Shown here in pieces: positions 1 to 64,000 of a DNA stretch of 64,000 bases (positions are counted from its first letter, which is position 1; each line of letters starts with the position of its first letter). This stretch comes from Granulicella mallensis (lineage in GTDB: Bacteria > Acidobacteriota > Terriglobia > Terriglobales > Acidobacteriaceae). The notes beneath the pieces were generated by a model. It was not told the origin of the DNA. It saw only the letters and a program-made list of their open reading frames with translations, and ran no database searches. A program made the translations under genes and the position numbers. The stretch spans positions 62,001 to 126,000 of the forward strand of contig NZ_JACHIO010000009.1 of assembly GCF_014203225.1 (NCBI RefSeq), written 5' to 3'.

Positions 1-186
1 TGCTCCTATGCCGGTTGCGTGCGCGACCAGTTCGGTGACAAGATCCCGCTGATCGTCGACGGAGGTCCCACCGCCCGTTCGATGGCCACCACCATCGTCG
101 ACCTGAGCGGCGGCGGAAACTCCTGGATGATCCTCCGTGAGGGCGCCATCCCGACCCACGAGATTGCGCTCGCCTTGCAACAATGA
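1..186 (+). CDS. Sua5/YciO/YrdC-type threonylcarbamoyl-AMP synthase, C-terminal fragment
   Basis: The gene runs in from the left edge; only the last 61 codons are present, ending in TGA at 184-186. The visible peptide has GDKIPLIVDGGPT followed by STTIVDL-like ATTIVDLSGG and ILREGAIP. This is the typical end of the YrdC domain (DGG, S/T-T-(I/V)-(V/L)-D, RxGxI). Members make threonylcarbamoyl-AMP from threonine, bicarbonate and ATP for the t6A37 modification of ANN-decoding tRNAs. The assignment rests on the C-terminal motif only, so YciO-type paralogues cannot be excluded. The DUF218 gene follows 56 bp downstream on the same strand. Confidence 0.8.
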   Translation, partial: CSYAGCVRDQFGDKIPLIVDGGPTARSMATTIVDLSGGGNSWMILREGAIPTHEIALALQQ

Positions 187-242
187 GGACCCCGTCCATT
201 GGCTTCTGAAGCCGTCTCGCGGCATACTAGAACTTCCCTACC

Positions 243-911
243 ATGACGAACGCGAACAGTCCCGAGACGAAGAGCCCCGCCGGTCGGAGATTCCTGCGCT
301 GGCTTCTCTTGATCCTGCTGCTGGTGGCTGTCGCCTGGTTCGGCTGGGTCTATCGTGAGATCAGGTTCACCGCTGACATAGACAACGCGCAGACCGCCGA
401 TGCGATCGCCGTATTCGGCGCCGCGGAGTATGCCGGACGCCCCTCCCCCGTGCTCCACGCACGCCTGGACAAAGCCGTGGCGCTGTATCAGCGCGGCATC
501 GCCCCCGTGGTTGTCACGCTGGGCGGAGGAGGCGACAAGGACTCCGGCAACACCGAGGGCGGCGTAGGACGCGACTACCTGCTCGCCAACGGCGTGCCCT
601 ATGACAAGATCATCGCCGAGACGGAATCCTTCGATACCGAGCAACAGGTAGAGAAGCTTGCCCTGATCGCAGAACGAGAGCACTTTCGCCACATCGTCGT
701 CGTAAGCGACGGAACGCACCTGTTTCGCATCGCGCTGCTCTGCCGCCGCGCGGGATTGCAGGTCTACACCTCGCCCCGTGCCCCACTCGGACACATCGAC
801 GAACTGGACGAGGCCCAACGCATCATGCACGAGATGCTCAGCTACACGGCCCTGCGGTTCGGCCTGCACGCCAGCTGGATGCATCGCTGGCTGAACGGCA
901 GAGCGGACTAG
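243..911 (+). CDS. DUF218 / YdcF-ElyC family membrane-anchored protein
   Basis: The product is 222 aa. An N-terminal positive stretch is followed by one membrane segment at about residues 19-36 (LLLILLLVAVAWFGW), then an extracytoplasmic DUF218 domain. Family hallmarks are visible: DAIAVFGAAEYAGRPSPVLHARLDKAVALY near the start, VVTLGGGG, an E-x-x-S-x-(D/N)T element (ETESFDTEQQ) and IVVVSDGTHLFR. Members of the family (SanA, ElyC, YdcF) are linked to envelope integrity and peptidoglycan or lipid-carrier metabolism, but the exact reaction is unknown. The gene follows the Sua5-like gene by 56 bp and may be co-transcribed. No strong Shine-Dalgarno sequence precedes the chosen ATG. Confidence 0.8.
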   Translation: MTNANSPETKSPAGRRFLRWLLLILLLVAVAWFGWVYREIRFTADIDNAQTADAIAVFGAAEYAGRPSPVLHARLDKAVALYQRGIAPVVVTLGGGGDKDSGNTEGGVGRDYLLANGVPYDKIIAETESFDTEQQVEKLALIAEREHFRHIVVVSDGTHLFRIALLCRRAGLQVYTSPRAPLGHIDELDEAQRIMHEMLSYTALRFGLHASWMHRWLNGRAD

Positions 912-934
912 CCTCCCGAGTCCTGAGCGAGTTT

Positions 935-1010
935 GCCTTCTCTTTTGCTTTTGTCTTTCTTGTTGTCATTCCCGCAGGGAATCTGCTTCCCGTTGCCCCA
1001 GCAACCCCGG
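935..1010. repeat. REP-like repeat, family A (short copy)
   Basis: A pyrimidine-rich run with TTTTGCTTTTGTC leads into GTCATTCCCGCAGGGAATCTGCTT, whose core TTCCCGCAGGGAA is palindromic. The same TTGC-rich run plus GTCATTCC core recurs near 1850, 19740, 27090, 44710 and 54140. The copy lies between the DUF218 gene and the convergent hydroxylase gene. Confidence 0.7.
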
Positions 1011-1026
1011 CGATCTCTTCCGCGCT

Positions 1027-1749
1027 CTAATTCTCCCTCTGCAACGTCCCAAAGACCCGATCCCAGATGGTCGTATAAAAACCAAAGTTATACCGAAGAT
1101 CGGCATGATGCCGTGCATGAAAGGAGCTGGTTCCTACCTGCTGTATCAGAGGGTTCCGCATCCACTTTGCAGGAAAAGGTTCCACGCCGGCATGTCCCAA
1201 AGTCCCCCAAAGAATATTCAGGCTCAGATAAACCAGGATCGCCACAGCCGATAGGTGAAAAAGCAAAAGCGCGGAGAGAAGCAATGCGCCAAATCCGATC
1301 ACTTCAAACGGATTCAATACAAACAGGCTGATCGGATTCATCGACTCATGCGTGTGGTGCGTCTTATGAACGATCTTGAAGATCCCCGGATGATGAACGA
1401 TACGATGAGTCACATACATCCCCGCATCCATATAGAACAACAGCAGCACGACATCGAACACCATTCTGGGCCACGACGGAAAGGTGATATGAATCCATCC
1501 GGCCTTCCATAGAAACCACCCGGCGATAGATACGCCCGCATTCAACAGAACACAGCCGATTGCAAGATAGATATCATGCGCGATGAGCGGCTGTGGCGCA
1601 GCAAAGACCGTTCGCTTGCGGAAACAGTAGCCAAGCAGCCAGCAACCCGTGATACTCGCGATGGCAATCCCCAAATTACTCACGACGCTAAAGAGCACCC
1701 ATGACGCCGGACTTTGGAGATAAAACCAGTCATACAGAGTCTTCACCAT
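1027..1749 (-). CDS. Sterol desaturase / fatty acid hydroxylase family membrane protein
   Basis: The product is 240 aa with about four predicted membrane segments (for example residues 16-40, 50-72, 86-105 and the 150s-170s). It carries the histidine clusters of the di-iron fatty acid hydroxylase superfamily: HRIVHH, HKTHH and a late HARHHADLRYNFGFYTTIWDRVFGT. These clusters bind two irons in membrane enzymes that hydroxylate or desaturate lipids using O2. The substrate cannot be deduced; hopanoid, sphingolipid and fatty acid are all possible. The gene lies alone, convergent to the DUF218 gene, and its codon use is AT-richer than the neighbours. Family A repeats flank it on both sides. Confidence 0.85.
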   Translation of the reverse strand: MVKTLYDWFYLQSPASWVLFSVVSNLGIAIASITGCWLLGYCFRKRTVFAAPQPLIAHDIYLAIGCVLLNAGVSIAGWFLWKAGWIHITFPSWPRMVFDVVLLLFYMDAGMYVTHRIVHHPGIFKIVHKTHHTHESMNPISLFVLNPFEVIGFGALLLSALLLFHLSAVAILVYLSLNILWGTLGHAGVEPFPAKWMRNPLIQQVGTSSFHARHHADLRYNFGFYTTIWDRVFGTLQREN

Positions 1750-1842
1750 AGGCTCATCCTACGGAATCGACCCTACTGCCTGCAAAGCTTAAACGCCGCA
1801 CCTGGACACTTAGAATCCTCCCCGAATCGTGCAGAGAGGCAG

Positions 1843-2110
1843 TTGCTTTTGCTTTTGCTGTTGCTGTTGCTGTTGCTGTTGCCTTTGCCTTTGCCTTTGC
1901 TTTTGCTTTTGCTTTTGCTTTTGCTTTTGCTTTTCTGGTTGTCATTCCGAGCGCAGCGAGGAACCTGCTGTCTCCCGCTTTTTGTCAGTACGACCACAAG
2001 CGTTGTGTGTTTGTTCAAACCTGTTCTGCGTTTCAGCTCACGTGTTCCTGGGCGATACGAGCGAAGAACGGGAGACAGCAGGTTCCTCGCTACGCTCGGA
2101 ATGACAACCA
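1843..2110. repeat. Microsatellite-tailed REP-like inverted repeat, family A
   Basis: From 1843 to about 1931 the sequence is a degenerate hexanucleotide tandem (TTGCTT, TTGCTG and TTGCCT units). It runs into GTTGTCATTCCGAGCGCAGCGAGGAACCTGCTGTCTCCCGC (in part), and the same palindrome returns inverted at 2065-2106 (GGGAGACAGCAGGTTCC then CTCGGAATGACAACC). The two arms would fold into a long stem around about 85 bp of central sequence. All reading frames through the tract are low-complexity artefacts. The rest of the 1750-2320 gap, up to prfB, shows no gene. It contains a second inverted pair, ACTGACCCATCG near 2257 and CGATGGGTCAGT near 2294, which could terminate prfB. Confidence 0.85.
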
Positions 2111-2254
2111 AAAATGCAAATTCAAAAACAAAGGCCACCGACTTCCACGCGACCTGGAAGATGACTCAGATCTGAGCCTTGGGTACATCCATGTCACAGT
2201 CGAGTTTAGTCGTAAATGCAGGGGACACGATATTCCTCCCGCGACGCTTACGAC

Positions 2255-2312
2255 ACTGACCCATCGTGGAGAGAAGCTGAATACTTTTCTCAGCGATGGG
2301 TCAGTGTCGAAT
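2255..2312. terminator. Inverted repeat downstream of prfB
   Basis: GACACTGACCCATCG near 2253-2267 is complementary to CGATGGGTCAGTGTC near 2294-2308, giving a stem of about 15 bp with a 26-base loop just past the prfB stop. There is no clean U-run, so it may act in termination, in mRNA protection, or both. Confidence 0.5.
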
Positions 2313-2320
2313 GACATCTG

Positions 2321-3455
2321 TCACCCCAGATCGTCGTCCGCCACCGCCGCCGGTACGCCGCCCTCGCGACGCATCTTGAGATAGCCCCGAATAAAAGGCT
2401 CAAGCTCGCCATCCAGCACCCGATCGACATCACCGACCTCTACGCGTGTCCGCAGGTCCTTGGCGATGCGATACGGCTGCAACACATAGCTGCGAATCTG
2501 CGAGCCGAAGTTAATTTCCAGCTTTGAGTCTTCCAGCTTGCGGCTGACAGCCTTCTTTTTATCGAGTTCGTACTCATAGAGGCGTGACCGCAGCATCTTC
2601 ATCGCTCTCTCTTTGTTCTTATGCTGGGAGCGCTCATTCTGGCAGCCTGCAACAATACCCGTCGGAAGATGCGTGATGCGCACGGCTGAGTCCGTCGTAT
2701 TGACGTGCTGGCCGCCCTTACCACCCGAGCGATAAGTATCGATACGCAGATCGTCAGGCTTGATGTCGATCACGATGGAATCGTCGATCTCAGGCGAGAC
2801 AAAGACGCTGGCAAAGCTCGTATGGCGGCGCTTGGCCTGATCGAACGGAGAAATACGTACCAGCCGATGTACCCCCGTCTCACCCGCAATTAAGCCGAAG
2901 GCAAAGTCGCCCGTAATGGTAAAGGTCGCGGACTTGATGCCCGCTTCATCCCCATCCTGCAGTTCGTTAATCTCGGTCTTGAAGCCCTGCCGCTCCGCCC
3001 AGCGCAGATACATGCGCATCAGCATCTCAGCCCAGTCCTGGCTCTCGGTTCCTCCAGCTCCTGGATGTACCGTAATAATGGCATTCAGGGAATCGTTCTC
3101 TTCCGAGAGCATGGTCCGCGATTCCAGAGCTTCGGAGAAAGCTACCAGGGAATCAATCTCACGCTTGAGATCCGGTTCAACCGAGGCTTCGCCCTCACGC
3201 ATCAGGTCAAAATAAGCGTCTATGTCCTCGCCGCGGCGTGCCAGCTCCGCATCGTCGGCCAGTTGCGATTCAAGCCGCTTCCGCTCGCGCATCAACGGCT
3301 GCGATCTCGCAGCATCAGCCCAGACCGCCGGGTCGGCGATCTTTTCTTCTATAACGGCAAGCTCTTTTTTGAGGCGGGACGAGTCAAAGATACTCCCGCA
3401 GGTCGCGCACTTTCTCACGGACCGGGGAGTAAGCAAATTCAAGATCATTCAACAT
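2321..3455 (-). CDS. prfB: Peptide chain release factor 2, with programmed +1 frameshift
   Basis: RF2 recognises UGA and UAA and releases the finished chain from the ribosome. The zero-frame start is ATG at 3455-3453 and reads MLNDLEFAYSPVREKVRDLREYL, then an in-frame TGA at 3386-3384. Skipping one base at CTT-TGA-C continues as DSSRLKKELAVIEEK. The site CTTTGAC and the upstream Shine-Dalgarno-like GCGGGAG match the classic autoregulatory RF2 frameshift. The joined product is about 377 aa. The catalytic GGQ loop (RSGGKGGQHVNTTDSAVRITHLPTG) is intact. The gene lies 5 bp downstream of lnt and is probably co-transcribed with it. An automatic call that ignores the shift would start at 3448 and give a wrong N-terminus. 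Confidence 0.96.
3383..3400 (-). promoter_or_regulatory. RF2 programmed +1 frameshift site
   Basis: Read on the minus strand the site is GCGGGAGTATCTTTGAC. It comprises a Shine-Dalgarno-like GGGAG, slippery CTT, in-frame stop TGA and a following C (the weak-termination context). The zero frame encodes 23 codons before the stop, and the +1 frame opens the conserved RF2 body. This is established biology for prfB; here it is read directly from the sequence. Confidence 0.95.
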
Positions 3456-3460
3456 AAGAA

Positions 3461-5059
3461 CTAGTTTACTGCTCTTCGCCCCATAAAACTCATGGCCAGC
3501 ATCGCGGCGCTTACCAGGGCACATATCCAGGCAAACCAATCGCCATGCCTGGTATAGAAAGTCAGCTCTTCCCGATAGCCAAAAGCGACCTCGATCGAGC
3601 CCCGGATATGGCGTGGCATACTCGCGGTAATACGGCCATAGGGATCAATCGCAGCCGTAAGTCCGGTATTGGTCGCGCGTAAAACCCACCGGTTATTTTC
3701 AATGGCGCGCATCCGAACCATGTCCAGATGCTCCCATGGAGCGCTCGTATCGCCGTACCAGCCATCGTCCGAGATATTCACCAGCACCTGCGAGCCATCA
3801 TCTACAAAGCGACGGATATCGTCACCAAAGATCGATTCATAACAGATGAAGACACCATATTTTTTGCCCCTGGTCTCGAATAAACTCCGCTGCAATCCGG
3901 GCACGAACAACAGATCGTCAAGCAGATGACCCACGAAGAAAAATAACGGCTTGTAAGGCGTGTATTCCCCAAAGGGCACAAGATGCATCTTGTCGTAGCG
4001 CCCGGCACGGCTTCCGTCGGCAGCAAAGAACGTCGAAGAGTTATAGACATGCCCGAGCCCATCGCTATCGCGCGGCGCCAGGCTTATATCGTTCACAATC
4101 ACCGAAGTACCGGAGCGTCTGGCTACCTCGCCCATGGCCTGCAGAAAATAAGGATCGCCATCCCTAAACGCTGTTGGAGCCTCAGGCCAGGCAATCATAT
4201 CCGGCGTTGAAGAAGAATTCGCCGTCCCACCATGAATGCCCAGAGTGAATTGAGGATGCAGACTTAGATCCGTAAAGGAGGCTAACATCTGCGGTTCCGT
4301 CTCTGGAGTCGCAGGTGCTTCCGCTCCGATGCCGAGGTTCTCCTGCAATAAAACGGCTCGCGCTGTCGCCTCTGAACTGGCTGACGGCGACCCATGTCCC
4401 GCGACCAATGTTGTCACAATCGTTAACACGGCTGCGAATATTGGTCCGGCGTAAGAATTTTTACCCTGCCTGGGGAAGATTCTAGATACCCAGAGAATAT
4501 TGACCAGCACAATCACAAAGGACAGCCCGAAGACGCCTGTCCACGGGGCTAAACGGGTAACCGTAAGATTGTCGACCTGGGTATAACCCAACAGATCCCA
4601 GGGAAATCCCGTGATGCGAGCCCTGGCAAATTCCACGCCCACCCATACGAACGGCACGATCCAAAGTACTGTCTGTGGCGAGAATTTGCGATGAAGGAGG
4701 CCCACCAGCCAGCTAAAAAGTCCGTGATAGAGACCGACATATAACGAAAATAAGACCAGAATTCCGAACGCCGCGACACTGGGAATGCCACCGTAAAGAT
4801 GCATGGTCCGGTAGACCCAATAGCAATTTCCCATGTACCAGAAGAAGCCACAGATATAGCCGAGAAGCGCTGTTTGAGCGGGTTTCAAGCGATTTCCATG
4901 AGTATCTTTACCCAGCAGCGCCATGAGTAAAGGCACCAGGCAAAACCAGCAAAAAACTCTACGCCAGGAAGGTACAGGTCCTGAAATCGGAAACGGCAGC
5001 ACCTGCAGTAACGACGATAGAATCGCGAGTGTCCAGAGACGTAGAGGGATAGTCCGCAT
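3461..5059 (-). CDS. lnt: Apolipoprotein N-acyltransferase
   Basis: Lnt transfers an acyl chain from phospholipid to the N-terminal cysteine of diacylated lipoproteins, the last step of lipoprotein maturation in the inner membrane. From the ATG at 5059 (MRTIPLRLW) the product is 532 aa. It has a hydrophobic N-terminal half with several membrane segments, then a nitrilase-type domain. The catalytic triad is visible: Glu at about 293 (MIAWPEAPTAF), Lys at about 357 (RYDKMHLVPFGEYTP) and Cys at about 406 (GVFICYESIFG). An upstream in-frame ATG at 5077 is less likely because the membrane segment begins right after 5059. It heads an lnt-prfB transcript. Confidence 0.95.
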   Translation of the reverse strand: MRTIPLRLWTLAILSSLLQVLPFPISGPVPSWRRVFCWFCLVPLLMALLGKDTHGNRLKPAQTALLGYICGFFWYMGNCYWVYRTMHLYGGIPSVAAFGILVLFSLYVGLYHGLFSWLVGLLHRKFSPQTVLWIVPFVWVGVEFARARITGFPWDLLGYTQVDNLTVTRLAPWTGVFGLSFVIVLVNILWVSRIFPRQGKNSYAGPIFAAVLTIVTTLVAGHGSPSASSEATARAVLLQENLGIGAEAPATPETEPQMLASFTDLSLHPQFTLGIHGGTANSSSTPDMIAWPEAPTAFRDGDPYFLQAMGEVARRSGTSVIVNDISLAPRDSDGLGHVYNSSTFFAADGSRAGRYDKMHLVPFGEYTPYKPLFFFVGHLLDDLLFVPGLQRSLFETRGKKYGVFICYESIFGDDIRRFVDDGSQVLVNISDDGWYGDTSAPWEHLDMVRMRAIENNRWVLRATNTGLTAAIDPYGRITASMPRHIRGSIEVAFGYREELTFYTRHGDWFAWICALVSAAMLAMSFMGRRAVN

Positions 5060-5309
5060 CGGTTTCGAGTCTAGCACTCAGAGTACGAGCAGACTGTCAC
5101 GGGATTATTACGGCTTACCTGCACGAAGAAGAGGCGAAATAAGAACCAACTTATATGCGCCTTAGCGTTATCTCATACGTCAAAACAGAAAGAAGATCGT
5201 AATTTATCGATTGCAATTGTAGAATCGAAGATTATATGGTGTAAGTCCATCGCAGTTATGTCTAGCAACAGATACGATGGAATTAGAAAGAATGAATGGA
5301 GATTTCAAA

Positions 5310-5651
5310 ATGGACTTCAATCGCATTGTGTCGGAGCTGGACGCTGAGATAGCACGACTGCAACATATTCGCTCTGCCCTTACGGCAGGCGCCGGGACAA
5401 GCACCGCTACCTCCAGCGTAGCCTCCACCGCTCTCGCCAAGAAGTCGGGACGTGGCCGTCCCAAGGGCAGCAAAAATGCTCCCAAGCCCGGAGCCGCCAA
5501 GGTCGCGCAGGTAGCAGCACCCAAGCCCGTTGCCGCAAAGGCCGCCAAGAGCGCAGGCAAGCGCAAGCTGAGCCCCGAAGGCCGCAAGCGCATCGCCGAA
5601 GCCATGAAGCGCCGCTGGGCTGAGCGCCGCAAGGAAACCGCAAAGAAGTAG
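5310..5651 (+). CDS. Small Lys/Ala-rich protein with AT-hook-like motif
   Basis: The product is 113 aa, not assignable to a named family. The N-terminus (MDFNRIVSELDAEIARLQHIRSAL) looks like a short coiled coil. A Ser/Thr/Ala linker follows, then GRGRPKGSKN, which resembles an AT-hook (RGRP core), then an Ala/Lys/Pro-rich stretch and a basic tail KRKLSPEGRKRIAEAMKRRWAERRK. This suggests a nucleoid-associated or regulatory DNA-binding protein. ATG 5310 is preferred over ATG 5277 because GGAG sits 8 bases upstream of it. The upstream 5080-5300 region is AT-rich and probably holds the promoter. A long perfect hairpin follows the gene. Confidence 0.75.
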   Translation: MDFNRIVSELDAEIARLQHIRSALTAGAGTSTATSSVASTALAKKSGRGRPKGSKNAPKPGAAKVAQVAAPKPVAAKAAKSAGKRKLSPEGRKRIAEAMKRRWAERRKETAKK

Positions 5652-5673
5652 TCTTTACCAGACAGACTTGGAA

Positions 5674-5727
5674 CTACAAAGAGAGAATGGAACCCTGAAG
5701 GCTCAGGGTTCCATTCTCTCTTTGTAG
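5674..5727. terminator. Perfect 25-bp-arm hairpin after the AT-hook gene
   Basis: Positions 5674-5698 and 5703-5727 are exact reverse complements (beginning CTACAAAGAGAGAATGG) around the 4-base loop AGGC. There is no long T-run, but the stem includes CTTTGTAG at its foot. It lies 22 bp after the stop of the upstream gene and probably terminates or stabilises that mRNA. Confidence 0.8.
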
Positions 5728-5778
5728 CATTGGCGCTATCTCCAACCTTATGGCCACCAGGGCTAAAAATCGATGTCC

Positions 5779-5850
5779 GCGAAAACTATAGGGCTGGAGG
5801 CCTGATCTGTGAGATCGATCAGGCCTTCAGCCCTGAGTTTGTATTTGTTC
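5779..5850. repeat. Palindromic element between convergent genes
   Basis: AGGGCTGGAGGCCTGATC and GATCAGGCCTTCAGCCCT form an imperfect inverted repeat with a short central GTGAGATC region. It resembles the GGGCTxxAGCCC modules of the larger palindrome-chain repeats. The rest of the gap from 5652 to 5980 shows no convincing gene; the one ORF here is built from this palindrome. Confidence 0.6.
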
Positions 5851-5980
5851 TCGTTCAGCCCAGATTACAGCGCAGCTTCAGCGCTGAGTACGTACTAGCT
5901 CCGGAGATGAATTTCCCTGGAGGACAAGAAAAACGAAAGGATCGCGCGGCCACTGATTCTGGACACATTGCAATCCATTA

Positions 5981-6628
5981 CTAATGGATTGCAATCACTT
6001 CGCGCACATTATCCTTCCCCAGAAAGAAGCGCACTCTGCTGTATCCCTCCAGAAACTTCTCGATCTGGCGGGTTTGATAGACCGCCTGCACCGGAAAATT
6101 CCCTGAATTCAGCACGATCAGGTTCTCGCTATCCGTGAGCTGATAGCGGGAAAAGGCAGTCCCTGGCCCGTCAAGACGGCCATGAAAGAAAGCCAGCAGG
6201 CTGCCATCCGGACGAAGTACCTGGCGCAGCCTCTGAAATAAAGCCGGAACCAACTGTGGTGGCAGGTAGTTTGCGGTATCCCAGAGAAGAATGACATCGA
6301 AGTCTCGCTGCGAAAAATCGAGGTTGGCGGCGACAAAGGCGTCCGTATCGAACTCCGGCTGGCTTCCCTTCTTCGCGTCGGGCTCAGCCGGCTTCAACCA
6401 TTCCGGCCGCGCCGCATCCTGCACGATGTTCGACATATAAACGCTATGTCCCAGAGAAGTCAGATAGTTGATATTGGCCGGCGAGGTCGCGCCGAAGTCG
6501 AGTACCCGCAGAGCTTCACTCGCCTTCATAAGCGTGAGAATATCGTTCCAGCCTCGAGAATGACGAGTTGAACTTTCTCCAGTCCCATTACCACCGGAGT
6601 CCTTACCTTTTTTGAAGAGGTCAAACAT
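5981..6628 (-). CDS. SAM-dependent class I methyltransferase-like protein
   Basis: The product is 215 aa. After a basic, Gly-rich N-terminus the Rossmann-like core begins at about residue 40: LRVLDFGATSPANINYLTSLGHSVYMSNIV corresponds to motif I (here D-F-G-A-T instead of D-x-G-x-G). FDVILLWDTANYLPPQLVPALFQRLRQVLRPDGSLLAFFHG corresponds to motifs IV-VI. The substrate is unknown. The glycine loop is unusual, so a non-catalytic family member is possible. It is a single gene, convergent to the palindromic region. Confidence 0.7.
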   Translation of the reverse strand: MFDLFKKGKDSGGNGTGESSTRHSRGWNDILTLMKASEALRVLDFGATSPANINYLTSLGHSVYMSNIVQDAARPEWLKPAEPDAKKGSQPEFDTDAFVAANLDFSQRDFDVILLWDTANYLPPQLVPALFQRLRQVLRPDGSLLAFFHGRLDGPGTAFSRYQLTDSENLIVLNSGNFPVQAVYQTRQIEKFLEGYSRVRFFLGKDNVREVIAIH

Positions 6629-6848
6629 GGCTAGCTTTCCAGAGTCGAAAAGACTCTCAGGCTTTTCCTTCCGTCAGCGTAACAGTGCCTTTCACAAGCC
6701 CCGTCGTTTCATTAAACTTTATGGCGTGACCGCTATCCCCTAAGGGTTACAGTAGCACTGAGCCGAACTATACCCAAGCAAATGCGGAAGTACAATCGTC
6801 TTCTGCCCAAACTTATGCGTCTAAGCTTTACAGCGAGGCTTCTGCAGA

Positions 6849-7775
6849 TTGAGATTTTTGACACGACTTTCATTGCCGCAGGTGGAATCCGGAAGCTTTG
6901 CAGCAATTTTGCTTCTATTTTGCAGCGCAACTCTCCCTGCTTGCCTTTCCGGCATAGCTACCCGGGCGTTCGCACAAAATCAGACCTCCGTAGCGCTTCC
7001 TTCTGAGCCACCACGGTTCTGGATCGAGCAGGCAGCAGCCAATGAGCAGCACATCATCGAAGCTGACGGCACCTTCCCGCTACGCTATCGTCAGCGCAAG
7101 GTCGACGCCAAAGGCGACACCACGCGTGAGATCATCGAAAGCCGGGAGGGCGCCGTTGCGCGACTGATCGAGCGGAATGGACAACCCATCACCGCCAGCG
7201 AAGACACCGGCGAGCGCCAGAGGCTGGCGGACGCGCTAGCCTCTCCAGCCGACTTCATCAAGCACCACAGGCGTGACTCCGGCACACGCTCCGACGTTCT
7301 TAGCCTGGTTCGGCTGATCCCGCAGGCCATGACCTTTACCTATGTCCCCGGACAGCCGCAACCTCAGAACGCAACCTCGCGGCAGATTGTGATCGACTTT
7401 CAGCCTGACCCCAAGTTCAAGCCACCAACCATCCTCTCCAGCGCACTTACAGGCCTTGCGGGCCGGTTCTGGATCGACGAGAGGACGCACCAGCTAACGC
7501 GTGGCGAGGCGCATGTTCTCCATACCGTCGACTTTGGCTGGGGGATACTCGGCAGCATCCATCCGGGCGGCACCGTGGAGTTCGAGCAGGCTGATGCCGG
7601 CAACGGCCGCTGGGTCTACTCGCATCTGGATGAACATCTGGTCTTTCGCGTACTGGTCAAGACCGTACCCGAAAACACGCTGATGACGAATACAAACTTC
7701 CGTCAGCTACCAGCGCAGATCTCCTATCAGGATGCCATTCACATCCTGCTGGCGATGCCCATTCCCCTGAAGTAG
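6849..7775 (+). CDS. Secreted/periplasmic protein of unknown function
   Basis: The product is 308 aa. A signal peptide is likely (hydrophobic FAAILLLFCSATLPACLSGIATRAFAQ, cleavage after AFAQ at about residue 43). The mature part resembles the beta-rich outer-membrane lipoprotein sorting type seen in Acidobacteria: WIEQAAANEQHIIEADGTFPLRYRQRKVDAKGDTTREIIESREGAVARLIERNGQPI, then FWIDERTHQLTRGEAHVLHTVDFGWGILGSIHPGGTVEFEQ. That pattern suggests a lipid- or lipoprotein-binding half-barrel (LolA-like), but this is inference. An alternative start lies upstream at 6782 in another frame. The gene is convergent with menC, leaving only 8 bp between their ends. Confidence 0.7.
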   Translation: MRFLTRLSLPQVESGSFAAILLLFCSATLPACLSGIATRAFAQNQTSVALPSEPPRFWIEQAAANEQHIIEADGTFPLRYRQRKVDAKGDTTREIIESREGAVARLIERNGQPITASEDTGERQRLADALASPADFIKHHRRDSGTRSDVLSLVRLIPQAMTFTYVPGQPQPQNATSRQIVIDFQPDPKFKPPTILSSALTGLAGRFWIDERTHQLTRGEAHVLHTVDFGWGILGSIHPGGTVEFEQADAGNGRWVYSHLDEHLVFRVLVKTVPENTLMTNTNFRQLPAQISYQDAIHILLAMPIPLK

Positions 7776-7783
7776 AACAACGC

Positions 7784-8887
7784 CTACAAGCTGCGCCACC
7801 GCACGGTAATGGCTTCGATGCGATCGCGCTGAATCTCAAACCCGCGGCCTGGCGTCGTTGGCACAGTGATCTCGCCCTTCGCGCTCACCGTTACCTCCGG
7901 CTCGATAATGTCCTGCGCCCAGTAACGCTTCGAAGCAGACACATCTCCCGGCAATAAGAAATTCGGCAGCGAGGAGAGCGCAATATTGTGCGCGCGGCCG
8001 ATCCCTGTCTCCAGCATGCCCCCACACCACACCGGAACACCAAACTCCTGGGCCACATCATGCACGGCGATCGCTTCCGTAAATCCGCCGACACGACCCA
8101 CCTTGACATTGATGATCTTTCCGCTGCCAAGTTCGAGCGCTGCACGCGCATCGCGGCCGTTGCGAATGCACTCGTCCAAACAAATCTTTGTCTGAATTTG
8201 CTTCTGTAGGGTCGCATGAAAGTAGAAGTCGTCATACCAGAGCGGTTGCTCGATCATCAGCAGGTTGAACCGATCCCAGGCGGCAATCTGTTCGGCATCG
8301 CCGAGCCGGTATGCCGAGTTCGCATCGCAGCTCAACAAAATATCGGGCCAGCGCTTGCGCACCATCTCAAAGATCTTGTCGTCCCAGCCCGGCTTGCACT
8401 TCAGCTTGATGCGCTGATAGCCCGCCGCGACCTCGGTCTCGATCTTCTCCATCAGCTTCTCAGGCGTAGGCTGTATCCCGATCGACACGCCACAGGGAAT
8501 CGTCGCCTGCGTGCCTCCCAGCAGCTTCGCCAGGGGAATGCCCTGCCGCAGCGCGTCGAGCTCCCATACCGCGTTCTCGAGCGCCGCCTTGGCCATGCGA
8601 TGGCCGCGCACCTGCTCGAACAACGCCGGACAGTCGCGTCCGCCGGAGATCTCCTGGTTCAGCAGTCGCGGCGCAAGCTCCGTTTCAGTGATGTGCCAGG
8701 CCGTATCGACCATCTCATCGCTGAAGTAGGGATGCTCTCCCGCCACACACTCGCCCCAGGCGCTAAGCCCTTCGGCTTCGATCTCAATCAGCAGAATGCG
8801 GCGGCCCGTCGTGACTCCAAAGCTGGTCTCAAATGGAAAAGCGAGGGGCATGTTCACCTCGCGCATATGAATCGCGTCAATCTTCAT
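7784..8887 (-). CDS. menC: o-Succinylbenzoate synthase / N-succinylamino acid racemase (enolase superfamily)
   Basis: The product is 367 aa, of the muconate-lactonising subgroup of the enolase superfamily. The catalytic and metal-binding elements are present: KxK lysine pair in RIKLKCKPG, metal ligands in LLSCDANSAY (Asp), MIEQPL (Glu) and ICLDECI (Asp), and the second lysine in KIINVKVGRVGGF. The protein belongs to the MenC2/NSAR branch, whose members catalyse OSB synthesis for menaquinone, N-succinylamino acid racemisation, or both. No other men genes are in view. It sits directly behind a GNAT gene (27 bp gap), the arrangement seen in NSAR-type D-amino acid conversion operons, so the racemase role is a serious alternative. 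Confidence 0.88.
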   Translation of the reverse strand: MKIDAIHMREVNMPLAFPFETSFGVTTGRRILLIEIEAEGLSAWGECVAGEHPYFSDEMVDTAWHITETELAPRLLNQEISGGRDCPALFEQVRGHRMAKAALENAVWELDALRQGIPLAKLLGGTQATIPCGVSIGIQPTPEKLMEKIETEVAAGYQRIKLKCKPGWDDKIFEMVRKRWPDILLSCDANSAYRLGDAEQIAAWDRFNLLMIEQPLWYDDFYFHATLQKQIQTKICLDECIRNGRDARAALELGSGKIINVKVGRVGGFTEAIAVHDVAQEFGVPVWCGGMLETGIGRAHNIALSSLPNFLLPGDVSASKRYWAQDIIEPEVTVSAKGEITVPTTPGRGFEIQRDRIEAITVRWRSL

Positions 8888-8914
8888 CGTCTTCTCTCCT
8901 GCAAATCCAACCGC

Positions 8915-9688
8915 TCAATACAGATGCTGTTCGTTCCAGACACCCAGCAAAAACCGGCCATCGCCTTTTGGAGTGCGCTCATATCCGAGCACGGACAGCC
9001 CCCGTGCAAAGGCCGACTCCAGCGCCTCTGCATTGTGCGACTGGACCTCACGCGCAGCATCGCGCTCGCTAGTCGAGGCCTTCCAGGCGTAGATCTCAGC
9101 CGGAACCTCCACATGCTCGGTAGCCTTTATCACCGGCGCTTCTCCCGCCAGGACACGCGTCACGCGCTCTGAACGCAGCCACCACTCCGCATAGACGCGG
9201 TCCGTGGGCAGTCCCCCTTGCAGGGGCGAGCTGGAAGGGCCATAGAAGTCGCGCTGATAGCGTCGCGAGATAGCGCCCAGCTTCGAGATATTCAGGTGCG
9301 CGTTCTTGATCTCCAGCGGATCGAAGGTCCACTCCATCAACTCAAAGCCACGCGCCAGGGCATCTTCCCGCTGGGCAAGCTTGAGCTGCCGCCCGATCCC
9401 CGCGTTGCGATACTCTGCCAGCACCCCCACCATGTGCGAGTGCAGATAGGGATGGCCATTGCGATACGCCGGCAGTCCCATCGCAAAGCCCACGATGCGA
9501 TCGCCGTCGAACGCTCCCAACACCTGGCCGCCAATACGCGAAGCGATCAAAAACATGCGGCGCGGAATCAGGTCACCGTCGCTGTAACCCCAAACCGCAA
9601 GCTGCAACTCTACACAGCGGTCGAACTGCGCCAACTCCGTGAGGGATTCAATATGAATCCGTGCTCCTGGCTGTTTCACTCCGTCCAA
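8915..9688 (-). CDS. GNAT-superfamily acyltransferase, partner of MenC/NSAR
   Basis: The product is 257 aa. The acetyl-CoA-type fold is visible: MFLIASRIGGQVLGAFDGDRIVGFAMGLPAY, then HSHMVGVLAEYRNAGIGRQLKLAQREDAL, with the R/Q-x-x-G-x-G/A pyrophosphate loop (YRNAGIGRQL), then FELMEWTFDPLEIKNAHLNISKLGAISRRYQRDFYG. This long GNAT type (COG3375-like) is commonly next to menC-like racemases. In Geobacillus the equivalent pair includes a succinyl-CoA-dependent amino acid N-succinyltransferase (established for that system; transfer here is inference). It is transcribed into menC. Confidence 0.8.
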   Translation of the reverse strand: MDGVKQPGARIHIESLTELAQFDRCVELQLAVWGYSDGDLIPRRMFLIASRIGGQVLGAFDGDRIVGFAMGLPAYRNGHPYLHSHMVGVLAEYRNAGIGRQLKLAQREDALARGFELMEWTFDPLEIKNAHLNISKLGAISRRYQRDFYGPSSSPLQGGLPTDRVYAEWWLRSERVTRVLAGEAPVIKATEHVEVPAEIYAWKASTSERDAAREVQSHNAEALESAFARGLSVLGYERTPKGDGRFLLGVWNEQHLY

Positions 9689-9699
9689 TCCTTCGTCTC

Positions 9700-10545
9700 C
9701 TATGCTTTCGTCTCAGCGGCCTTGGCCTGGGCCCACAGCCGCTCTAACTCTTCCGGCTGCATGGCTTCCAGCACGACAGCCCCACCGGCCTCACGCTCCA
9801 TCGCCGCAAAGCGTGCGCGAAACTTCGCATTGCTGCGCCGCAACGCCGACTCCGCATCCACCTTCAGATGCCGTGCCAGGTTCATCGCCGTAAACAACAG
9901 GTCGCCAAACTCAGCTTCGACGTTCTCGCGATGGTTCGCCTCGACCTCGACCATCAACTCCGCGATCTCCTCGTCCATCTTCGCGAACAGCCCCGAGCTA
10001 TCCGGCCAGTCGAACCCCACCTTCGCAGCCTTGGAACCCAGCTTGCTCGCCTCCAGCGTCGCAGGCATCGAACGTGGAACATCATCGAGCATCGATTCAG
10101 CCGCCGGCTTGGCCTTCTTCTCTTCGAGCTTGATCTGCTCCCAGTTGCGCAACACCGCATTGGAGTCCGCAGCTTCGACAGCACCCCCGTCTTTCGGAGG
10201 AAAGATATGCGGATGCCGGCGGATCAATTTCGCATTCAGGTTCTCAGCCACATCGCGCAGATCGAAGTGCCCCGCCTCGCTCGCCATCTGCGCATAGAAC
10301 AGCACCTGGAGCAGCAGGTCTCCAAGCTCATCCTTCAAATCAGGCCAGGCACGCCGCTCAATCGCGTCGAAGACCTCGTAAGTCTCCTCCAGCGTGTGCC
10401 GCTTGATCGTGTCGAAGGTCTGCTCACGGTCCCAGGGACATCCGTCCGGTCCGCGCAACCGCGCCATAATCGCGGCGGCCCGCTGCAGAGCAGCAGCCGT
10501 CTCCGTCAGGGTCTCTTCTCCGCCAATAGGCTTCAACTCATCCAC
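9700..10545 (-). CDS. mazG: Nucleoside triphosphate pyrophosphohydrolase MazG
   Basis: MazG hydrolyses (d)NTPs to NMP and PPi, cleaning the nucleotide pool and influencing ppGpp. Two MazG domains are recognisable: LRGPDGCPWDREQTFDTIKRHTLEETYEVFDAIE with DELGDLLLQVLFYAQMASE, and the C-terminal FAKMDEEIAELMVEVEANHRENVEAEFGDLLFTAMNLARHL. Each has the EExxE...DELxD / EEFGD metal-binding pattern. The start is uncertain. The GTG at 10545 (VDELKPIGG) gives 281 aa and fits the family; ATGs at 10584, 10593 or 10626 would extend it into the divergent neighbour. It lies 11 bp upstream of the GNAT gene and probably shares its transcript. Confidence 0.9.
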   Translation of the reverse strand: MDELKPIGGEETLTETAAALQRAAAIMARLRGPDGCPWDREQTFDTIKRHTLEETYEVFDAIERRAWPDLKDELGDLLLQVLFYAQMASEAGHFDLRDVAENLNAKLIRRHPHIFPPKDGGAVEAADSNAVLRNWEQIKLEEKKAKPAAESMLDDVPRSMPATLEASKLGSKAAKVGFDWPDSSGLFAKMDEEIAELMVEVEANHRENVEAEFGDLLFTAMNLARHLKVDAESALRRSNAKFRARFAAMEREAGGAVVLEAMQPEELERLWAQAKAAETKA

Positions 10546-10591
10546 ATATTCCAGCTTACTTGAGCCGGGACAAAGTGATAGCATCCTGCCC

Positions 10592-10807
10592 ATGTCCCTT
10601 CCCACCCCGCAAAAGGCTAAACGCACCGCCTGGTGGGTTGCCGTATTGCTGGCGCTCCCCTACCTCGGACTCTGCTTTCCGAAGCTCTATGCCCGCGCTA
10701 CGCCCACGCTCTTCGGCTTTCCGTTCTTCTACTGGTACCAGTTCGCGTGGGTTTTGCTGACGTCTTTTCTGCTCTATCTCGTCTACCGCCAGTTCAAGTC
10801 GCGCTAG
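10592..10807 (+). CDS. DUF3311 small membrane protein
   Basis: The product is 71 aa with two membrane segments (WWVAVLLALPYLGLCF and FFYWYQFAWVLLTSFLLYLVY). The pattern P-x-L-x-x-P-x-x-x-R-x-x-P-x-x-x-G-x-P-F-F-Y-W-Y-Q is typical of DUF3311, usually the small subunit encoded next to a sodium:solute symporter. Here no symporter follows; uvrC comes next, 83 bp on. It is divergent from mazG with overlapping start regions. Confidence 0.75.
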   Translation: MSLPTPQKAKRTAWWVAVLLALPYLGLCFPKLYARATPTLFGFPFFYWYQFAWVLLTSFLLYLVYRQFKSR

Positions 10808-10890
10808 GCCCGCGCATCCTTCGCTGCTGTCGAGCGTCCAATGAGATTGCGCACGAATCACCGCGCGACGCTCTAAACTTGTCATAGTCC

Positions 10891-12969
10891 ATGGATCTCT
10901 TCGAAAAAATTCGGACGCTGCCCACCGGCGCGGGCTGCTATCTCTACAAGAACGCCGAAGGCGAGGTCATCTACGTCGGCAAGGCGAAGAACCTGCGCGC
11001 CCGGGTGCGCAGCTACTTCCTCGAGGCCAACCAGCTCGCCAGCGCCAAGACCGGCTCGCTCATGCGCGAGGCCGTGGACATCGAATACATCCTCGTCGCC
11101 AACGAGCGCGAGGCCCTGGCACTCGAAAACAACCTCATCAAGCAGCGCAAGCCACGCTTCAACATCCTGCTGCGCGACGACAAGACCTACCCCTACATCA
11201 AGCTGACGCTCACCGACCGCCACCCTAAGGTCTTCGTCACACGCAAGCTCCGCAAAGACGGCTCCGCCTACTTCGGCCCCTACTTTCCCGGCAACCTCGC
11301 CCACCGGCTCGTCGACGTCATCCATCGCAGCTTCCTCATCCCGAGTTGCAAGGTCGATCTCAACCGTTATCACCCGCGCGCCTGCCTGCAGTACTACATC
11401 AAGCGCTGCCTCGGCCCCTGTGTCGAAGGCTTCGTCTCCACCGAAGAGTACCGGCAGGCCATTCGCGACGTGCAGCTCTTCCTCGAAGGCAAGCCCAGCG
11501 AACTCGAAGCCCGCCTGACCGAGCGCATGACCGCCGCCGCCGAGAACATGCAGTTCGAGCTCGCCGCACGGCTGCGCGACCAGCTCATCACCGTCAGCCA
11601 GGCCCAGGACCGCCAGCGAATCGCCTCCACCGACGACGAGGACGCCGACGTCTTCGGCTTCCACTTCGAGAACGACATGCTCGCCGTCAATCTCTTCCAC
11701 ATGCGCGCAGGCAAGATCGTCGACCGCCGCGATCTCTTCTGGGAGGACCTACCCGAACTCGACCTTCCCGCCTCTCTCCGCGGCGAAGACGTGGAACCCG
11801 AACTCGAACCCGATCCCTCTGTACCAGCACCAGAAATCTCCGAAGACAGCACCATTGCCGAAGAGCACTCAATCGTCGCCTCCCCCTTTGAAGCCGACCA
11901 GCCGCATGGCGAGGTCGCCGAAGCCTGCGACGAACCCACACTCGCTACTCGCTACTCACAACTCGCTGCTGGAAGCCCCTCTCAAAGCACCTTCTCCCCA
12001 GCCGCCTTCTTCTCGGCGCTGCTGAAACAGCTCTACCTCGACCAGGGCTACGTCCCCAAGCACATCTACGTCCCGGTAGACTTCCCGGACCGCGTCCTGC
12101 TCGCCGAGATCCTCCGCGAGCGCACCGGGCACAAGATCGAGATCGCCGCACCGCAGCGCGGAGACAAGCGTTCTCTCGTCGATCTCGTCTGCCAGAACGC
12201 AAAGCAGTCCTACGACCAGCGCTTCCGCGTCCTGCAGCCCAGCATCAAGAACATGCAGGAGGCCCTGCAGGAAGCCCTCACCCTGGCCGAGCCCCCCGAG
12301 CGCATCGAGTGCTTCGACATCTCGCACATCCAGGGCGCGGAGACTGTCGCTTCCATGGTCGTCTGGGAGAAGGGCGTGATGAAGAAGGCGGACTACCGCA
12401 AGTTCCAGGTCAAGACTGTCACCGGCGTCGATGACTTCGCCTCCATGCGCGAGATCATCCATCGCCGCTATAAACGACTGAACGAAAACAAGGAGCCTCT
12501 TCCCTCCCTCATCCTCATCGACGGCGGCCTGGGCCAACTGCACGCCGCCGCAGAAGCTCTCACCGAGATCGGCCTTACCACGCAGCCGCTCGCCTCCATC
12601 GCCAAGCGCGAAGAGATCATCTACGTCCACGGCCAGGAGGACGATCCCGTCGTCCTGGATCGCCGCAGCCCCGTGCTGCATGTCATCCAGAAGATCCGCG
12701 ACGAGAGCCACCGCTTCGCCGTCACCTATCACCGCAAGCGCCGCCAGATGCGCGACCGCACCAGCGAAATCGACGATATCCCGGGCGTAGGTGCGATCAC
12801 ACGCCAACGCCTGCTGGAGCACTTCGGCTCCGTCCGCGCACTCAAACAGGCCGCCGAGAAGAATCCCGATACGTTGCTCTCCGTCGTAAATAAGGCGACT
12901 GCAGAAAAGATCAGGCGCTACTTCATCGAAGAAGTGCCTGAATCTCTTCCTACACTCAACATCCTCTAG
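10891..12969 (+). CDS. uvrC: Excinuclease ABC subunit C
   Basis: UvrC makes the 3' and 5' incisions in nucleotide excision repair together with UvrB. The 692-aa product has the N-terminal GIY-YIG nuclease domain (GAGCYLYKNAEGEVIYVGKAKNLRARVRSYF), a UVR/UvrB-binding segment (ELEARLTERMTAAAENMQFELAARLRDQL), the RNase H-like nuclease domain (IECFDISHIQGAETVASMVV; LILIDGGLGQLHAA) and a C-terminal HhH (DIPGVGAITRQRLLEHFGSVRALKQA). It is longer than the usual about 600 aa because of a poorly conserved Glu/Pro/Ser-rich insert at about residues 297-372. That insert contains the short repeat discussed under the intragenic element entry. Confidence 0.97.
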   Translation: MDLFEKIRTLPTGAGCYLYKNAEGEVIYVGKAKNLRARVRSYFLEANQLASAKTGSLMREAVDIEYILVANEREALALENNLIKQRKPRFNILLRDDKTYPYIKLTLTDRHPKVFVTRKLRKDGSAYFGPYFPGNLAHRLVDVIHRSFLIPSCKVDLNRYHPRACLQYYIKRCLGPCVEGFVSTEEYRQAIRDVQLFLEGKPSELEARLTERMTAAAENMQFELAARLRDQLITVSQAQDRQRIASTDDEDADVFGFHFENDMLAVNLFHMRAGKIVDRRDLFWEDLPELDLPASLRGEDVEPELEPDPSVPAPEISEDSTIAEEHSIVASPFEADQPHGEVAEACDEPTLATRYSQLAAGSPSQSTFSPAAFFSALLKQLYLDQGYVPKHIYVPVDFPDRVLLAEILRERTGHKIEIAAPQRGDKRSLVDLVCQNAKQSYDQRFRVLQPSIKNMQEALQEALTLAEPPERIECFDISHIQGAETVASMVVWEKGVMKKADYRKFQVKTVTGVDDFASMREIIHRRYKRLNENKEPLPSLILIDGGLGQLHAAAEALTEIGLTTQPLASIAKREEIIYVHGQEDDPVVLDRRSPVLHVIQKIRDESHRFAVTYHRKRRQMRDRTSEIDDIPGVGAITRQRLLEHFGSVRALKQAAEKNPDTLLSVVNKATAEKIRRYFIEEVPESLPTLNIL
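11941..11979 (+). repeat. Intragenic CTCG(C/A)ACTCG-type repeat inside uvrC
   Basis: The stretch begins CTCGCTACTCGCTACTCAC and continues AACTCGCTGCTGGAAGCCCC. It is in frame and encodes LATRYSQLAAGSP in the variable linker of UvrC. It is similar in layout to stretches in rsmA (19124-19167) and the cysteine desulfurase gene (44284-44327). Confidence 0.55.
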
Positions 12970-12979
12970 AGTGGAAATC

Positions 12980-13567
12980 ATGCGACACGAAAGCATTTAC
13001 ATCGATAGCCGGGATGCACCAGAAAAGCGCAGCAAGTTTTGCGATGATGGTGTAGAGCATCATTTCACCGAGGCCGCGATCATGATTGCCTTCGCCATGT
13101 ATCTGTTTGACGAAGGCGCTTCTGAAGTCACTATTCACCCTGATGGGGAACATGTTAAAAGGCACGACCTCTTGCAGACATTGCATGCAAAAGGTTTCGT
13201 TATGGTCTCATCTACCGGATCAACAAACTATGGTGGATGCTACAAACGCGATCTTCATCTACTTACGGTGTCTCCGCGACCGGGGCTAGGAGATGTAACG
13301 GCGCTGCTAAACGAGAAACAGGTAGTAGCTGAATGCAAAGGTGGGATTACCAACACAAAACATGCCGGTCAAACTTCGCATTTACGAAAAGGATTGTGTG
13401 AAGTCATCGGCCAGCTAATGAGCCGCGACCCCGGTCACGAAAGACATATTGCAGTTGTACCCGATACGCTTACCACTAGGTCATTAGCCACGAAAATGAG
13501 GAGCCGAGCAGCAAGAGCCGGAATAGAGATAGCCCTCGTAACTGCTACAGGGAACGTTCATTTTTGA
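12980..13567 (+). CDS. PD-(D/E)XK-like nuclease-fold protein of unknown function
   Basis: The product is 195 aa from the ATG at 12980 (a GTG at 12971 is in frame). It is not a recognised family. The segment GLGDVTALLNEKQVVAECKGG fits the D-(x)n-E-x-K signature of PD-(D/E)XK enzymes: Asp, a beta hairpin, then ECK. It is followed by a helix and HERHIAVVPDTLTTRSLATKMRSRAARAGIEIALVTATGNV, a typical beta-alpha-beta end of such folds. The N-terminal 70 residues may be a DNA- or partner-binding part. The gene starts immediately after uvrC but is clearly AT-richer than it, suggesting acquisition. Its 3' end overlaps the convergent small gene by 23 bp. Restriction, repair or defence roles are possible; none is shown. 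Confidence 0.6.
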   Translation: MRHESIYIDSRDAPEKRSKFCDDGVEHHFTEAAIMIAFAMYLFDEGASEVTIHPDGEHVKRHDLLQTLHAKGFVMVSSTGSTNYGGCYKRDLHLLTVSPRPGLGDVTALLNEKQVVAECKGGITNTKHAGQTSHLRKGLCEVIGQLMSRDPGHERHIAVVPDTLTTRSLATKMRSRAARAGIEIALVTATGNVHF

Positions 13568-13790
13568 ACAGGGAATAAACCGCCCGCTGCGTCAGCTGAT
13601 CGTTGGACAATGGAGATTCATCATAACCCCGTACCCAGCGAATGTACCCCTTTGTTCCACCACGAGAAGCTATTACATCCTTCATGTTTCCAACGAACTG
13701 AAGAAGTGTAGCTATGGCTTTATCGGCACGAACAGATGCTTCGGCTTCATCCATTCCAATGTTCATCCCCATAGTCCTTCCCATGCTCAT
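13545..13790 (-). CDS. Small protein of unknown function, convergent with the PD-(D/E)XK gene
   Basis: The product is 81 aa from the ATG at 13790, which has GAGGG 6 bases upstream; an in-frame ATG at 13820 exists. The sequence has no recognised motif: Met-rich start, then an acidic/basic helix DEAEASVRADKAIATLLQFVGNMKDVIASRGG and YIRWVRGYDESPLSNDQLTQRAVYSLF. Its last codons overlap the end of the upstream convergent gene. Base composition matches that gene rather than the flanks, so the two may have arrived together. There is no membrane segment or signal peptide. Confidence 0.5.
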   Translation of the reverse strand: MSMGRTMGMNIGMDEAEASVRADKAIATLLQFVGNMKDVIASRGGTKGYIRWVRGYDESPLSNDQLTQRAVYSLFKNERSL

Positions 13791-13938
13791 TTTAGCCCTC
13801 ATTAAAGGCGATGCAAACAAACTACCATCAGCCTACAAACCAAATCCCTACTCAAAGGCACGGATTCAACAACAAATCCGCAGCAACGTCTCGCTCTAGT
13901 TACTGGCCTCCCTTGCATCCTTGCAGTACGTTGACGAC

Positions 13939-14820
13939 ATGCGCCCGCTATCGCTCCTCGCTCTCTTCACTCTTGCCACTCCCCTCATCGCCCAGACACC
14001 GCTCCACCAGCAACTTGCAACGATAGCCACAGACGCACGCGGGCAAGTCTTCGTCGCCTGCTCTCTTCCCGGCATCGCCATCGATTGCAATCTGAACCCG
14101 CACGGCCACCCACCGATGCAGTCGACCTTCAAGCTACCCCTCGCCGTTGCGGTCCTGCAGCAGGTAGAACGCGGCAAGCTGACACTCGATCAACCCATCC
14201 GTTTTCTACCTTCGGACCGTTACCCCGGCACCTATAGCCCGCTGCAGGATGCGCATCCCGAGGCCAACGTTGACGTCCCCCTGCATAGCCTGCTGCAACT
14301 CTCGGTCGGACAGTCCGACAACACCGCTTCCGACATCCTGCTCCGCATCCTCGGTGGCCCACAGATAGTACAAGAGTCGATGAACAAACTCGGCCTGCCC
14401 GCCATCCATGTTCGCGACAGCGAGCGCGGCCTGCACGACGACTTCCAGGCACAATATCGCAACGACGCAGAGCCCGCCGCGATGGTCGCCCTCCTGCGTA
14501 TGCTGGCGGACCACTCACCCCTCAGCGCGGAGCACACCGTGTTGCTCAACCGCTGGATGACTGAGTCCTCAACCGGCCCTCACCGCATCAAGGGATTGCT
14601 GCCCGCAGGAACGCTGGTCGCACACAAAACAGGAACCTCCGGCGAACACAACGGCTTCGCGCCCGCGACCAACGACCTGGGCCTCATCACGCTGCCCAAC
14701 GGCCAGCGCCTTGCCGTCGCCATCTTCGTCACAGACGCCCACGCAGACGAAGCCACCCGCGACGCCGTCATCGCACGCATCGCCAAAGCCATCTACGACA
14801 GCGCTCTCACAACCCGCTGA
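13939..14820 (+). CDS. Class A (subclass A2-like) serine beta-lactamase
   Basis: The product is 293 aa from the ATG at 13939, with a signal peptide (MRPLSLLALFTLATPLIAQ). It carries the class A active-site motifs: S-x-x-K as STFK, S-D-N in GQSDNTASD, the omega-loop Glu in RDSERGLHDD, and K-T-G in AHKTGTSG. The residue four after the omega Glu is His (not Asn) and an Asp follows SDNTAS. Both are traits of subclass A2 (PER/CGA/CME-like). The expected role is periplasmic beta-lactam hydrolysis; the spectrum cannot be predicted. There is no mobile element next to it, so it looks like an intrinsic soil-bacterium enzyme. Confidence 0.9.
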   Translation: MRPLSLLALFTLATPLIAQTPLHQQLATIATDARGQVFVACSLPGIAIDCNLNPHGHPPMQSTFKLPLAVAVLQQVERGKLTLDQPIRFLPSDRYPGTYSPLQDAHPEANVDVPLHSLLQLSVGQSDNTASDILLRILGGPQIVQESMNKLGLPAIHVRDSERGLHDDFQAQYRNDAEPAAMVALLRMLADHSPLSAEHTVLLNRWMTESSTGPHRIKGLLPAGTLVAHKTGTSGEHNGFAPATNDLGLITLPNGQRLAVAIFVTDAHADEATRDAVIARIAKAIYDSALTTR

Positions 14821-14821
14821 A

Positions 14822-15724
14822 CTACTCCGCCGTTCCACCGCCGAACGTATTGCAGCTAGCCGGGTCGCCACTGTTCAGCCCGGCATTGAACCACTTCTCT
14901 CGCTGTGCGCTCGATCCATGCGTCCAACTCTCCGGGCTCACCGCGCGTCCGCTCATCTTCTGCAGATGGTCATCACCTACAGCAGCAGCCGCACTTAGCG
15001 CCGCGGCAATATCGCCGTTCTGCACAATCCCACGCTGCTGCGCCGAGTGCGCCCAGACTCCCGCATAGCAGTCCGCCTGCAGCTCCGTGTCCACCGAAAG
15101 ATGTCCGCGCTGGCTCGGCTCCTGCTGCGTAAGACGCTGCACCTTGGCCTCTGTTCCCAGCAGCTTCTGAATGTGATGCCCAAGTTCATGCGCGATCACA
15201 TACGACTGCGCAAACTCCGCCGTGCTTCCGCCAAAACGCTTCAGGTCGTTCCAGAACCCGAGGTCGATATAAACCTTCTCATCCGCCGGGCAGTAAAAGG
15301 GCCCGGTCGCAGCCTTCGCGGTGCCACAGCCGGAATAAGTTGCCCCGCGGAAGAGCACCAGCTTCGCATGCCGATACGGCTTCCCTTCCTTCTGGAAGAT
15401 CCCCGTCCACGTCTTCTGCACATCGTCGAGCACAAACGAGATCAGGTGAGCGTCGCGATCTCCTGCAGCCCGCGTCTGCGGCGCCACAGGCTGCGTCGGC
15501 TGCATCTGCTGTGTCGGCGGCATACCGCTACCGCCCCCATGCAGAAATGATCCCAGGAAGTTGCGGCCGGTCACCAGGCTTATCACCAGCAGAATGAGGA
15601 AACCGACGATTCCGATCCCTCCACCGCCGCCTCCAAAGCCAAACCCACCACCGCCTCCGCCGCCCCCCGAATCGTCCCGGCGGTCCTCAATATCGCTGCT
15701 CATTCCTCCTGGCGTCCACTCCAT
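14822..15724 (-). CDS. YpfJ-type neutral zinc metallopeptidase
   Basis: The product is 300 aa. A Gly-rich, charged N-terminus (DRRDDSGGGGGGGGFGFGGGGGGIG) precedes one membrane segment (IVGFLILLVISLVTG). The periplasmic domain contains the HExxH zinc site AHELGHHIQKLLG, preceded by GPFYCPADEKVYIDLGFWNDL and followed by ELQADCYAGVWAH, the third-ligand region of the family. Its physiological substrate is unknown. It converges on the beta-lactamase gene with a single base between the stops. Confidence 0.88.
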   Translation of the reverse strand: MEWTPGGMSSDIEDRRDDSGGGGGGGGFGFGGGGGGIGIVGFLILLVISLVTGRNFLGSFLHGGGSGMPPTQQMQPTQPVAPQTRAAGDRDAHLISFVLDDVQKTWTGIFQKEGKPYRHAKLVLFRGATYSGCGTAKAATGPFYCPADEKVYIDLGFWNDLKRFGGSTAEFAQSYVIAHELGHHIQKLLGTEAKVQRLTQQEPSQRGHLSVDTELQADCYAGVWAHSAQQRGIVQNGDIAAALSAAAAVGDDHLQKMSGRAVSPESWTHGSSAQREKWFNAGLNSGDPASCNTFGGGTAE

Positions 15725-15844
15725 CGTCTCTTCGCTCCCCTGGGTCTTTGCCCCTTAGAATGTCATGCGTAGCTGGAAACCAATGTACTGGAACTTTGTG
15801 GCATTTGCTGGCGTACTCTTGTCCAAAGCAAAACCTGGCTCCCT

Positions 15845-17446
15845 ATGACCAACACAACGACCGACACAACCATCGTCCGCCCCGCCGATCCCACATTCCG
15901 TGAAGCCCTGCGCCTTGCAGCAATCTTTGCTGCCATCAAACTGCTGCTCCATTTTGCGCTGACGCTATGGACACAGCACCTCGGCTACAGCTACTTCCGC
16001 GATGAGTTCTACTACATCGTCTGTGGCCGGCATCTTGCCTGGGGCTATGTCGATCAAGGCCCTATCGTCGCAGTACAGGCCCGGCTCGGAGAGCTCCTCT
16101 TCGGGGACTCACTCTTTGCCATTCGCATCCTTTCGGCTCTGGCGGGTGCGGTCGCGGTCTTTCTCACGGGCCTGCTCACCTGGGCGCTCGGCGGACGGCG
16201 TTCCGCCCAGGGCCTCGCGATGCTCGGCATTCTCGTCGCGCCGTGCTACCTCGCTATCGACAGCTTCCTCTCGATGAACTCGTTCGAGCCGATGTTCTGG
16301 GCCACCTGCATTCTCGCCATCGTGATGATGCTGCGGGGACATTCGCAGCGTACCTGGTGGATCGTGCTCGGCATCTCCGCGGGCCTCGGCTTGCTCAACA
16401 AGCCCTCCATGGTCTTCGTCCTCATCTCACTCGGTCTTGGACTGCTCTTCACTCCGCAGCGCCGCCTCCTCTTCACATGGCAGGCCGCGCTCGGCATCGT
16501 CCTCATGTTCGTGATCGTCGCCCCCAATGTTCTCTGGCAGGCCCACTATCACTGGCCTCTCCTGGAGTTCCTTCACAACGGCAAGGTTGGACACAAGACT
16601 CCCATCCTCGGGCCACTCGCCTTCTTCGGAACCCAGATCTCGACCATGCATCCGCTCACGGTCTTCCTTTGGATTCCCGGCCTCATCGCCCTGCTAAGGA
16701 GCCGATCTCTCCCCAACTGCCGCTGGCTCGGCTTCACCGCAGTCATCTTTTTTGCCTTGCTCATGCTCATGCACGCCAAGGACTACTACGTCGTGCCGAT
16801 CTATCCCGCGTTATTTGCAGCAGGAGGCATCGCCTGGGAGCGCTACTTTGCATCCCGGAGTTTTCGATCTCCGCTCGCCATTCCTCTCTACGAAACCTTA
16901 CTGCTGATCACCGGCATTCTTATCCTGCCCATGGCGATTCCCGTCCTTGCACCCGACACATGGATTCGTTACACCACGACGATGCACCTCCACGCCGACA
17001 AACTGGAGAGCGCCGAAACCGGCCCGCTGCCACAGCTCTATGCAGATCGCTTCGGCTGGCAACAGGAGGTCGATGCCGTGGTGCGAACCTATCGTTCCCT
17101 CTCCCCCACGGATCAAAAGACCGTCTGCCTCTTCGGCGACAACTATGGTGAAGCCGGAGCCATTGATTTTCTCGGCAAGCAGGAGGAGCCAACGCTTCCC
17201 CCTGCCATCAGCCCTCATAACAATTACTGGATGTGGGGCCCGCATGGTTGCACGGGGCAACTGCTCATTGCCGTTAGCGACACCACACCCGAGCAACTGG
17301 CACATAGATTCGAGGACGTCACGATCGTCGGACGCATAGATCACCCACTCGCCATGCCCTTCGAGCACAGGAATATCTATCTCCTCCGGAACAGGAAGCC
17401 AGGCGCGCCGCCCTTTGATTGGGAAGAGATGAAGTTCTATTTTTAA
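15845..17446 (+). CDS. GT39/ArnT-like membrane glycosyltransferase
   Basis: The product is 533 aa with about eleven membrane segments and the N-terminal loop signature of the PMT/ArnT fold: YFRDEFYYIVCGRHLAWGYVDQGPIVAVQARLGELLFGDS. In it the acidic pair after F-R-D-E and the W-G-Y-x-D-x-x-P motif carry the catalytic Asp. Such enzymes transfer a sugar from a polyprenyl-phosphate donor to lipid A, protein or polysaccharide. The C-terminal soluble domain starts near residue 375. It is a single gene between YpfJ (divergent) and the APC permease (44 bp downstream). Confidence 0.85.
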   Translation: MTNTTTDTTIVRPADPTFREALRLAAIFAAIKLLLHFALTLWTQHLGYSYFRDEFYYIVCGRHLAWGYVDQGPIVAVQARLGELLFGDSLFAIRILSALAGAVAVFLTGLLTWALGGRRSAQGLAMLGILVAPCYLAIDSFLSMNSFEPMFWATCILAIVMMLRGHSQRTWWIVLGISAGLGLLNKPSMVFVLISLGLGLLFTPQRRLLFTWQAALGIVLMFVIVAPNVLWQAHYHWPLLEFLHNGKVGHKTPILGPLAFFGTQISTMHPLTVFLWIPGLIALLRSRSLPNCRWLGFTAVIFFALLMLMHAKDYYVVPIYPALFAAGGIAWERYFASRSFRSPLAIPLYETLLLITGILILPMAIPVLAPDTWIRYTTTMHLHADKLESAETGPLPQLYADRFGWQQEVDAVVRTYRSLSPTDQKTVCLFGDNYGEAGAIDFLGKQEEPTLPPAISPHNNYWMWGPHGCTGQLLIAVSDTTPEQLAHRFEDVTIVGRIDHPLAMPFEHRNIYLLRNRKPGAPPFDWEEMKFYF

Positions 17447-17490
17447 TCGTCCTTTCAGGGCGCGGCACGCCTTCTGATACTCTCCCACCC

Positions 17491-18855
17491 ATGACCTCCG
17501 AGGCCGCAACAGCCCCTTCGGCGACCGAACTCCCGCGTGTCCTCACCGCCACCCACGCTACGGCGATCGTCGTCGGCATCATCATCGGCTCGGGCATCTT
17601 CCTGGTTCCGCGCGAGATGATGGCCGCCGTCGGCAGTTCGCGCATGGTCTATACCGTGTGGATCGCCGGAGGCCTGCTCTCCCTCTTCGGAGCCATGAGC
17701 TACGCCGAAGTCGCCGCCATGAAGCCCCGCGTCGGCGGCGAGTACGCCTTTCTGCGCGATGCCTACGGCGACCTCACCGCGTTCCTCTACACCTGGACAT
17801 GGACGCTCATCGCCAAACCCGCATCGATCGCTACGATCGCAGCCGGACTGATGCGTGTGCTCGGAACCTTCTCTCTCTTCGCATTCCTCACACGTCCCGC
17901 CTTCGCGCACCTGCTCTGGAGCCAGGTCTTCGCCATCGTCGCAACCTGGCTGATTACTGCACTCAACATCGTCAGCACCCGCAACTCTGCAAACGTACAG
18001 ACGGCGCTCACCTGGCTCAAGGTGCTGATGATCGTCGTCATCGCAGGCTTCTGTTTCGCAAGCCTCCAGCACGGCTCATGGCATAACTACACAACGACCT
18101 TCCACGGCGCGCGCGGAGGCTTCAGCGGCTTCATGATCGCGCTCATCGCTGCGCTCTGGGCCTACGACGGCTGGTCCGACGTCTCGCAGATGGCCGGCGA
18201 GGTAAAGCAGCCGCAACGCTCCCTGCCACTGGCTCTGGTCGGCGGCGTAGCCATCGTGGGTGGACTCTACATGCTCACCAACGCAGCCATTCAGTACGTG
18301 CTGCCCGCCGCAGCTATCGCCCTCTCCGACCGTCCTGCAGCCGATGCTCTCCGCCTGGTAGCCGGTAACGCCGGAGCCGCTCTGGTCTCCATCGGAATGG
18401 CCGTCAGCATCTGCGCAACGTTCGTCGGAAGCTCACTCTCAGGCGCGCGCGTCCCCTTCGCCGCAGCCCGCGATGGCCTCTTCCCCAGTCCCCTGGCAGC
18501 CATCCATCCGCGCTTCCGTACACCCGCTGCCAGCCTCATGTTGCAGGCTGTCCTGAGCTCTCTTCTGCTGCTCGCCGTCGGCAGATTTCAAGCCCTGTTC
18601 TCGCTGGCGATCTTCTCCGAGTGGCTTTTCTACGCGCTCACCGCCGCCACAGTCTTCGTCTTTCGCCATCGCGAACCCGATACACCGCGGCCCTATCGCG
18701 TTACAGGCTATCCTGTTGTTCCGGCGTTATTTATCCTTGCAGCAGCCATCCTGCTGGTCTTCAGCTTCATCGATCAGCCATTCAACTCCATCGCCGGAGC
18801 CGCCGTGATCCTCTGCGGCATCCCGGTGCACCTCTACTTTCAACGCCACAAATAA
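17491..18855 (+). CDS. APC-family amino acid permease
   Basis: The product is 454 aa from the ATG at 17491 (longer frames start upstream in non-conserved sequence). Twelve membrane segments are expected. The family signature GIIIGSGIFLVPREM is in helix 1, GGEYAFLRDAYGD in helix 2-3, and ALIAALWAYDGWSDVSQMAGEVKQPQRSLPLAL around helix 6. It resembles LAT/serine-threonine exchanger-type permeases; the substrate is unknown. It ends 2 bp before rsmA and probably shares its transcript. Confidence 0.85.
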   Translation: MTSEAATAPSATELPRVLTATHATAIVVGIIIGSGIFLVPREMMAAVGSSRMVYTVWIAGGLLSLFGAMSYAEVAAMKPRVGGEYAFLRDAYGDLTAFLYTWTWTLIAKPASIATIAAGLMRVLGTFSLFAFLTRPAFAHLLWSQVFAIVATWLITALNIVSTRNSANVQTALTWLKVLMIVVIAGFCFASLQHGSWHNYTTTFHGARGGFSGFMIALIAALWAYDGWSDVSQMAGEVKQPQRSLPLALVGGVAIVGGLYMLTNAAIQYVLPAAAIALSDRPAADALRLVAGNAGAALVSIGMAVSICATFVGSSLSGARVPFAAARDGLFPSPLAAIHPRFRTPAASLMLQAVLSSLLLLAVGRFQALFSLAIFSEWLFYALTAATVFVFRHREPDTPRPYRVTGYPVVPALFILAAAILLVFSFIDQPFNSIAGAAVILCGIPVHLYFQRHK

Positions 18856-18857
18856 CC

Positions 18858-19733
18858 ATGTCTAAGAAACCCAAACTAGGCCAGAACTTCCTCGTCGACG
18901 AGAGCGCCTGCCTCCGCATCTCCGAATCGCTCGGCGACACCCGCGCCCGCACCGTCGTCGAGATTGGCCCCGGCCACGGAGCCATCACCGATCTGCTCGC
19001 CCCGCGCTGCGCCCGCCTTCACTGCATCGAGTTCGACCCCGCACTTGCCCGCGAGCTGGCCTTCCGTTTCCGCAACGACCCCCACGTCACCATCCACAAC
19101 GCCGACATCCTGCAAACCGACCTCTCGCAACTCGAATCTCAAAACTCGAATCTCGAAGCAGAACCCTCTTCGCTAAACCCCTCATCGCTCTCTGCTCAAC
19201 CAAACCCACCCAGCACCCTGGACGTCATCGGCAACCTCCCCTACTACATCACCTCGGACATCCTGCTGCACCTCTTCATCGCCGCGCGCAAGGGCATCCT
19301 GGCCCGCGCCGTGTTGATGATGCAGCGCGAGGTAGCCGAACGCATCGCCTCCGCTCCCGGCTCCAGCGACTACGGCGCGCTCTCCGCCTTCACCCAGCTC
19401 CACGCCCACGTAACGAATCTCTTCACGCTGCCGCCAAACGCCTTCTCACCGCCACCGGACGTCTACTCCACCGTCCTGCGCCTGGACTTCGCTCCACGCT
19501 TCACGGAACTGGGCGTCGAACCCGAAGGCTTCAACACCTTCCTGCGCTCCACCTTCGCGCAAAAGCGCAAGACACTCGCCAACAACCTGCGTGTCGCCGG
19601 ATACAGTTCCGCGCAACTCACGTCAGTCTGGCCCGCAAGCATTCCAGCGCAGGCCCGCTCTGAAGCCGTTCCATTGGAAGCAATGGCCGAGCTCTATCGA
19701 GCACTCTCAACGAACGCAACCGAGTCTCTCTGA
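18858..19733 (+). CDS. rsmA: 16S rRNA dimethyladenosine transferase (KsgA)
   Basis: RsmA dimethylates the two adjacent adenines of helix 45 in 16S rRNA during 30S maturation. It begins MSKKPKLGQNFLVDESACLRISE; SAM motif I is VVEIGPGHGAITDLLA, and the catalytic motif is GNLPYYITSDIL. The product is 291 aa, about 20 longer than E. coli KsgA. The extra residues lie between the motif III aspartate (NADILQTDL) and NLPYYI. There the protein reads SQLESQNSNLEAEPSSLNPSSLSAQPN, a low-complexity insert encoded by a repeat shared with two other genes. It follows the APC permease with a 2-bp gap. Confidence 0.95.
   Translation: MSKKPKLGQNFLVDESACLRISESLGDTRARTVVEIGPGHGAITDLLAPRCARLHCIEFDPALARELAFRFRNDPHVTIHNADILQTDLSQLESQNSNLEAEPSSLNPSSLSAQPNPPSTLDVIGNLPYYITSDILLHLFIAARKGILARAVLMMQREVAERIASAPGSSDYGALSAFTQLHAHVTNLFTLPPNAFSPPPDVYSTVLRLDFAPRFTELGVEPEGFNTFLRSTFAQKRKTLANNLRVAGYSSAQLTSVWPASIPAQARSEAVPLEAMAELYRALSTNATESL
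19124..19167 (+). repeat. Intragenic CTCGCAACTCGA repeat inside rsmA
   Basis: The stretch starts CTCGCAACTCGAATCTC and continues AAAACTCGAATCTCGAAGC then AGAACCC. It matches the stretch in the cysteine desulfurase gene (44284-44327) at roughly three quarters of positions by eye, and that in uvrC (11941-11979) less closely. It is in frame and encodes the surplus residues SQLESQNSNLEAEP. Confidence 0.6.
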
Positions 19734-19737
19734 GCTT

Positions 19738-19940
19738 CAGCTTTTGCTTTTGTCTTTGCCTTTCTGGTTGTCATTCCGAGCGTAGCGAGCGAACCTGCTC
19801 CCTCCCGCTCTTCGTCCGTATCGCCCAGAAATATGGGCTAGAACTGGCGCCTGGCTTGAGTTGACGCACAACGTTTGTGCCAGCACAAGCAAAAAGCGGG
19901 AGACAGCAGCTACGCTCGGAATGACAACCAGAAAGGCAAA
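19738..19940. repeat. REP-like inverted repeat with pyrimidine tail, family A
   Basis: TTTTGCTTTTGTCTTTGCC leads into GTTGTCATTCCGAGCGTAGCGAG. The inverted partner GCTACGCTCGGAATGACAACC closes the element near 19910-19930, with CCTCCCGC near 19802 and GCGGGAGACAGC near 19896 as inner arms. It separates the convergent rsmA and ruvC genes and probably acts as their shared terminator. Confidence 0.8.
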
Positions 19941-19959
19941 GACAATTGCCTATGAGCTC

Positions 19960-20463
19960 TTACCGCCGCACCATCTCCGCCGTCTGCGCATGATGGATAT
20001 GACAGATCGCAATCGCCAGCGCATCCGCCGCATCCGCGGGCTTCGGAGCCTCATCGAGCTCCAGCAGCCGCGCCACCATGAACTGCACCTGCTCCTTGGC
20101 CGCCAGCCCATAGCCGACAACCGCGCTCTTGATCGACAGCGGAGCATACTCCGCTACCGTCAACCCGCAGTTCGCGGCAGCCAGCATGGCCACCCCGCGC
20201 ACCTGGCCGAGCTTCAGCGCGCTCTTCGCGTTGGCGGAAAAAAAGACTTCCTCAATCGCCACCATCTCCGGCTGCCAGAGCTGCATCAACGCGATCAACT
20301 CGGAGTACACCTGCGCGAGCCGCACCGCCGTCGAGTCCTTCTTGCTCAGCTTCACCGCACCCGCGCACAGATACCGCAGTTTTGGCGTGCGAGCCGAGTC
20401 ATCGACCTCGACGACACCGTAGCCCGTAAACTCCGTTCCGCAATCGACGCCGAACACCCGCAT
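19960..20463 (-). CDS. ruvC: Holliday junction resolvase RuvC
   Basis: RuvC is the endonuclease that cuts Holliday junctions symmetrically during recombinational repair. The 167-aa product has all four acidic active-site elements: MRVFGVDCGTEFTGYGV (Asp), MVAIEEVFFSANAKSALKLGQVRG (Glu) and the C-terminal DAADALAIAICH (Asp pair). Length is normal. ruvA and ruvB are not adjacent. It is divergent from the amidase gene. Confidence 0.95.
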   Translation of the reverse strand: MRVFGVDCGTEFTGYGVVEVDDSARTPKLRYLCAGAVKLSKKDSTAVRLAQVYSELIALMQLWQPEMVAIEEVFFSANAKSALKLGQVRGVAMLAAANCGLTVAEYAPLSIKSAVVGYGLAAKEQVQFMVARLLELDEAPKPADAADALAIAICHIHHAQTAEMVRR

Positions 20464-20565
20464 TCCCTGAGTCTAATGCCGAAGCACCCATAGAGCTCAG
20501 CCCGCGCATCAAACCCGATACAATCAGACCCATCGCAGCATGGACTGACGAAAGCTACCGCAACC

Positions 20566-21375
20566 TTGAACCTCGCTCAAAAATCGGTTATCTGCCTCCT
20601 GGCACTCGCGACACTCCCCTGCCTGGCGCAGACCGCGGCCTCGCCCGCGCAGGCCTCTCCAGCGCCAAACCACCCGAAGCCTCCGGCCCCGCTTCCTCCC
20701 AGTCCGTTCAACCGCACCACCATCCTTCTCGACCCGGCGCACGGAGGCGCCGACAGCGGCTCGCGCATCAGCGATACCCTCCTCGAAAAGGACATCACGC
20801 TGTCTCTCGCGTTCAAGCTGCGCTCCCTGCTCGCCGCCCGCGGCTTTACCGTCGTCATGACCCGCGACAGCGACGCCGCCACCCAGGCCGACACCCCCAC
20901 GCCGCTCACGCTCGACGACCGCGCCGGGATCGCCAACCGCGCCCATCCCGCGGCCTGCCTGCTGCTGCACGCAACCGCCGCAGGCCGGGGAGTCCACCTC
21001 TACCGTTCGGAGCTCGACCCCATCCCTTATGAGGTCAATGAAACTCCGTGGCTGACCGCGCAGGCCGCCTGGGTCACGCAGAGCCAGAATCTGCAAAAGC
21101 AACTCGGGATGGCACTCACCCGAGCCCACGTACCTCTGGTCTTCAGCCGCGCCTCCGTGCGCCCGGTCGATTCGTTCGCCTGCCCCGCGCTCGTCGTGGA
21201 ACTCGCCCCGAAAGGCAGCGATAACTCCACACTCACAGATGACGGCTACCAGCAGCAGGTAGCCCGGGCCATCGCGGCAGCCCTGGTCTTCTGGCAGAAC
21301 CAGGCACAGCCGCCACAGCGGCTGCCCGCAGTGCAAACTCCCGCGTCAGCCCCGGAGACAGGAGCGCAGCCATGA
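20566..21375 (+). CDS. N-acetylmuramoyl-L-alanine amidase (Amidase_3)
   Basis: The product is 269 aa with a signal peptide (VICLLALATLPCLAQ). The Amidase_3 zinc site is visible: ILLDPAHGGADSGS (His), a Glu in LLEKDITL, CLLLHATAAGRG (His) and VVELAPKG (Glu). It cleaves the amide bond between MurNAc and the stem peptide in the periplasm. The only in-frame start near the signal peptide is TTG at 20566, with no clear ribosome binding site, so weak translation initiation is likely. Its stop overlaps the ATG of the GerMN gene (ATGA), indicating translational coupling. Confidence 0.85.
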   Translation: MNLAQKSVICLLALATLPCLAQTAASPAQASPAPNHPKPPAPLPPSPFNRTTILLDPAHGGADSGSRISDTLLEKDITLSLAFKLRSLLAARGFTVVMTRDSDAATQADTPTPLTLDDRAGIANRAHPAACLLLHATAAGRGVHLYRSELDPIPYEVNETPWLTAQAAWVTQSQNLQKQLGMALTRAHVPLVFSRASVRPVDSFACPALVVELAPKGSDNSTLTDDGYQQQVARAIAAALVFWQNQAQPPQRLPAVQTPASAPETGAQP

Positions 21376-22049
21376 TCTCCCGCCACCAGCGCATTGTCTT
21401 CTGGAGCCTCGTCGGTTGCATCCTCGCCATGGGAGCCTTGCTCTTCGGCGAACGGCAGCATGCCCGCGACCGTATCGTCGCGCTCGCCGACGCCACGCCC
21501 CTCGACGCCCCCTACTCCACCACCGAGTCCGTCACGCTCGACCTCGCCAACGATGCCGACGGCTCCATCACTGCGACCACGCGCCCCATCGCCCTGCCCG
21601 GTGAAGTAACCGCGCGGGCGCGCGCTCTGCTGGAGCATCTCATCGCCGAGTACTCGTTGCCCGGCTCGACACACCCCCTGCAATCAGGGGCAGCCGTCGA
21701 CGATGTCTTTCTCCTGCCCCTGCCCCTGGTCGGTCATTCAGCGAACACCTCTGCTCTGATCGCCTCCACCGACCCGAACGCGCTGCAACCGCAGACCCCC
21801 GGCGGCGAACTCGCCGTCATCAACCTCCGCAGCACCTTCGTCAACGCGCATCCCTCCGGCGTTGAGGTTGAATCTCTGACCCTGCTCTCCATCATCGGCA
21901 CGCTACACACCAACCTCCCGCAGATCGAGCAGATCCGCTTCCTGGTCGATGGCCAGCCGCGCGAGACGCTCGCGGGCCATGCCGACCTGCTGCGCACCTA
22001 TCCGTCCAGGGACACCACGGTGCAGGCCCAACCCACTACCGAACCCTGA
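21372..22049 (+). CDS. GerMN-domain membrane-anchored protein
   Basis: The product is 225 aa with an N-terminal membrane anchor (IVFWSLVGCILAMGALLF). The GerMN fold is suggested by VTLDLANDADGSITATTRPIALP, ARARALLEHLIAEYSLPGS, GGELAVINLRSTFVNAHPSG and TLHTNLPQIEQIRFLVDGQPRETLAGHADL, the classical GerMN ending. In sporulating Firmicutes the domain is in GerM; in other phyla it accompanies cell-wall amidases, as here. It overlaps the amidase gene by 4 bp and precedes murI by 12 bp, forming a peptidoglycan cluster. Confidence 0.85.
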   Translation: MISRHQRIVFWSLVGCILAMGALLFGERQHARDRIVALADATPLDAPYSTTESVTLDLANDADGSITATTRPIALPGEVTARARALLEHLIAEYSLPGSTHPLQSGAAVDDVFLLPLPLVGHSANTSALIASTDPNALQPQTPGGELAVINLRSTFVNAHPSGVEVESLTLLSIIGTLHTNLPQIEQIRFLVDGQPRETLAGHADLLRTYPSRDTTVQAQPTTEP

Positions 22050-22061
22050 GTCTTGTCTCCT

Positions 22062-22865
22062 ATGCCTTCTCCCATCATCGGTGTCTTCGACTCCGGCTTC
22101 GGCGGCCTCACGGTCCTGCGTGCACTCCTGCCGCTCGTTCCCGGCGCGCACTACGTCTATCTCGGCGACACAGCACGTCTGCCCTACGGCTCCAAGTCGC
22201 AGGCCACCATCGCCCGTTACGCTGTAGAGAGCGCCCGCTTTCTTGAAGAGCGCGGCTCCGATCTCCTGGTCATCGCCTGCAACACCGCCACGGCGCTGGC
22301 GCTCCCCGAGATCCGTGCCGCCGTCGCAGTTCCTGTCGTCGGCGTGATCGAGCCCGTCGTGCGCGCAGCGAATCTCCAGCATCCCAGCGCGGAAGTTCTC
22401 GTCCTTGCCACCACCGCAACAGTCCAATCGCACGCCTATCTGCAGCACTGCGAAGCGCTCGGCCTTCGCGCCACAGAGAAAGCCTGCCCGCTGCTGGTGC
22501 CCCTGGTAGAGGAGGGTTGGATCGATCATCCCGTCACCCGCGATGTCCTCCACATCTACCTCAAAGAAGCTCTCGCGACCTGCTCTCCGAAGGCAGTACT
22601 CCTCGGCTGCACGCACTATCCCCTGCTGGCCTCTCTCGTCGAGACGACGCTCCGCGAATTAGGCTCACACGCCGTCGTCATCGACTCCGCCCAGGCCACA
22701 GCCGCAGAGGTCGAAACGCACTTCCCTGCCGCTGCCCCTTCCAATACCAACGCTGCCAGCTTCGAGTGTTTCGCCACAGACTCCGTCGAAAAGTTCCAAC
22801 GCCTCGGCAGCCTGTTTCTCCAGCACCCCATCGACCAGGTACAACACCTCGATCTCGGTGGCTAA
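22062..22865 (+). CDS. murI: Glutamate racemase
   Basis: MurI makes D-glutamate for peptidoglycan. The product is 267 aa from ATG 22062 (TTG 22053 is in frame). It shows IGVFDSGFGGLTVLRAL and YLGDTARLPYGSKS at the N-terminus. The two catalytic cysteines are in LLVIACNTATALAL and VLLGCTHYPLL. It is the third gene of the amidase-GerMN-murI run. Confidence 0.96.
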   Translation: MPSPIIGVFDSGFGGLTVLRALLPLVPGAHYVYLGDTARLPYGSKSQATIARYAVESARFLEERGSDLLVIACNTATALALPEIRAAVAVPVVGVIEPVVRAANLQHPSAEVLVLATTATVQSHAYLQHCEALGLRATEKACPLLVPLVEEGWIDHPVTRDVLHIYLKEALATCSPKAVLLGCTHYPLLASLVETTLRELGSHAVVIDSAQATAAEVETHFPAAAPSNTNAASFECFATDSVEKFQRLGSLFLQHPIDQVQHLDLGG

Positions 22866-22982
22866 AGCAAATCTCCTGTAGATGTATAGCGAAGCCACGA
22901 CACTTATGTCCGTTTTTCCCCAGAAAAACGGTACTGCACGCCCGATTCAACTTCCCAGTAACAGGAGATTTGCTCTAGACGC

Positions 22983-23022
22983 AATTTCATTCCTCTACGC
23001 TCTATCCTCTACACTCTGCTTT
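22983..23022. repeat. CTCTACGCTCTATCC repeat, family D (single arm)
   Basis: TTCCTCTACGCTCTATCC then TCTACACTCTGC immediately precedes the EVE-gene start codon. The same motif forms hairpins near 33854-33935 and 41131-41180. Only one arm is present here. Confidence 0.6.
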
Positions 23023-23409
23023 ATGCCCTACCTCCTCAAATCCGAACCCGATAAGTACTCCTTCGACGACCTGCTGCGCGACGGCGAGACCGTCTGGGAC
23101 GGCATCAAGAATCCGCAAGCCCTGATCACGCTGCGCAACATGAAGCGCGGCGAAGATTGCATCATCTATCACTCGAACGTCGGCAAGGCCGCGGTAGGCA
23201 CAGCCAAGGTCGTCTCCGTCACCACCGACCCGGACAACCCCAAGATCCCCATCGTTCGCCTGAAAGCAGGCAAGCGCCTGAAGCGCGAGAAGCCTCTCGC
23301 CGAGATCCGCGACGCCTCCGTCTTCCACGGCTCCATCATGTTCCGCCAGTTCCGGCTATCGGTGGTTCCCCTCAGCGACGAGCAGTTCGACTGGCTCGTC
23401 CACGGTTAG
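23023..23409 (+). CDS. EVE domain protein
   Basis: The product is 128 aa from the ATG at 23023 (upstream in-frame starts cover repeat sequence). The EVE hallmarks are clear: MPYLLKSEPDKYSFDDLLRDGETVWDGIKNPQALITLRNMKRGEDCIIYHSN, KAAVGTAKVV, and the end FRQFRLSVVPLSDEQFDWLV. EVE domains are PUA-like folds that bind modified bases; stand-alone bacterial copies are of unclear physiological role. It is a single gene downstream of murI. Confidence 0.92.
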   Translation: MPYLLKSEPDKYSFDDLLRDGETVWDGIKNPQALITLRNMKRGEDCIIYHSNVGKAAVGTAKVVSVTTDPDNPKIPIVRLKAGKRLKREKPLAEIRDASVFHGSIMFRQFRLSVVPLSDEQFDWLVHG

Positions 23410-23473
23410 TATTCCGAGCCTAGCTAGAGTCCTGAAGTCTTTCAGTTAATTGAAGAATGATGGCCCTTTCAAC

Positions 23474-23690
23474 ACAGCGCGAAGCGCATTCCCTGACGCT
23501 TTAGCGTCAGGGAGACGGAGGAGCCGTAGCCTTTAGGCTACGGAATAAAAAGCCAGGCAAGAATTGGGCTTTAGCCCTGGGCCTTTTGTCCGCAGCCGAA
23601 AGAGAGCTCGGGCTTAAGTTGCCTCCCTTACCCTCCGCCCCGCGACGCTAAAACGTCGCGGTTTGCACTTCGCGCTCCAACCTACTTCGC
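23474..23690. repeat. Palindrome-chain repeat, family B (copy 1)
   Basis: The copy is a chain of palindromes: AGCGCGAAGCGC, CCTGACGCTTTAGCGTCAGG, GCCGTAGCCTTTAGGCTACGG, GGGCTTTAGCCCTGGGCC, then a right half with GCGACGCTAAAACGTCGC and CTTCGCGCT. It overlaps the last codons of the isoamylase gene on its right side. Other copies begin near 30335, 50598, 55196, 61365 and 63873. Confidence 0.85.
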
Positions 23691-25997
23691 TATCAGCAAC
23701 AACAACGACTGCCCACACTGCCCATACGTAGTCCCTCCCCCACCAATCAGCGTTTCACTCCCCGGAGCAACAAACGTATTCGCCCCATCGTTCCAATCGC
23801 ACGTATCCGTCACCCGATACCAGTTCGTTCCGGTGGGAGGCGTAGGCAACGTGAAGTTCACGCTGCCTGACCACCCATTGAAGGCGATGTACATCGAGTT
23901 GGCATCGCCAAAAGAAGAACCGTTGACCGTATAGGCAATCGCATTGTTGCTGGTGTTGTCCCAGTAACTCGTATCAGCCACCGCGCCGCTCGGCTCATAC
24001 CAGACAAGCTGGCTGGAGCTGTACCAGGTCGCCGGCCGCAACGCCGGATGCGCCTTGCGAAACGCAATACTCCTCTGCGCAAAGTTGTAGAAGTTCGACT
24101 GGTCGCTGCTCCAGCTATAGTTCAGCCAATTAGCGGGCGAGTCGAGATTATAGGCATTGTTATTGCACTGCAGCGTCCGCAGATACTCATCGCCGCCCTG
24201 CATCAGCGGCGTTCCAGCCGATAACATCTCGAACGCCATACCCGTGCGCGCAGCACGGCGTTGATCTGCCGCCGCCCCTCCCTGGTCCCAACTGTAGTTC
24301 GTGCTGGTGCCGCCATCGGATGGCCCGTAGGGCCACGCCTGGCTATTGCTGGAGCCGTTGCAGGAGTAGACATCCTTCAGCGTCAAGCCATCGTGGATAT
24401 CAATAAAATTTGTAGAGTTCCAGGGCGCACGGCCGCTGGCCTGAAACAAGTTGGAAGAGCCCGAAAAGTCATTCGCATCCTGACCGATGGAGATCGTCAT
24501 ATTGCCAAGCTCGTTCTGTGCCTGACGCATACTATCCCTGAATACTCCATTCCACTCCGACCAACCCACTGGAAAGCCCCCAAGCTGATAAGAGTTGCCT
24601 CCGATCGCCCAGGGCTCGGCAAAGAGATCGACGCCACTGCCTCCCGCCGCCGGGCGCACCGTCAACTCCCGCAGAATGCGATTGACCGCGACGTTCGAGT
24701 CCTGCGCGTCGAAGTTATAGCCTCCACTCGGGCAGTTCGGAGCCGCAGCTTCGGCAGCCCCATTCAGACAGCTATTGGCCAGAACCGAAGCAAGGTCGAA
24801 GCGGAAGCCGTCCACGCCCATCGTGTTCGTCCAGTAGGCCAGCGAATCGACGATCAGGTTCTGAGCCACGGTGTTGTAGGTGTTGTAATTGCCGCCAACT
24901 CCAGTGTTGTCGTAGTAAAACTGATTGCCCGCGCTGAGCTCGTAGTAGGTCGTGTTATCCAGTCCACGCCAGGAAAGAATCGTCGCGGTGGTTGGGTCCG
25001 TGTTGCTCCAGGTGCCACCTTCAGCCGTGTGGTTGTAGACCACATCCATGTACACCTTGATGCCCGCATTGTGGAAGGTCTGCACCATCGCCTGAAACTC
25101 GGCAGTCGGTCCGCCCGGAGCCTTGTTGTAGGCATAGCGACGATCCGGAGCAAAGAAGTCCTCAGTCGAATATCCCCAGTAGTTCTGGTCTACATCCGAG
25201 TTCGGAACGACATCATTCTCGTCATTCTGCGTCTCCTGCACAGGCAGAAACTCAACCGCGGTAACACCAAGGCTCGCCAGATAGCTCGCCTTGAGCCCGG
25301 CGCCATAATAGGTGCCCTGGTAAGCCGTCGCGATGCTGGGGTCCTGCTTGGTCAGTCCCCGGACATTCACCTCATAGAGGACATCGTCCTTCTGCGCACG
25401 CGTCGGCTTGGTGCCGGTGCTCTGTCCGCTGGCCGCCAACACAACGCCCTTGGAAGCATAGGTTCCGCTATCCATCGTCCGGTACAAAGATCCCGACGCG
25501 AAGATATTGCCGTTCTGGTTCGAAGCATTGAGCGGGTCCTGGCTGATCTCCAGCGCATAGGGGTCCAGCAGCAGCTTATTCGGATTGAAGCGGTTGCCGT
25601 TCGCATCGACATCCGATACAAAACCCGCCGAAGACCCTTTCGTCCAGCTCGTACTGTAGGGCCAGTTCGGTCCCCAGGCGCGATAGCCGTAATAGACCGT
25701 CCCGGTAATCCCGGCGGACTGAATCGCGGAGACCGGTACCGTCACCGCCCAGACGCCACTGCCTGCCACGCTTAGAACATAGGTAGCGGACTCCTGGACC
25801 CCGTACCCAGCGGAATAAAGATAGAGCACCATGCGGGTAGCCTGAGAGGAGTAGACGCGAAAGGTAATGTCAGTCTGGGACGAGTTATAGCTTGCACCGA
25901 GGCTCATACTATTGATCGCCGCATGAGCGGGCGTCATCAGAACGGCGAGGCTGGCGCAGGCCAGCGCCAGGGTCACGAAAATCTTCGGACATTTCAT
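23682..25997 (-). CDS. Secreted isoamylase / glycogen debranching enzyme (GH13)
   Basis: The product is 771 aa with a signal peptide (FVTLALACASLAVLMTPAHA). An N-terminal CBM48-like domain (residues about 30-150) precedes the GH13 barrel. Conserved regions are seen in order: VYMDVVYNHTAEGG, GFRFDLAS (nucleophile Asp), DLFAEPWAIGGNSYQLG (acid/base Glu) and NFIDIHDG (transition-state Asp). Length and layout fit bacterial secreted isoamylases, which hydrolyse alpha-1,6 branches in glycogen and amylopectin. Its end overlaps a family B repeat. It is monocistronic and divergent from fabI. Confidence 0.9.
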   Translation of the reverse strand: MKCPKIFVTLALACASLAVLMTPAHAAINSMSLGASYNSSQTDITFRVYSSQATRMVLYLYSAGYGVQESATYVLSVAGSGVWAVTVPVSAIQSAGITGTVYYGYRAWGPNWPYSTSWTKGSSAGFVSDVDANGNRFNPNKLLLDPYALEISQDPLNASNQNGNIFASGSLYRTMDSGTYASKGVVLAASGQSTGTKPTRAQKDDVLYEVNVRGLTKQDPSIATAYQGTYYGAGLKASYLASLGVTAVEFLPVQETQNDENDVVPNSDVDQNYWGYSTEDFFAPDRRYAYNKAPGGPTAEFQAMVQTFHNAGIKVYMDVVYNHTAEGGTWSNTDPTTATILSWRGLDNTTYYELSAGNQFYYDNTGVGGNYNTYNTVAQNLIVDSLAYWTNTMGVDGFRFDLASVLANSCLNGAAEAAAPNCPSGGYNFDAQDSNVAVNRILRELTVRPAAGGSGVDLFAEPWAIGGNSYQLGGFPVGWSEWNGVFRDSMRQAQNELGNMTISIGQDANDFSGSSNLFQASGRAPWNSTNFIDIHDGLTLKDVYSCNGSSNSQAWPYGPSDGGTSTNYSWDQGGAAADQRRAARTGMAFEMLSAGTPLMQGGDEYLRTLQCNNNAYNLDSPANWLNYSWSSDQSNFYNFAQRSIAFRKAHPALRPATWYSSSQLVWYEPSGAVADTSYWDNTSNNAIAYTVNGSSFGDANSMYIAFNGWSGSVNFTLPTPPTGTNWYRVTDTCDWNDGANTFVAPGSETLIGGGGTTYGQCGQSLLLLIAK

Positions 25998-26181
25998 TTT
26001 TGTCTATCTCCGTAAGCATGTGGTGGGGACTTCAACCACGCCGCACACACTGGAAGAACGGCCCGCATCAGCGCAATCTTTTCGCTCCCTTTTATGGCTC
26101 TTTTTTTCATCAACAGGCAAATTCCCTGTGTTCAAGCACTTGCAGCTTGTTTACCGCTCGGTGTACGGCTCAAGGTAACAG

Positions 26182-26207
26182 GCAGGAGGAGCCTCCCCTC
26201 CTCCTGC
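26182..26207 (+). promoter_or_regulatory. Hairpin in the fabI leader
   Basis: GCAGGAGGAG (26182-26191) pairs perfectly with CTCCTCCTGC (26198-26207). It lies about 80 bp upstream of fabI in the 290-bp gap between the divergent isoamylase and fabI genes. The AGGAGG arm mimics a Shine-Dalgarno sequence but has no ORF behind it. Its function is unknown; the rest of this gap shows nothing else I can support. Confidence 0.4.
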
Positions 26208-26287
26208 AGCAGACTCCGAACGCTGCTCTCAGTCCGCCAAACTGCTATCCTTAGCGTCGGATAAGTTCATCAAGGAGTTAGCAATAC

Positions 26288-27064
26288 ATGATCGACATGA
26301 AGGGTAAAGTGGCCGTCGTCTTCGGCCTCGCCAACAAACGCAGCATCGCCTATGCCATCGCCGAAAAGCTCGCCGCCGCCGGAGCCACCCTCGTTCTGGG
26401 CTACCAGTCGGAGCGGTTGAAGAAGGAAGCCGACGAGCTGATCGAGAGCCTCGGCCAGACCGGCACCGGCCGCACCATCCAGTGCGATGTCTCGCGGGAT
26501 GAAGAGATCGACAACGCCTTTGCAGAGATCAAAGCCGCCTTCCCGGCCATCCACACCGTCATCCACTCGGTAGCCTTCGCCCCCGCGGACGCCATCAAGA
26601 ACGACTTCCTCGAGACCAAGCGCGAAGACTTCCGCATCGCACACGATGTCAGCGTCTACTCCCTGATCGCCATCGCGCGCAGCGCAGCCCCGCTGATGAC
26701 CGAAGGCGGCTCGATCCTGACGCTCACCTACTACGGCAGCGAGAAGGTCTTCCCGAACTACAACGTAATGGGCGTCGCCAAGGCCGCGCTCGAAGCCACG
26801 GTACGCTACCTCGCCGCCTCACTCGGCAACAAGGGCATCCGCGTAAACGCCGTCTCCGCCGGCCCGATCAAAACCCTGGCCGCACGCGGCATCGGCGACT
26901 TCAACACCATCCTGGACGCCGTTACCCAGCGTGCTCCTCTGCATCGCAACGTTGAACAAGCCGAGGTAGGCAACACAGCGTTGTTCCTCTCCAGCGACCT
27001 CGCCAGCGGCATTACGGGCGAGATCACCTACGTGGATTGCGGCTTCAACATCACCGGAATCTAA
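26288..27064 (+). CDS. fabI: Enoyl-[acyl-carrier-protein] reductase FabI
   Basis: FabI carries out the last reduction of each type II fatty acid elongation cycle using NAD(P)H. The 258-aa product has the FabI pattern: GKVAVVFGLANKRSIAYAIAEKL (nucleotide binding, with N-K-R-S-I) and the Y-x6-K catalytic pair in YYGSEKVFPNYNVMGVAKAAL. It ends AVSAGPIKTLAARGI and DVGFNITGI-like YVDCGFNITGI. A strong ribosome binding site AAGGAG lies 11 bases before the ATG. Alone among its neighbours; no other fab genes are in view. Confidence 0.95.
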   Translation: MIDMKGKVAVVFGLANKRSIAYAIAEKLAAAGATLVLGYQSERLKKEADELIESLGQTGTGRTIQCDVSRDEEIDNAFAEIKAAFPAIHTVIHSVAFAPADAIKNDFLETKREDFRIAHDVSVYSLIAIARSAAPLMTEGGSILTLTYYGSEKVFPNYNVMGVAKAALEATVRYLAASLGNKGIRVNAVSAGPIKTLAARGIGDFNTILDAVTQRAPLHRNVEQAEVGNTALFLSSDLASGITGEITYVDCGFNITGI

Positions 27065-27074
27065 GAGCTCTTGC

Positions 27075-27356
27075 CGTGGGCTTTGGCCGTTGCTTTTGCC
27101 TTTGCAGTTCTAGTTGTCATTCCCGCAGGGAATCTGCTTCTGCTTCTGCTTCTGCTTCTGCTTTTGTCGTTGTTCTTGCTTTTCTGGTTGTCATTCCGAG
27201 GCGCAGCCGAGGAACCTGCTTCCTCCCGTTCTTCGTTCGTACCCCGAAGAAACGCAAGCAAAAGAACCTGCTTTCCCCCGCTTTTCACCTGTGCTGACAC
27301 AGGCAAAAAGCGGGAGAAAGCAGGTTCCTCACTTCGCTCAGAATGACAACTAGAAG
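27075..27356. repeat. REP-like repeat cluster with microsatellite tail, family A
   Basis: Two cores are present: GTTGTCATTCCCGCAGGGAATC near 27113, followed by a (CTTCTG)n run at about 27137-27160, and GTTGTCATTCCGAGGCGCAGCCGAGGAACC near 27186. An inverted partner GAAGCAGGTTCC-like AGCAGGTTCCTCAC ends near 27350 with CAGAATGACAAC. It fills the gap between the convergent fabI and ABC-F genes. Confidence 0.8.
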
Positions 27357-27375
27357 AACAACGGCAACGGAGCCC

Positions 27376-29202
27376 TTACCCCAGCTTCTCCGTCAGCTCC
27401 GCCCACCGCTCATACACCGTATCGTGCTCGGCCTGCGCGGCTTCCATCTCCGCTAACGCCGCCGTAAGCGCGGCAGCATCGGTAGCCACTGCCGGCTCAG
27501 CCAAACGATCATGCGCCGCCGCCATACGAGCATCGGCAGCATCCACCCGCGCCTCGATCCCATCGAACTCGCGCTGCTCCAGGTACGAGAGCTTCTTCTT
27601 CCCCCCCGAAGCCCCGCCCCCACGCTTCTCCGGAGCACTCGCTGTCTCCTGTTTGCTGTTCCCTTCTTCCTGTTCCTTCCACTCTTCCCACTGCGAGTAG
27701 TCGGCAAAGATCCTCGACCGTCCCTTGCCATCCAGGCCCAGCACCGTATTCGATACACGATCCAGCATGTAGCGATCGTGCGTCACCAGCACCAGCGCCC
27801 CCGTGAACTCCAGCAACGACTCTTCCAGAATCTCCAGCGTAGGAATATCGAGATCGTTCGTAGGCTCGTCGAGCATCAGGACATCGGCAGGCTGCAGCAT
27901 CAGCCGCGCAATCAACACGCGCGCCCGCTCACCGCCGCTCAGTCGATCGACCGGCTGATTCAACTGGTCGCCCGAAAACAGGAACTTCGCCGCATAGCTC
28001 GCCACATGTACCACGCGGTCCTGGTAGACCACCGAATCGGAGTCCGGCGCAAGCGACCGCCGCAGCGTCAACGAAGGGTCAATCTCACGCATCTGAGAAA
28101 AGTAAACGATGCGCAGTGCATTCGCCCGCTTCACCGTCCCGGCACTCGCCGGCAACTCACCCGACATCGCACGCAGAATCGTCGTCTTGCCGCTACCGTT
28201 CGGGCCCACGAGCCCAAGCTTCATCCCGTTGGTCAGGCCGAAGTTCACACCGCCGACGATCTCGCGTCCGCCCAGCGTAATCGAAACACCTTCCATCTCG
28301 ATGAGCCGCTTGGTCTGCCGGTCGGTCGCCGCAAACTCGATGCCCGCCGACGACGTGCGCGTCCGCGCATCCACCTCGGCCAGCTTGCCGATCAGCTCAT
28401 GGGCGTTGTCGATCCGGGCCTTGGCCTTGGTCGCACGCGCCTTCGGTCCACGCCGCAGCCAATCGATCTCCGTCTTCACCCGGTTCCGCAGGCCCTCCTG
28501 CATCTTCGTCTGCGACTCCATGTACTGCTCGCGGCCCTCCAGGAACTTGGAGTACGTCCCGCGCACCCGCAGCACACCCTCCGCATACACCCGGCTCAGT
28601 TCAACAACCTCGCTAGCGGCATTCTCCAGAAAGTAGCGGTCATGCGTGACCACCACGCTGGCAAAGTTCGCCGCGCGCAGCATAGCCTCCAGCCACTCAA
28701 TTCCTTCGAGATCAAGATGGTTTGTCGGCTCATCGAGCAACAGCACATCGGGCTGCGTCACCATGGCCTCGGCGATCGCCAGGCGCTTCTTCCAGCCACC
28801 GCTCAGGCTCGCGGCCTCGGCGTCCATGCGCACATGGCTGTCCGCTCCATCGTCGGCAAACCCGGCGCGCCCCAGCGTCTCGCGCAGCCGCTGTTCGTGC
28901 TCATTTTCCGGCACATGCGCACGCTGCAGCGCCTTTTCCACCACGCTGCGCACGGTCGCGCCCTTGGCAAACTCGGAGATCTGCCGCACATAACCCACAC
29001 GCGCGCGCTTGCGCACGGCCAGTTCGCCTGTGTCGGGTTCTATATCCCCCGCCAGCACAGCAAGCAGGGTAGACTTACCAGCCCCATTCGGCCCAATCAG
29101 CCCAATGCGGTCGCCGTCGTTTACGGCAAAAGAGATCTTTTCAAAGAGGGGCGTCGCGCCAAAGCGTTTCGACACGCCCTGAGCATTCAAAATCGGCGGC
29201 AT
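27376..29202 (-). CDS. ABC-F family ATPase (Uup-like)
   Basis: The product is 608 aa from the ATG at 29202 (MPPILNAQGVSKRFG); an in-frame ATG at 29292 adds unconserved residues. It has two ABC domains with Walker A GPNGAGKSTLL and GPNGSGKTTIL, signatures LSGGWKKRLAIAEAM and LSGGERARVLIARLM, and Walker B VLLLDEPTNHLDL and VLMLDEPTNDLDI. The linker (SKFLEGREQYMESQ) and a C-terminal Lys-rich coiled coil match Uup. There are no membrane segments; ABC-F proteins act on ribosomes or, for Uup, also on DNA intermediates. Confidence 0.9.
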   Translation of the reverse strand: MPPILNAQGVSKRFGATPLFEKISFAVNDGDRIGLIGPNGAGKSTLLAVLAGDIEPDTGELAVRKRARVGYVRQISEFAKGATVRSVVEKALQRAHVPENEHEQRLRETLGRAGFADDGADSHVRMDAEAASLSGGWKKRLAIAEAMVTQPDVLLLDEPTNHLDLEGIEWLEAMLRAANFASVVVTHDRYFLENAASEVVELSRVYAEGVLRVRGTYSKFLEGREQYMESQTKMQEGLRNRVKTEIDWLRRGPKARATKAKARIDNAHELIGKLAEVDARTRTSSAGIEFAATDRQTKRLIEMEGVSITLGGREIVGGVNFGLTNGMKLGLVGPNGSGKTTILRAMSGELPASAGTVKRANALRIVYFSQMREIDPSLTLRRSLAPDSDSVVYQDRVVHVASYAAKFLFSGDQLNQPVDRLSGGERARVLIARLMLQPADVLMLDEPTNDLDIPTLEILEESLLEFTGALVLVTHDRYMLDRVSNTVLGLDGKGRSRIFADYSQWEEWKEQEEGNSKQETASAPEKRGGGASGGKKKLSYLEQREFDGIEARVDAADARMAAAHDRLAEPAVATDAAALTAALAEMEAAQAEHDTVYERWAELTEKLG

Positions 29203-29349
29203 ATCTACCAGTTTACCGGTCGCCGCACCTGTATTACTTTTCCGTGACGAAACCGTTATCCACAACGACGAAAATTCATTGGACAGTCCCAAACACAGGC
29301 TCTACCCTGCTCGCAGTTTCAGGTTTCACCAACCAGAATCGAGGCTCCT

Positions 29350-30330
29350 GTGAAGTACACGCCTTTCCGCATCGTCCTGCTCTCCCTCGCCGCCACCCTC
29401 CTAACCAGCGCAGCCCACTCCCAGACGATCATCACCGAACCCGACCAGGGCTTTACGCCGATCTACAACTTCATCAACACCGCCACCAGGACGCTCGACA
29501 TGACCATGTACGAGCTCGTCGACACGACGGCAGAGAAAGATCTCGCCGCGCTCGCCAAGAAGGGTGTCACCGTCCGCGTCATTCTCGACCAGAATCTTGA
29601 GAAGAGCAGCAACACCACGGCCTATAACTACCTCAACGAAAACGGCGTTTCGGTCCACTGGGCGAACCCCACCTACTCCGCGACCCACCAGAAGACCATC
29701 ACCGTCGACGGCGACTCTTCGATGATCCTCACGGCAAACCTCACCAGTGAGTACTACTCGACCACCCGCGACTTCGCCGTCATCGACACCAACCAGACCA
29801 ACGTCGCCGCCATCGAGAAGGTCTTCAACGCCGACTTCACCAACGCCACCGTCACCCCCAGCACGGCCTACAGCCTCATCTGGAGCCCGACCGATTCCAG
29901 CACCGATCTCGTGGCCATCATCAATGGTGCAACCCAAAGCCTGACCGTCGAAAATGAAGAGATGAGCGACTCCACCATCGTCACCGCTCTGGAGAACGCA
30001 GCCAAGCGCGGCGTCGTCGTAAAGGTCATCATGACCAACGACGACAACGAGTACGAGAGCGAGTTCAACGCCCTCAACAAGGCCGGCGTACAGATCCGCA
30101 CCTACAAGGACACCTCCACGACGCTCTACATCCACGCCAAGGTCATCCTCGCCGACTACGGTGTTAGCGGCGCGGAAAAGATCTTCGTCGGCTCGGAGAA
30201 CTTCTCCGTCGCCTCCCTCACGAAGAATCGCGAGCTGGGCCTGACGATGGCCACAGCCTCCATCCTCGAAACCTTCAACACCGTGCTCACCAGCGACTTC
30301 ACGGGCGGCACAGCCTGGACCACGACCTAG
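29350..30330 (+). CDS. Secreted phospholipase D-like protein (two HKD motifs)
   Basis: The product is 326 aa with a signal peptide (IVLLSLAATLLTSAAHS). Two HxKxxxxD motifs are present: THQKTITVDGDSSMILTANLT and IHAKVILADYGVSGAEKIFVGSENFS. Each is followed by the G/S-S/T-x-N-type stretch, as in PLD-superfamily hydrolases and nucleases. Likely extracytoplasmic phosphodiesterase; lipid or nucleic acid substrate cannot be told. A family B repeat begins immediately after the stop. Confidence 0.88.
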   Translation: MKYTPFRIVLLSLAATLLTSAAHSQTIITEPDQGFTPIYNFINTATRTLDMTMYELVDTTAEKDLAALAKKGVTVRVILDQNLEKSSNTTAYNYLNENGVSVHWANPTYSATHQKTITVDGDSSMILTANLTSEYYSTTRDFAVIDTNQTNVAAIEKVFNADFTNATVTPSTAYSLIWSPTDSSTDLVAIINGATQSLTVENEEMSDSTIVTALENAAKRGVVVKVIMTNDDNEYESEFNALNKAGVQIRTYKDTSTTLYIHAKVILADYGVSGAEKIFVGSENFSVASLTKNRELGLTMATASILETFNTVLTSDFTGGTAWTTT

Positions 30331-30334
30331 CCGT

Positions 30335-30625
30335 TACTTCGTTGAAGAACCAGCGTTACCCCATAGCGCGAAGCGCAAACCGTGACGCTTTAGCGTCGCG
30401 GGACGGAGGGAGCCGTAGCCTTCAGGCTACGGAATTAGAGGCTTAGCGAAGATGTGGCCTTTAGGCCCGGGCCTTCTTTCAGCTGCGAACAAAAGGCCCG
30501 GGGCTAAAGCCCGATTCTCGCCTGCCCTTGATTCCGTAGCCTAAAGGCTACGGCTCCCTCCGTCTCCCTGATGCTTCAGCATCAGGGAACGCGCTTCGCG
30601 CTGTGCTGAAACGTCAGGGTTTGCG
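30335..30625. repeat. Palindrome-chain repeat, family B (copy 2)
   Basis: The copy begins GTTGAAGAACCAGCGTTACCC, then GCGCGAAGCGC, GACGCTTTAGCGTC and GCCGTAGCCTTCAGGCTACGG. It continues with the GGCCTTTAGGCCCGGGCC centre and returns through GCCCGGGGCTAAAGCCC, CCGTAGCCTAAAGGCTACGG, CTGATGCTTCAGCATCAGG and GCGCTTCGCGC. The two halves are roughly inverse complements, so the whole unit could fold back on itself. Confidence 0.9.
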
Positions 30626-30667
30626 CTTTGAGCTATGGCGAACACGGCCAGGTCAGGTCGTAGAGGG

Positions 30668-31342
30668 TCAGGCTTTATACATCACCCTGATCTCCGGCTG
30701 GTTGCTGTCGGCGAGATGCAGGAACCTCATGCAGCCGTGCAGAAGAGTCAGCGCTACGATCACCAGAAACAGGAGCGGCCAGATGATCAGATGCCGCCGT
30801 ATGCGACGCCGCCCCGACATTAACGCTGCGACGGCCAGTATCTCGGCCGCGGCGCTCCCCGACGAGTAATTGTTGACCGGCGGAGGCGGATATCCTGGCT
30901 GCCCATAGGGCGGCGGCGGGCCGTTATAGCCTCCCGAAGGAGGGGGATAATTCGGAGGGTAGCCCGTGCCATACACGGGTGCACCGTAGCTCGCACCAGG
31001 CGTGGCGCTTGGCCCTCCACCATAGACAGGCCGATAGCCGCCCTGCCCCGAGGGCGGAGGTGGCGAAGGCGGTGGCGGGTAGCCTTGCGGTGGATAACCT
31101 GCCCCTTGCTGCGGCGAATAGCCCGGTGCGGGAGGATAGCCTGGCGCCGTTGGATATCCAGATGCCGTTGGATATCCCGGCACAACCGGATAGCCCTGCG
31201 GATAGGCTCCAGCAGCCGATGGTGGTGCCTGTGGTCGCACTGGAGGCTGGTACGCCGGGGTTGCGACCGTCTCCCACGCCGGCGGCGCTTCCTTGGACAG
31301 CGTCGACTCGCCCTCTTCAGGCCTCTTCGATTCCTCGCTCAT
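30668..31342 (-). CDS. Pro/Gly/Tyr-rich membrane protein
   Basis: The product is 224 aa from ATG 31342. About 130 residues are a disordered repeat of the type GYPxAPGYP (for example PGYPTASGYPTAPGYPPAPGY), followed by a basic stretch (SGRRRIRRHL) and one C-terminal membrane segment (IIWPLLFLVIVALTLLHGC). No family assignment. Such tails often mediate protein-protein or wall contacts, which is inference. It lies 47 bp before the next gene in the same direction, together with two further small genes. Confidence 0.7.
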   Translation of the reverse strand: MSEESKRPEEGESTLSKEAPPAWETVATPAYQPPVRPQAPPSAAGAYPQGYPVVPGYPTASGYPTAPGYPPAPGYSPQQGAGYPPQGYPPPPSPPPPSGQGGYRPVYGGGPSATPGASYGAPVYGTGYPPNYPPPSGGYNGPPPPYGQPGYPPPPVNNYSSGSAAAEILAVAALMSGRRRIRRHLIIWPLLFLVIVALTLLHGCMRFLHLADSNQPEIRVMYKA

Positions 31343-31392
31343 CAATCCTCACTCTTTCGTCGAGAAGAATCCAGCGTGGCCCGGTACCTGTA

Positions 31393-31701
31393 CTACTCCA
31401 GATCGAAATCCCGCATCGGCCTCTCGCCCAGAGGCGACTCCTTGGCCTTCTTCACAGCCTCGGCAAACCGCTTCGCCATCAGGTCGTCCTTGTTCTTCTC
31501 CGCCTGCACCGAATGCGCGAAGAGCGACTCCCGGCGGGCATCCGACTCCTTCAGCGCCTTGGCCGCCGCGCCGAAGTCCTCGAACGTCTTCTTGCGCTGG
31601 GCCGAGGTATGCGCAATCACCGAGCGCGTCACCGGATCGATCTTCAAGATTCCACTGCAGTCCGGACACGTCACTTCAAACGCCTGATCGCTTAGTCCCA
31701 T
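31393..31701 (-). CDS. Small CxxC protein of unknown function
   Basis: The product is 102 aa from the ATG at 31701 (MGLSDQAFEVTCPDCSGILKIDP). Only one CPDC knuckle is seen, so a full zinc ribbon would need a second protomer. The rest is a Lys/Ala/Glu-rich helix (QRKKTFEDFGAAAKALKESDARRESLFAHSVQAEKNKDDLMAKRFAEAVKKAKE), likely coiled coil. It sits between the Pro-rich membrane protein gene and the superinfection-immunity-like gene, all in one direction. Confidence 0.7.
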   Translation of the reverse strand: MGLSDQAFEVTCPDCSGILKIDPVTRSVIAHTSAQRKKTFEDFGAAAKALKESDARRESLFAHSVQAEKNKDDLMAKRFAEAVKKAKESPLGERPMRDFDLE

Positions 31702-31724
31702 CGCAAAACACCTCGATGGACATT

Positions 31725-31949
31725 TTAGAACCGGCGCGGCTGCATCGGCGAATAAGCGTAGACATACTTGGGCTCGCTGCGGAACGCCCAAATCAGGGCG
31801 ACGATCCATCCGATCACCGTCCAGCCGAGAAACAGGTTCAGCAGAAAGATACCGACAACGCTCCGCGAACCGCGCAACGCCGCGACGATCGTGGGAAGAA
31901 AGTGAATGGCTCCAAACGGAAGAAGGCACAACGCGAAAAGAACGTGCAT
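31725..31949 (-). CDS. Superinfection immunity family membrane protein
   Basis: The product is 74 aa with two membrane segments (LFALCLLPFGAIHFLPTIVAAL and VVGIFLLNLFLGWTVIGWIVALIWAF). The motif P-T-I-V-A...R-x-x-x-x-x-G-I-F-L-L-N-L-F-L-G-W-T-x-I-G-W is that of the Imm_superinfect family named after phage T4 Imm. Chromosomal copies are widespread and their function is mostly untested. It is the first gene of a three-gene run. Confidence 0.8.
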   Translation of the reverse strand: MHVLFALCLLPFGAIHFLPTIVAALRGSRSVVGIFLLNLFLGWTVIGWIVALIWAFRSEPKYVYAYSPMQPRRF

Positions 31950-32027
31950 GACGTAAAACCTCTCTGGAAGCTGTTACGTATTCCCAACGATTGTAGTTCC
32001 ATCCAGCATCAGCAGATCGTACAGCGA

Positions 32028-32108
32028 AGTCGTTGCCGTTGCCTGTTTTTCGCCGTCATCCTGAGCGGTACGCGAAGGACCCCCGCATTTTGTACGATTC
32101 CAGAGGAA
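32028..32108. repeat. CGTCATCCTGAG repeat, family C (copy 1)
   Basis: TTGCCGTTGCCTGTTTTTCGCC leads into GTCATCCTGAGCGGTACGC and GAAGGACCCCCGCATT. The same order (GTT-rich run, CGTCATCCTGAG core, GAAGGACCCCCGCAT) recurs near 37065, 56820, 58340 and 59720. It lies in the 190-bp gap between bshC and the superinfection-immunity-like gene. Confidence 0.75.
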
Positions 32109-32142
32109 AAGCACGCTGCCCAGACCAGCAATCTACAAAACC

Positions 32143-33789
32143 CTACAGGTAGATCACCCGATGCCCCGGACACTCCTGCCCGGCATGCTCCACCAGCAAC
32201 TCCGGCAGCGCATCTCCATACCGAGCCACAAACCAGACCCCACCCAGCAGCCGTTCCTGCAAATGCCCATCCGGGAACAGATTCAACATCATAGCCGTCG
32301 CATGCTTCTTGAGAGACGCTTCCTTCTGCACCTCGAACGCCGCCGCCATCCGCCGCAGACGATTCATCTGGTAGCGCATCTTGCTGGCCGAAACCCCTGC
32401 CGCACGGGCCAGGTCCGCACTCATCGCGCTCATGTACTCGGTCAGCGCGGTCAACTCGATATCCATCGCATTGCCCACAGCCGCAATCTTGCGCTTGCCT
32501 TCAATCGGCATCGCCCGAGCCCCCAGCCGCAGCGCGAGCGCATCCACCGTCTTGGCCTCGAACATCTGCGCCAACGAGACCTCATGCGTCGCCATCGCCG
32601 TAGCAATCGCAGGCTCGATGAGTGTCGCCGAAAGCCGCGGCAATACCGGCGTCACGCGCCCCAGAATCTTCTCGTACACCACCGCCGACTGCGCGAAGTA
32701 AGCAATCTCCGCCGGACCGCCGATATAGGCCGCCGTCGGCAGAATGCGATCCTGAAACACCGGCCGCAGCAACGCATTGGGACTCAAACGCTCCGGTTCA
32801 TTCTCAAGAATCGCGAACAGGTCTTCGGTGGAGTAACTCTGCGAACCGGCCTTCCACTGGCCTTCGCCAAGCCGGCGTAACGGTAACCGTGCACCCGTCT
32901 CCGCGTCCAGCAGGAACAACAACGAATGTCCCCGAGCCACAAGCACCTGGGCATGATACCCACCGCTCACAAGCTCCTCGCTCCGCTTCAGCAGAGCGTC
33001 TTCAATCTCTTCAGCATGCGCAATCGCCTCACGCAGCACAGGCGCGCCCAGCGCATGAAATTCGCGTATCGAGGCATCCATGACGATCAGGCCCTGTGCG
33101 GCAAAGATCTTGCTGATCAGCCGCCCGAACGCACCCGCCAGATGGGCATTGGGCGCATAACAGGCCCGCAGCAGCTCACAGACCGGAGCCCATCCCAAAA
33201 GCTCGCTGGCACGATCCAGCTCAGCCTCCAACCGCAGCCGTCCCTCTTCATTGCCGCCATCGACCCGCAGACCGCCCACCGGCACCGGACGTTCCGCCCG
33301 CAGTCCCAGCCGCAGCGTCTCCGTCTCAGTCTTCGAGAGCAACGTCACCTGATCGACTTCCGCCAGATCGTGGTCCTCGCTCGCCAGCCAGAACACTGGA
33401 ACATGATCCCGTCCACTGGCCTTCGTCGCGTCCTGGGCCTTCCTGATGGCCGTCGCGGCCTTCAGCAGCGTCAGCAGTGGTCCGCCGAACAGCGCAACCT
33501 GCTGCCCGGTAACGACCGCCGCTGCGCCATTCCGTAATCGTTCGATATTCGCCAGCACCGCGCCGCTCGCGTCAAAGCCGTCGGACTGCCTTAGCAGGGC
33601 ATCGGCCAGCCGTCCCCGATGCGCGGCCTCCAGTTCCGGCGAGCTCTTCGCCCAGTCCATCGTGAAGGGGTCGGACGGATACCACCGCCGCAGAGCGGCA
33701 GCATGCGCGGACGAGCGCATGTCCGCGTAGTCGCGGAACAGCGCGGTCGTTCCCGGTAGTGTCGAGAGGTCGTGGCACTCAACGTTCAT
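32143..33789 (-). CDS. bshC: Putative cysteine ligase BshC (bacillithiol biosynthesis)
   Basis: BshC adds cysteine to glucosaminyl-malate, the last step of bacillithiol synthesis. The product is 548 aa with the family's class I tRNA-synthetase-like core and typical stretches: AAVVTGQQVALFGGPLLTLLKAATAIRKA, VPVFWLASEDHDLAEVDQ, RPVFQDRILPTAAYIGGPAEIAYFAQ, and the coiled-coil plus C-terminal NLFPDGHLQERLLGGVWFVARYG. bshA and bshB are not in the window. It is a single gene. Confidence 0.92.
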   Translation of the reverse strand: MNVECHDLSTLPGTTALFRDYADMRSSAHAAALRRWYPSDPFTMDWAKSSPELEAAHRGRLADALLRQSDGFDASGAVLANIERLRNGAAAVVTGQQVALFGGPLLTLLKAATAIRKAQDATKASGRDHVPVFWLASEDHDLAEVDQVTLLSKTETETLRLGLRAERPVPVGGLRVDGGNEEGRLRLEAELDRASELLGWAPVCELLRACYAPNAHLAGAFGRLISKIFAAQGLIVMDASIREFHALGAPVLREAIAHAEEIEDALLKRSEELVSGGYHAQVLVARGHSLLFLLDAETGARLPLRRLGEGQWKAGSQSYSTEDLFAILENEPERLSPNALLRPVFQDRILPTAAYIGGPAEIAYFAQSAVVYEKILGRVTPVLPRLSATLIEPAIATAMATHEVSLAQMFEAKTVDALALRLGARAMPIEGKRKIAAVGNAMDIELTALTEYMSAMSADLARAAGVSASKMRYQMNRLRRMAAAFEVQKEASLKKHATAMMLNLFPDGHLQERLLGGVWFVARYGDALPELLVEHAGQECPGHRVIYL

Positions 33790-33853
33790 TCAGTTACAGT
33801 CTCTCATCCTGATCTTGTTTGGATGGCAGAACAGGGCATACCGATGCAAAATG

Positions 33854-33936
33854 CAGAGGGTAGAGCGTAGAGGATAGAGCGTAGAGAAAACAGATTTTGC
33901 CTCTACACTCTACCCCCTACACTCTATCCTCATGTT
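33854..33936. repeat. GAGGATAGAGCGTAGAG hairpin, family D
   Basis: A left arm with GAGGGTAGAGCGTAG and AGGATAGAGCGTAGAG faces a right arm CTCTACACTCTACCCCC and CTACACTCTATCCTC. They form an imperfect hairpin ending about 20 bp before the Nudix start codon. It shares its arm sequence with repeats near 22985 and 41131. Confidence 0.75.
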
Positions 33937-33956
33937 CTTTCATGTACTGTACGGTC

Positions 33957-34622
33957 ATGGCACCGACAAAGACACCCTCCACAAAGAAGAAAACCCCTGC
34001 AAAGAAGCCTCTTGCGGCTTCCTCCAAGCCGGCATCGCCAAAACCGGCCAAGCCCCTCAAACTCTCCGGCAAGGGCCGCACGCTCTCGTCGAAGGTTGTG
34101 TATAAGGGCAGAATCTTTTCCATCACCGCCGACGATGTCGCAGAACCAGGCGGTGTTCGCGCCAAGCGCGACGTCATCCGCCACAACGGCTCGGTGGTCG
34201 TGCTCGCGGTCGACACCAGGACCAACCCCGCCGATCCCAGCATTCTGCTCATCCGCCAGTATCGCCACGCCGCAGGCCAGTTCCTCCTGGAGCTTCCGGC
34301 CGGACGCATCGAGCTGGGTGAAAAGCCCATCCCCGCAGGCAAGCGCGAGCTCATCGAAGAGACCGGCTACCGCGCCAGGCGCTGGTCGAAGTACGTCCGC
34401 TACTTTGCCAGCCCTGGGTTTCTGTCCGAGGCCATGAACATCCTGCTGGCGGAAGACCTCACGCTCGGCGAAGCGACCCCCGAAGACGACGAACGGATCG
34501 AGATCCACATGACTCCGCTCTCCGAGGTCCTGCGCCTGATCCACGACGGCAAGATCCTCGACGGCAAAACGTTGGTCGGCGTCCTGTTCTACGACTCCCT
34601 GCGCCGCACCCAGCAGGCATAA
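33957..34622 (+). CDS. Nudix hydrolase, ADP-ribose pyrophosphatase type
   Basis: The product is 221 aa from the ATG at 33957. A Lys/Ala/Pro-rich N-terminus (about 45 residues) precedes the domain. The Nudix box is exact: G-RIELG-E-KPIPAGK-RE-L-I-EE-T-G-Y. The segment LLIRQYRHAAGQFLLELPAGRIE is characteristic of ADP-ribose/ADP-sugar pyrophosphatases. A perfect 14-bp hairpin follows the stop. The long frame beginning at 33897 runs through repeat sequence and is not used. Confidence 0.88.
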   Translation: MAPTKTPSTKKKTPAKKPLAASSKPASPKPAKPLKLSGKGRTLSSKVVYKGRIFSITADDVAEPGGVRAKRDVIRHNGSVVVLAVDTRTNPADPSILLIRQYRHAAGQFLLELPAGRIELGEKPIPAGKRELIEETGYRARRWSKYVRYFASPGFLSEAMNILLAEDLTLGEATPEDDERIEIHMTPLSEVLRLIHDGKILDGKTLVGVLFYDSLRRTQQA

Positions 34623-34642
34623 GCTGCAGAAAAACTGCTGCA

Positions 34643-34684
34643 GAGGTGTGCGGATATCGAGCACGTGATCTATCCGCACACCTC
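34643..34684 (+). terminator. Hairpin after the Nudix gene
   Basis: GAGGTGTGCGGATA (34643-34656) pairs exactly with TATCCGCACACCTC (34671-34684), loop 14 bases. There is no U-run, so it may need Rho or stabilise the 3' end. The gap 34685-34860 is the leader of the cold-shock gene. Confidence 0.65.
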
Positions 34685-34860
34685 ACATTGAAAACCACGA
34701 AACATTACTTGCCCGATATCCGAAACGTCCTGTTTCCCATCAGTTAGAAATAAAACCCCAACCTCCAGTCAGGCATCCCAAAGGCCCGGTTTTGCATATA
34801 AACCAGTACGAGCTTTCCGCTCACGCGGGGAGCCCATTTTCCGTTTTTGGGAAGGGCCTC

Positions 34861-35076
34861 ATGGCACAGTACAAGGGCACGGTTAAGTGGTTTAACAATG
34901 CAAAGGGTTTTGGGTTTTTAGCACGGGATAGCGGTCCGGATGTGTTTGTCCACTACAGCGCCATCCAGCTTGACGGTTATAAGAGCCTGAAAGAAGGCGA
35001 TGAGGTTGAATTCGACGTCATCCAGGGAACAAAAGGTCCGCAAGCGGACCAGGTTGTTCGCACAAAGGCTATATAA
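34861..35076 (+). CDS. Cold-shock domain protein
   Basis: The product is 71 aa from the ATG at 34861 (GGAAGGG lies 5 bases upstream). It has the CspA fold with RNA-binding motifs RNP1 (KGFGFLA) and RNP2 (VFVHYSAI): [56 protein letters not shown]. It is a single-stranded nucleic acid chaperone. The roughly 175-bp region upstream, with little else in it, could give the long structured leader common in csp mRNAs. Confidence 0.95.
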
Positions 35077-35161
35077 CGTGTCGCGTCTAAAACCTCGTTG
35101 AGCTTCTCGTTCTCCGCCCACTTTCCGAGGCTTTTCACACACAATCTATCCGTAACTTCAG

Positions 35162-35205
35162 AGGCCCGGGTGTAGGCATCTACAATCGATGCTGCCCCCG
35201 GGCCT
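35162..35205 (+). terminator. Rho-independent-like terminator between csp and polX
   Basis: AGGCCCGGG (35162-35170) pairs with CCCGGGCCT (35197-35205), extended inside by GCATC/GATGC (35176-35180 and 35188-35192). It ends in TTT, a short T-run, only 12 bp before the polX start. So the polX transcript must start inside or just past it, or read through. Confidence 0.7.
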
Positions 35206-35216
35206 TTGGATCACCT

Positions 35217-37055
35217 ATGGACAACATCACTCTCGCCCGTCTGCTCGATGAAACCGCCGCGCTGCTTGAAATCGATGCAGCCGACCCCTTTCGCGTCCGC
35301 TCCTACCGCCGCGCCGCAGAGGCCGTCGAGCAGCAGACCACGCGTCTCGCCACCCTGGCGACTCCCGACGCCGACCCCAAAGCCCTGCTCGCCATTCCCG
35401 GCATCGGCAAAGGCATGGCTCAGAACATCCGCGACCTGGTCGCCACCGGCAGCATGCCCCTGCGCGAAGAACTGCTGCAGAAGTATCGCCCCACCATGCT
35501 CGAACTCCTGCGCCTCCCCGGCATGGGCCCCAAGACGGTTGCGATGCTCCACTCCGCGCTGCAGATCGCCGATATCGACGCCCTCGAAGCAGCCGCTAAA
35601 CGCGGCGACCTGCTCACCCTGCCGCGCATGGGCCAGAAGTTTACCGACAAGCTGATCAAGGGCATCGAAGACCATCGCCGCAACGCCTCGCGCTTCCGCA
35701 TCGACGTCGCACGCGAGCACGCCGAACGCATCAGCGAACTCATTCGCCAGTTCCCCGGCATCGACACCATCACCCCCGCCGGCAGTCTGCGTCGCGGTCG
35801 CGAGACCTGCGGCGATCTCGACCTGCTCGTCACCGGCCCGGCCTGCGAGGCCGATGTCGTAGCCGCAGCCGTCGAGCACGTTGCCAGCTTGCCTCTCATC
35901 GACAAGCTGCTCGCCAAGGGCCAGAACAAGGTCAGCTTCACGTTACGCAACGGCCTGCAGGTCGACGTTCGTCTGCTACCGCGGGCCAGCTACGGCGCCG
36001 CACTGCAATACTTCACCGGCTCCAAGCATCACAACGTCGCGCTGCGCCAGCGGGCCATTAAGCGCGGCCTCACGCTCAGCGAATACGCCCTGCTCAGACT
36101 CGAAGACAACGTCATCGTCGCCGCTGCCAGCGAGCAGGAGATCTACAACGCGCTCGACCTCGACTACATCGCACCCGAGCTGCGCGAGAACTGCGGCGAG
36201 CTGGAAGCCGCGGAGAAACATACGCTCCCCCACCTCATCGTCCGCTCCGATCTTCGCGGCGATCTGCATATGCACACCACCGAGTCCGACGGCGGCAACA
36301 GCATCCGCGAGATGGCGGAGGCCGCCATCGAACGCGGCCTCGAGTACATCGCCATCACCGACCACTCGAAGAACCTCGCCATGACCAACGGCATGGACGA
36401 CACCCGAGCCCTCGCCCATGCCAAACGCATTCGCGAGATCTCCGCCGAGCTTGCCGAGGAGTTCGTCGCCCGGCGTGGCCCGCAGTGGGCACGCTACGAA
36501 CGGCGCCTGAAGGACAAAGAGCCAAATGCCACGGAGCCCACGATTTCCTTCCGCATCCTCACCGGCGTCGAAGTCGACATCCTGCTCGACGGCACCCTCG
36601 ACCTCGAAGACGCGACGCTCGCACAACTCGACATCGTGATTGCCAGCGTCCACTCCGGCTTCAACCAGACGCAGGAGGAGATGACCGCCCGCGTCCTTCG
36701 CGCCACCGAGAACCCCTATGTGCAGATCCTCGGCCACCCCACCGGCCGCAAGGTCCTGCAACGCGAACCCTACAAGATCGACCTCGCGCAACTGCTTCCG
36801 GTCGCCGCCCGGCTCGGCGTCGCCGTCGAACACAACGCCGCACCCGCACGCTCGGACCTCTCCGACCTCCACCTGCGCCAGGCCAAAGAGCTGGGCTGCA
36901 AGCTGATCGTGAACACCGACGCGCATTCCATCGCGGACCTCGACCAGATCGACCACGGCATCGTACAACTCCGTCGCGCCTGGCTGACCGCGCAGGACCT
37001 CATCAACACCCAGCCAGTCGACCAGTTCCTCTCCACCCTCCGGCCCCGGCCCTGA
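35217..37055 (+). CDS. polX: DNA polymerase/3'-5' exonuclease PolX
   Basis: PolX is a family X repair polymerase that fills short gaps in base excision repair. The 612-aa product starts with the HhH-containing 8-kDa-like domain (LLEIDAADPFRVRSYRRAAEAVE; AIPGIGKGMAQNIRDLV). The nucleotidyltransferase site follows: TPAGSLRRGRETCGDLDLLVTG (GS...DLD) and LQVDVRLLPRASYGAALQYFTGSKHHNVALR. A C-terminal PHP domain (DLRGDLHMHTTESDGGNSIREMAEAA, IAITDHSKNLAMTNGMD, NTDAHS) carries the metal-dependent 3'-5' exonuclease. All motifs are intact. Confidence 0.95.
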   Translation: MDNITLARLLDETAALLEIDAADPFRVRSYRRAAEAVEQQTTRLATLATPDADPKALLAIPGIGKGMAQNIRDLVATGSMPLREELLQKYRPTMLELLRLPGMGPKTVAMLHSALQIADIDALEAAAKRGDLLTLPRMGQKFTDKLIKGIEDHRRNASRFRIDVAREHAERISELIRQFPGIDTITPAGSLRRGRETCGDLDLLVTGPACEADVVAAAVEHVASLPLIDKLLAKGQNKVSFTLRNGLQVDVRLLPRASYGAALQYFTGSKHHNVALRQRAIKRGLTLSEYALLRLEDNVIVAAASEQEIYNALDLDYIAPELRENCGELEAAEKHTLPHLIVRSDLRGDLHMHTTESDGGNSIREMAEAAIERGLEYIAITDHSKNLAMTNGMDDTRALAHAKRIREISAELAEEFVARRGPQWARYERRLKDKEPNATEPTISFRILTGVEVDILLDGTLDLEDATLAQLDIVIASVHSGFNQTQEEMTARVLRATENPYVQILGHPTGRKVLQREPYKIDLAQLLPVAARLGVAVEHNAAPARSDLSDLHLRQAKELGCKLIVNTDAHSIADLDQIDHGIVQLRRAWLTAQDLINTQPVDQFLSTLRPRP

Positions 37056-37059
37056 TTTC

Positions 37060-37142
37060 GCAGCTGCTTTTGTCGTTGCCGTTGTTTGTTTTTCGTCGTC
37101 ATCCTGAGGCGTAGCCGAAGGACCCCCGCATCTGGAATCACC
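37060..37142. repeat. CGTCATCCTGAG repeat, family C (copy 2)
   Basis: TTTTGTCGTTGCCGTTGTTTGTTTTTCGTC leads to GTCATCCTGAGGCGTAGCC and GAAGGACCCCCGCATCTGG. It sits just after polX and before the next gene. Confidence 0.75.
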
Positions 37143-37212
37143 ACGGGGCCTCAAGCCGAAGCACGAACCGCAGCGGCGACAAAAACCACCGGCACGCTAT
37201 CCTGTTCACACC

Positions 37213-37788
37213 ATGTCCGACCTCAACCTTGGCCCCGCAGAAAGCAGCAGTCCCGCAAAGTCAATCCTGATCGCAGTGATCGTTCTCGCCATCATCGCGG
37301 GCGCCGTCTACTACCTCAACCCCCGCAAGACAGCCGAACTCAGCGTCCCCAAGGTTCAGCTCTACGCTGCACAGACAGCCTTCAAAGCCGAAGACAGCAA
37401 CAGCGGCATGCACGTCATCGGCCAGAGCGCACACATCGAAAACGACCTCTACGTCGTCGCGACCCTGCACATCGACGACAAGCTGCGTCTCCCGCTCTTC
37501 ATCACCACCATAACCGCAACCTATACGTCTCCAAAGGACGAAACGCTCGACACCACCTCGCCCAGCGCCGCGGATCTTGCACGCATCGAAGAGAGCTTCC
37601 CCGCCCTCACGCCGATGATGTCGCAACCACTCGATGGCCAGACCCAGATCGCTCCCGGAGGCTCTGCCGAAGGCACCGTCCTGCTGCACTTCCCCGGCCT
37701 GACGGAAGCAGACTGGAAGGCCCGCAAGTCGGCAATCGTCACCGTCAATCTCGCCCATCAAGCGCCGCAGACCATCACCATCCCCTAG
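37213..37788 (+). CDS. Membrane-anchored protein of unknown function
   Basis: The product is 191 aa. A short Ser/Pro N-terminus precedes one membrane segment (SILIAVIVLAIIAGAVYYL) and an extracytoplasmic beta-rich domain. This includes HIENDLYVVATLHIDDKLRLPLFITTITATYTSPKDE and PGGSAEGTVLLHFPGLTEADWKARKSAIVTVNL, reminiscent of the DUF4352/telomeric-repeat-like immunoglobulin fold. I cannot name it. It is convergent with the coiled-coil membrane gene, with hairpins in between. Confidence 0.65.
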   Translation: MSDLNLGPAESSSPAKSILIAVIVLAIIAGAVYYLNPRKTAELSVPKVQLYAAQTAFKAEDSNSGMHVIGQSAHIENDLYVVATLHIDDKLRLPLFITTITATYTSPKDETLDTTSPSAADLARIEESFPALTPMMSQPLDGQTQIAPGGSAEGTVLLHFPGLTEADWKARKSAIVTVNLAHQAPQTITIP

Positions 37789-37816
37789 GAACCTTTGAGC
37801 AAGTGTCTGGCTTTGA

Positions 37817-37890
37817 AAGGGCGGTACTTTAGTACCGCCGTAAAGCTGCAAACGCAAAAACGCCGCGCATCCAATGGATACGCGGCGTTC
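37817..37890. terminator. Hairpins between convergent genes
   Basis: GGGCGGTAC-TTTA-GTACCGCC (37819-37841) and AACGCCGCG (37859-37867) with CGCGGCGTT (37881-37889) form two stems in the 120-bp gap. The second is followed by CCTTG on the plus strand and by TTTTGCG on the minus strand, giving a plausible bidirectional terminator. Confidence 0.65.
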
Positions 37891-37908
37891 CTTGCAACCT
37901 CTCAAAAG

Positions 37909-38754
37909 CTAGGGAACAGAGATCGGAACAGGCGCACTCTTCGGCGTGCTCAGATAACCCGTTACCTCGTTCTTGCTGATGTTGTTTACGACGATCTCGA
38001 ACAGCGCAGGCGTCTTGCCTGAATAAAACTGCACGGGTTCGTCGAGGTTCTTGTCCTTCTTGTCGATGTTCCTGTCATCCGAGTTCACTGCCAGCGTGTA
38101 CTTGGAGCGCTTCTGGTCGACCTTCTTCAACTGCACCTTGATGGTTCCGACGTTCTGTGCGGGAGCACCCTTGTGCAGCGTGAACTCATAGTAATTACGA
38201 TCGCCACGATGCTTCAGCTCTTCCAGCTCGTCATGATTGGTCGCAATCAAGCCGCTCATCACACCGGAATCACCCATCACTCGCGTCAACTGCGTCTTGG
38301 TCTGCGCGAGATCAGCCTGCGTCGTCGCAACATCGGTCTTCACGCCGCCAACATCAGACTTCACAGACGAGACATCTGTCTGCACAGCGCCTATCTGCTT
38401 GGAAGTCGCATTCTGTTCTCTCTGCAACCGCGCGGTTGTAGCCGTCACCGTTCGTTGGGCCGCAATCAACTCGTTGGACTTGTCCTCCAATTGCTTTTGC
38501 GTCAGGCCTACGCTCTGTCCCAGGGTCTGGGCCTGCGCACGCATCCGTTCGTTGGTCTCATCCAGCCGTTGCGACAAAGCGGTGTTCTGCTGACTGGAAG
38601 CATCCAATTTCTGTTGTTCGCCCTTTAAAGTGGCCTGTAGGGAGAAGCTCCAGGCAAGCGCTCCCAGAGCCAGTAAAATACCTGCAACAGCTATGCCCGT
38701 CAGCCAGCCCGGCACAGACGGCGTTACAACGTACTCGCGATCGTTATCGTTCAT
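37909..38754 (-). CDS. Coiled-coil membrane protein of unknown function
   Basis: The product is 281 aa. One membrane segment near residue 20 (LTGIAVAGILLALGALAWSF) precedes about 120 residues of coiled coil (QQNTALSQRLDETNERMRAQAQTLGQ; QTDVSSVKSDVGGVKTDVATTQADLAQTKTQL, with a 7-residue SDVGGVK-type repeat). The globular end is NYYEFTLHKGAPAQNVGTIKVQLKKVDQKRSKYTLAVNSDDRNIDKKDKNLDEPVQFYSGK. No family recognised; it could be a periplasmic sensor or scaffold. Single gene with its own ATG at 38754. Confidence 0.7.
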   Translation of the reverse strand: MNDNDREYVVTPSVPGWLTGIAVAGILLALGALAWSFSLQATLKGEQQKLDASSQQNTALSQRLDETNERMRAQAQTLGQSVGLTQKQLEDKSNELIAAQRTVTATTARLQREQNATSKQIGAVQTDVSSVKSDVGGVKTDVATTQADLAQTKTQLTRVMGDSGVMSGLIATNHDELEELKHRGDRNYYEFTLHKGAPAQNVGTIKVQLKKVDQKRSKYTLAVNSDDRNIDKKDKNLDEPVQFYSGKTPALFEIVVNNISKNEVTGYLSTPKSAPVPISVP

Positions 38755-38841
38755 TCGACGCTCCTTTTTTCCCGCGCTTATGTCCTAAGTCTCTCTATCT
38801 CAACGCTTGGGAGAGTATGGACGCGCTACAACCACAGTTGG

Positions 38842-39840
38842 ATGCCAATGAACGCGAATTCGCTGCCAAGCCCTGACATTCTAATTGCCGGAGCCGGAAT
38901 CATCGGTCTTTCGCTCGCTCTCGAGCTCCACTTTCGAGGAGCACAAGTGACTGTGCTGGAACGATCTACAGCACTCCAGCACGCCTCCACCGCCGCCGCC
39001 GGCATGCTCGCGGTAGACGATCCGCATAACCCTCCTGCGCTATTACCGCTCTCCCAACTCAGCCGCTCACTGTATCCAGCGTTCCTGCAGCGAATCGAAT
39101 CGCTCTCCGGCCTCGCGGTCCCCTTCCAGACCGACACAACGATCCAGTACATGCCCGACGGCAGTACCCAAAGGCTCGTGGAGCACTCACTCGATCCACG
39201 TCAACTCGCCCCCGCGCTGCTTGAGGCAGTCCGCGCGACCTCCATCGATCTTCGCGAGCACACCGAACTTCTCTCCATCACCGAGACCCATCAAAGCCTG
39301 CTGCGTGTAGAGAGCAACGGCGAACTCTCTCCCGCGAAGCTCATCCACACCCAGGGCGCGTGGGCTCGCCTGCAGGTACGTCCCGTCAAGGGCCAGATGC
39401 TTCGCGTACAGCTCCCTGCCACACTTCCACTGCGCGAGGTCCACCGCACCGAGCACATCTACATCGTGCCGCGCACCCAGGGCCCGCAAGCCGGAACAGC
39501 ACTGATCGGAGCCACCCTTGAAGACGCCGGCTTCGACACGGCCCTCCATCCAGAGAGCCTCGACCACCTTCGCTCATTGGCCGCACAGCTTCTTCCCTCG
39601 CTTGCCGATGAGGCCACAGCCCCACAGGTGGAGGCCTGGGCAGGACTGCGCCCAGCCACCACCGACAGCCTCCCGATCCTCGACGCCCACACACCCTGCC
39701 AGTTCCTTGCGATCGGCCACTTCCGCAACGGCATTCTGCTTGCTCCGGCAACAGCAGCCGTCATGGCCGACCTCATCGAAGGCAAATCTCCTGCGATAGA
39801 TCTCGCGCCCTTCGCGGCCTCTCGCTTAGTCAATAGATAA
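38842..39840 (+). CDS. FAD-dependent amine oxidase, glycine oxidase ThiO-like
   Basis: The product is 332 aa. It has a DAO-type fold with the FAD-binding GxGxxG (DILIAGAGIIGLSLALELHFRGAQVTVLERS), STAAAGML motif, and the C-terminal WAGLRPATTDSLPILDAHTPCQFLAIGHFRNGILLAPATA. ThiO makes the glycine imine for thiazole in thiamin synthesis; other DAO-family amine oxidases look similar. No thi genes are adjacent, so the exact substrate stays open. An in-frame ATG at 38848 is an alternative start. Confidence 0.75.
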   Translation: MPMNANSLPSPDILIAGAGIIGLSLALELHFRGAQVTVLERSTALQHASTAAAGMLAVDDPHNPPALLPLSQLSRSLYPAFLQRIESLSGLAVPFQTDTTIQYMPDGSTQRLVEHSLDPRQLAPALLEAVRATSIDLREHTELLSITETHQSLLRVESNGELSPAKLIHTQGAWARLQVRPVKGQMLRVQLPATLPLREVHRTEHIYIVPRTQGPQAGTALIGATLEDAGFDTALHPESLDHLRSLAAQLLPSLADEATAPQVEAWAGLRPATTDSLPILDAHTPCQFLAIGHFRNGILLAPATAAVMADLIEGKSPAIDLAPFAASRLVNR

Positions 39841-39943
39841 AATCGAACACAACTACCGATATTCGCTCATCCTCCGTGACAAGCGAATCCACGCGGTTTG
39901 ATAATCAGTGACGCTGTTGAATTCCCGCTCGGAGAGCGTTCTC

Positions 39944-41110
39944 ATGTCCACCGCCGCACCCAAAGGTCTACAAGACGTCGTCGCCAATGAATCTTCCATC
40001 TGCTTTATCGATGGAGACAAAGGCATCCTCTCCTACCGCGGAATCGACATCCACGAGCTCGCGGAGAAGTCCAGCTTTGAAGAGATCACCTATCTCCTGT
40101 GGAACGGCGCACTCCCAACCGCTGCCGAGCTCAACGACTTCTCGCACCAGCTCGCCGCCGCACGCCAGATTCCCGACGACGTGATCGCCTTCCTGCGCAA
40201 CGTCCCCAAAACGGCCTCTCCCATGGAAGTCCTGCGCACCACGGTCTCGCTGCTCTCCATCTACGATGCCGATGAGAAGTCCACGCTGCACACCGCGAAC
40301 ATCCGCAAGAGCTTTCGCCTGACCGCACAGATCGCGATGATCGTTGCCATCTTCGACCGCATCCGCAAGGGCAAGGAGATCGTCAAACCCGACACCTCGC
40401 TCTCTCACGCAGCCAACTTCCTCTGGATGCTCAACGGCGAAAAGCCCTCCGAGACGGCCATCAGGGCGCTCGATGTCGCCCTGATCCTGCACGCCGATCA
40501 CGAGCTCAACGCCAGCACCTTTGCCGCGCGCGTGATCGCAGCCACCTTGTCCGATCTGCACTCCGCCATTACGGGCGCCATCGGCGCGCTCAAGGGACCT
40601 CTGCACGGCGGAGCGAATGAAGCCGTGATGCACCTGCTCTACGACATCGACAAGGCCGGCGAAGATCCAGTCGAGCACGTCCGCAAGATGCTGGCGAACA
40701 AGGAGAAGATCTCCGGCTTCGGCCACCGCGTCTACACCACCGAAGACCCGCGCGCCACGCACCTTCGCAAGATGTCCGAAGACCTGGGCAAGGACGCCAA
40801 TCCCAAGTGGTACACGATGTCGCGCCAGATCGAACTCTTCATCAAGGAAGAGAAGAAGCTCAACGCCAACGTCGACTTCTACTCCGCCAGCACCTATACG
40901 ACGCTGGGCATCGACATCGATCTCTTCACGCCGATCTTCGCCATCAGCCGTATCTCCGGCTGGTGCGCCCACGTGATCGAGCAGCACGACGACAACCGCC
41001 TCATCCGTCCGCGTGCCGACTACACCGGCCCCGCGTGGCCTGCACCCTACGTCCCCATGGAACAGCGCAGCTCACAGACCAAGCCCTACCCACCAAAGCC
41101 CAGCGCATAA
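39944..41110 (+). CDS. gltA: Citrate synthase
   Basis: Citrate synthase condenses oxaloacetate and acetyl-CoA at the entry of the TCA cycle. The product is 388 aa from ATG 39944 (GGAGAG 7 bases upstream; GTG 39908 is in frame). The active-site residues are visible: the His in LHADHELNAS, the His in GPLHGGANEAVM, and the Asp within NVDFYSASTYTTLG. GFGHRVYTTEDPRA holds the substrate-binding segment. It could in principle be a 2-methylcitrate synthase, as the families overlap. Confidence 0.9.
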   Translation: MSTAAPKGLQDVVANESSICFIDGDKGILSYRGIDIHELAEKSSFEEITYLLWNGALPTAAELNDFSHQLAAARQIPDDVIAFLRNVPKTASPMEVLRTTVSLLSIYDADEKSTLHTANIRKSFRLTAQIAMIVAIFDRIRKGKEIVKPDTSLSHAANFLWMLNGEKPSETAIRALDVALILHADHELNASTFAARVIAATLSDLHSAITGAIGALKGPLHGGANEAVMHLLYDIDKAGEDPVEHVRKMLANKEKISGFGHRVYTTEDPRATHLRKMSEDLGKDANPKWYTMSRQIELFIKEEKKLNANVDFYSASTYTTLGIDIDLFTPIFAISRISGWCAHVIEQHDDNRLIRPRADYTGPAWPAPYVPMEQRSSQTKPYPPKPSA

Positions 41111-41130
41111 AAGCAGAGCGTAGACCAATA

Positions 41131-41180
41131 GAGGATAGAGCGTAGAGAAGGCAGCACCTTTTTCTCTACGCTCTATCCTC
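41131..41180. terminator. Family D hairpin after citrate synthase
   Basis: GAGGATAGAGCGTAGAGAA (41131-41149) is exactly complementary to TTCTCTACGCTCTATCCTC (41162-41180), with a 12-base loop ending in T-rich CCTTT. It lies in the convergent gap between gltA and the DinB gene. The arm sequence recurs near 22985 and 33854. Confidence 0.75.
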
Positions 41181-41198
41181 TACTCTCTACACTCTGTC

Positions 41199-41795
41199 TT
41201 ACTTCGCGCTTGCTGGCGGCACGATCCCGTTCATCCGCAGGTACTCCACGATCTGCCCGTAGTGGTCGTATCCGTGTGCGACTCCGAAGGCCGCTACCGT
41301 TGCGCGGGTCTGCATCCCATCAGCGCCCTTGATCGTTACAAACGCATTCTCCGGAGTGATCGTAGCGAGCGCCTTGTGCGCGAACACAAACGACGCAGCC
41401 AGTGCAGCGACGATATCGTCCTTCTTCGTCATCTCGCCGATGGCCTTCACGTCGACTTCCGGCTTCATACCGCTTACCGTGCTGTAGAAGTAGTAATTCG
41501 CTTGAGCCAGATGCGTCGCCTGCTGCGCAAACGTACGCACCGTATCGAACTTTACGGTCTGGGAAGGAGCGAAGATCGCCGCACTCGGTGCAAAGCTATA
41601 CTTCTCCGCCGGCATCGCCTTCACCGCTCCCATCAGTTCATCTTCAAGAAGGTTCAGCATGTCATCCAGGGCCTTGGAGGGCTCCGCCTTCGCGCCGATA
41701 ACGGATTTTGCCGCCGATCCCATGGGCATCTGCGCCGTCGCTCTCAGGCAACACGTGCCCAGAACAATTCCTGCCACAATCATCCTTACTTGCAT
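41199..41795 (-). CDS. Secreted DinB-like protein
   Basis: The product is 198 aa with a signal peptide (MIVAGIVLGTCCLRATAQ). The DinB/YfiT four-helix fold is indicated by helix 1 (ALDDMLNLLEDELMGAVKAMPAEKYSFAPS), the His in RTFAQQATHLAQANYYFYS and the late His pair in VAAFGVAHGYDHYGQIVEYLRMNGIVPPAS, the metal triad of the family. Most DinB proteins are cytoplasmic thiol-dependent or unknown enzymes; an exported form is common in Acidobacteria and its role is unknown. Confidence 0.85.
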   Translation of the reverse strand: MQVRMIVAGIVLGTCCLRATAQMPMGSAAKSVIGAKAEPSKALDDMLNLLEDELMGAVKAMPAEKYSFAPSAAIFAPSQTVKFDTVRTFAQQATHLAQANYYFYSTVSGMKPEVDVKAIGEMTKKDDIVAALAASFVFAHKALATITPENAFVTIKGADGMQTRATVAAFGVAHGYDHYGQIVEYLRMNGIVPPASAK

Positions 41796-41963
41796 CTCTT
41801 CACCTCGGTTAAATTCTGCTCTTGGAGCGACACCATGCTAACAAATGCTCCGTTAGACTTGCGCTTATCTCACGCAACAACTACAGGCTGTCCGTGTTCT
41901 AGCAGAGCGTAGGGCGTTGGCATCTCTACTCCAACACAAGCACTTTCCCTACAGGTGGACTCT

Positions 41964-42824
41964 ATGCGTCTCGCACTCTCACTGATGTTCACTGCCACTC
42001 TTCTCTCCGCTCAAAGCAGCTTCGCAGCGCCGCCGCAGAGCACACCCATCCCATCACAGACCTCGAATGCCGCGCCCACCCTCCTCATCCCCGCTGGAAC
42101 CCAAATAGGGATGGAGCTTACACGCCCTGTCTGGGCCGCCAGCGCCAAACCCGGCGACCTCTTCTACGCTGAAACGGTTGTTCCCGTCAGCGTCGGGAAC
42201 CAGACGGTCATTCCCTACGGCACCTTTGTCGAAGGCACCATCACGTCCTTCACCAACCCGGTCAGGAAATCGAATCAGGCACTCTTCCATCTGCAGTTCG
42301 ACAAGATCATCTTCCCCAATGGCTACACGATCGTTCTGACGAAGCCATCGATCCGTGCTCTTGTAACCGTGAAGGTCAGTACGAACAACGATCTCCTGCT
42401 CGATAACGGCGCGCAGATCACCATGCCGCTTCGGTCATCCCTCGCCCTGAACGCAACCGAGATTACTCAAGCCATCTCGCTCGCCCAGGCTCCCACCCCA
42501 GGAGACTTCGTTCCGGCTACCTTGTGCCGTCCCAGCCCCGGCTACCCAGGCGACCCGGGCTCTCCGGGCACACCCGATGTCACGATTCCCGGCAATCCCG
42601 GCACGCCGGATATCACCATCCCCGGCGCCGATGGAGCACCCGACACCGTGATCCCCGGCATTCCTGCAACCCCCGATACCGTCATTCCAGGCATGCCCGC
42701 CACACCGCCGACGCCGCCTACTCCTCCAACCGTGTGTCCTGATCCGCCGGTGGTGATCTCCAGTGTTGCGGACCATTCTGCCCACACCCGAGCTACCTCT
42801 TCATCCATCACCGTCAAGAAATAA
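41964..42824 (+). CDS. Secreted protein with Gly/Pro-rich repeat tail (paralogue A)
   Basis: The product is 286 aa from the ATG at 41964 with a signal peptide (LALSLMFTATLLSAQSSFA). The first half (LLIPAGTQIGMELTRPVWAASAKPGDLFYAETVVPVSVGNQTVIPYGTFVEGTITSF) is a beta-rich domain shared with the next gene. The second half is a tandem of PGxPGTPDVTIPG-type units (GYPGDPGSPGTPDVTIPG, NPGTPDITIPG and IPATPDTVIPG), then a Pro/Thr-rich end. It looks collagen-like in composition but has no regular G-x-y register. Function unknown; the pair is 32 bp apart. Confidence 0.7.
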   Translation: MRLALSLMFTATLLSAQSSFAAPPQSTPIPSQTSNAAPTLLIPAGTQIGMELTRPVWAASAKPGDLFYAETVVPVSVGNQTVIPYGTFVEGTITSFTNPVRKSNQALFHLQFDKIIFPNGYTIVLTKPSIRALVTVKVSTNNDLLLDNGAQITMPLRSSLALNATEITQAISLAQAPTPGDFVPATLCRPSPGYPGDPGSPGTPDVTIPGNPGTPDITIPGADGAPDTVIPGIPATPDTVIPGMPATPPTPPTPPTVCPDPPVVISSVADHSAHTRATSSSITVKK

Positions 42825-42856
42825 CCGCCGCACCAGAAGCTCGAAGGGACTCCATC

Positions 42857-43489
42857 ATGCAGCTTCGCTTCCGCACCTTACTCCTGATCGCCAATCTCTT
42901 CCTCCTGGCCCTGCCGGCCGCTACCGCACAACAGACCGCAGTCAACACATCGCCTGCAGCCTCATCCAGCCTCACGATTCCCACCGGGATCGTCGCGCCG
43001 CTCACGCTCGTCACCCCGATTGCGAAAAAGGGGATGAAGGCCGGCGACACCGTTACGGCCTCGATCGCCTTTCCGGTCACGGTAGGCGACCAGATTGCCC
43101 TCCCCGTCGGAACCCTCGCCGAAGGACAGATCACCGCCATCATCAAAAGGGCGAAGAAGACGGGCCAGCCCTTCGTCCAGATTCACTTCACGCGTCTGGT
43201 CTTCGCCAACGGCTACACCTCAGACCTGGACGCCACGGATGCTTCCGGCTTCTCTCCCAGCAGCATCGTCGCTCCCCTGACTCCAAGCGAGATCGCGATG
43301 CAGCCGGCGGCTCCTGCACCTGCGCCCAAACCCAAGGGCTTCTTCGCTCGCCTCTTTTCGCACAACAGCAGCTCGAAGCCGCCCAAGATTCTCATCGCCG
43401 CCGGCTGGCAGTTTCAGATGACGCTGCAAAGCCCGCTCACACTCGACGCCGCCAGCGTCGCCAGTGCAGCCGCCACTCCGCCGAAATAG
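42857..43489 (+). CDS. Secreted protein, paralogue B of the preceding gene
   Basis: The product is 210 aa with a signal peptide (LLLIANLFLLALPAATAQQ). The core TIPTGIVAPLTLVTPIAKKGMKAGDTVTASIAFPVTVGDQIALPVGTLAEGQITAIIKRAKKTGQPFVQIHFTRLVFANGYTSDL parallels paralogue A motif for motif (GDxxYA/TA..PVxVGxQxxxPxGTxxEGxIT). It lacks the Gly/Pro repeat tail and instead has a PxPxAPAPKPKGFFARLFS linker. Probably a tandem duplication followed by tail divergence. It lies 9 bp before the cysteine desulfurase gene. Confidence 0.7.
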   Translation: MQLRFRTLLLIANLFLLALPAATAQQTAVNTSPAASSSLTIPTGIVAPLTLVTPIAKKGMKAGDTVTASIAFPVTVGDQIALPVGTLAEGQITAIIKRAKKTGQPFVQIHFTRLVFANGYTSDLDATDASGFSPSSIVAPLTPSEIAMQPAAPAPAPKPKGFFARLFSHNSSSKPPKILIAAGWQFQMTLQSPLTLDAASVASAAATPPK

Positions 43490-43498
43490 AATCAAGTC

Positions 43499-44698
43499 AT
43501 GCAGCGCATCTATCTCGACGCCAACGCAACAACGCCAGTCCTTCCCGAAATCGTCGAGGCGATGCGCCCCTTCTGGTTGGAGAGCTTCGGAAACCCCAGC
43601 TCCGCGCACCAGTCCGGCCAGCGCACGCGTTCTGCCGTAGAGCACGCTCGCGGCGCTATCGCCAAGCTCCTCCACTGCACCTCGAAGGAGATCATCTTCA
43701 CCTCCGGTGGCACCGAGAGTGACAACCTCGCGCTCTCGGGCGTCCTGCAGCCCTATCTCGACTCCGGCGAGCCTGCACACCTCATCACCTCGAACATCGA
43801 GCACCATGCCGTGCTCTACACCGCTGAATCGCTCGAACGGCGCGGCATCGAAGTAACCTATCTCGCCCCCTCACGCGATGGCGTCATCGACCCCTCCGCG
43901 CTCGAAGCCGCGCTGAAGCCGCACACCAAACTCGTCTCCATCATGCTGGCGAACAACGAGACCGGCGCCGTCCAGCCCGTCGGCAAACTCGCCCGCATCG
44001 CGAAGGCCCACGGCACACTCGTCCACACGGACGCCGTACAAGCCGCTGCCAAGCTGCCCCTCGATCTCTCCGGCGAGTTCAAGAACGTCGACCTCCTCTC
44101 GCTCTCCGGCCACAAGATGTACGCCCCGCAAGGCACCGGCGTCCTCTTCGTGCGCAAGGGAGTCCAGCTCGCACCGCTCTTCCACGGCGGCCCTCACGAA
44201 CGCCAGCGCCGCGCCGGCACAGAAAACGTCCCCGGCATCGTCGGTCTCGGCCGCGCCGCCGAGCTAGCCCACGAGTGGCTCAACTCGCAACTCGACTCTC
44301 GTAACTCGACCCTCGCAGCGGAAACCCCGAACCCCACGAGTCTCACCACCCTCCGCGACCGTCTCGAACAAGGCCTGCTCAACGCAATCCCCAACGCATA
44401 CCTCAACGCCTCAGGCGCACCGCGCGTCCCGAACACTACCAACTTGCGCATCACCGGCGTCGACGCCGAAGCTCTGCTCATCGCGCTGGACATCCAGGGC
44501 ATCGCCGCGAGCTTCGGCGCAGCCTGCCAGTCCGGGGCCACAGAACCCTCGCACGTCCTGCTGGCGATGGGCCTCAGCCCCGCGGAAGCCCGCTCCAGCC
44601 TGCGCCTCTCTCTCTCCCGCCTCACCGCCGCCGAAGAGATCGACCGCGCCCTCGAGATCATTCCAGCGGTAGTCGCACGCCTGCGCTCACTCAGCTAA
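43499..44698 (+). CDS. Cysteine desulfurase (NifS/IscS type)
   Basis: The PLP enzyme takes sulfur from L-cysteine for Fe-S clusters and thiolation. The product is 399 aa: IYLDANATTPVLPEIVEAM start, the PLP lysine in LSGHKMYAPQGTGVLFVRKG, AGTENVPGIVGLGRAA, and the persulfide cysteine in SFGAACQSGATEPSHVLLAMG. Between RAAELAHEW and LRDRLEQGL lies an extra low-complexity stretch LNSQLDSRNSTLAAETPNPTSLTT that most NifS proteins lack. It is encoded by a repeat also found in rsmA and uvrC. No isc/suf genes are adjacent. Confidence 0.93.
   Translation: MQRIYLDANATTPVLPEIVEAMRPFWLESFGNPSSAHQSGQRTRSAVEHARGAIAKLLHCTSKEIIFTSGGTESDNLALSGVLQPYLDSGEPAHLITSNIEHHAVLYTAESLERRGIEVTYLAPSRDGVIDPSALEAALKPHTKLVSIMLANNETGAVQPVGKLARIAKAHGTLVHTDAVQAAAKLPLDLSGEFKNVDLLSLSGHKMYAPQGTGVLFVRKGVQLAPLFHGGPHERQRRAGTENVPGIVGLGRAAELAHEWLNSQLDSRNSTLAAETPNPTSLTTLRDRLEQGLLNAIPNAYLNASGAPRVPNTTNLRITGVDAEALLIALDIQGIAASFGAACQSGATEPSHVLLAMGLSPAEARSSLRLSLSRLTAAEEIDRALEIIPAVVARLRSLS
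44284..44327 (+). repeat. Intragenic CTCGCAACTCGA repeat inside the cysteine desulfurase gene
   Basis: It starts CTCGCAACTCGACTCTCG and continues TAACTCGACCCTCGCAGC then GGAAACCCC. This aligns without gaps over most of its length with the rsmA stretch at 19124-19167, and more loosely with uvrC 11941-11979. It is in frame and falls at a surface-loop position. Confidence 0.6.
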
Positions 44699-44708
44699 GC
44701 CAGCGTTG

Positions 44709-44920
44709 CAATGGCTTTGGCTTTGGCTTTGGCTTTGGCTGTTGCTGTTGCTGTTGCTGTTGCTGTTCTAGTTGTCATTCCCGCGGGGAATCTGCTTTGG
44801 CTCTGGCTTTGGCTCTGGCTCTGGCTTTGGCTTTGGCTTTGGCTCTTGCTCTTGCTCTTGCTCTTGCTCTTGCTCTTCTGGTTGTCATTCCGAGGCGCAG
44901 CCGAGGAACCTGCTTCCTCC
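44709..44920. repeat. Hexanucleotide microsatellite with REP cores, family A
   Basis: (GGCTTT)n and (GCTGTT)n runs at about 44709-44768 lead into GTTGTCATTCCCGCGGGGAATC. They are followed by (GGCTCT/GGCTTT)n and (GCTCTT)n runs to about 44878 and the core GTTGTCATTCCGAGGCGCAGCCGAGGAACCTGCTTCC. This is the longest tract in the window. Predicted peptides through it are poly-dipeptide artefacts. It follows the cysteine desulfurase stop. Confidence 0.85.
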
Positions 44921-44987
44921 CGTTCTTCGCCCGCACCTGCAAGCCCTAAAGCCGAAGCCACCAGTAAGGGTTAACGGCCCGCTTCAT

Positions 44988-45060
44988 CCCAGCCCAGGGC
45001 GTAGCCCTGGGTTACAGGCAAAAAAGACGTAGAGGGCTGAAAGCCCGACTCATCGGTCGC
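44988..45060. repeat. Palindromic modules upstream of the nucleotidyltransferase stop
   Basis: CCCAGGGCGTAGCCCTGGG (about 44993-45011) and GGGCTGAAAGCCC (about 45037-45049) are adjacent perfect hairpins resembling the inner modules of family B. They close the 395-bp gap 44699-45093, which holds no gene. Confidence 0.65.
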
Positions 45061-45093
45061 GCCACGGAAGCTCGAATCTTCACCCTCGGTCTC

Positions 45094-45891
45094 TCACCGA
45101 TTGCCGCTCGCTCTCATCCCCCACTGCCTCAAATGAACCTCCGCAATCAGGCTTGAGATCGCAGACGCATCGACCATCGCTGGCAGATGAGATCTCTCTG
45201 CCGCCAGTTCCGCAATCTGATGCAGCGAATGCGCCTCTTCGAGAAGCCTCTCCAACGTCCATGCACCGCTTCTCACTTCAATCAGCAGATCTTTTTCCGG
45301 GCGAGGCAATGTGATGGTTCCCTTCTCCATCAACTCGATGCACTCAAAGTACAGGCGCAGGCAATGCATGGCGGCCTTCGTATCGTAACCGAACCTGCCG
45401 ATATACTCCGGCCGCTGGCCTTTAGCGCCATGCCCCTTCTCGCCGGTAATCCTCTGCAGTTGATTGCTTGCAAAACCGAGAAACTGCTCCGCGGACTGCT
45501 TCGACAGAAAGAGCTCTCGACGACCCTGCACAAGTGACCACGACACATCACTCACAGCCGTTGCGTCAGCAAAGATAAAATGCAACGCCGTCGCATTGCC
45601 CTTCGCCGCCAGCTCCGCCCACCGTCGCAACGAGTACAAGGTAATGTCAACATCTTCAGGTCCATTGCGGCGTTCATCGCTCGCCGTCGACCAGACAAAG
45701 TGGTCCCTGGGATTGAGTCCAAGCGCCACATTCGGCGGCTCAATAAATACCCCATAGATATCAAGGTCGTCCGTGGCGCCAACCTTGGCGCCATGTAGCT
45801 CCGAGCCGCCGATAAAGAGGTGCACGATCTCTTCGAGCGCGTCGAATCCCGATCGACGCACCTCCTCCATCAGACGTCCCGCAAGCATCAC
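45094..45891 (-). CDS. Predicted nucleotidyltransferase (RlaP-like)
   Basis: The product is 265 aa. The polymerase-beta-type site is LFIGGSELHGAKVGATDDLDIYGVF (GS...DxD), in the context typical of the RlaP/PF10127 group associated with RNA repair or phosphoester transfer. It continues with DVDITLYSLRRWAELAAKGNATALHFIFA, and YDTKAAMHCLRLYFECIELMEKGTITLPRPEKDLLIEVRSG. The target molecule is unknown. It begins 5 bp after the end of the KimA-like permease gene and probably shares its mRNA. Confidence 0.78.
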   Translation of the reverse strand: MMLAGRLMEEVRRSGFDALEEIVHLFIGGSELHGAKVGATDDLDIYGVFIEPPNVALGLNPRDHFVWSTASDERRNGPEDVDITLYSLRRWAELAAKGNATALHFIFADATAVSDVSWSLVQGRRELFLSKQSAEQFLGFASNQLQRITGEKGHGAKGQRPEYIGRFGYDTKAAMHCLRLYFECIELMEKGTITLPRPEKDLLIEVRSGAWTLERLLEEAHSLHQIAELAAERSHLPAMVDASAISSLIAEVHLRQWGMRASGNR

Positions 45892-45895
45892 AACC

Positions 45896-47794
45896 TCACA
45901 GATACCACGGAATATTCACCACAACAATCCGCTGATTGCCCTTCAGCAACAGCATCAGCTTCAGCAACTGCACGCGCTGGTTATGCAGCAGGTTCTCCCA
46001 CCAATGCCGCACGACAAGCTCCGGCAGCAATACCGCAATCTTGCGTCCGGGGTTCTCGTCTTCCAGCTTCAGCACATAGTCCATCAGCGGAGACAGGATC
46101 GTGCGATAGCTGCTCTTCACCGTAATCAACTCCGGCTCGGCCATATTGTGTTCGCGCACCGGCTTGATCACCATCTGGTCCCACACACAGCCCAGGGCAT
46201 CCGAATCGTCGCTATCCACATGGACGACCTTCACGATCGGGCTCATCAGCATGCCGAAGCGCATGGCCTTCTCCGTGATCTTGTCCCACCGTGCCATCGG
46301 GATCACGACGATAGGAGGTTCCAGACCCGTGAGCCGTAACGGAGTCGGATCTTCCGTCTCGCGCTTCACGCGTGAATAGTGCCGCTTTACCATCAGCATG
46401 AGACCGATCAGGAAAGGCACCAGCAAAGCCGTTACCCAGGCGCCGTACATGAACTTCGTCACCAGGATGATGCAGAGCGAAATTCCCGTCGCCACCGCAC
46501 CCAATCCATTGACGAACATCTTCACATGCCGGTGAGGAGCGTCCAGCGTCTTGTGCCAGTGCTTCACCATGCCCGCCTGGCTCAGCGTAAACGCCAGAAA
46601 AGCGCCGATAGCATAGAGAGGAATCAGTCTGTCCGTCACGCCCCTGAACAGAATAAGAATCAGCGCGGTAAATCCGGTCAGAGCGTAGATGCCATGGGAG
46701 AAAAGCAGCCTGCGCCCCTTAAGCAGGAACACATGCGGCAGGTAATCCTTTCCTGCAATCGCCCGTGCCATACGCGGAAAGTCGGCAAACGCCGTGTTGG
46801 CGCTGAAGGACAGCGCCGCCAGTACGCCGCCCATCGTCAAAAAGTAGAACCACCCGCGCCCAAACACAGCCGCCACTTCGATCGATAGCACGCTCTGGTA
46901 GTTGGTCGCATCCGGGTCCATCGCCGTCACGTGATACGCTCGCGCTACAAACGAAAGCCCGAACAGCAGGATGATCAGAATGCCGATAATTACCGTCAGC
47001 GTGTGATTGGCGTTCTTCGCACGCGGCTCCTTGAACGCCGTCACACCATTCGACACGGCCTCAACGCCTGTCATGGCCGCGCATCCGTTGGAAAACGCCT
47101 TCATCAGCAGCCACATCATCAACAGCGGTGTCAGCGTACGCAGCGGATTAGATACCGGAGGCGGCGGCGCACTCAGCGCCAGTGGATGGCCACCCGATGC
47201 CAGCGCGTGATACACCCCCACGCCGATGGTCGTAAGCAGCGTCCCCACAAACAAGAATGTTGGCGTCATAAAGACGGCGCCCGTCTCCTTAACACCGCGC
47301 ATATTAACAATTGCAATCCCCGCCAGGATCGTTAAACACATCAGCAGTTGGTAGTGGTGCAACGTCGGACCGTATTTCGTGCCTTCAGCCGCGCTCACCA
47401 AAGCCGTTACACCGGCCGAAATGCCCACCGCAGCCGTCAGGATGTAGTCGATCATCAGAGCCGCAGCCGCAAATAACCCCGCGTGATCGCCCAGGTTCTC
47501 ACTGGCAACGGTAAACGAGCCGCCACCATTGGGGTAGGCCTGGATCGTCTGCCGGTAGCTGAGATAAAGAATCGTCAACAGGGTCAGGATGCATGCAAAG
47601 ATTGGCAGCAGATAGTGGTAGACGCCGTAGAACCCCAGGGGAATCAGAAGGGTCATGGCCGCTTCCGGTCCATATGCTGCACTGGTAAGTCCATCCAGCC
47701 CGAAGATCGGGACTCCTGCCGCTACGCCAATGTGCTCGTCGTGTTCGGCACTGGTCGCTATCGGTTTTCCAAATAGAACATCAAAAATGCTCAT
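45896..47794 (-). CDS. APC-superfamily permease, KimA (YdaO)-like
   Basis: The product is 632 aa: about twelve membrane segments in the first 480 residues, then a cytoplasmic domain (ARWDKITEKAMRFGMLMSPIVKVVHVDSDDSDALGCVWDQMVIKPVREHN). The N-terminal signature is GVPIFGLDGLTSAAYGPEAAMTLLIPLG, with SYRQTIQAYPNGGGSFTVASENLGDHAGLFAAAALMIDYILTAAVGISAGV. This layout matches KimA, a high-affinity K+/H+ symporter controlled by c-di-AMP in Bacillus; ion specificity here is inference. It is transcribed from a divergent region shared with the glutathione peroxidase gene. Confidence 0.85.
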   Translation of the reverse strand: MSIFDVLFGKPIATSAEHDEHIGVAAGVPIFGLDGLTSAAYGPEAAMTLLIPLGFYGVYHYLLPIFACILTLLTILYLSYRQTIQAYPNGGGSFTVASENLGDHAGLFAAAALMIDYILTAAVGISAGVTALVSAAEGTKYGPTLHHYQLLMCLTILAGIAIVNMRGVKETGAVFMTPTFLFVGTLLTTIGVGVYHALASGGHPLALSAPPPPVSNPLRTLTPLLMMWLLMKAFSNGCAAMTGVEAVSNGVTAFKEPRAKNANHTLTVIIGILIILLFGLSFVARAYHVTAMDPDATNYQSVLSIEVAAVFGRGWFYFLTMGGVLAALSFSANTAFADFPRMARAIAGKDYLPHVFLLKGRRLLFSHGIYALTGFTALILILFRGVTDRLIPLYAIGAFLAFTLSQAGMVKHWHKTLDAPHRHVKMFVNGLGAVATGISLCIILVTKFMYGAWVTALLVPFLIGLMLMVKRHYSRVKRETEDPTPLRLTGLEPPIVVIPMARWDKITEKAMRFGMLMSPIVKVVHVDSDDSDALGCVWDQMVIKPVREHNMAEPELITVKSSYRTILSPLMDYVLKLEDENPGRKIAVLLPELVVRHWWENLLHNQRVQLLKLMLLLKGNQRIVVVNIPWYL

Positions 47795-47827
47795 GCCTCG
47801 CTAAACCTCGGGCACCCGCAGGGCGCA

Positions 47828-47856
47828 CCGATAAATATCCTACGCTAGGTTGTCAA
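47828..47856 (-). promoter_or_regulatory. Candidate sigma-70 promoter of the KimA-like gene
   Basis: On the minus strand a perfect -35 box TTGACA (47856-47851) is followed after 17 bp by TATCGG (47833-47828), a 3/6 match to the -10 consensus with a poor 3' half. The start would lie about 30 bp before the ATG at 47794. The -10 is weak, so this is tentative. Confidence 0.35.
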
Positions 47857-47981
47857 ACCGCTTGCATACGGGAACAGTTTTTATCGGCTTTTATTCTGCA
47901 GACCGCCCCGCAGCAGCCCCCAACTCTCTTCAAAACCCAGGTCTTTTTGAACCTTCGAGCGGTTCGGCGATAATCCTATCT

Positions 47982-48542
47982 ATGCCGACTCTCTACGACC
48001 TCCCGCTCACGACCCTCTCCGGCTCCCCCACCACCCTCGCCGACTTCTCCGGCAAGGCCCTGCTGATCGTCAACGTTGCCTCCCGCTGCGGACTCACCCC
48101 CCAGTACACCGATCTCGAAAACCTCTATCAGCAGTTCAAGGACCAGGGTTTCGTCATCCTCGGCTTCCCCGCCAACGACTTCGCAGGCCAGGAACCCGGC
48201 TCCAACCAGGAGATCGCCAAGTTCTGCTCGCTTGACTATCCCGTCACCTTCCCCGTGTTTGCCAAGATCACCGTCACCGGCCCGGACCAGCACCCGCTCT
48301 ACGCCGAACTTACCTCGGCCGCACCCGAGCATGTCGTCAACGACGCAGGCTTCCGCGGCAATATCTCCGGTTACCTCAAGTCCCAGGGCCTCCCCGAGCC
48401 CGCACCGCTGCCCGCCGTCCTCTGGAACTTCGAAAAGTTTGTCGTAGGCCGCGACGGCACCGTCATCGCCCGCTTTGCCCCCGACATGCTCCCCAGCGAT
48501 CCCCGCATCGTCAGCGCTATCGAACAAGCCCTGTCCAATTAG
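47982..48542 (+). CDS. Glutathione peroxidase family protein
   Basis: The product is 186 aa from the ATG at 47982. It has the GPx fold with the peroxidatic Cys in LLIVNVASRCGLTPQYTDLENLYQQF, the Gln in GFPANDFAGQEPGSNQEI and the Trp in AVLWNFEKFVVGRDG. It is a cysteine (not selenocysteine) enzyme reducing peroxides, in bacteria usually with thioredoxin or another thiol. The longer frame from 47850 is not conserved. Confidence 0.92.
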   Translation: MPTLYDLPLTTLSGSPTTLADFSGKALLIVNVASRCGLTPQYTDLENLYQQFKDQGFVILGFPANDFAGQEPGSNQEIAKFCSLDYPVTFPVFAKITVTGPDQHPLYAELTSAAPEHVVNDAGFRGNISGYLKSQGLPEPAPLPAVLWNFEKFVVGRDGTVIARFAPDMLPSDPRIVSAIEQALSN

Positions 48543-48630
48543 GACAGGGGAGGCTGCGTCCCAGAGTGCTCAAGTTACGTCTTCTGAGTAACACTGAAAA
48601 TTTGTTGCTTCAGAGAGGATCACCTGCACC

Positions 48631-50523
48631 ATGCTCACCAGGACCTTGCTCTTTGCGTCTGTCTTCGCTGTAATGCTGCCCGCGTTCTCGCAGACACCCA
48701 TCCGTATCACCGCCGACCTTACCGAAGCCCCACGCAAGCTCTATCACGCGGAGATTGACCTCCCGGTCAAGCCCGGACACCTCACGCTCACCACCCCCCA
48801 GTGGATTCCCGGCAACCATCGCCCCACCGGCCCGGTCGAGGACATCACCGGCGTCGTCTTCACCGCCAACGGCAAGACCCTGCAGTGGCGTCGCGATGAC
48901 GTCGATCTCTACGCGTTCCATCTCGATATTCCCGCCGGAGTGACAAGCCTCCACGCCCATCTCGACTGCATCGTGCTGGCTCGCGCCTCGGACAAGATCG
49001 CCGTCCTCGAGTGGGAGAAGCTGCTGCTCTACCCCGCCAACCTTCCCGTAGCCAAGATCGCCATTCAGCCCAGCGTCACCGTCCCGGCCGGATGGGGCAT
49101 CGGTACGGCACTGCAGCCCACCGGTAACTACGACCCCAACGCCAAGGCCGGCGGTACCACGGAGTTCCACGCCACCACGGTAGAGCAGCTGGAAGACTCC
49201 CCCGTGATCGCGGGTGAGTACTTCCACGAGTTCGCACTCGCCCCCGAGGTCACGCCGAAGCACTACCTCGACGTCGTCTCCGACGAGCCCAACGACTCCA
49301 ACCTGCGCCCCGAGTTCCTGCAGGAGGTCTCCAACCTCGTCCGCGAGGCCGGAGTTGCCTACAACTCACGCCACTACAACGTCTACCACTTCCTGCTGAC
49401 GCTCTCCGACGTCGCCGGCGGTGAGGGACTGGAGCACGGCCAGTCCTCCGACAACGGAGTCGACGAGCTCGCCTACTCCGACGCACACCATCAAGCAGGG
49501 GATGCCGATCTGCTCGCCCACGAGTTCACCCACTCCTGGAACGGCAAGTATCGTCGCCCCGACAAGCTCTACCAGACCAACTTCTCCGCCCCGGAAGTCG
49601 GCGAGCTGCTCTGGGTCTATGAGGGTATGACGCAGTACATGGGCAATGTGCTCGCCGCACGTTCCGGCCTCAAATCCCAGGCACAGTACCGCGACAACCT
49701 GGCCGCCTCGGCCGCCTCGCTCGACTACAAGAGCGGCCGCAACTGGCGCTCTACCGACGACACCGCACTCGCCGCCAGCGTCCTGCGCAGCAACAGTCCC
49801 GTATGGTCCAACTGGCGCCGTGGACAGGACTACTATCAGGAAGGCGAGCTGCTCTGGCTCGACGCCGATACGAAGATCCGCGAACTTACCAACGACCAGA
49901 AGTCTCTCACCGACTTCTTCCACCTCTTCCTCGCAAAGGGCGGCAACACCGGTCCTCTGATCGTGACCTACAACCGGGCCGAGATCATCGCCGACCTGAA
50001 CGAGGTGGTGAAGTTCGACTGGGCAGGCTTCCTGCACGAACATGTCGACCTGACCAACGAGCACGCCGACTTCGCCGGCATCGAGCGCGGCGGCTACAAG
50101 ATCGTCTACCAGGATCACCCCTCCGACACGGAGCACATGGGAGCCGGCAACCGCCGCTTCTCAGGGCCCAATGTCTGGTACTCGCTGGGTCTGCGCCTGA
50201 ATGCTGAAGGCGTAATCTACGACGTACGCTGGGGAGGCCCCGCGGACAAAGCCAAGCTGGCCCCCGGCCAGAAGCTGATCGCCGTCAACGGCCACGTCCT
50301 CAGCACGGACAGCCTGCACGAGGCGCTCGTAGCCGCCAAGTCCAATACGGAACCGATCCACTTCCTGATGCAGACCGAGAGCTACATCAAACCGATCGAC
50401 GTCGATTACCACGACGGCGAACGCTTCCCGGCGATGGTCCGCGTCGACGGCACAAAGGACTACCTCGACGAGATCACCTCGCCGCTAACCAAAGCACCTG
50501 CCGGCGATGCCGCCAGCAAGTAA
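48631..50523 (+). CDS. M61-family metallopeptidase with PDZ domain
   Basis: The product is 630 aa with a signal peptide (LLFASVFAVMLPAFSQ). The zinc motif HExxH is in DADLLAHEFTHSWNGKYRRPDKL, followed by NFSAPEVGELLWVYEGMTQYMGNVLAARSG (the third Glu ligand region). The N-terminal beta domain precedes it. A C-terminal PDZ domain follows, WYSLGLRLNAEGVIYDVRWGGPADKAKLAPGQKLIAVNGHVLS. These match glycyl/M61 aminopeptidases, periplasmic peptide hydrolases. Single gene. Confidence 0.92.
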   Translation: MLTRTLLFASVFAVMLPAFSQTPIRITADLTEAPRKLYHAEIDLPVKPGHLTLTTPQWIPGNHRPTGPVEDITGVVFTANGKTLQWRRDDVDLYAFHLDIPAGVTSLHAHLDCIVLARASDKIAVLEWEKLLLYPANLPVAKIAIQPSVTVPAGWGIGTALQPTGNYDPNAKAGGTTEFHATTVEQLEDSPVIAGEYFHEFALAPEVTPKHYLDVVSDEPNDSNLRPEFLQEVSNLVREAGVAYNSRHYNVYHFLLTLSDVAGGEGLEHGQSSDNGVDELAYSDAHHQAGDADLLAHEFTHSWNGKYRRPDKLYQTNFSAPEVGELLWVYEGMTQYMGNVLAARSGLKSQAQYRDNLAASAASLDYKSGRNWRSTDDTALAASVLRSNSPVWSNWRRGQDYYQEGELLWLDADTKIRELTNDQKSLTDFFHLFLAKGGNTGPLIVTYNRAEIIADLNEVVKFDWAGFLHEHVDLTNEHADFAGIERGGYKIVYQDHPSDTEHMGAGNRRFSGPNVWYSLGLRLNAEGVIYDVRWGGPADKAKLAPGQKLIAVNGHVLSTDSLHEALVAAKSNTEPIHFLMQTESYIKPIDVDYHDGERFPAMVRVDGTKDYLDEITSPLTKAPAGDAASK

Positions 50524-50597
50524 CAACCTGTAAGAACAACAAGGCACAAGAAAAGGGTGCGAGAGCTAATGCTCTCTCACCCTTTCGCACGTCATCT

Positions 50598-50725
50598 GGC
50601 TGCGCGAAGCGCGTTCCGTGACGCTTCAGCGTCACGGAGTCAGAGGGAGCCGTAGCCTTTAGGCTACGGAATAAAAGCCAGGCAAGAATTGGGCTTTAGC
50701 CCCGGGCCGTTCTTTCGACGCGCGC
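50598..50725. repeat. Palindrome-chain repeat, family B (copy 3, left half only)
   Basis: It starts GCGCGAAGCGCG, with CCGTGACGCTTCAGCGTCACGG, GCCGTAGCCTTTAGGCTACGG and GGGCTTTAGCCCCGGGCC, then stops. Only the left half of the full element is present. It ends right before the cobA stop codon. Confidence 0.85.
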
Positions 50726-50732
50726 AAGAAGC

Positions 50733-51536
50733 CTACTCCCCCGCCGACACAACGCCCCTCACAGCCTCGGCGATCACCCCATCCGCCGCCTCACCCACAT
50801 CACCCGAATCCAGCAACGACTCCATCGCCCGCCCAATCAGCAACAGCAACGGCGCAGGCCCACAGGTAAGCCCGGCCAATTCCGACAGCCTGCACGCAGC
50901 ATAGCTCTGCCGCGGCGTCGCCGCCTGCGAGATCGCACAGCACGGCGTATTCCCCGAAACACCCGCGGCAGCAAGCTCCCGCGCGATCCGTTCGGTATCC
51001 CGACCCGGCATGTAGAGAACCAGAGTAGCGTCCTCCGGCAGCGGCCCCGCCCAGATCGGCGTAGCCTCCGTCTTGTCCGCCGCATGATGCCCGGTGCAGA
51101 AGATCAGCTTGGACGCACTCTTGCGATCCGTAAGCGGCAGCGATAGCGCGGCCCCCGCAGCAAACGCCGCAGTCACGCCGGGCACCACCTCAAAAGGAAT
51201 CCCCGCCGACCGCAGCGCCGCAATCTCTTCTCCCGCACGCCCAAAGACCAGCGGGTCGCCACTCTTCAGCCGCACCACGGATTGCCCCGCCTTCGCGGAG
51301 TCGATCATCAGCGCATGAATCCCCGCCTGCGTAATGCGCGGCCGTCCGCAACGCTTGCCGACACTGGTAATCAACGCATGGCGATGAACCAACGCCAGCA
51401 CCTCATCCGGCACAAGGTCGTCGTGGAAGACGACATCTGCCGACTCCAGCAGTCGCAGCGCACGCAGCGTCAAAAGCTCCGGATCGCCCGGTCCTGCGCC
51501 CACAAGATAAACCGTTCCCTTCACCGCCTGGGTCAT
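50733..51536 (-). CDS. cobA: Uroporphyrinogen-III C-methyltransferase
   Basis: The enzyme makes precorrin-2 by two SAM-dependent methylations of uroporphyrinogen III. The product is 267 aa: VYLVGAGPGDPELLTLRALRLLESADVVFHDDLVP start, RLKSGDPLVFGRAGEEIAALR, and VTAAFAAGAALSLPLTDR. Its ATG at 51536 overlaps the stop of the upstream gene as TGATG (a GTG lies one codon before), so translation is coupled. It is the third gene of the sulfite-reductase operon and supplies the siroheme precursor. Confidence 0.95.
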   Translation of the reverse strand: MTQAVKGTVYLVGAGPGDPELLTLRALRLLESADVVFHDDLVPDEVLALVHRHALITSVGKRCGRPRITQAGIHALMIDSAKAGQSVVRLKSGDPLVFGRAGEEIAALRSAGIPFEVVPGVTAAFAAGAALSLPLTDRKSASKLIFCTGHHAADKTEATPIWAGPLPEDATLVLYMPGRDTERIARELAAAGVSGNTPCCAISQAATPRQSYAACRLSELAGLTCGPAPLLLLIGRAMESLLDSGDVGEAADGVIAEAVRGVVSAGE

Positions 51537-52183
51537 CACAAAATCTCCTCAGCAGAAAGGAATCCATGTTCCTGCGCGTGCTGCCGCGCTCTCATCCGCG
51601 AAGGGCAGCCATCATAGCCGCAGACCTCGCGCTGTGCGAGCTCATGCAGCAACAGCTTGCGCGGCTCGCCAATGGGTTCCACCGCCGTGACTTCACGCCG
51701 CAGACGGCCAAGCTCCGCCAGCCACTCCCCGGTATCCAGCGGCAACTGCGCGTTGATCTCCTTGCGCAGCCGCTGCGCCAGCGCGGGACTCTCCCCAGCA
51801 GTAGAGATAGCGATCTGCAACTCGCCGCGCCGCACTACAGACGGAAAATAGAAGTCGCAGAACGGAGGATCGTCGACCGCATTGCAAAGAATATCCGCCG
51901 CATTGGCCTCGGTGAAGACCGCGCGATTCACCGTCGGCGTTGCCGTAGCAGCTACAGCAAGAAACGCTCCGGCCAGATCGCCAGGCGCATACTCACGCCG
52001 ATGCCACTGAAGCTCCCCCGCCTCAGCCCACTCCTGAACGCGCGGCAACGCCTCGGGAGCGATGACCGTAACCCGTGCCTCCGCAAGCAGCAGGCTCTCA
52101 ATCTTCGACTCGGCAATGAGGCCCGCGCCGACAACGACGCAGGGCCTGGCCGTAAGTTTGAGGAAGATCGGAAAGAGACTCAT
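51536..52183 (-). CDS. Precorrin-2 dehydrogenase / sirohydrochlorin ferrochelatase
   Basis: A Met8/CysG-N-type protein of 215 aa. The NAD-binding start is MSLFPIFLKLTARPCVVVGAGLIAESKIESLLLAEARVTVIAP, with CNAVDDPPFCDFYFPSVVRRGELQIAISTAGESPALAQRLRKEI. It oxidises precorrin-2 to sirohydrochlorin and, in bifunctional members, inserts iron to give siroheme. It lies 10 bp after the sulfite reductase gene and overlaps cobA by a TGATG junction, so the whole siroheme branch after uroporphyrinogen III is in the operon. Confidence 0.9.
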   Translation of the reverse strand: MSLFPIFLKLTARPCVVVGAGLIAESKIESLLLAEARVTVIAPEALPRVQEWAEAGELQWHRREYAPGDLAGAFLAVAATATPTVNRAVFTEANAADILCNAVDDPPFCDFYFPSVVRRGELQIAISTAGESPALAQRLRKEINAQLPLDTGEWLAELGRLRREVTAVEPIGEPRKLLLHELAQREVCGYDGCPSRMRARQHAQEHGFLSAEEIL

Positions 52184-52193
52184 CGTTGCATCC

Positions 52194-53921
52194 TTAGCCT
52201 ACATTCGCCGGAACACGGCCCGGCGCGGGATCGCGCTCGACCGCCGAAACCACCGCTCCCGCAAGCTGTGCCCGCAGATCCTCATCGCTGGTACGCCGGA
52301 AGTAGCTGCGCAGACTCTCGCCCTCCGCACGCGTCGACAGATACCCGCGCAGCAGACGTTCGATAGCCTCCGGGCAGTCCTCTGCCGTAGCGCGATAGCC
52401 GATCTGGCGCGCAATACCAGCATATTCGCCCACCGCCCCGCCGACGCAGAAGTAGTAGGCATCGACCATCTTGCCATCCTTCTTGATCTTCTTGCCTTCC
52501 AGTCCGAGGTCCGCAATCCAGCTCTGGCCGCAGCTGTTCGTGCAGCCCGTCACATGCAGCCGCAGCTGCTGATCGAACTCCGGAAGGCGCTCTTCCATCT
52601 CTCCCACCAGCCACTTGGTAAAGCCCTTGGTCTCCGCGATCGCCAGTTTGCAGAACTCGGTGCCGGTGCAGGCCACAGCGCCGCGATAGAAGACCGTCGG
52701 CTCAACCTGCAGGCCCAGCCCGGTGATCTCCTGTACCAGCGTTGGAATCTTCGCATTAGGAATGTTGACCAGCACGATGTTCTGTCCGATCGTGGCGCGC
52801 AACTGGCCATCGCCGGAGGTCTCGCTCAACGAGGCCAGCGAGTGCAGTTGGTCAGCCGTAAGCCTGCCGTTCAGAACCGTCGCCCCGACGTAGCTCAGGC
52901 CTTCCTGCTTCTGGCGATGCACACCAACGTGGTCGCGATAGAGGTCCTTGGCAATCGGCCCTTCCTCGCACGGATCGAACTTGAAGCCCAGCTTCTCTTC
53001 AATCGCCGCCAGCATCGTCTCCGCAGTCCAGCCATTGCGCATAAAGAGGTACTTGATGCGGGCACGGGTGCGGTTCTCACGCAGCACTTCCTGCTCGCGG
53101 AAGATCTCGCAGACCGCCTTGACGGCGTCATAGGCCTTGTCCTGCGGGATAAACGCATTCATGCGCACCGCGAGATGCGGCTCGGTCGAAAGACCGCCGC
53201 CGACACGCAGGCTATAGCCGATCTCTTCCTTACCATCCTTCACGCGCTTCAGCGCAGTAAGAGCGACGTCGTTGATCTCCGGATAGCTGCACCAGAGCGG
53301 GCAACCGGTAACCGTGATCTTGAACTTGCGCGGCAGGTTATAGAACTCCGGATTCGCCGTCAGCTTGTGCGCGATCTCCACCGCCAGCGGAGAGGCATCG
53401 ATCAACTCATCGGCATCGAGCCCGGCAAGCGGGCAGCCGGTCACGTTACGGACCACGTCACCACAAGCGCCCTTGGGCGAAAGCCCAATCGCCGTCAATG
53501 CGTCAACGACCTCGGGCAGCGACTCAATCGTGAGCCAGTGCAACTGTATGTTCTGGCGCGTCGTGATGTCGGCTATGCCCCGTGCATACTTCGCGGTGAT
53601 ATCGGCGATCACGTGGAGCTGCTTCGCGGTCAGCATGCCATTGGGCAGGCCGATGCGCATCATGAAGTACTCGCTGGCCTTCCCCTCACCGCCGACGCCG
53701 CCGGTCACGCCGACGCCATCGCCCTGCGTGTAGACGCCCCACCACTTGAAGTATGTCCCGGTCCACTCCGGCAGTACGCTGTCGCGGCCTTCGCGCGCAA
53801 ACTGCCGCACCTCATCCCAGGCATTCCAGGGATTCTTCTCACGCTTCAGGCGTTCGACCTTCTGGGCTTTGGTCTCTTTGGGCGCGGCTACGGGCGTCGC
53901 GGGGGTTGCTGTGTCGCTCAA
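52194..53921 (-). CDS. Ferredoxin-type assimilatory sulfite reductase (NirA/SirA family)
   Basis: The product is 575 aa with two sulfite/nitrite reductase half-domains and the 4Fe-4S/siroheme cysteines C418, C424, C460 and C464 (ACTGTEFCK, GCTNSCGQ). The substrate-binding basics are R122 (TTRQNIQLHW), R158 (VVRNVTG) and K199-F-K201 (NLPRKFKI). Nitrite reductases of the plant type carry K-x-N here, whereas sulfite reductases carry K-x-K, favouring reduction of sulfite to sulfide. Downstream siroheme genes and the Cys-rich upstream leader agree. Family names in databases may still say nitrite reductase. Start ATG 53921 follows a terminator-bearing leader. Confidence 0.88.
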   Translation of the reverse strand: MSDTATPATPVAAPKETKAQKVERLKREKNPWNAWDEVRQFAREGRDSVLPEWTGTYFKWWGVYTQGDGVGVTGGVGGEGKASEYFMMRIGLPNGMLTAKQLHVIADITAKYARGIADITTRQNIQLHWLTIESLPEVVDALTAIGLSPKGACGDVVRNVTGCPLAGLDADELIDASPLAVEIAHKLTANPEFYNLPRKFKITVTGCPLWCSYPEINDVALTALKRVKDGKEEIGYSLRVGGGLSTEPHLAVRMNAFIPQDKAYDAVKAVCEIFREQEVLRENRTRARIKYLFMRNGWTAETMLAAIEEKLGFKFDPCEEGPIAKDLYRDHVGVHRQKQEGLSYVGATVLNGRLTADQLHSLASLSETSGDGQLRATIGQNIVLVNIPNAKIPTLVQEITGLGLQVEPTVFYRGAVACTGTEFCKLAIAETKGFTKWLVGEMEERLPEFDQQLRLHVTGCTNSCGQSWIADLGLEGKKIKKDGKMVDAYYFCVGGAVGEYAGIARQIGYRATAEDCPEAIERLLRGYLSTRAEGESLRSYFRRTSDEDLRAQLAGAVVSAVERDPAPGRVPANVG

Positions 53922-53954
53922 GTCTGTTCTCCAGGTCAGGAATCAAAGCAAAAA

Positions 53955-53977
53955 GGCCCACGAAACTTTTCGTGGGC
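53955..53977 (-). terminator. Intrinsic terminator in the sulfite reductase leader
   Basis: Read on the minus strand it is GCCCACGAA, a 4-base loop AAGT, TTCGTGGGC and then CTTTTTGCTTT. It is a 9-10 bp stem followed by a U-run, pointing at the reductase gene 34 bp downstream. A terminator upstream of the gene it precedes is the hallmark of attenuation. Readthrough must be regulated for the operon to be expressed. Confidence 0.85.
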
Positions 53978-53999
53978 ACTTAGGGAAATCGTCAATCTG

Positions 54000-54043
54000 T
54001 GCTCGCTATCGAGCAACCAACATCGACGCCCCGGTGCCGGGGC
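54000..54043 (-). promoter_or_regulatory. Two leader hairpins after the Cys codons
   Basis: GCCCCGG-CA-CCGGGGC (54043-54028) begins inside the third Cys codon of the leader ORF. TGCTCG-ATAG-CGAGCA (54015-54000) carries the leader stop TAG in its loop. A ribosome stalled at the Cys codons would cover the first stem's left arm, and one reaching the stop would sit on the second. Which alternative fold competes with the terminator needs a folding calculation. Confidence 0.6.
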
Positions 54044-54077
54044 AAAGACAACAGGTTGCGATGCGCGAAAAGCTCAT
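54006..54077 (-). CDS. Cys-rich leader peptide of the sulfite reductase operon
   Basis: This 23-codon ORF (ATG 54077-54075, TAG 54008-54006) reads MSFSRIATCCLCPGTGASML then VAR. Codons 9, 10 and 12 are Cys (TGT, TGT, CTT, TGC in order with Leu at 11). It lies just upstream of hairpins and an intrinsic terminator before the reductase gene. That is the layout of an amino-acid attenuator: low charged tRNA-Cys stalls the ribosome and could prevent termination. No Shine-Dalgarno precedes the ATG. A -10-like TACCCT (54090-54085) sits 7 bases upstream, so the mRNA may begin at the start codon (leaderless). Cysteine attenuators with polycysteine leaderless ORFs are known in mycobacteria; finding one here is new to me. 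Confidence 0.7.
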   Translation of the reverse strand: MSFSRIATCCLCPGTGASMLVAR

Positions 54078-54084
54078 ACAACTA

Positions 54085-54113
54085 AGGGTAACGGGAATGA
54101 GCGCTGGAAGCAA
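54085..54113 (-). promoter_or_regulatory. Candidate promoter of the attenuated operon
   Basis: Minus-strand TTGCTT (54113-54108), a 17-bp spacer and TACCCT (54090-54085) would start transcription at or next to the leader ATG at 54077. Both boxes match the consensus only in part (TTG, TA...T), so the call rests mostly on the spacing. Confidence 0.4.
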
Positions 54114-54129
54114 ATTCTGTCTGACCGGA

Positions 54130-54275
54130 ACCGCAGCACTTGCCTTTGTCGCTGCTTCTGCCTTTGCTTTTCTGGTTGTCATTCCCGCAGGGAACCTGCT
54201 TCTGCCTTTGTCGTTGCTCTTGCTTTTCTGGTTGTCATTCCGAGGCGCAGCCGAGGAACCTGCTTCCTCCCGTTC
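54130..54275. repeat. REP-like repeat pair, family A
   Basis: Two cores in direct orientation: GTTGTCATTCCCGCAGGGAACC near 54175 and GTTGTCATTCCGAGGCGCAGCCGAGGAACC near 54232, each preceded by a TTGC/TTTGCC-rich run. It lies directly upstream of the sulfite reductase promoter and downstream of phhA. Confidence 0.8.
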
Positions 54276-54316
54276 TTCGCTCGTACCACCCAAAACGCCC
54301 AAGCAAAGCCACCACC

Positions 54317-55081
54317 CTACCCCAACCGCGCCTCTGCCTCTTTCGTCGCCTCATAAATCTGCTCAAACGACTCAATCGCGTACAGCACCTTCTGCATATT
54401 GCCAGTATCGACCTTCTCCTCCAGCACCTGATCCAGATTGAAGTCCCGAATCTCCAACCCGGCAATCCGCTCAACCACCTGCGTGCACTCTCCATGCGAC
54501 GAGATCAGCCCGCTGCCATAGACCTTGATCGCACCCCGCTCGCGAATCACGCCAAACTCCACCGTGAACCAGAAGAGCCTCCCCATGCGCTCCAGGGCAT
54601 CCGCACTCGTCAGCCCCGCGCAGACCTTGCCATAGTGCTCCAGGAAGTCCGCAAAGACCGGGTGCGCATGCATCGGCACATGCCCGAAGACGTCATGGAA
54701 GATATCGGGCTCCGGCGTGTACTCCATCGACTCCCGGCTGCGAATCCAGGTCGTCGTCGGAAACATGCGCGCGGCCAGCATTTCGAAGAACGCATCGGCC
54801 GGCAGAAACCCGCTCACCGGGGTCGACTGCCACCCCGTACGCGGCTGCAACCGCTTGCTCACCGCAGTCAGATCGGGCAACTGGTCGGCCTGCAGTCCGA
54901 TCTGGTGGAAGCCGTCGAGATACTCCGCACAGGCATGCTGCTCCAACTGCGGCATGCGCCGCAACACAAGTTCGCGCCAGATATCATGCTGCTCCGGCGT
55001 GTAGCCGGCCCAGTCCTGCTGGATAAGAAACGGTTCTGCGGCGTGCAGCTTCGTGGGGGTCGGAATAGCGGCAACGAACAT
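54317..55081 (-). CDS. phhA: Phenylalanine 4-hydroxylase
   Basis: The enzyme converts phenylalanine to tyrosine with O2 and tetrahydropterin. The product is 254 aa from the ATG at 55081 (AGGAGA 6 bases upstream); ATG 55108 would lie in the leader. It has the iron-binding facial triad of aromatic amino acid hydroxylases: DIFHDVFGHVPMHAHP (two His) and FTVEFGVIRERGAIKVYGSG (Glu). Length matches the single-domain bacterial type. A -10-like TATAGT lies at 55160-55155. Confidence 0.94.
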   Translation of the reverse strand: MFVAAIPTPTKLHAAEPFLIQQDWAGYTPEQHDIWRELVLRRMPQLEQHACAEYLDGFHQIGLQADQLPDLTAVSKRLQPRTGWQSTPVSGFLPADAFFEMLAARMFPTTTWIRSRESMEYTPEPDIFHDVFGHVPMHAHPVFADFLEHYGKVCAGLTSADALERMGRLFWFTVEFGVIRERGAIKVYGSGLISSHGECTQVVERIAGLEIRDFNLDQVLEEKVDTGNMQKVLYAIESFEQIYEATKEAEARLG

Positions 55082-55195
55082 GAAAACTCTCCTGCGAACC
55101 CCGAGCAACCCGGCACCCCTTCAAGGTGCGCCAGCGCTGTCTCCAGCTCGACCCACTATAAGACCAGATAAACCAAACAAAAGACAAGCCTGGTG

Positions 55196-55513
55196 TGGTG
55201 AGTCATTCGTTTGTTGGAGAACCAGGTTACCCATAGCGCGAAGCGCAAACCGAGACGCTTTAGCGTCGCGGGGCGGAGGGAGCCGTAGCCTTTAGGCTAC
55301 GGAAATAGGGCTAAGCGAGAATTGGGCTTTAGCCCCGGGCCTTTTGGTCGCAGCCGAAAGGAGGCCCGGGCCTAAAGGCCGCATCTTTGCCAGCCCCTTA
55401 TTCCGTAGCCTAAAGGCTACGGCTCCCTCCGTCTCCCTGATGCTGAAGCATCAGGGAACGCGCTTCGCGCTATGGGTAACCCTGGTCCAACGAACGAATG
55501 ACTCACCACACTA
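55196..55513. repeat. Palindrome-chain repeat, family B (copy 4, complete, with TIRs)
   Basis: The most complete copy. Terminal inverted repeats TGTGGTGAGTCATTCG at the left and CGAATGACTCACCACA at the right enclose GCGCGAAGCGC, GACGCTTTAGCGTC, GCCGTAGCCTTTAGGCTACGG, GGGCTTTAGCCCCGGGCC and their inverted counterparts. It is about 318 bp with no ORF. The layout is that of a MITE- or BIME-like element; no target-site duplication is clear. Confidence 0.9.
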
Positions 55514-55517
55514 GGCC

Positions 55518-56783
55518 TCAGACAGAAGACAAGTCCGCGCCCCTGGCCTCCCGGCCAAACCCCGTCGCCAAAGCCACCACCAATCCCACCAACAGTACTG
55601 TCAGAGCCATCACCGGCGTCAACCGCCCGCCAAAGTATCGCGAAGCTAACGCAGCCTGAAAGTGACCGTTCTGCGATGAAATCAAATTGCCCAACTGATA
55701 CGCCAGCCCCGGAAAGAGCGCCCTTACCTGCGCCGGCGCAAGCTCATTCAGATGAACCGGGATGATTCCCCACGCTCCCTGCACCATGAACTGCATGACA
55801 AAGCCACCCAACGCGAGCATCGCCGCCGTGTGGCTCCAGGCCCAGAGCGGAATCACGGGAATCGCCAGCAGCGCGGCGATGATGATCGTGCGCCGCCGCC
55901 CATAGCGTTCCGAGAGCGCACCGCAGCAGATGCCTCCCAGCAGCGCGCCGATATTGCCGATGATCGCCACCATCGAAGTCGTCTGCGGCGTCAGGTGATG
56001 ATCGTGCTTCAGGAACGTGGGATACAGGTCCTGCGTTCCGTGGCTGAAGGACGTAAACGCCGTCATCAGCAGGACGAGGAACAGAAACAGCGGCATATGC
56101 TTCACGATCTGCTGGAAGACCGAGCCAAGTGAGTGCGGCGCCGTCCCGAGAGATTTGCGGCGGCTCGCCTCCCAGGACGGCGACTCCTGCACACCCGAAC
56201 GAATGTAGAAGACCAGCAGCGAAGGCAGTGCACCGATCAGGAACATCACGCGCCAGTTGGTGAGATACCCATGTCCATGCAGGTGCGGAAAGACCAGCCC
56301 ATAGATCGCCGCCGCCAACAGGTTCCCTGTGACATAGCCCTCCTGCAGAAGCCCTGAAAAGAACCCACGGTTCTCCGCAGGAAGCGTCTCCAGCGCCAGC
56401 GCCGCGCCCACACCCCACTCACCGCCCATCGCAATCCCGAACAGAGCACGAGTGATAAGAAAGATATGGAACGTGGGCGCAAAAGCCGAGGCCACTTCAA
56501 AGACCGAGAAGCAGATGATATTAATCATCAGCGTAGGCCGCCGCCCAAACCTCTCCGCCAGCAGACCAAAGAGCAGCGCACCCAGCGGACGCATGCAGAG
56601 CGTCCAGGTCAGGCTATACGCCACAGTCTCAAGGTTGACGTGATACGACGCCGCCACCGAGTCGAGGCAGTACGTAAGGATGAAGAAGTCGAAGGCATCG
56701 AGCGTCCAGCCAAGAAAGCATGCCGTAAAAGCACGGCGCTGCGTAGCGGTAAGGGAACGGAAGGGTTGCAGCAGCGGCATCAA
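55518..56783 (-). CDS. MFS transporter (acid/sugar symporter type)
   Basis: The product is 421 aa with about twelve membrane segments. MFS signatures: GWTLDAFDFFILTYCLD in helix 1 (the D-x-x-D motif of the SHS/AHS groups), GLLAERFGRRPTLMI between helices 2 and 3, and the equivalent GALSERYGRRRTIII in the second half. GIAMGGEWGVGAALALETLPAENRGFFSGLLQEGY resembles sialic-acid, lactate or aromatic-acid proton symporters. The substrate cannot be named. Single gene next to a family B repeat. Confidence 0.85.
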   Translation of the reverse strand: MMPLLQPFRSLTATQRRAFTACFLGWTLDAFDFFILTYCLDSVAASYHVNLETVAYSLTWTLCMRPLGALLFGLLAERFGRRPTLMINIICFSVFEVASAFAPTFHIFLITRALFGIAMGGEWGVGAALALETLPAENRGFFSGLLQEGYVTGNLLAAAIYGLVFPHLHGHGYLTNWRVMFLIGALPSLLVFYIRSGVQESPSWEASRRKSLGTAPHSLGSVFQQIVKHMPLFLFLVLLMTAFTSFSHGTQDLYPTFLKHDHHLTPQTTSMVAIIGNIGALLGGICCGALSERYGRRRTIIIAALLAIPVIPLWAWSHTAAMLALGGFVMQFMVQGAWGIIPVHLNELAPAQVRALFPGLAYQLGNLISSQNGHFQAALASRYFGGRLTPVMALTVLLVGLVVALATGFGREARGADLSSV

Positions 56784-56816
56784 GCGTCCTCAGGAACCTG
56801 TCTAACAACTTACCCT

Positions 56817-57044
56817 AGCTCTTGTCTACGTTTTTGTCGTTGCTTGTTTTTGCCCTTGTTGTTGCTTGTTTTTCGTCGTCATCCTGAGCGGTACGCGAAG
56901 GACCCCCGCATTCGTGGTGGCATAAACGCGCGTATCCACCAAGAGTGTTCGTGTACGATCTCGTGGTTTCACCTATGCTTCGATGCCGCTACCAATACGG
57001 GGGTCCTTCGCCTACGGCTCAGGATGACGACGAAAAACAAACGA
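56817..57044. repeat. CGTCATCCTGAG repeats in inverted pair, family C (copy 3)
   Basis: A GTTGCTTG-rich run leads to CGTCGTCATCCTGAGCGGTACGCG with GAAGGACCCCCGCATTCG (left). ACGGGGGTCCTTCGCC with TACGGCTCAGGATGACGACG is the inverted right copy. About 75 bp of central sequence separates them. It fills the gap between the MFS gene and the ATP-grasp-like gene. Confidence 0.8.
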
Positions 57045-58259
57045 CTACAAAACCAACCCCGCCGAACTCCCAACCCACGTCCGATCGCGATTATGATCCA
57101 CCCCCATCATCAACCCGCGCCCCATCCGCACCAGGCTCATCATCGGTACCATGCTCTTCCCCTCCGGCCACACATACAGAATGCGAACCTCAGCCTGCGT
57201 AGGCCCTTCAGGGGTCTGGATCACCGGCTCAAAGCGCATCCTCTGCTGCAGCAGGTAATGATGCCGTTCGGCAGGAGGCACAGCCGCAAGATCGGCATCC
57301 GTCGGCGCAAACTGAATTCCCTTACCCGCAAACGAGTACAGCGGCTTGAACACCCACTCGCTGCGATCCTCCGGCAACCGGTCACGTCCAACACCTGCAT
57401 ACCAGTCATCCAGAAAGATCGCCGGCGGCACCGTCGGATGGTCCAGGTGCGGCAGCGAAAACTTGCTCACCCGGAAGTACCAGTTCGGATGCCCCGCCCA
57501 CTCCACCTCAAGCTCATCGCGATAGTCGAAGGGCAACACAATCCCCTTCCGCTCTAACTCATCGACGATCACGCGGTTATAGATGCGATGAATTGGCACC
57601 AACTGTCCCGCGCTTTCATCACAATAGAAGAGCTTCTTTCCCTGCTTGATGAGCTTGGAGACATCCACCGTCTTGATCCCCAGCCTCTGCTCATGGACAC
57701 GAAAATCGGGTAAAGTCTTCTGGGTCTCCGGTGCAATCTCTGCCAGCACCACATTCTGCGGATCGTGCCTGCCGACAATCACCTCACGCAGCAGCGACCA
57801 ATAGCCCGTCTCGTCCAGCCCCCCGAGGAAATAACGAAGATCGCGATCCAGCCCATAGACCTCGATATACGCCCGCGACAACTCCGCCTGATAACCGAAG
57901 AGCGAAGGAAACGCCTGCATCTCCACCAGCTTCGGCTGCAACTGCCCATACTCATCGCGCACCAGTCCGAAGTCCACAGCCATGAAGTGCGGGTGTGCAT
58001 CCTCGTTCGGCACGCGATACGCCGCGGGAACCGTCGCCGCCGAATCCCGCATATAGTGCACGTTGCCCAGCAGTTGAGAAGTAAGTTCGACACCCGCGTG
58101 CGCCATGCGCTCCATCAACTCCGGAGCGAAAAAACACGGCGTCTCCGCCACCCGGAAATCGACCTGCGTCTGCGTGCGCTCGTTCAGCCGCTGCAACAAC
58201 TCGGCATACTTCGCCTGCGTGAAGCGCGCGTTGAAGTCACTGCGAAAGGGCTCGATCAT
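57045..58259 (-). CDS. ATP-grasp-like protein of unknown function
   Basis: The product is 404 aa. The C-terminal part looks like an ATP-grasp core: WVFKPLYSFAGKGIQFAPTDADLAAVPPAERHHYLLQQRMRFEPVIQTPEGPTQAEVRILYVW (lysine plus glycine-rich loop, then a Q/E-x-R metal region). The N-terminal half (YRVPNEDAHPHFMAVDFGLVRDEYGQLQPKLVEMQAFPSLFGYQAEL) may be its pre-ATP-grasp fold, with RYFLGGLDETGYWSLLREVIVG between. I recognise no named ligase; it may join an unknown carboxylate and amine. Single gene. Confidence 0.6.
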   Translation of the reverse strand: MIEPFRSDFNARFTQAKYAELLQRLNERTQTQVDFRVAETPCFFAPELMERMAHAGVELTSQLLGNVHYMRDSAATVPAAYRVPNEDAHPHFMAVDFGLVRDEYGQLQPKLVEMQAFPSLFGYQAELSRAYIEVYGLDRDLRYFLGGLDETGYWSLLREVIVGRHDPQNVVLAEIAPETQKTLPDFRVHEQRLGIKTVDVSKLIKQGKKLFYCDESAGQLVPIHRIYNRVIVDELERKGIVLPFDYRDELEVEWAGHPNWYFRVSKFSLPHLDHPTVPPAIFLDDWYAGVGRDRLPEDRSEWVFKPLYSFAGKGIQFAPTDADLAAVPPAERHHYLLQQRMRFEPVIQTPEGPTQAEVRILYVWPEGKSMVPMMSLVRMGRGLMMGVDHNRDRTWVGSSAGLVL

Positions 58260-58337
58260 CAGGTTCAGCTCAGCTTACATCGCAACAACAATTCCAGAAC
58301 AGGCAACACAGAACCATGGGGTCTTTCACCCCTCCCA

Positions 58338-58408
58338 CAAGATCGTCATCCTGAGCGAAGTAGCTCGCGTACTTTGCGAGCTACGCAGTCGAAGGACCCC
58401 GAAACCTT
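58338..58408. repeat. CGTCATCCTGAG repeat, family C (divergent copy)
   Basis: CGTCATCCTGAGCGAAGTAGC, then the palindrome AGCTCGCG...TTTGCGAGCT, then GTCGAAGGACCCC. It is a variant with an inserted AGCTCGCGTACTTTGCGAGCT hairpin. The remainder of the 58260-58494 gap shows no gene. Confidence 0.65.
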
Positions 58409-58494
58409 CCATCCCCACCGAAACCGCTGGCACCTTTCCAACCTCAACTACACCAATCGCTGCTGCCGAAGGACACCACTACACGACCACTTGC

Positions 58495-59583
58495 TTACGC
58501 CGCAACCAGAAACTTGCCTTCACTCATGATCTGCTCTTCGCCCTCGTCCCCACCCAGCCAGATGTTGAACGAAAGCCCCACCACATCAATATGCGTCGTC
58601 GACTTCCACGGAGCTCCTGTGTGGTTGCCATAAGGATCGCCGAATGCAATATGAATCCCCGGAAACTTCTCGTCCTGCAGAATATTTCCAATCACCTTCG
58701 AGACCCCAATATTCGTGCCGATCGCAAACTCGCCCACGCGATCCGAGTTCTCATCGGTATGGGTATAGCTCCAGAACTCGCGCTCCAGCTCCTTGTTCGC
58801 ACAGGAGACCGACGTGATGCGATTCTTGCTGATCTTCACCGTCAAGGGGGTATCGCGCAGAATCCCATACCGCGCACAGAGGAAGTCTCCGACCACACCA
58901 TCCACAACGAAGACGCCGTTGACCTCGCCAGGAGCGGTAAAGCACTCGCCGCCCGGCAGGTTGCCCCACTTTTCCGTGCTGATGATGCCGGAGGTCTTGA
59001 ACCACTTGTAGCTCGGGTTGAGCTCCGCGCGGATGTCCGTTCCAGCAGCCGTCGTCGCCCGGACGTAAGTCGCCTTGCGCACCTTATCGAGCACCACCTG
59101 GCTCAGGCGGTCGACCGCATTGAAGTCCGCGCGCATGCCCTCCACCATTACCTCAGGGGTAATGTTCACCATGTGCGCATGACGCATCTGGCGACGGTTG
59201 ACGACATCGGTCATCTGCATGCGGCTGAGCAGCTCATTCGGCTGCACCTGCACGGCAAAGATGCTGACCTGAGAGCTTTCCATATCGCTGAGAACTGCCT
59301 CCGGCATCCCCTTCAACGGGCGCGGCGCGATGCGATCGACGACAAAGGCATTCCACGTACATCCCGCGCGATCGAGCTCGCTGGCAAGCGACGCCGCAAT
59401 CTCCAGGCAGCTCTCATCCGTAATGAGAGTGACCTTCTCCTCGGGCTTGATCTTGAGGCAGGTGACAACCGCATTGCGCGCACCCGGAGCGTACTCGGAC
59501 GGAAAAGCAACGGCACGCAGATCAGTCCCCGCGGTGGGCGCTACTTCAGTAGCGATAGCCTGCAACGTATCCAATGTCTTCAT
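58495..59583 (-). CDS. M29-like aminopeptidase
   Basis: The product is 362 aa from the ATG at 59583 (MKTLDTLQ). It shows features of the thermophilic aminopeptidase T (M29) group: GNLPGGECFTAPGEVNGVFVVDG, RVGEFAIGTNIGVSKVIGNILQDEKFPGIHIAFGDPYG and STTHIDVVG. These are the Glu, Glu, His and Asp residues of the metal site. M29 enzymes are metal-dependent cytosolic aminopeptidases. An upstream in-frame ATG at 59598 gives five extra residues. Confidence 0.85.
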   Translation of the reverse strand: MKTLDTLQAIATEVAPTAGTDLRAVAFPSEYAPGARNAVVTCLKIKPEEKVTLITDESCLEIAASLASELDRAGCTWNAFVVDRIAPRPLKGMPEAVLSDMESSQVSIFAVQVQPNELLSRMQMTDVVNRRQMRHAHMVNITPEVMVEGMRADFNAVDRLSQVVLDKVRKATYVRATTAAGTDIRAELNPSYKWFKTSGIISTEKWGNLPGGECFTAPGEVNGVFVVDGVVGDFLCARYGILRDTPLTVKISKNRITSVSCANKELEREFWSYTHTDENSDRVGEFAIGTNIGVSKVIGNILQDEKFPGIHIAFGDPYGNHTGAPWKSTTHIDVVGLSFNIWLGGDEGEEQIMSEGKFLVAA

Positions 59584-59719
59584 TTCTTCACCCACCATTC
59601 ATACAAGGATAACGTGCCTGTGAAGGCCAGAACCCATCTATTTTGTGGAATTATGGCCATTTTATTCATAGGATAACGGGCTCTTTTTACACTCAACGCC
59701 GTAACTGCTTTCCCTTCAT

Positions 59720-59830
59720 CGCCGTTGCTTGTTTTCGTCATCGTCGTTGTTGTTTTTCGTCGTTGCCGTTGTTTGTTTTTCGTCGTCATCCTGAGCGGTA
59801 CGCGAAGGACCCCCGCATTGGCAGCGCCAC
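59720..59830. repeat. CGTCATCCTGAG repeat with GTT-rich tail, family C (copy 4)
   Basis: A run of GTTGTTTGTTTTTCGTC-type units at about 59720-59780 leads to CGTCATCCTGAGCGGTACGCG and GAAGGACCCCCGCATTGG. The long open frame running through here before the next gene is an artefact of the repeat. The rest of 59831-60107 contains no convincing gene. Confidence 0.75.
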
Positions 59831-60107
59831 GACAGCACAGGACAACCCGGGACATCCTCTGCCTGGCGCTTCAACTGTACTGATTACAACCTACCTCCCA
59901 AACCTGTCATTTCGACCGACCAACGGGAGTGGAGAAACCCCTGTATTCGCAGCTGCATGTACCGCCGACGAAACCAGGGGAATGCTGTACTCCCTTGCAA
60001 AGAAGCCCGTCGTCAGCCGCAAAGCGTGCCCTTGCTCCAGGCATCGCAAAAATAATCGAGCGATTCCCCAACCCATCCGTCTTCCCAATAGAGGATCGCC
60101 CATCGGT

Positions 60108-61343
60108 ATGGCCAGGCACAGTGTGATGATCGGTCTTTCTAAAACCTTCTGCCTCGCATCCTGGAGCCTCCTCATCCTGATGACAACTGCGACAGGAGCA
60201 CAAAGCACCCCGCAGGCTGTACTCGCTGTGCCAAAGGCTCCTGCCGTCTCCACAACACCCTGGCGGCAGAAAACGCTTCGCTTCTCCGAAGTGAAGCCCA
60301 TCCTGAGTCTACCCAGGCAAAACGTTCGATCCTCTGCCCATTGTTCGGAGGATGGCACAACCTTCGTGGATATCAATGCTGAATCCACATTGCCTAATTC
60401 GCTGGCGGTACCTGAACTTTTCAGGGTCTCTCCAAGCGGTGAAGTGTTAGACATTCACCGAAAGATTCCTTTGGAGTTCACAGACATCTCGGTCAAAGAC
60501 TTCTTCGTCGCCGAAGATGAGTTAGTCACACTGCTGGAAGCGGTGAAGCGTGACGAGCACGACGAGACGGCCACCCCACACGAAACAGGTTATTTCCTTT
60601 CGCTCTCAGACCATGACGGCGACAATGCGAAGCTGCTACAACTCGACCTGAAATTCAAACCGCTTAAGGTTGCGATGTTTGGCCCCGGCGACTTCATCGT
60701 GCTGGGCTGGGATGAGATCAATCTGCAACCTGTGCTTGTTCTCCTCAAGGACGATGGAACGATCCGCCACTTCATCGATCTTGAAGATCGTTCTCGCTCT
60801 GATCCTTACGCGACCTACGGATCGCTAAAGGAGGCGGAATCCTCTGCCACGGTTCGTTCTGATCTTGCGGTTCTGCAACGAACGCAGTTTGTGCCCTACG
60901 GCAGTCAGGTCTTGCTTACCTATCCGGGCACGGCAAGGCCTATCCGCGTACTCAGCCCCGTGGGAGAAGACAGATCGATCCCGATTGAACTGCCAGGAGG
61001 ATTCGTCCTGCATGATGTTCTGGTCTCAGGTGCGCGCTACCCCCTGGTCCTGCGCGCACAAGTCATGGAAGGGCCCGGGCACACTGCTTCGGCTGAAGCG
61101 AGCACCAAACCGCGACAGAGGTTATTCGAATTCGACTCTGTTCACGGCTCGTTGCTGCGGGAATTTCTGTTCGACAAACCCAATATTGACGAGGTAACGT
61201 GCGCCGCAGCCTCAAAGCTTACGTCCATCTTTCTCGATAACATCGCCAGCCCAACTCCTCCCGCAACGAGCCTTGGAGGCCAGCCGACAAAAAGTAACGA
61301 TGCAACTCAGCTGGTAATCGCTACCGCCGCTCGCTTTCCATAA
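60108..61343 (+). CDS. Secreted protein of unknown function
   Basis: The product is 411 aa from the ATG at 60108; an ATG at 60126 is an alternative. The open frame extends upstream to 59643 through repeat sequence, which I exclude. It has a signal peptide (LASWSLLILMTTATGAQ). The body has no recognised motif but shows beta-strand-rich blocks with regular spacing (KLLQLDLKFKPLKVAMFGPGDFIVLGWDEINLQPVLVLLKDDGTIRHFID), which could be propeller blades. A family B repeat begins just after the stop. Confidence 0.6.
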   Translation: MARHSVMIGLSKTFCLASWSLLILMTTATGAQSTPQAVLAVPKAPAVSTTPWRQKTLRFSEVKPILSLPRQNVRSSAHCSEDGTTFVDINAESTLPNSLAVPELFRVSPSGEVLDIHRKIPLEFTDISVKDFFVAEDELVTLLEAVKRDEHDETATPHETGYFLSLSDHDGDNAKLLQLDLKFKPLKVAMFGPGDFIVLGWDEINLQPVLVLLKDDGTIRHFIDLEDRSRSDPYATYGSLKEAESSATVRSDLAVLQRTQFVPYGSQVLLTYPGTARPIRVLSPVGEDRSIPIELPGGFVLHDVLVSGARYPLVLRAQVMEGPGHTASAEASTKPRQRLFEFDSVHGSLLREFLFDKPNIDEVTCAAASKLTSIFLDNIASPTPPATSLGGQPTKSNDATQLVIATAARFP

Positions 61344-61359
61344 GAAATACGGAGAGAGC

Positions 61360-61675
61360 ACTATGGTGAGTCGTTAATTTGTTGAAGAACCAGCATTACC
61401 CCATAGCGCGAAGCGCAAACCGTGACGCTTTAGCGTCGCGGGGCGGAGGGAGCCGTAGCCTTTAGGCTACGGAACAAGTGGCCAAGCAAGAATTGGGCTT
61501 TAGCCCCGGGCCTTTTGTCCGCAGCCGAAAGAAGACCCGGGCCTAAAGGCCACATCTTTGCTAAGCCTCTATTTCCGTAGCCTAAAGGCTACGGCTCCCT
61601 CCGTCGCCCTGACGCTAAAGCGTCAGGGAACGCGCTTCGCGCTATGGGTAACGCTGGTGACTCAGCACACTAGCC
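61360..61675. repeat. Palindrome-chain repeat, family B (copy 5)
   Basis: It begins TATGGTGAGTCGTTAATTTG and ends GGTGACTCAGCACACTAG, with the full set of internal palindromes in the same order as copy 4 (GCGCGAAGCGC, GACGCTTTAGCGTC, GCCGTAGCCTTTAGGCTACGG and GGGCTTTAGCCCCGGGCC). The gap 61344-61867 otherwise carries only the leader of the next gene. Confidence 0.88.
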
Positions 61676-61867
61676 TCTTCGCGCAGGAATGAGCGCCTTT
61701 GTTCGTTAGGTCAGTATTTCCGATGAAGTTTTACACCTTGCGGTTCAAAGTGCTACCGACCGACTGCTAATCTATCTTGGCTCGGTCCCTTTCTCTCTAT
61801 CTGGATTCGGCCCCTGTTCTGCATAAGCTGTACGCATAAAACCACCGTTCCGGTGTGGGAGAATTTC

Positions 61868-63862
61868 GTGAGCAACCATCGTCTATCTTTTTCGTCCGTG
61901 GCCAGCGTACTGAGCGTGGCTTTTGCTCTGGGGCTGAGCGGCTGCTCGGCAAACTTCGGGGATGTTTCCAATACCCCGGCCCAAACTGCGATGCACATTC
62001 AAGGCGTGGTTCATGGAGGCCAGCAGCCGCTCAGTGGCGCGCATGTCTATATGTATGCCGCCAGCACAGCCGCTTACGGCGGTAACGGCATCGCACCGAC
62101 TGCAGGTGCCACCGGCAATGCGTCGACCTCGCTGCTGACCGCCGCCACGGGAAATCCGGCGGATACGAATGGGAACTTCTACGTCACTACGGACACCTTT
62201 GGCGACTTCGCTATCAATGGGGCGTTCGCCTGTACTTCCGGCCAGCAAGTCTACCTGTACTCGACCGGCGGCGATCCGCAGTTGGCCGGAACAGGCGTTG
62301 CCGGCACGCCGAATCCCGCCGCCACGCTGCTGGCGGTGGTGGGCGACTGCGCCAGCTCGGCCTTTCCAGGGGTTACGTCCATATCGATGAATGAGGTCAC
62401 CACGGTCGCTGCCGCGTATGCGCTGGCGGGTTTTGCCACCGATCCCCTGCACATCGGCGCTCCCAGCGCCGTAACGGGCCATGCACTCTCTGGGACCGGC
62501 CTGGCCAATGCGTTCAATACCGCGCTGAATCTCGTGAACCAGACCAGCGGTGCTCCTAATCCGACCTTGCCCCTGAACAGCAACGCCGTCGTTCCCGTGA
62601 CTACGATCAACACGGTGGCGAACATCCTGGCCTCCTGCGTCAACTCCAACGGTGTCAGCTCGTCGGGATGCAGCACGCTCTTCGCCAATACGACGTACGG
62701 CACGGTGCCCGGAGACATAGCCACGGCGGCCATCAACATGGCACAGCACCCGGCAGCCAATCTCACCGCCCTGCTCAATCTCGCCACCAACGCCAGTCCC
62801 TTCCAGCCCTTCCTCAGCGCTCCCAAGGACCTGTCCCTCGGGATCAACTACACCAGCGGCGGCGGACTGAACCACGCCTTTGGGATCGCAATCGACGGCG
62901 CGGGCAACGCCTGGGTAACTGATTTGGCAGTTGACTCCGTGACCAAGATCTCCCCCGCCGGAGAGTTCCTCTCCGGAACCAACGGCTATACCGCCGGCGG
63001 ACTGGACAATCCCATAGGGATCGCAATCGACGGTACGGGCAATGCCTGGGTGATCAATGGATTAGGTGGTGCCGTAGTTGAACTCTCCAGCACCGGAGCA
63101 ATCCTCTCCGGGACAAACGGCTATACGGGCGGCGGACTGACATCGTCAAACGCAGCATCTTGGATCGCGATCGACAGCTCCGGCAACGCCTGGGTGACTA
63201 ATTTCCAGGGTTCGTCCGTGTATGAAATCTCCAGCGCCGGAACAATCCTCTCCGGGACCAACGGCTATAGGGGCGGTGGCCTGGAAACCACAGGCGGGAT
63301 CGCGATTGACGGCTCCGGCAATTCCTGGGTGGTAAATGAAGAGAGTGACTCCGTGACCAAGATCTCCAGCAGCGGGACAGTCCTCTCCGGGACAAATGGC
63401 TATACGGGTGGCAGCCTGAGAGTCCCAACGGGGATTGCGGTCGACAGCTCGGGCAACGCCTGGGTGGCGAATCAAGAGAGTGTCGCCGTGACCAAGTTCT
63501 CCAGCGCCGGGACAGTCCTCTCTGGGACAAATGGCTACACCGGCAGCTCCATAGATGAGGCAGCGGGAATCGCGATCGACGGTTCGGGCAATGCCTGGGT
63601 AGCGAATGCTGGAGGCTCCCTGATTGAACTCTCCAGCACCGGAACAATCCTCTCCGGAACCAACGGCTATACGGGCGGTGGCCTGAACGTCCCATTTGCG
63701 TTGGCGATCGACGGCTCGGGCAACGTCTGGGTGGGAACCGAACAAGGTAACCCCGTGACCGAGCTGATCGGCCTTGCTACCCCCGTGATTACTCCGATCG
63801 TTGCCGGTCTGCCCGCTATCCCAACAACGGACGGAACCAGCAACCTGGGCACACGCCCGTAG
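61868..63862 (+). CDS. Lipoprotein with NHL-like repeats
   Basis: The product is 664 aa from the GTG at 61868, which has GGGAG 6 bases upstream (GTG 61853 is in frame but lacks a site). It has a lipoprotein signal (SVLSVAFALGLSGC). Residues about 30-310 are Ala/Thr-rich and include a carboxypeptidase-regulatory-like domain. From about 330 to the end there are about seven tandem units of about 43 residues with the pattern GIAIDGSGNAWVxNxxxxSVTKISSxGTxLSGTNGYTGGGL, the NHL beta-propeller motif. It probably acts at the outer surface; the ligand is unknown. Confidence 0.85.
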   Translation: MSNHRLSFSSVASVLSVAFALGLSGCSANFGDVSNTPAQTAMHIQGVVHGGQQPLSGAHVYMYAASTAAYGGNGIAPTAGATGNASTSLLTAATGNPADTNGNFYVTTDTFGDFAINGAFACTSGQQVYLYSTGGDPQLAGTGVAGTPNPAATLLAVVGDCASSAFPGVTSISMNEVTTVAAAYALAGFATDPLHIGAPSAVTGHALSGTGLANAFNTALNLVNQTSGAPNPTLPLNSNAVVPVTTINTVANILASCVNSNGVSSSGCSTLFANTTYGTVPGDIATAAINMAQHPAANLTALLNLATNASPFQPFLSAPKDLSLGINYTSGGGLNHAFGIAIDGAGNAWVTDLAVDSVTKISPAGEFLSGTNGYTAGGLDNPIGIAIDGTGNAWVINGLGGAVVELSSTGAILSGTNGYTGGGLTSSNAASWIAIDSSGNAWVTNFQGSSVYEISSAGTILSGTNGYRGGGLETTGGIAIDGSGNSWVVNEESDSVTKISSSGTVLSGTNGYTGGSLRVPTGIAVDSSGNAWVANQESVAVTKFSSAGTVLSGTNGYTGSSIDEAAGIAIDGSGNAWVANAGGSLIELSSTGTILSGTNGYTGGGLNVPFALAIDGSGNVWVGTEQGNPVTELIGLATPVITPIVAGLPAIPTTDGTSNLGTRP

Positions 63863-63872
63863 CTTCTTCGTG

Positions 63873-64000
63873 GTGAGTCATTCGTTCGTTAAAGAACCAG
63901 CGCTACCCCATAGCGCGAAGCGCAAACCGTGACGCTTTAGCGTCGCGGACGGAGGGAGCCGTAGCCTTTAGGCTACGGCTCCCTCCGTCTCCCTGATGCT
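63873..64000. repeat. Palindrome-chain repeat, family B (copy 6, cut by window end)
   Basis: It begins GTGGTGAGTCATTCGTTCG followed by GCGCGAAGCGC, GACGCTTTAGCGTC and GCCGTAGCCTTTAGGCTACGGC, then jumps directly to CTCCCTCCGTCTCCCTGATGCT. So the central GGGCTTTAGCCC part is missing in this copy. Confidence 0.85.

Follow-up and report, generated by a model that had tools for sequence, protein, structure and literature searches.

Classical attenuators of the his and trp operons in Proteobacteria follow a four-strand logic, and their leader open reading frames (ORFs) have a 5' untranslated region with a ribosome-binding site. In the polycysteine attenuators of mycobacteria, control is exerted via masking of the ribosome-binding site. 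Attenuators of C. glutamicum were reportedly described by Neshat et al. in 2014 as leaderless transcripts.

Leaderless polycysteine short ORFs of mycobacteria were reported by Canestrari et al. 2020 (via PMC9031893). Cys-run leader ORFs had been predicted before mycobacterial cys operons by Seliverstov et al. 2005 (PMC1262725), who found no conserved terminator hairpins at these leaders and suggested Rho. The uORFC-8-2 element before cysS in Rhodobacterales has a Cys upstream ORF (uORF) and an intrinsic terminator, and its description predicts transcription attenuation (PMC8632094). The leaders trpL1, leuL2, and ilvL of Streptomyces lividans are presented as leaderless leader-peptide attenuators (PMC8079986). 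For Acidobacteria, 9.7 to 19.4% of genes were predicted to be leaderless in the three genomes of an earlier survey (PMC3160421). A leader-gene survey covering Acidobacteria dealt with the distance to the next gene, and its account of these genes assigns no amino-acid attenuator there (PMC4833913). In the literature consulted, mainly open-access full text, no attenuator of the kind described below was found in Acidobacteriota.

Here, the leader of sir in Granulicella mallensis was analyzed within a window of 64,000 nucleotides, the whole stretch of DNA under study, whose positions are used as coordinates. Judged by its sequence and by those of its relatives, this leader is very likely a cysteine-responsive, ribosome-mediated transcription attenuator with a probably leaderless ORF.

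The sir locus of Granulicella mallensis

Three genes follow the leader:

52194..53921, minus strand: sir, NirA-type siroheme sulfite/nitrite reductase, 575 aa, TTG start (structure and profile comparison)
51536..52183, minus strand: siroheme synthase N-terminal-domain gene (precorrin-2 dehydrogenase type), next after sir (profile search)
50733..51539, minus strand: uroporphyrinogen-III C-methyltransferase gene, third in line (profile search)

The solved structure nearest to the reductase is NirA (1zj8, E = 1.5e-92). Against NCBIfam, the reductase (window 52197-53921, minus strand) scored 235.3 with CobG, just over the cut-off of 234.8, and fell below the cut-off of NirA, so that it may be named precorrin-3B synthase automatically. 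The sir product presumably reduces sulfite, since a second such reductase in the genome adjoins nitrate-reductase-like genes and since two relatives have sir immediately after a cysH-like gene (labels by eye in both cases). Upstream of the leader, on the same strand, is a phenylalanine hydroxylase gene (54317-55108). Two similar stretches, GAATGACAACCAGAAAAGCAA (window 54150-54260, minus strand), sit between that gene and the leader and resemble a short repeated element.

The elements of the leader are the following:

54108..54113, minus strand: -35-like hexamer TTGCTT, with a 17-nt spacer to TACCCT (sequence)
54085..54090, minus strand: -10-like hexamer TACCCT, ending 7 nt 5' of the leader ATG (sequence)
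54006..54077, minus strand: leader ORF of 23 codons, MSFSRIATCCLCPGTGASMLVAR*, probably leaderless (sequence and relatives)
54042..54053, minus strand: regulatory codons TGT TGT CTT TGC, Cys-Cys-Leu-Cys (sequence and alignment)
54054..54059, minus strand: strand 1, GCAACC, directly 5' of the Cys codons; pairs with 54018-54013
54013..54018, minus strand: partner of strand 1, GGTTGC, inside strand 2 (covariation)
53975..54038, minus strand: proposed antiterminator (strands 2 and 3) with a long inner stem (predicted fold)
54028..54043, minus strand: GC hairpin GCCCCGGCACCGGGGC, beginning in the last Cys codon; alternative fold (sequence, folding)
53956..53977, minus strand: intrinsic terminator stem-loop (strands 3 and 4), followed by a U-run (terminator scan)
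53928..53932, minus strand: GGAGA ribosome-binding site for sir, separated from the TTG by 6 nt

Cys codons 9 and 10 of the ORF occupy 54053-54048, and Cys codon 12 occupies 54044-54042. A further hairpin, GCTCGATAGCGAGC (minus strand), carries the leader stop codon in its loop. The terminator stem has 9 pairs in the scan, with CTTTTTGCTT directly after it. The gap from this stem to the sir start codon is only 34 nt, a stretch in which the sir ribosome-binding site follows the U-run. Most of this layout agrees with an initial annotation of the DNA, in which the 23-codon Cys-Cys-Leu-Cys ORF (54077-54006), the TACCCT 7 bp before its ATG, and the two hairpins, one from the last Cys codon and one with the stop in its loop, were all correctly given. 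Its intrinsic terminator with U-run (53977-53955) corresponds to the scanned stem at 53977-53956, but the reductase start codon at 53921, which it took for ATG, is TTG.

The folding of the 128-nt leader was better than that of 200 of 200 dinucleotide shuffles (z = -3.14). A sigma-70 promoter scan, which needs 9 of 12 matches, listed no promoter at the window's leader. The window's own promoter is therefore a weak match, and the case for it is drawn from the relatives.

Proposed mechanism

From these elements, we infer the start site, the leaderless translation, the ribosome stall, and the response to cysteine that make up the following scheme. RNA polymerase would start at or next to the leader ATG, and a ribosome would load directly at the 5' end with no Shine-Dalgarno site involved, as the promoter spacing suggests. 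With ample Cys-tRNA, the ribosome would pass the Cys codons, reach the stop codon, and cover a portion of strand 2; on RNA free of ribosomes, strand 2 would be held by strand 1. When strand 2 is covered or held, the terminator would form and transcription would end before sir. Under a shortage of Cys-tRNA, the ribosome would halt on the Cys codons and cover strand 1, and strand 2 would then pair with strand 3, the 5' part of the terminator. Polymerase would thereby proceed into the sulfite reductase and siroheme genes. The initial annotation had likewise read the locus as an operon attenuator sensing Cys-tRNA; the conserved Cys ORF and the terminator support this reading, in which a response to cysteine is presumed.

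Conservation of the Cys ORF and terminator before sir

The family search gave a reductase match of any kind in 113 of 150 genomes, and 90 upstream regions were obtained from the same family (30 loci and 60 fetched). Fragments, paralogues of about 40% and below, and the second copies G052:C116, G116:C58, and G104:C161 were left out. The best 80 of 571 candidate reductases were added from named genomes; among these, the closest named relative by reductase is Granulicella sp. S156 (91%). After the removal of seven regions from Rokuibacteriota/Methylomirabilota, 163 regions were present, and 12 that were near duplicates or shorter than 200 nt were dropped to give 151. Two contigs, L114 and L140, are titled Verrucomicrobia and Opitutia, and their reductases are 83% and 64% identical to that of the window; they are probably mislabelled metagenome bins.

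A Cys ORF was defined as an ATG or GTG ORF of 8 to 45 codons, within the last 300 nt, that has a 12-codon stretch containing 3 or more Cys. Such an ORF was present in 132 of the 151 sir upstream regions, compared to 3 on the reverse strand and a mean of 14.9 in dinucleotide shuffles. A Cys ORF together with a leaderless-type promoter score of at least 14 was found in 99 of 151 regions and in none of ten shuffle rounds. The final 200 nt likewise contained a terminator-like hairpin of -12 kcal/mol or better in 132 of 151 regions (reverse strand, 19; mononucleotide shuffles, 23), a count in which the hairpin may fall anywhere in those 200 nt and, in a few rows, lies inside the ORF. A hairpin of -8 or better was located downstream of the accepted leader ORF in 126 of 151. 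On these sequence counts, the occurrence of the Cys ORF and the terminator before sir is not due to chance. Conserved small Cys ORFs at sir were thus found in other Acidobacteriaceae, where the initial annotation had proposed to look for them. It had named a lack of conservation of the ORF and its Cys codons as evidence against its reading; the ORF, the TANNNT -10 spacing, and the terminator recur in most relatives.

In an alignment of the window with eight relatives, from which L009, the tenth row of a ten-sequence alignment, was omitted, all nine sequences keep TGT TGT, and seven keep a third Cys codon, either TGC or TGT. Two close relatives retain two Cys codons only. The GGAGA site before sir is present in 10 of 10 aligned sequences. 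Both Cys codons are in use within the Cys runs (TGT, 442; TGC, 228). TGY occurs 670 times in the ORF frame versus 58 and 59 times in the other frames, where the size of the gap alone is informative because the ORF frame was chosen as the densest. The leaders have from 1 or 2 up to 10 Cys codons each, and beyond the Cys run their peptides differ between groups. Even where the flank further upstream fails to align, the Cys ORF and its leaderless-type promoter are still found.

Three Cys in 12 codons were lacking in 19 of the 151 sir regions. Among the poor or missing leaders, L037 has one Cys, L009 and L040 have two, and L051 has none. The sir gene is located behind cysH in L017 and L131 and behind a phoU-like gene in L019 and L027 (all by eye), and the latter two have no leader upstream within the stretch examined. 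A transporter-like gene lies in between in L036, L047, L150, L191, and L167. In the five cases of sir behind a transporter-like gene (YeiH-like by eye), a Cys leader was detected before that gene in four (L150, L191, L167, and L271), and the fifth, L036, covers 1,050 nt only.

Nine distant sir homologues from other families of the phylum were compared, and only one of the nine had a Cys ORF and a terminator near the gene. The distant homologue L259 has a Cys ORF 436 nt upstream without a terminator. In the one with a terminator, L266 (G173), a Cys-run ORF (CCCSCPC) and a terminator of -26.4 kcal/mol stand before a 36% identical reductase. This ORF is not leaderless, its ATG being located some 24 nt past the -10-like TAGGCT, and the leader is either a non-leaderless cousin or a convergent case. 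None of the seven sir orthologues of Rokuibacteriota/Methylomirabilota had a Cys run of this kind. A zinc-ribbon-like short ORF (CPxC...CxRCKxW) precedes sir in L164, L183, L185, L187, and L190 of these phyla (the last by eye).

Spacing between the promoter and the leader start codon

An earlier promoter-spacing table was not used as a test because its start codons were chosen partly by promoter score. In a blind test, the best promoter upstream of the Cys run was chosen regardless of start codons. A Cys run was present in 134 of the 151 regions, and 119 of these had a promoter score of at least 12. An in-frame ATG or GTG was located 5 to 10 nt past the -10 in 101 of the 119, compared to 3 and 5 for the other two frames, and the nearest in-frame start was 6 to 7 nt past the -10 in 69 of 119. 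Most relatives have TTGAC or TTGC at the -35 position with a 17- to 18-nt spacer. Since mapped transcription starts of S. lividans are on average 6.3 nt past the -10 (PMC8079986), transcription is expected to begin at or within a few nucleotides of the leader start codon. This spacing suggests that the leader ORF is probably leaderless. The window is among the 18 misses of the 119 regions, the promoter chosen there having no in-frame start downstream, so the leaderless claim for the window's copy leans on its relatives.

Pairing and covariation of the leader strands

The strand tests were entered by 126 of the 151 regions. Stretches complementary to the terminator arm were enriched in 14-nt segments whose starts lie 3 to 18 nt from the last Cys codon (counted from its first base), close to the RNA that a stalled ribosome would leave exposed. 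Strand 2 paired with its own terminator arm at -11.73 kcal/mol, compared with -10.19 kcal/mol when arms were exchanged among species (0 of 5000 permutations), strands 1 and 2 gave -22.1 (own) versus -18.8 (swapped; 0 of 5000 permutations), and strand 2:3 pairing was better than with shuffled arms in 87 of 126 leaders but not in 39, all in swap and shuffle tests that take no account of relatedness between leaders.

In a Sulfotelmatobacter-type subgroup (n = 20), the sequence of strand 2 nearly duplicates that of strand 4, which would make the switch easy to test. Strand 2 begins 23 nt before the stop codon in 20 of 20 leaders and 174 of 220 strand 2:3 positions pair, both partly by construction, as the peptide ending served to select the subgroup and CTGGC to locate strand 2. 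The conserved ending, GAGRLLT, seems to be a side effect of RNA pairing, since the RNA there is the proposed antiterminator strand.

Among the nine sequences of the window's group, stem 1:2 showed both-sided changes in 4 of 6 pairs, and 8 of 10 terminator pairs were invariant. The hairpin of the proposed antiterminator had 19 cells with both-sided changes, compared to 9.7 in shuffles (0 of 500 reached 19) and at most 9 when slid. Of its 11 pairs with both-sided changes, 10 are in the inner stem, and the outer part, which touches the terminator, had such a change in 1 of 9 pairs. The number of further pair types in this hairpin was not above that of shuffles (24 versus 23.6, nine sequences).

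With a ribosome placed on Cys codon 9, the RNA up to strand 3 was predicted to form a long hairpin with GGCAC:GUGCC, the outer contact of the proposed antiterminator between GGCAC (54038-54034) and GUGCC (53979-53975) at the terminator base. Codon 9 was alone in this among the stall positions tried; no such contact was predicted with the ribosome on codon 10 or 12. The window's folds with a placed ribosome end at 53950, upstream of the sir ribosome-binding site. The folding with an occluded Cys region that the initial annotation had put forward thus produced the contact when codon 9 was occupied, but the contact also formed without a ribosome on RNA cut at strand 3. The terminator is present in every full-length fold, and antitermination would therefore have to be kinetic, taking place during transcription.

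The Cys ORF, its codons, the promoter spacing, the terminator, and the matching of strands 1, 2, and 3 are seen over the set. Over the whole set, the terminator arm and strand 2 match as is expected of an antiterminator; the direct contact covaries little in the window's own group.

Leaders of cysD and hisI

The cysD-cysN-cysH operon of the same genome (G000:C12) is preceded by the GTG ORF MNVTCMCGCRCPQLFGCC, located 7 nt past TAGAAT (L225:9906-9962, minus strand). Its terminator-like hairpin is weak (-9.8), and an inverted repeat, GGCGC...GCGCC, was seen by eye next to the AGGAGG site. This operon may be controlled at translation, given the lack of a strong terminator and the repeat by AGGAGG. 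Among the 30 best of 39 long cysD matches, a Cys-run ORF was found at 25 loci (shuffle mean, 2.2) and a terminator of -12 or better at 19 (shuffles, 1). The leaderless-type promoter was weaker, with 17 of these 30 loci at a score of 12 and 7 at 14. No leader was found at L238, L246, L248, L256, and L257 of the 30; cysD follows an apparent cysH end in L256 and L257, and in L246 it is found some 1.5 kb downstream of sir, with both genes on one strand.

A plain pattern search of the same genome also met a His-run ORF before hisI (L107):

G000:C7:192394-192433, minus strand: His-run leader before hisI (pattern search)

The plain pattern alone proves nothing, since it gave 17 matches versus 14 in the reversed control. 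Among the 30 best of 55 hisI places in the family (L273-L302), leaderless-type His-run ORFs (e.g., MTVLLHHRGQHHHHAQSVLAAVSGAVK) precede the gene in 29, and 25 of the 30 have a His-run ORF with a promoter score of at least 14. At the remaining locus, L296, the 54 nt available upstream are too few for an ORF to be seen. Terminators were found at 29 of these 30 loci (shuffles, 2). No Rfam family exceeded its threshold with the his leader, Trp_leader scoring 17.4 bits versus 41.

A leaderless-type Cys ORF, MAFPLHPCCRCHQPLAG (L096:1537-1590), came from the same plain pattern search and is located in the same genome before a dioxygenase-like/rhodanese fusion gene, of which NCBIfam calls the rhodanese part only and the cysteine-dioxygenase part was assigned by eye. 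It was rejected as a further leader, as no such ORF was found at the one close orthologue among 60 genomes (G040).

It is likely that in the Granulicella/Edaphobacter family leaderless run-codon ORFs with intrinsic terminators form a general layer of amino-acid control. In this candidate layer, Cys runs precede the sulfate-assimilation operons (sir and cysD) and His runs precede hisI. If so, attenuation would run on ribosomes loading at the bare mRNA 5' end, and a set of operons would be coordinated by charged tRNA without a shared protein regulator. Confidence in both the attenuator and the family-wide layer is tempered by the covariation, which is mostly in the inner stem, and by the weaker leaderless spacing at cysD.

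Alternative explanations

The leaderless Cys ORF could control the translation of sir, with the terminator being incidental or tuning the basal level only. Mycobacterial leaderless Cys ORFs are described as acting on translation (PMC9031893), and the weak hairpin (-9.8) of the cysD leader of the same genome, with the by-eye inverted repeat near AGGAGG, would fit this explanation. It is nevertheless improbable for sir, where 132 of 151 regions have a terminator, the terminator's 5' arm fits the strand 2 of its own leader better than that of other leaders, and the ribosome-binding site lies 3' of the U-run. The terminator might instead end the transcript of the phenylalanine hydroxylase gene, which is located upstream on the same strand (54317-55108), with the sir promoter downstream of the terminator and the ORF there by chance. 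Such an arrangement is very improbable: the Cys ORF and leaderless-type promoter occur together in 99 of 151 regions, with a promoter score unmatched by any shuffle, they are found even where the more distant flank cannot be aligned, and the terminator stem is only 34 nt from the start codon.

The Cys-rich peptide itself may be considered as a sensor or product (metal-, thiol-, or siroheme-binding, or an arrest peptide), since some leaders have up to 10 Cys and siroheme genes lie downstream. We give this very little credence, because the peptides vary between groups beyond the Cys run, their alike C-terminal ends (GAGRLLT) coincide with the proposed antiterminator RNA strand, the Cys peptides at cysD are quite different, and hisI shows His runs in the same layout. 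The strong alternative folding of the leader would also be compatible with a ligand-binding riboswitch or another structured RNA without codon reading. The feature shared by the family is, however, in-frame Cys codons with either third base and in variable number and spacing, and Rfam gave only chance-level matches to the sir leader, none over the gathering threshold, making such an RNA extremely improbable.

Comparison with known systems

As a probable transcription attenuator, the sir leader resembles the mycobacterial polycysteine ORFs in its probably leaderless Cys ORF before the operon and in the proposed attenuation by ribosome speed. The initial annotation had cited these ORFs as a precedent, which fits the probably leaderless Cys ORF but not the mode of control, as the mycobacterial case is described as translation attenuation and sir has an intrinsic terminator, which points to control of transcription. 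Since this terminator is present and recurs, and in another phylum, the sir leader is classified as working like the mycobacterial attenuators rather than as a member of that group. The uORFC-8-2 element resembles it in having Cys codons in the uORF, a stem holding them, and an intrinsic terminator; going by its description, it is set apart by its occurrence in Alphaproteobacteria, before a cysteinyl-tRNA synthetase gene, and by its two Cys codons, usually 14-15, and the description does not term it leaderless (PMC8632094). Attenuators of Actinobacteria, as presented in PMC8079986, combine a leaderless leader ORF with a Rho-independent terminator, as the sir leader probably does, but for different amino acids and in a different phylum. 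The four-strand terminator/antiterminator logic would be common to the sir leader and the classical his and trp attenuators, whereas the 5' untranslated region with a ribosome-binding site belongs to the latter.

The mechanism is thus already known, and the sir leaders are a new, widespread lineage of it. Being short and simple, these leaders could serve to report on Cys-tRNA and on leaderless initiation in a phylum that has received little study. For cysteine, they would unite the leaderless Cys ORF and the intrinsic terminator, which the literature consulted reports apart.
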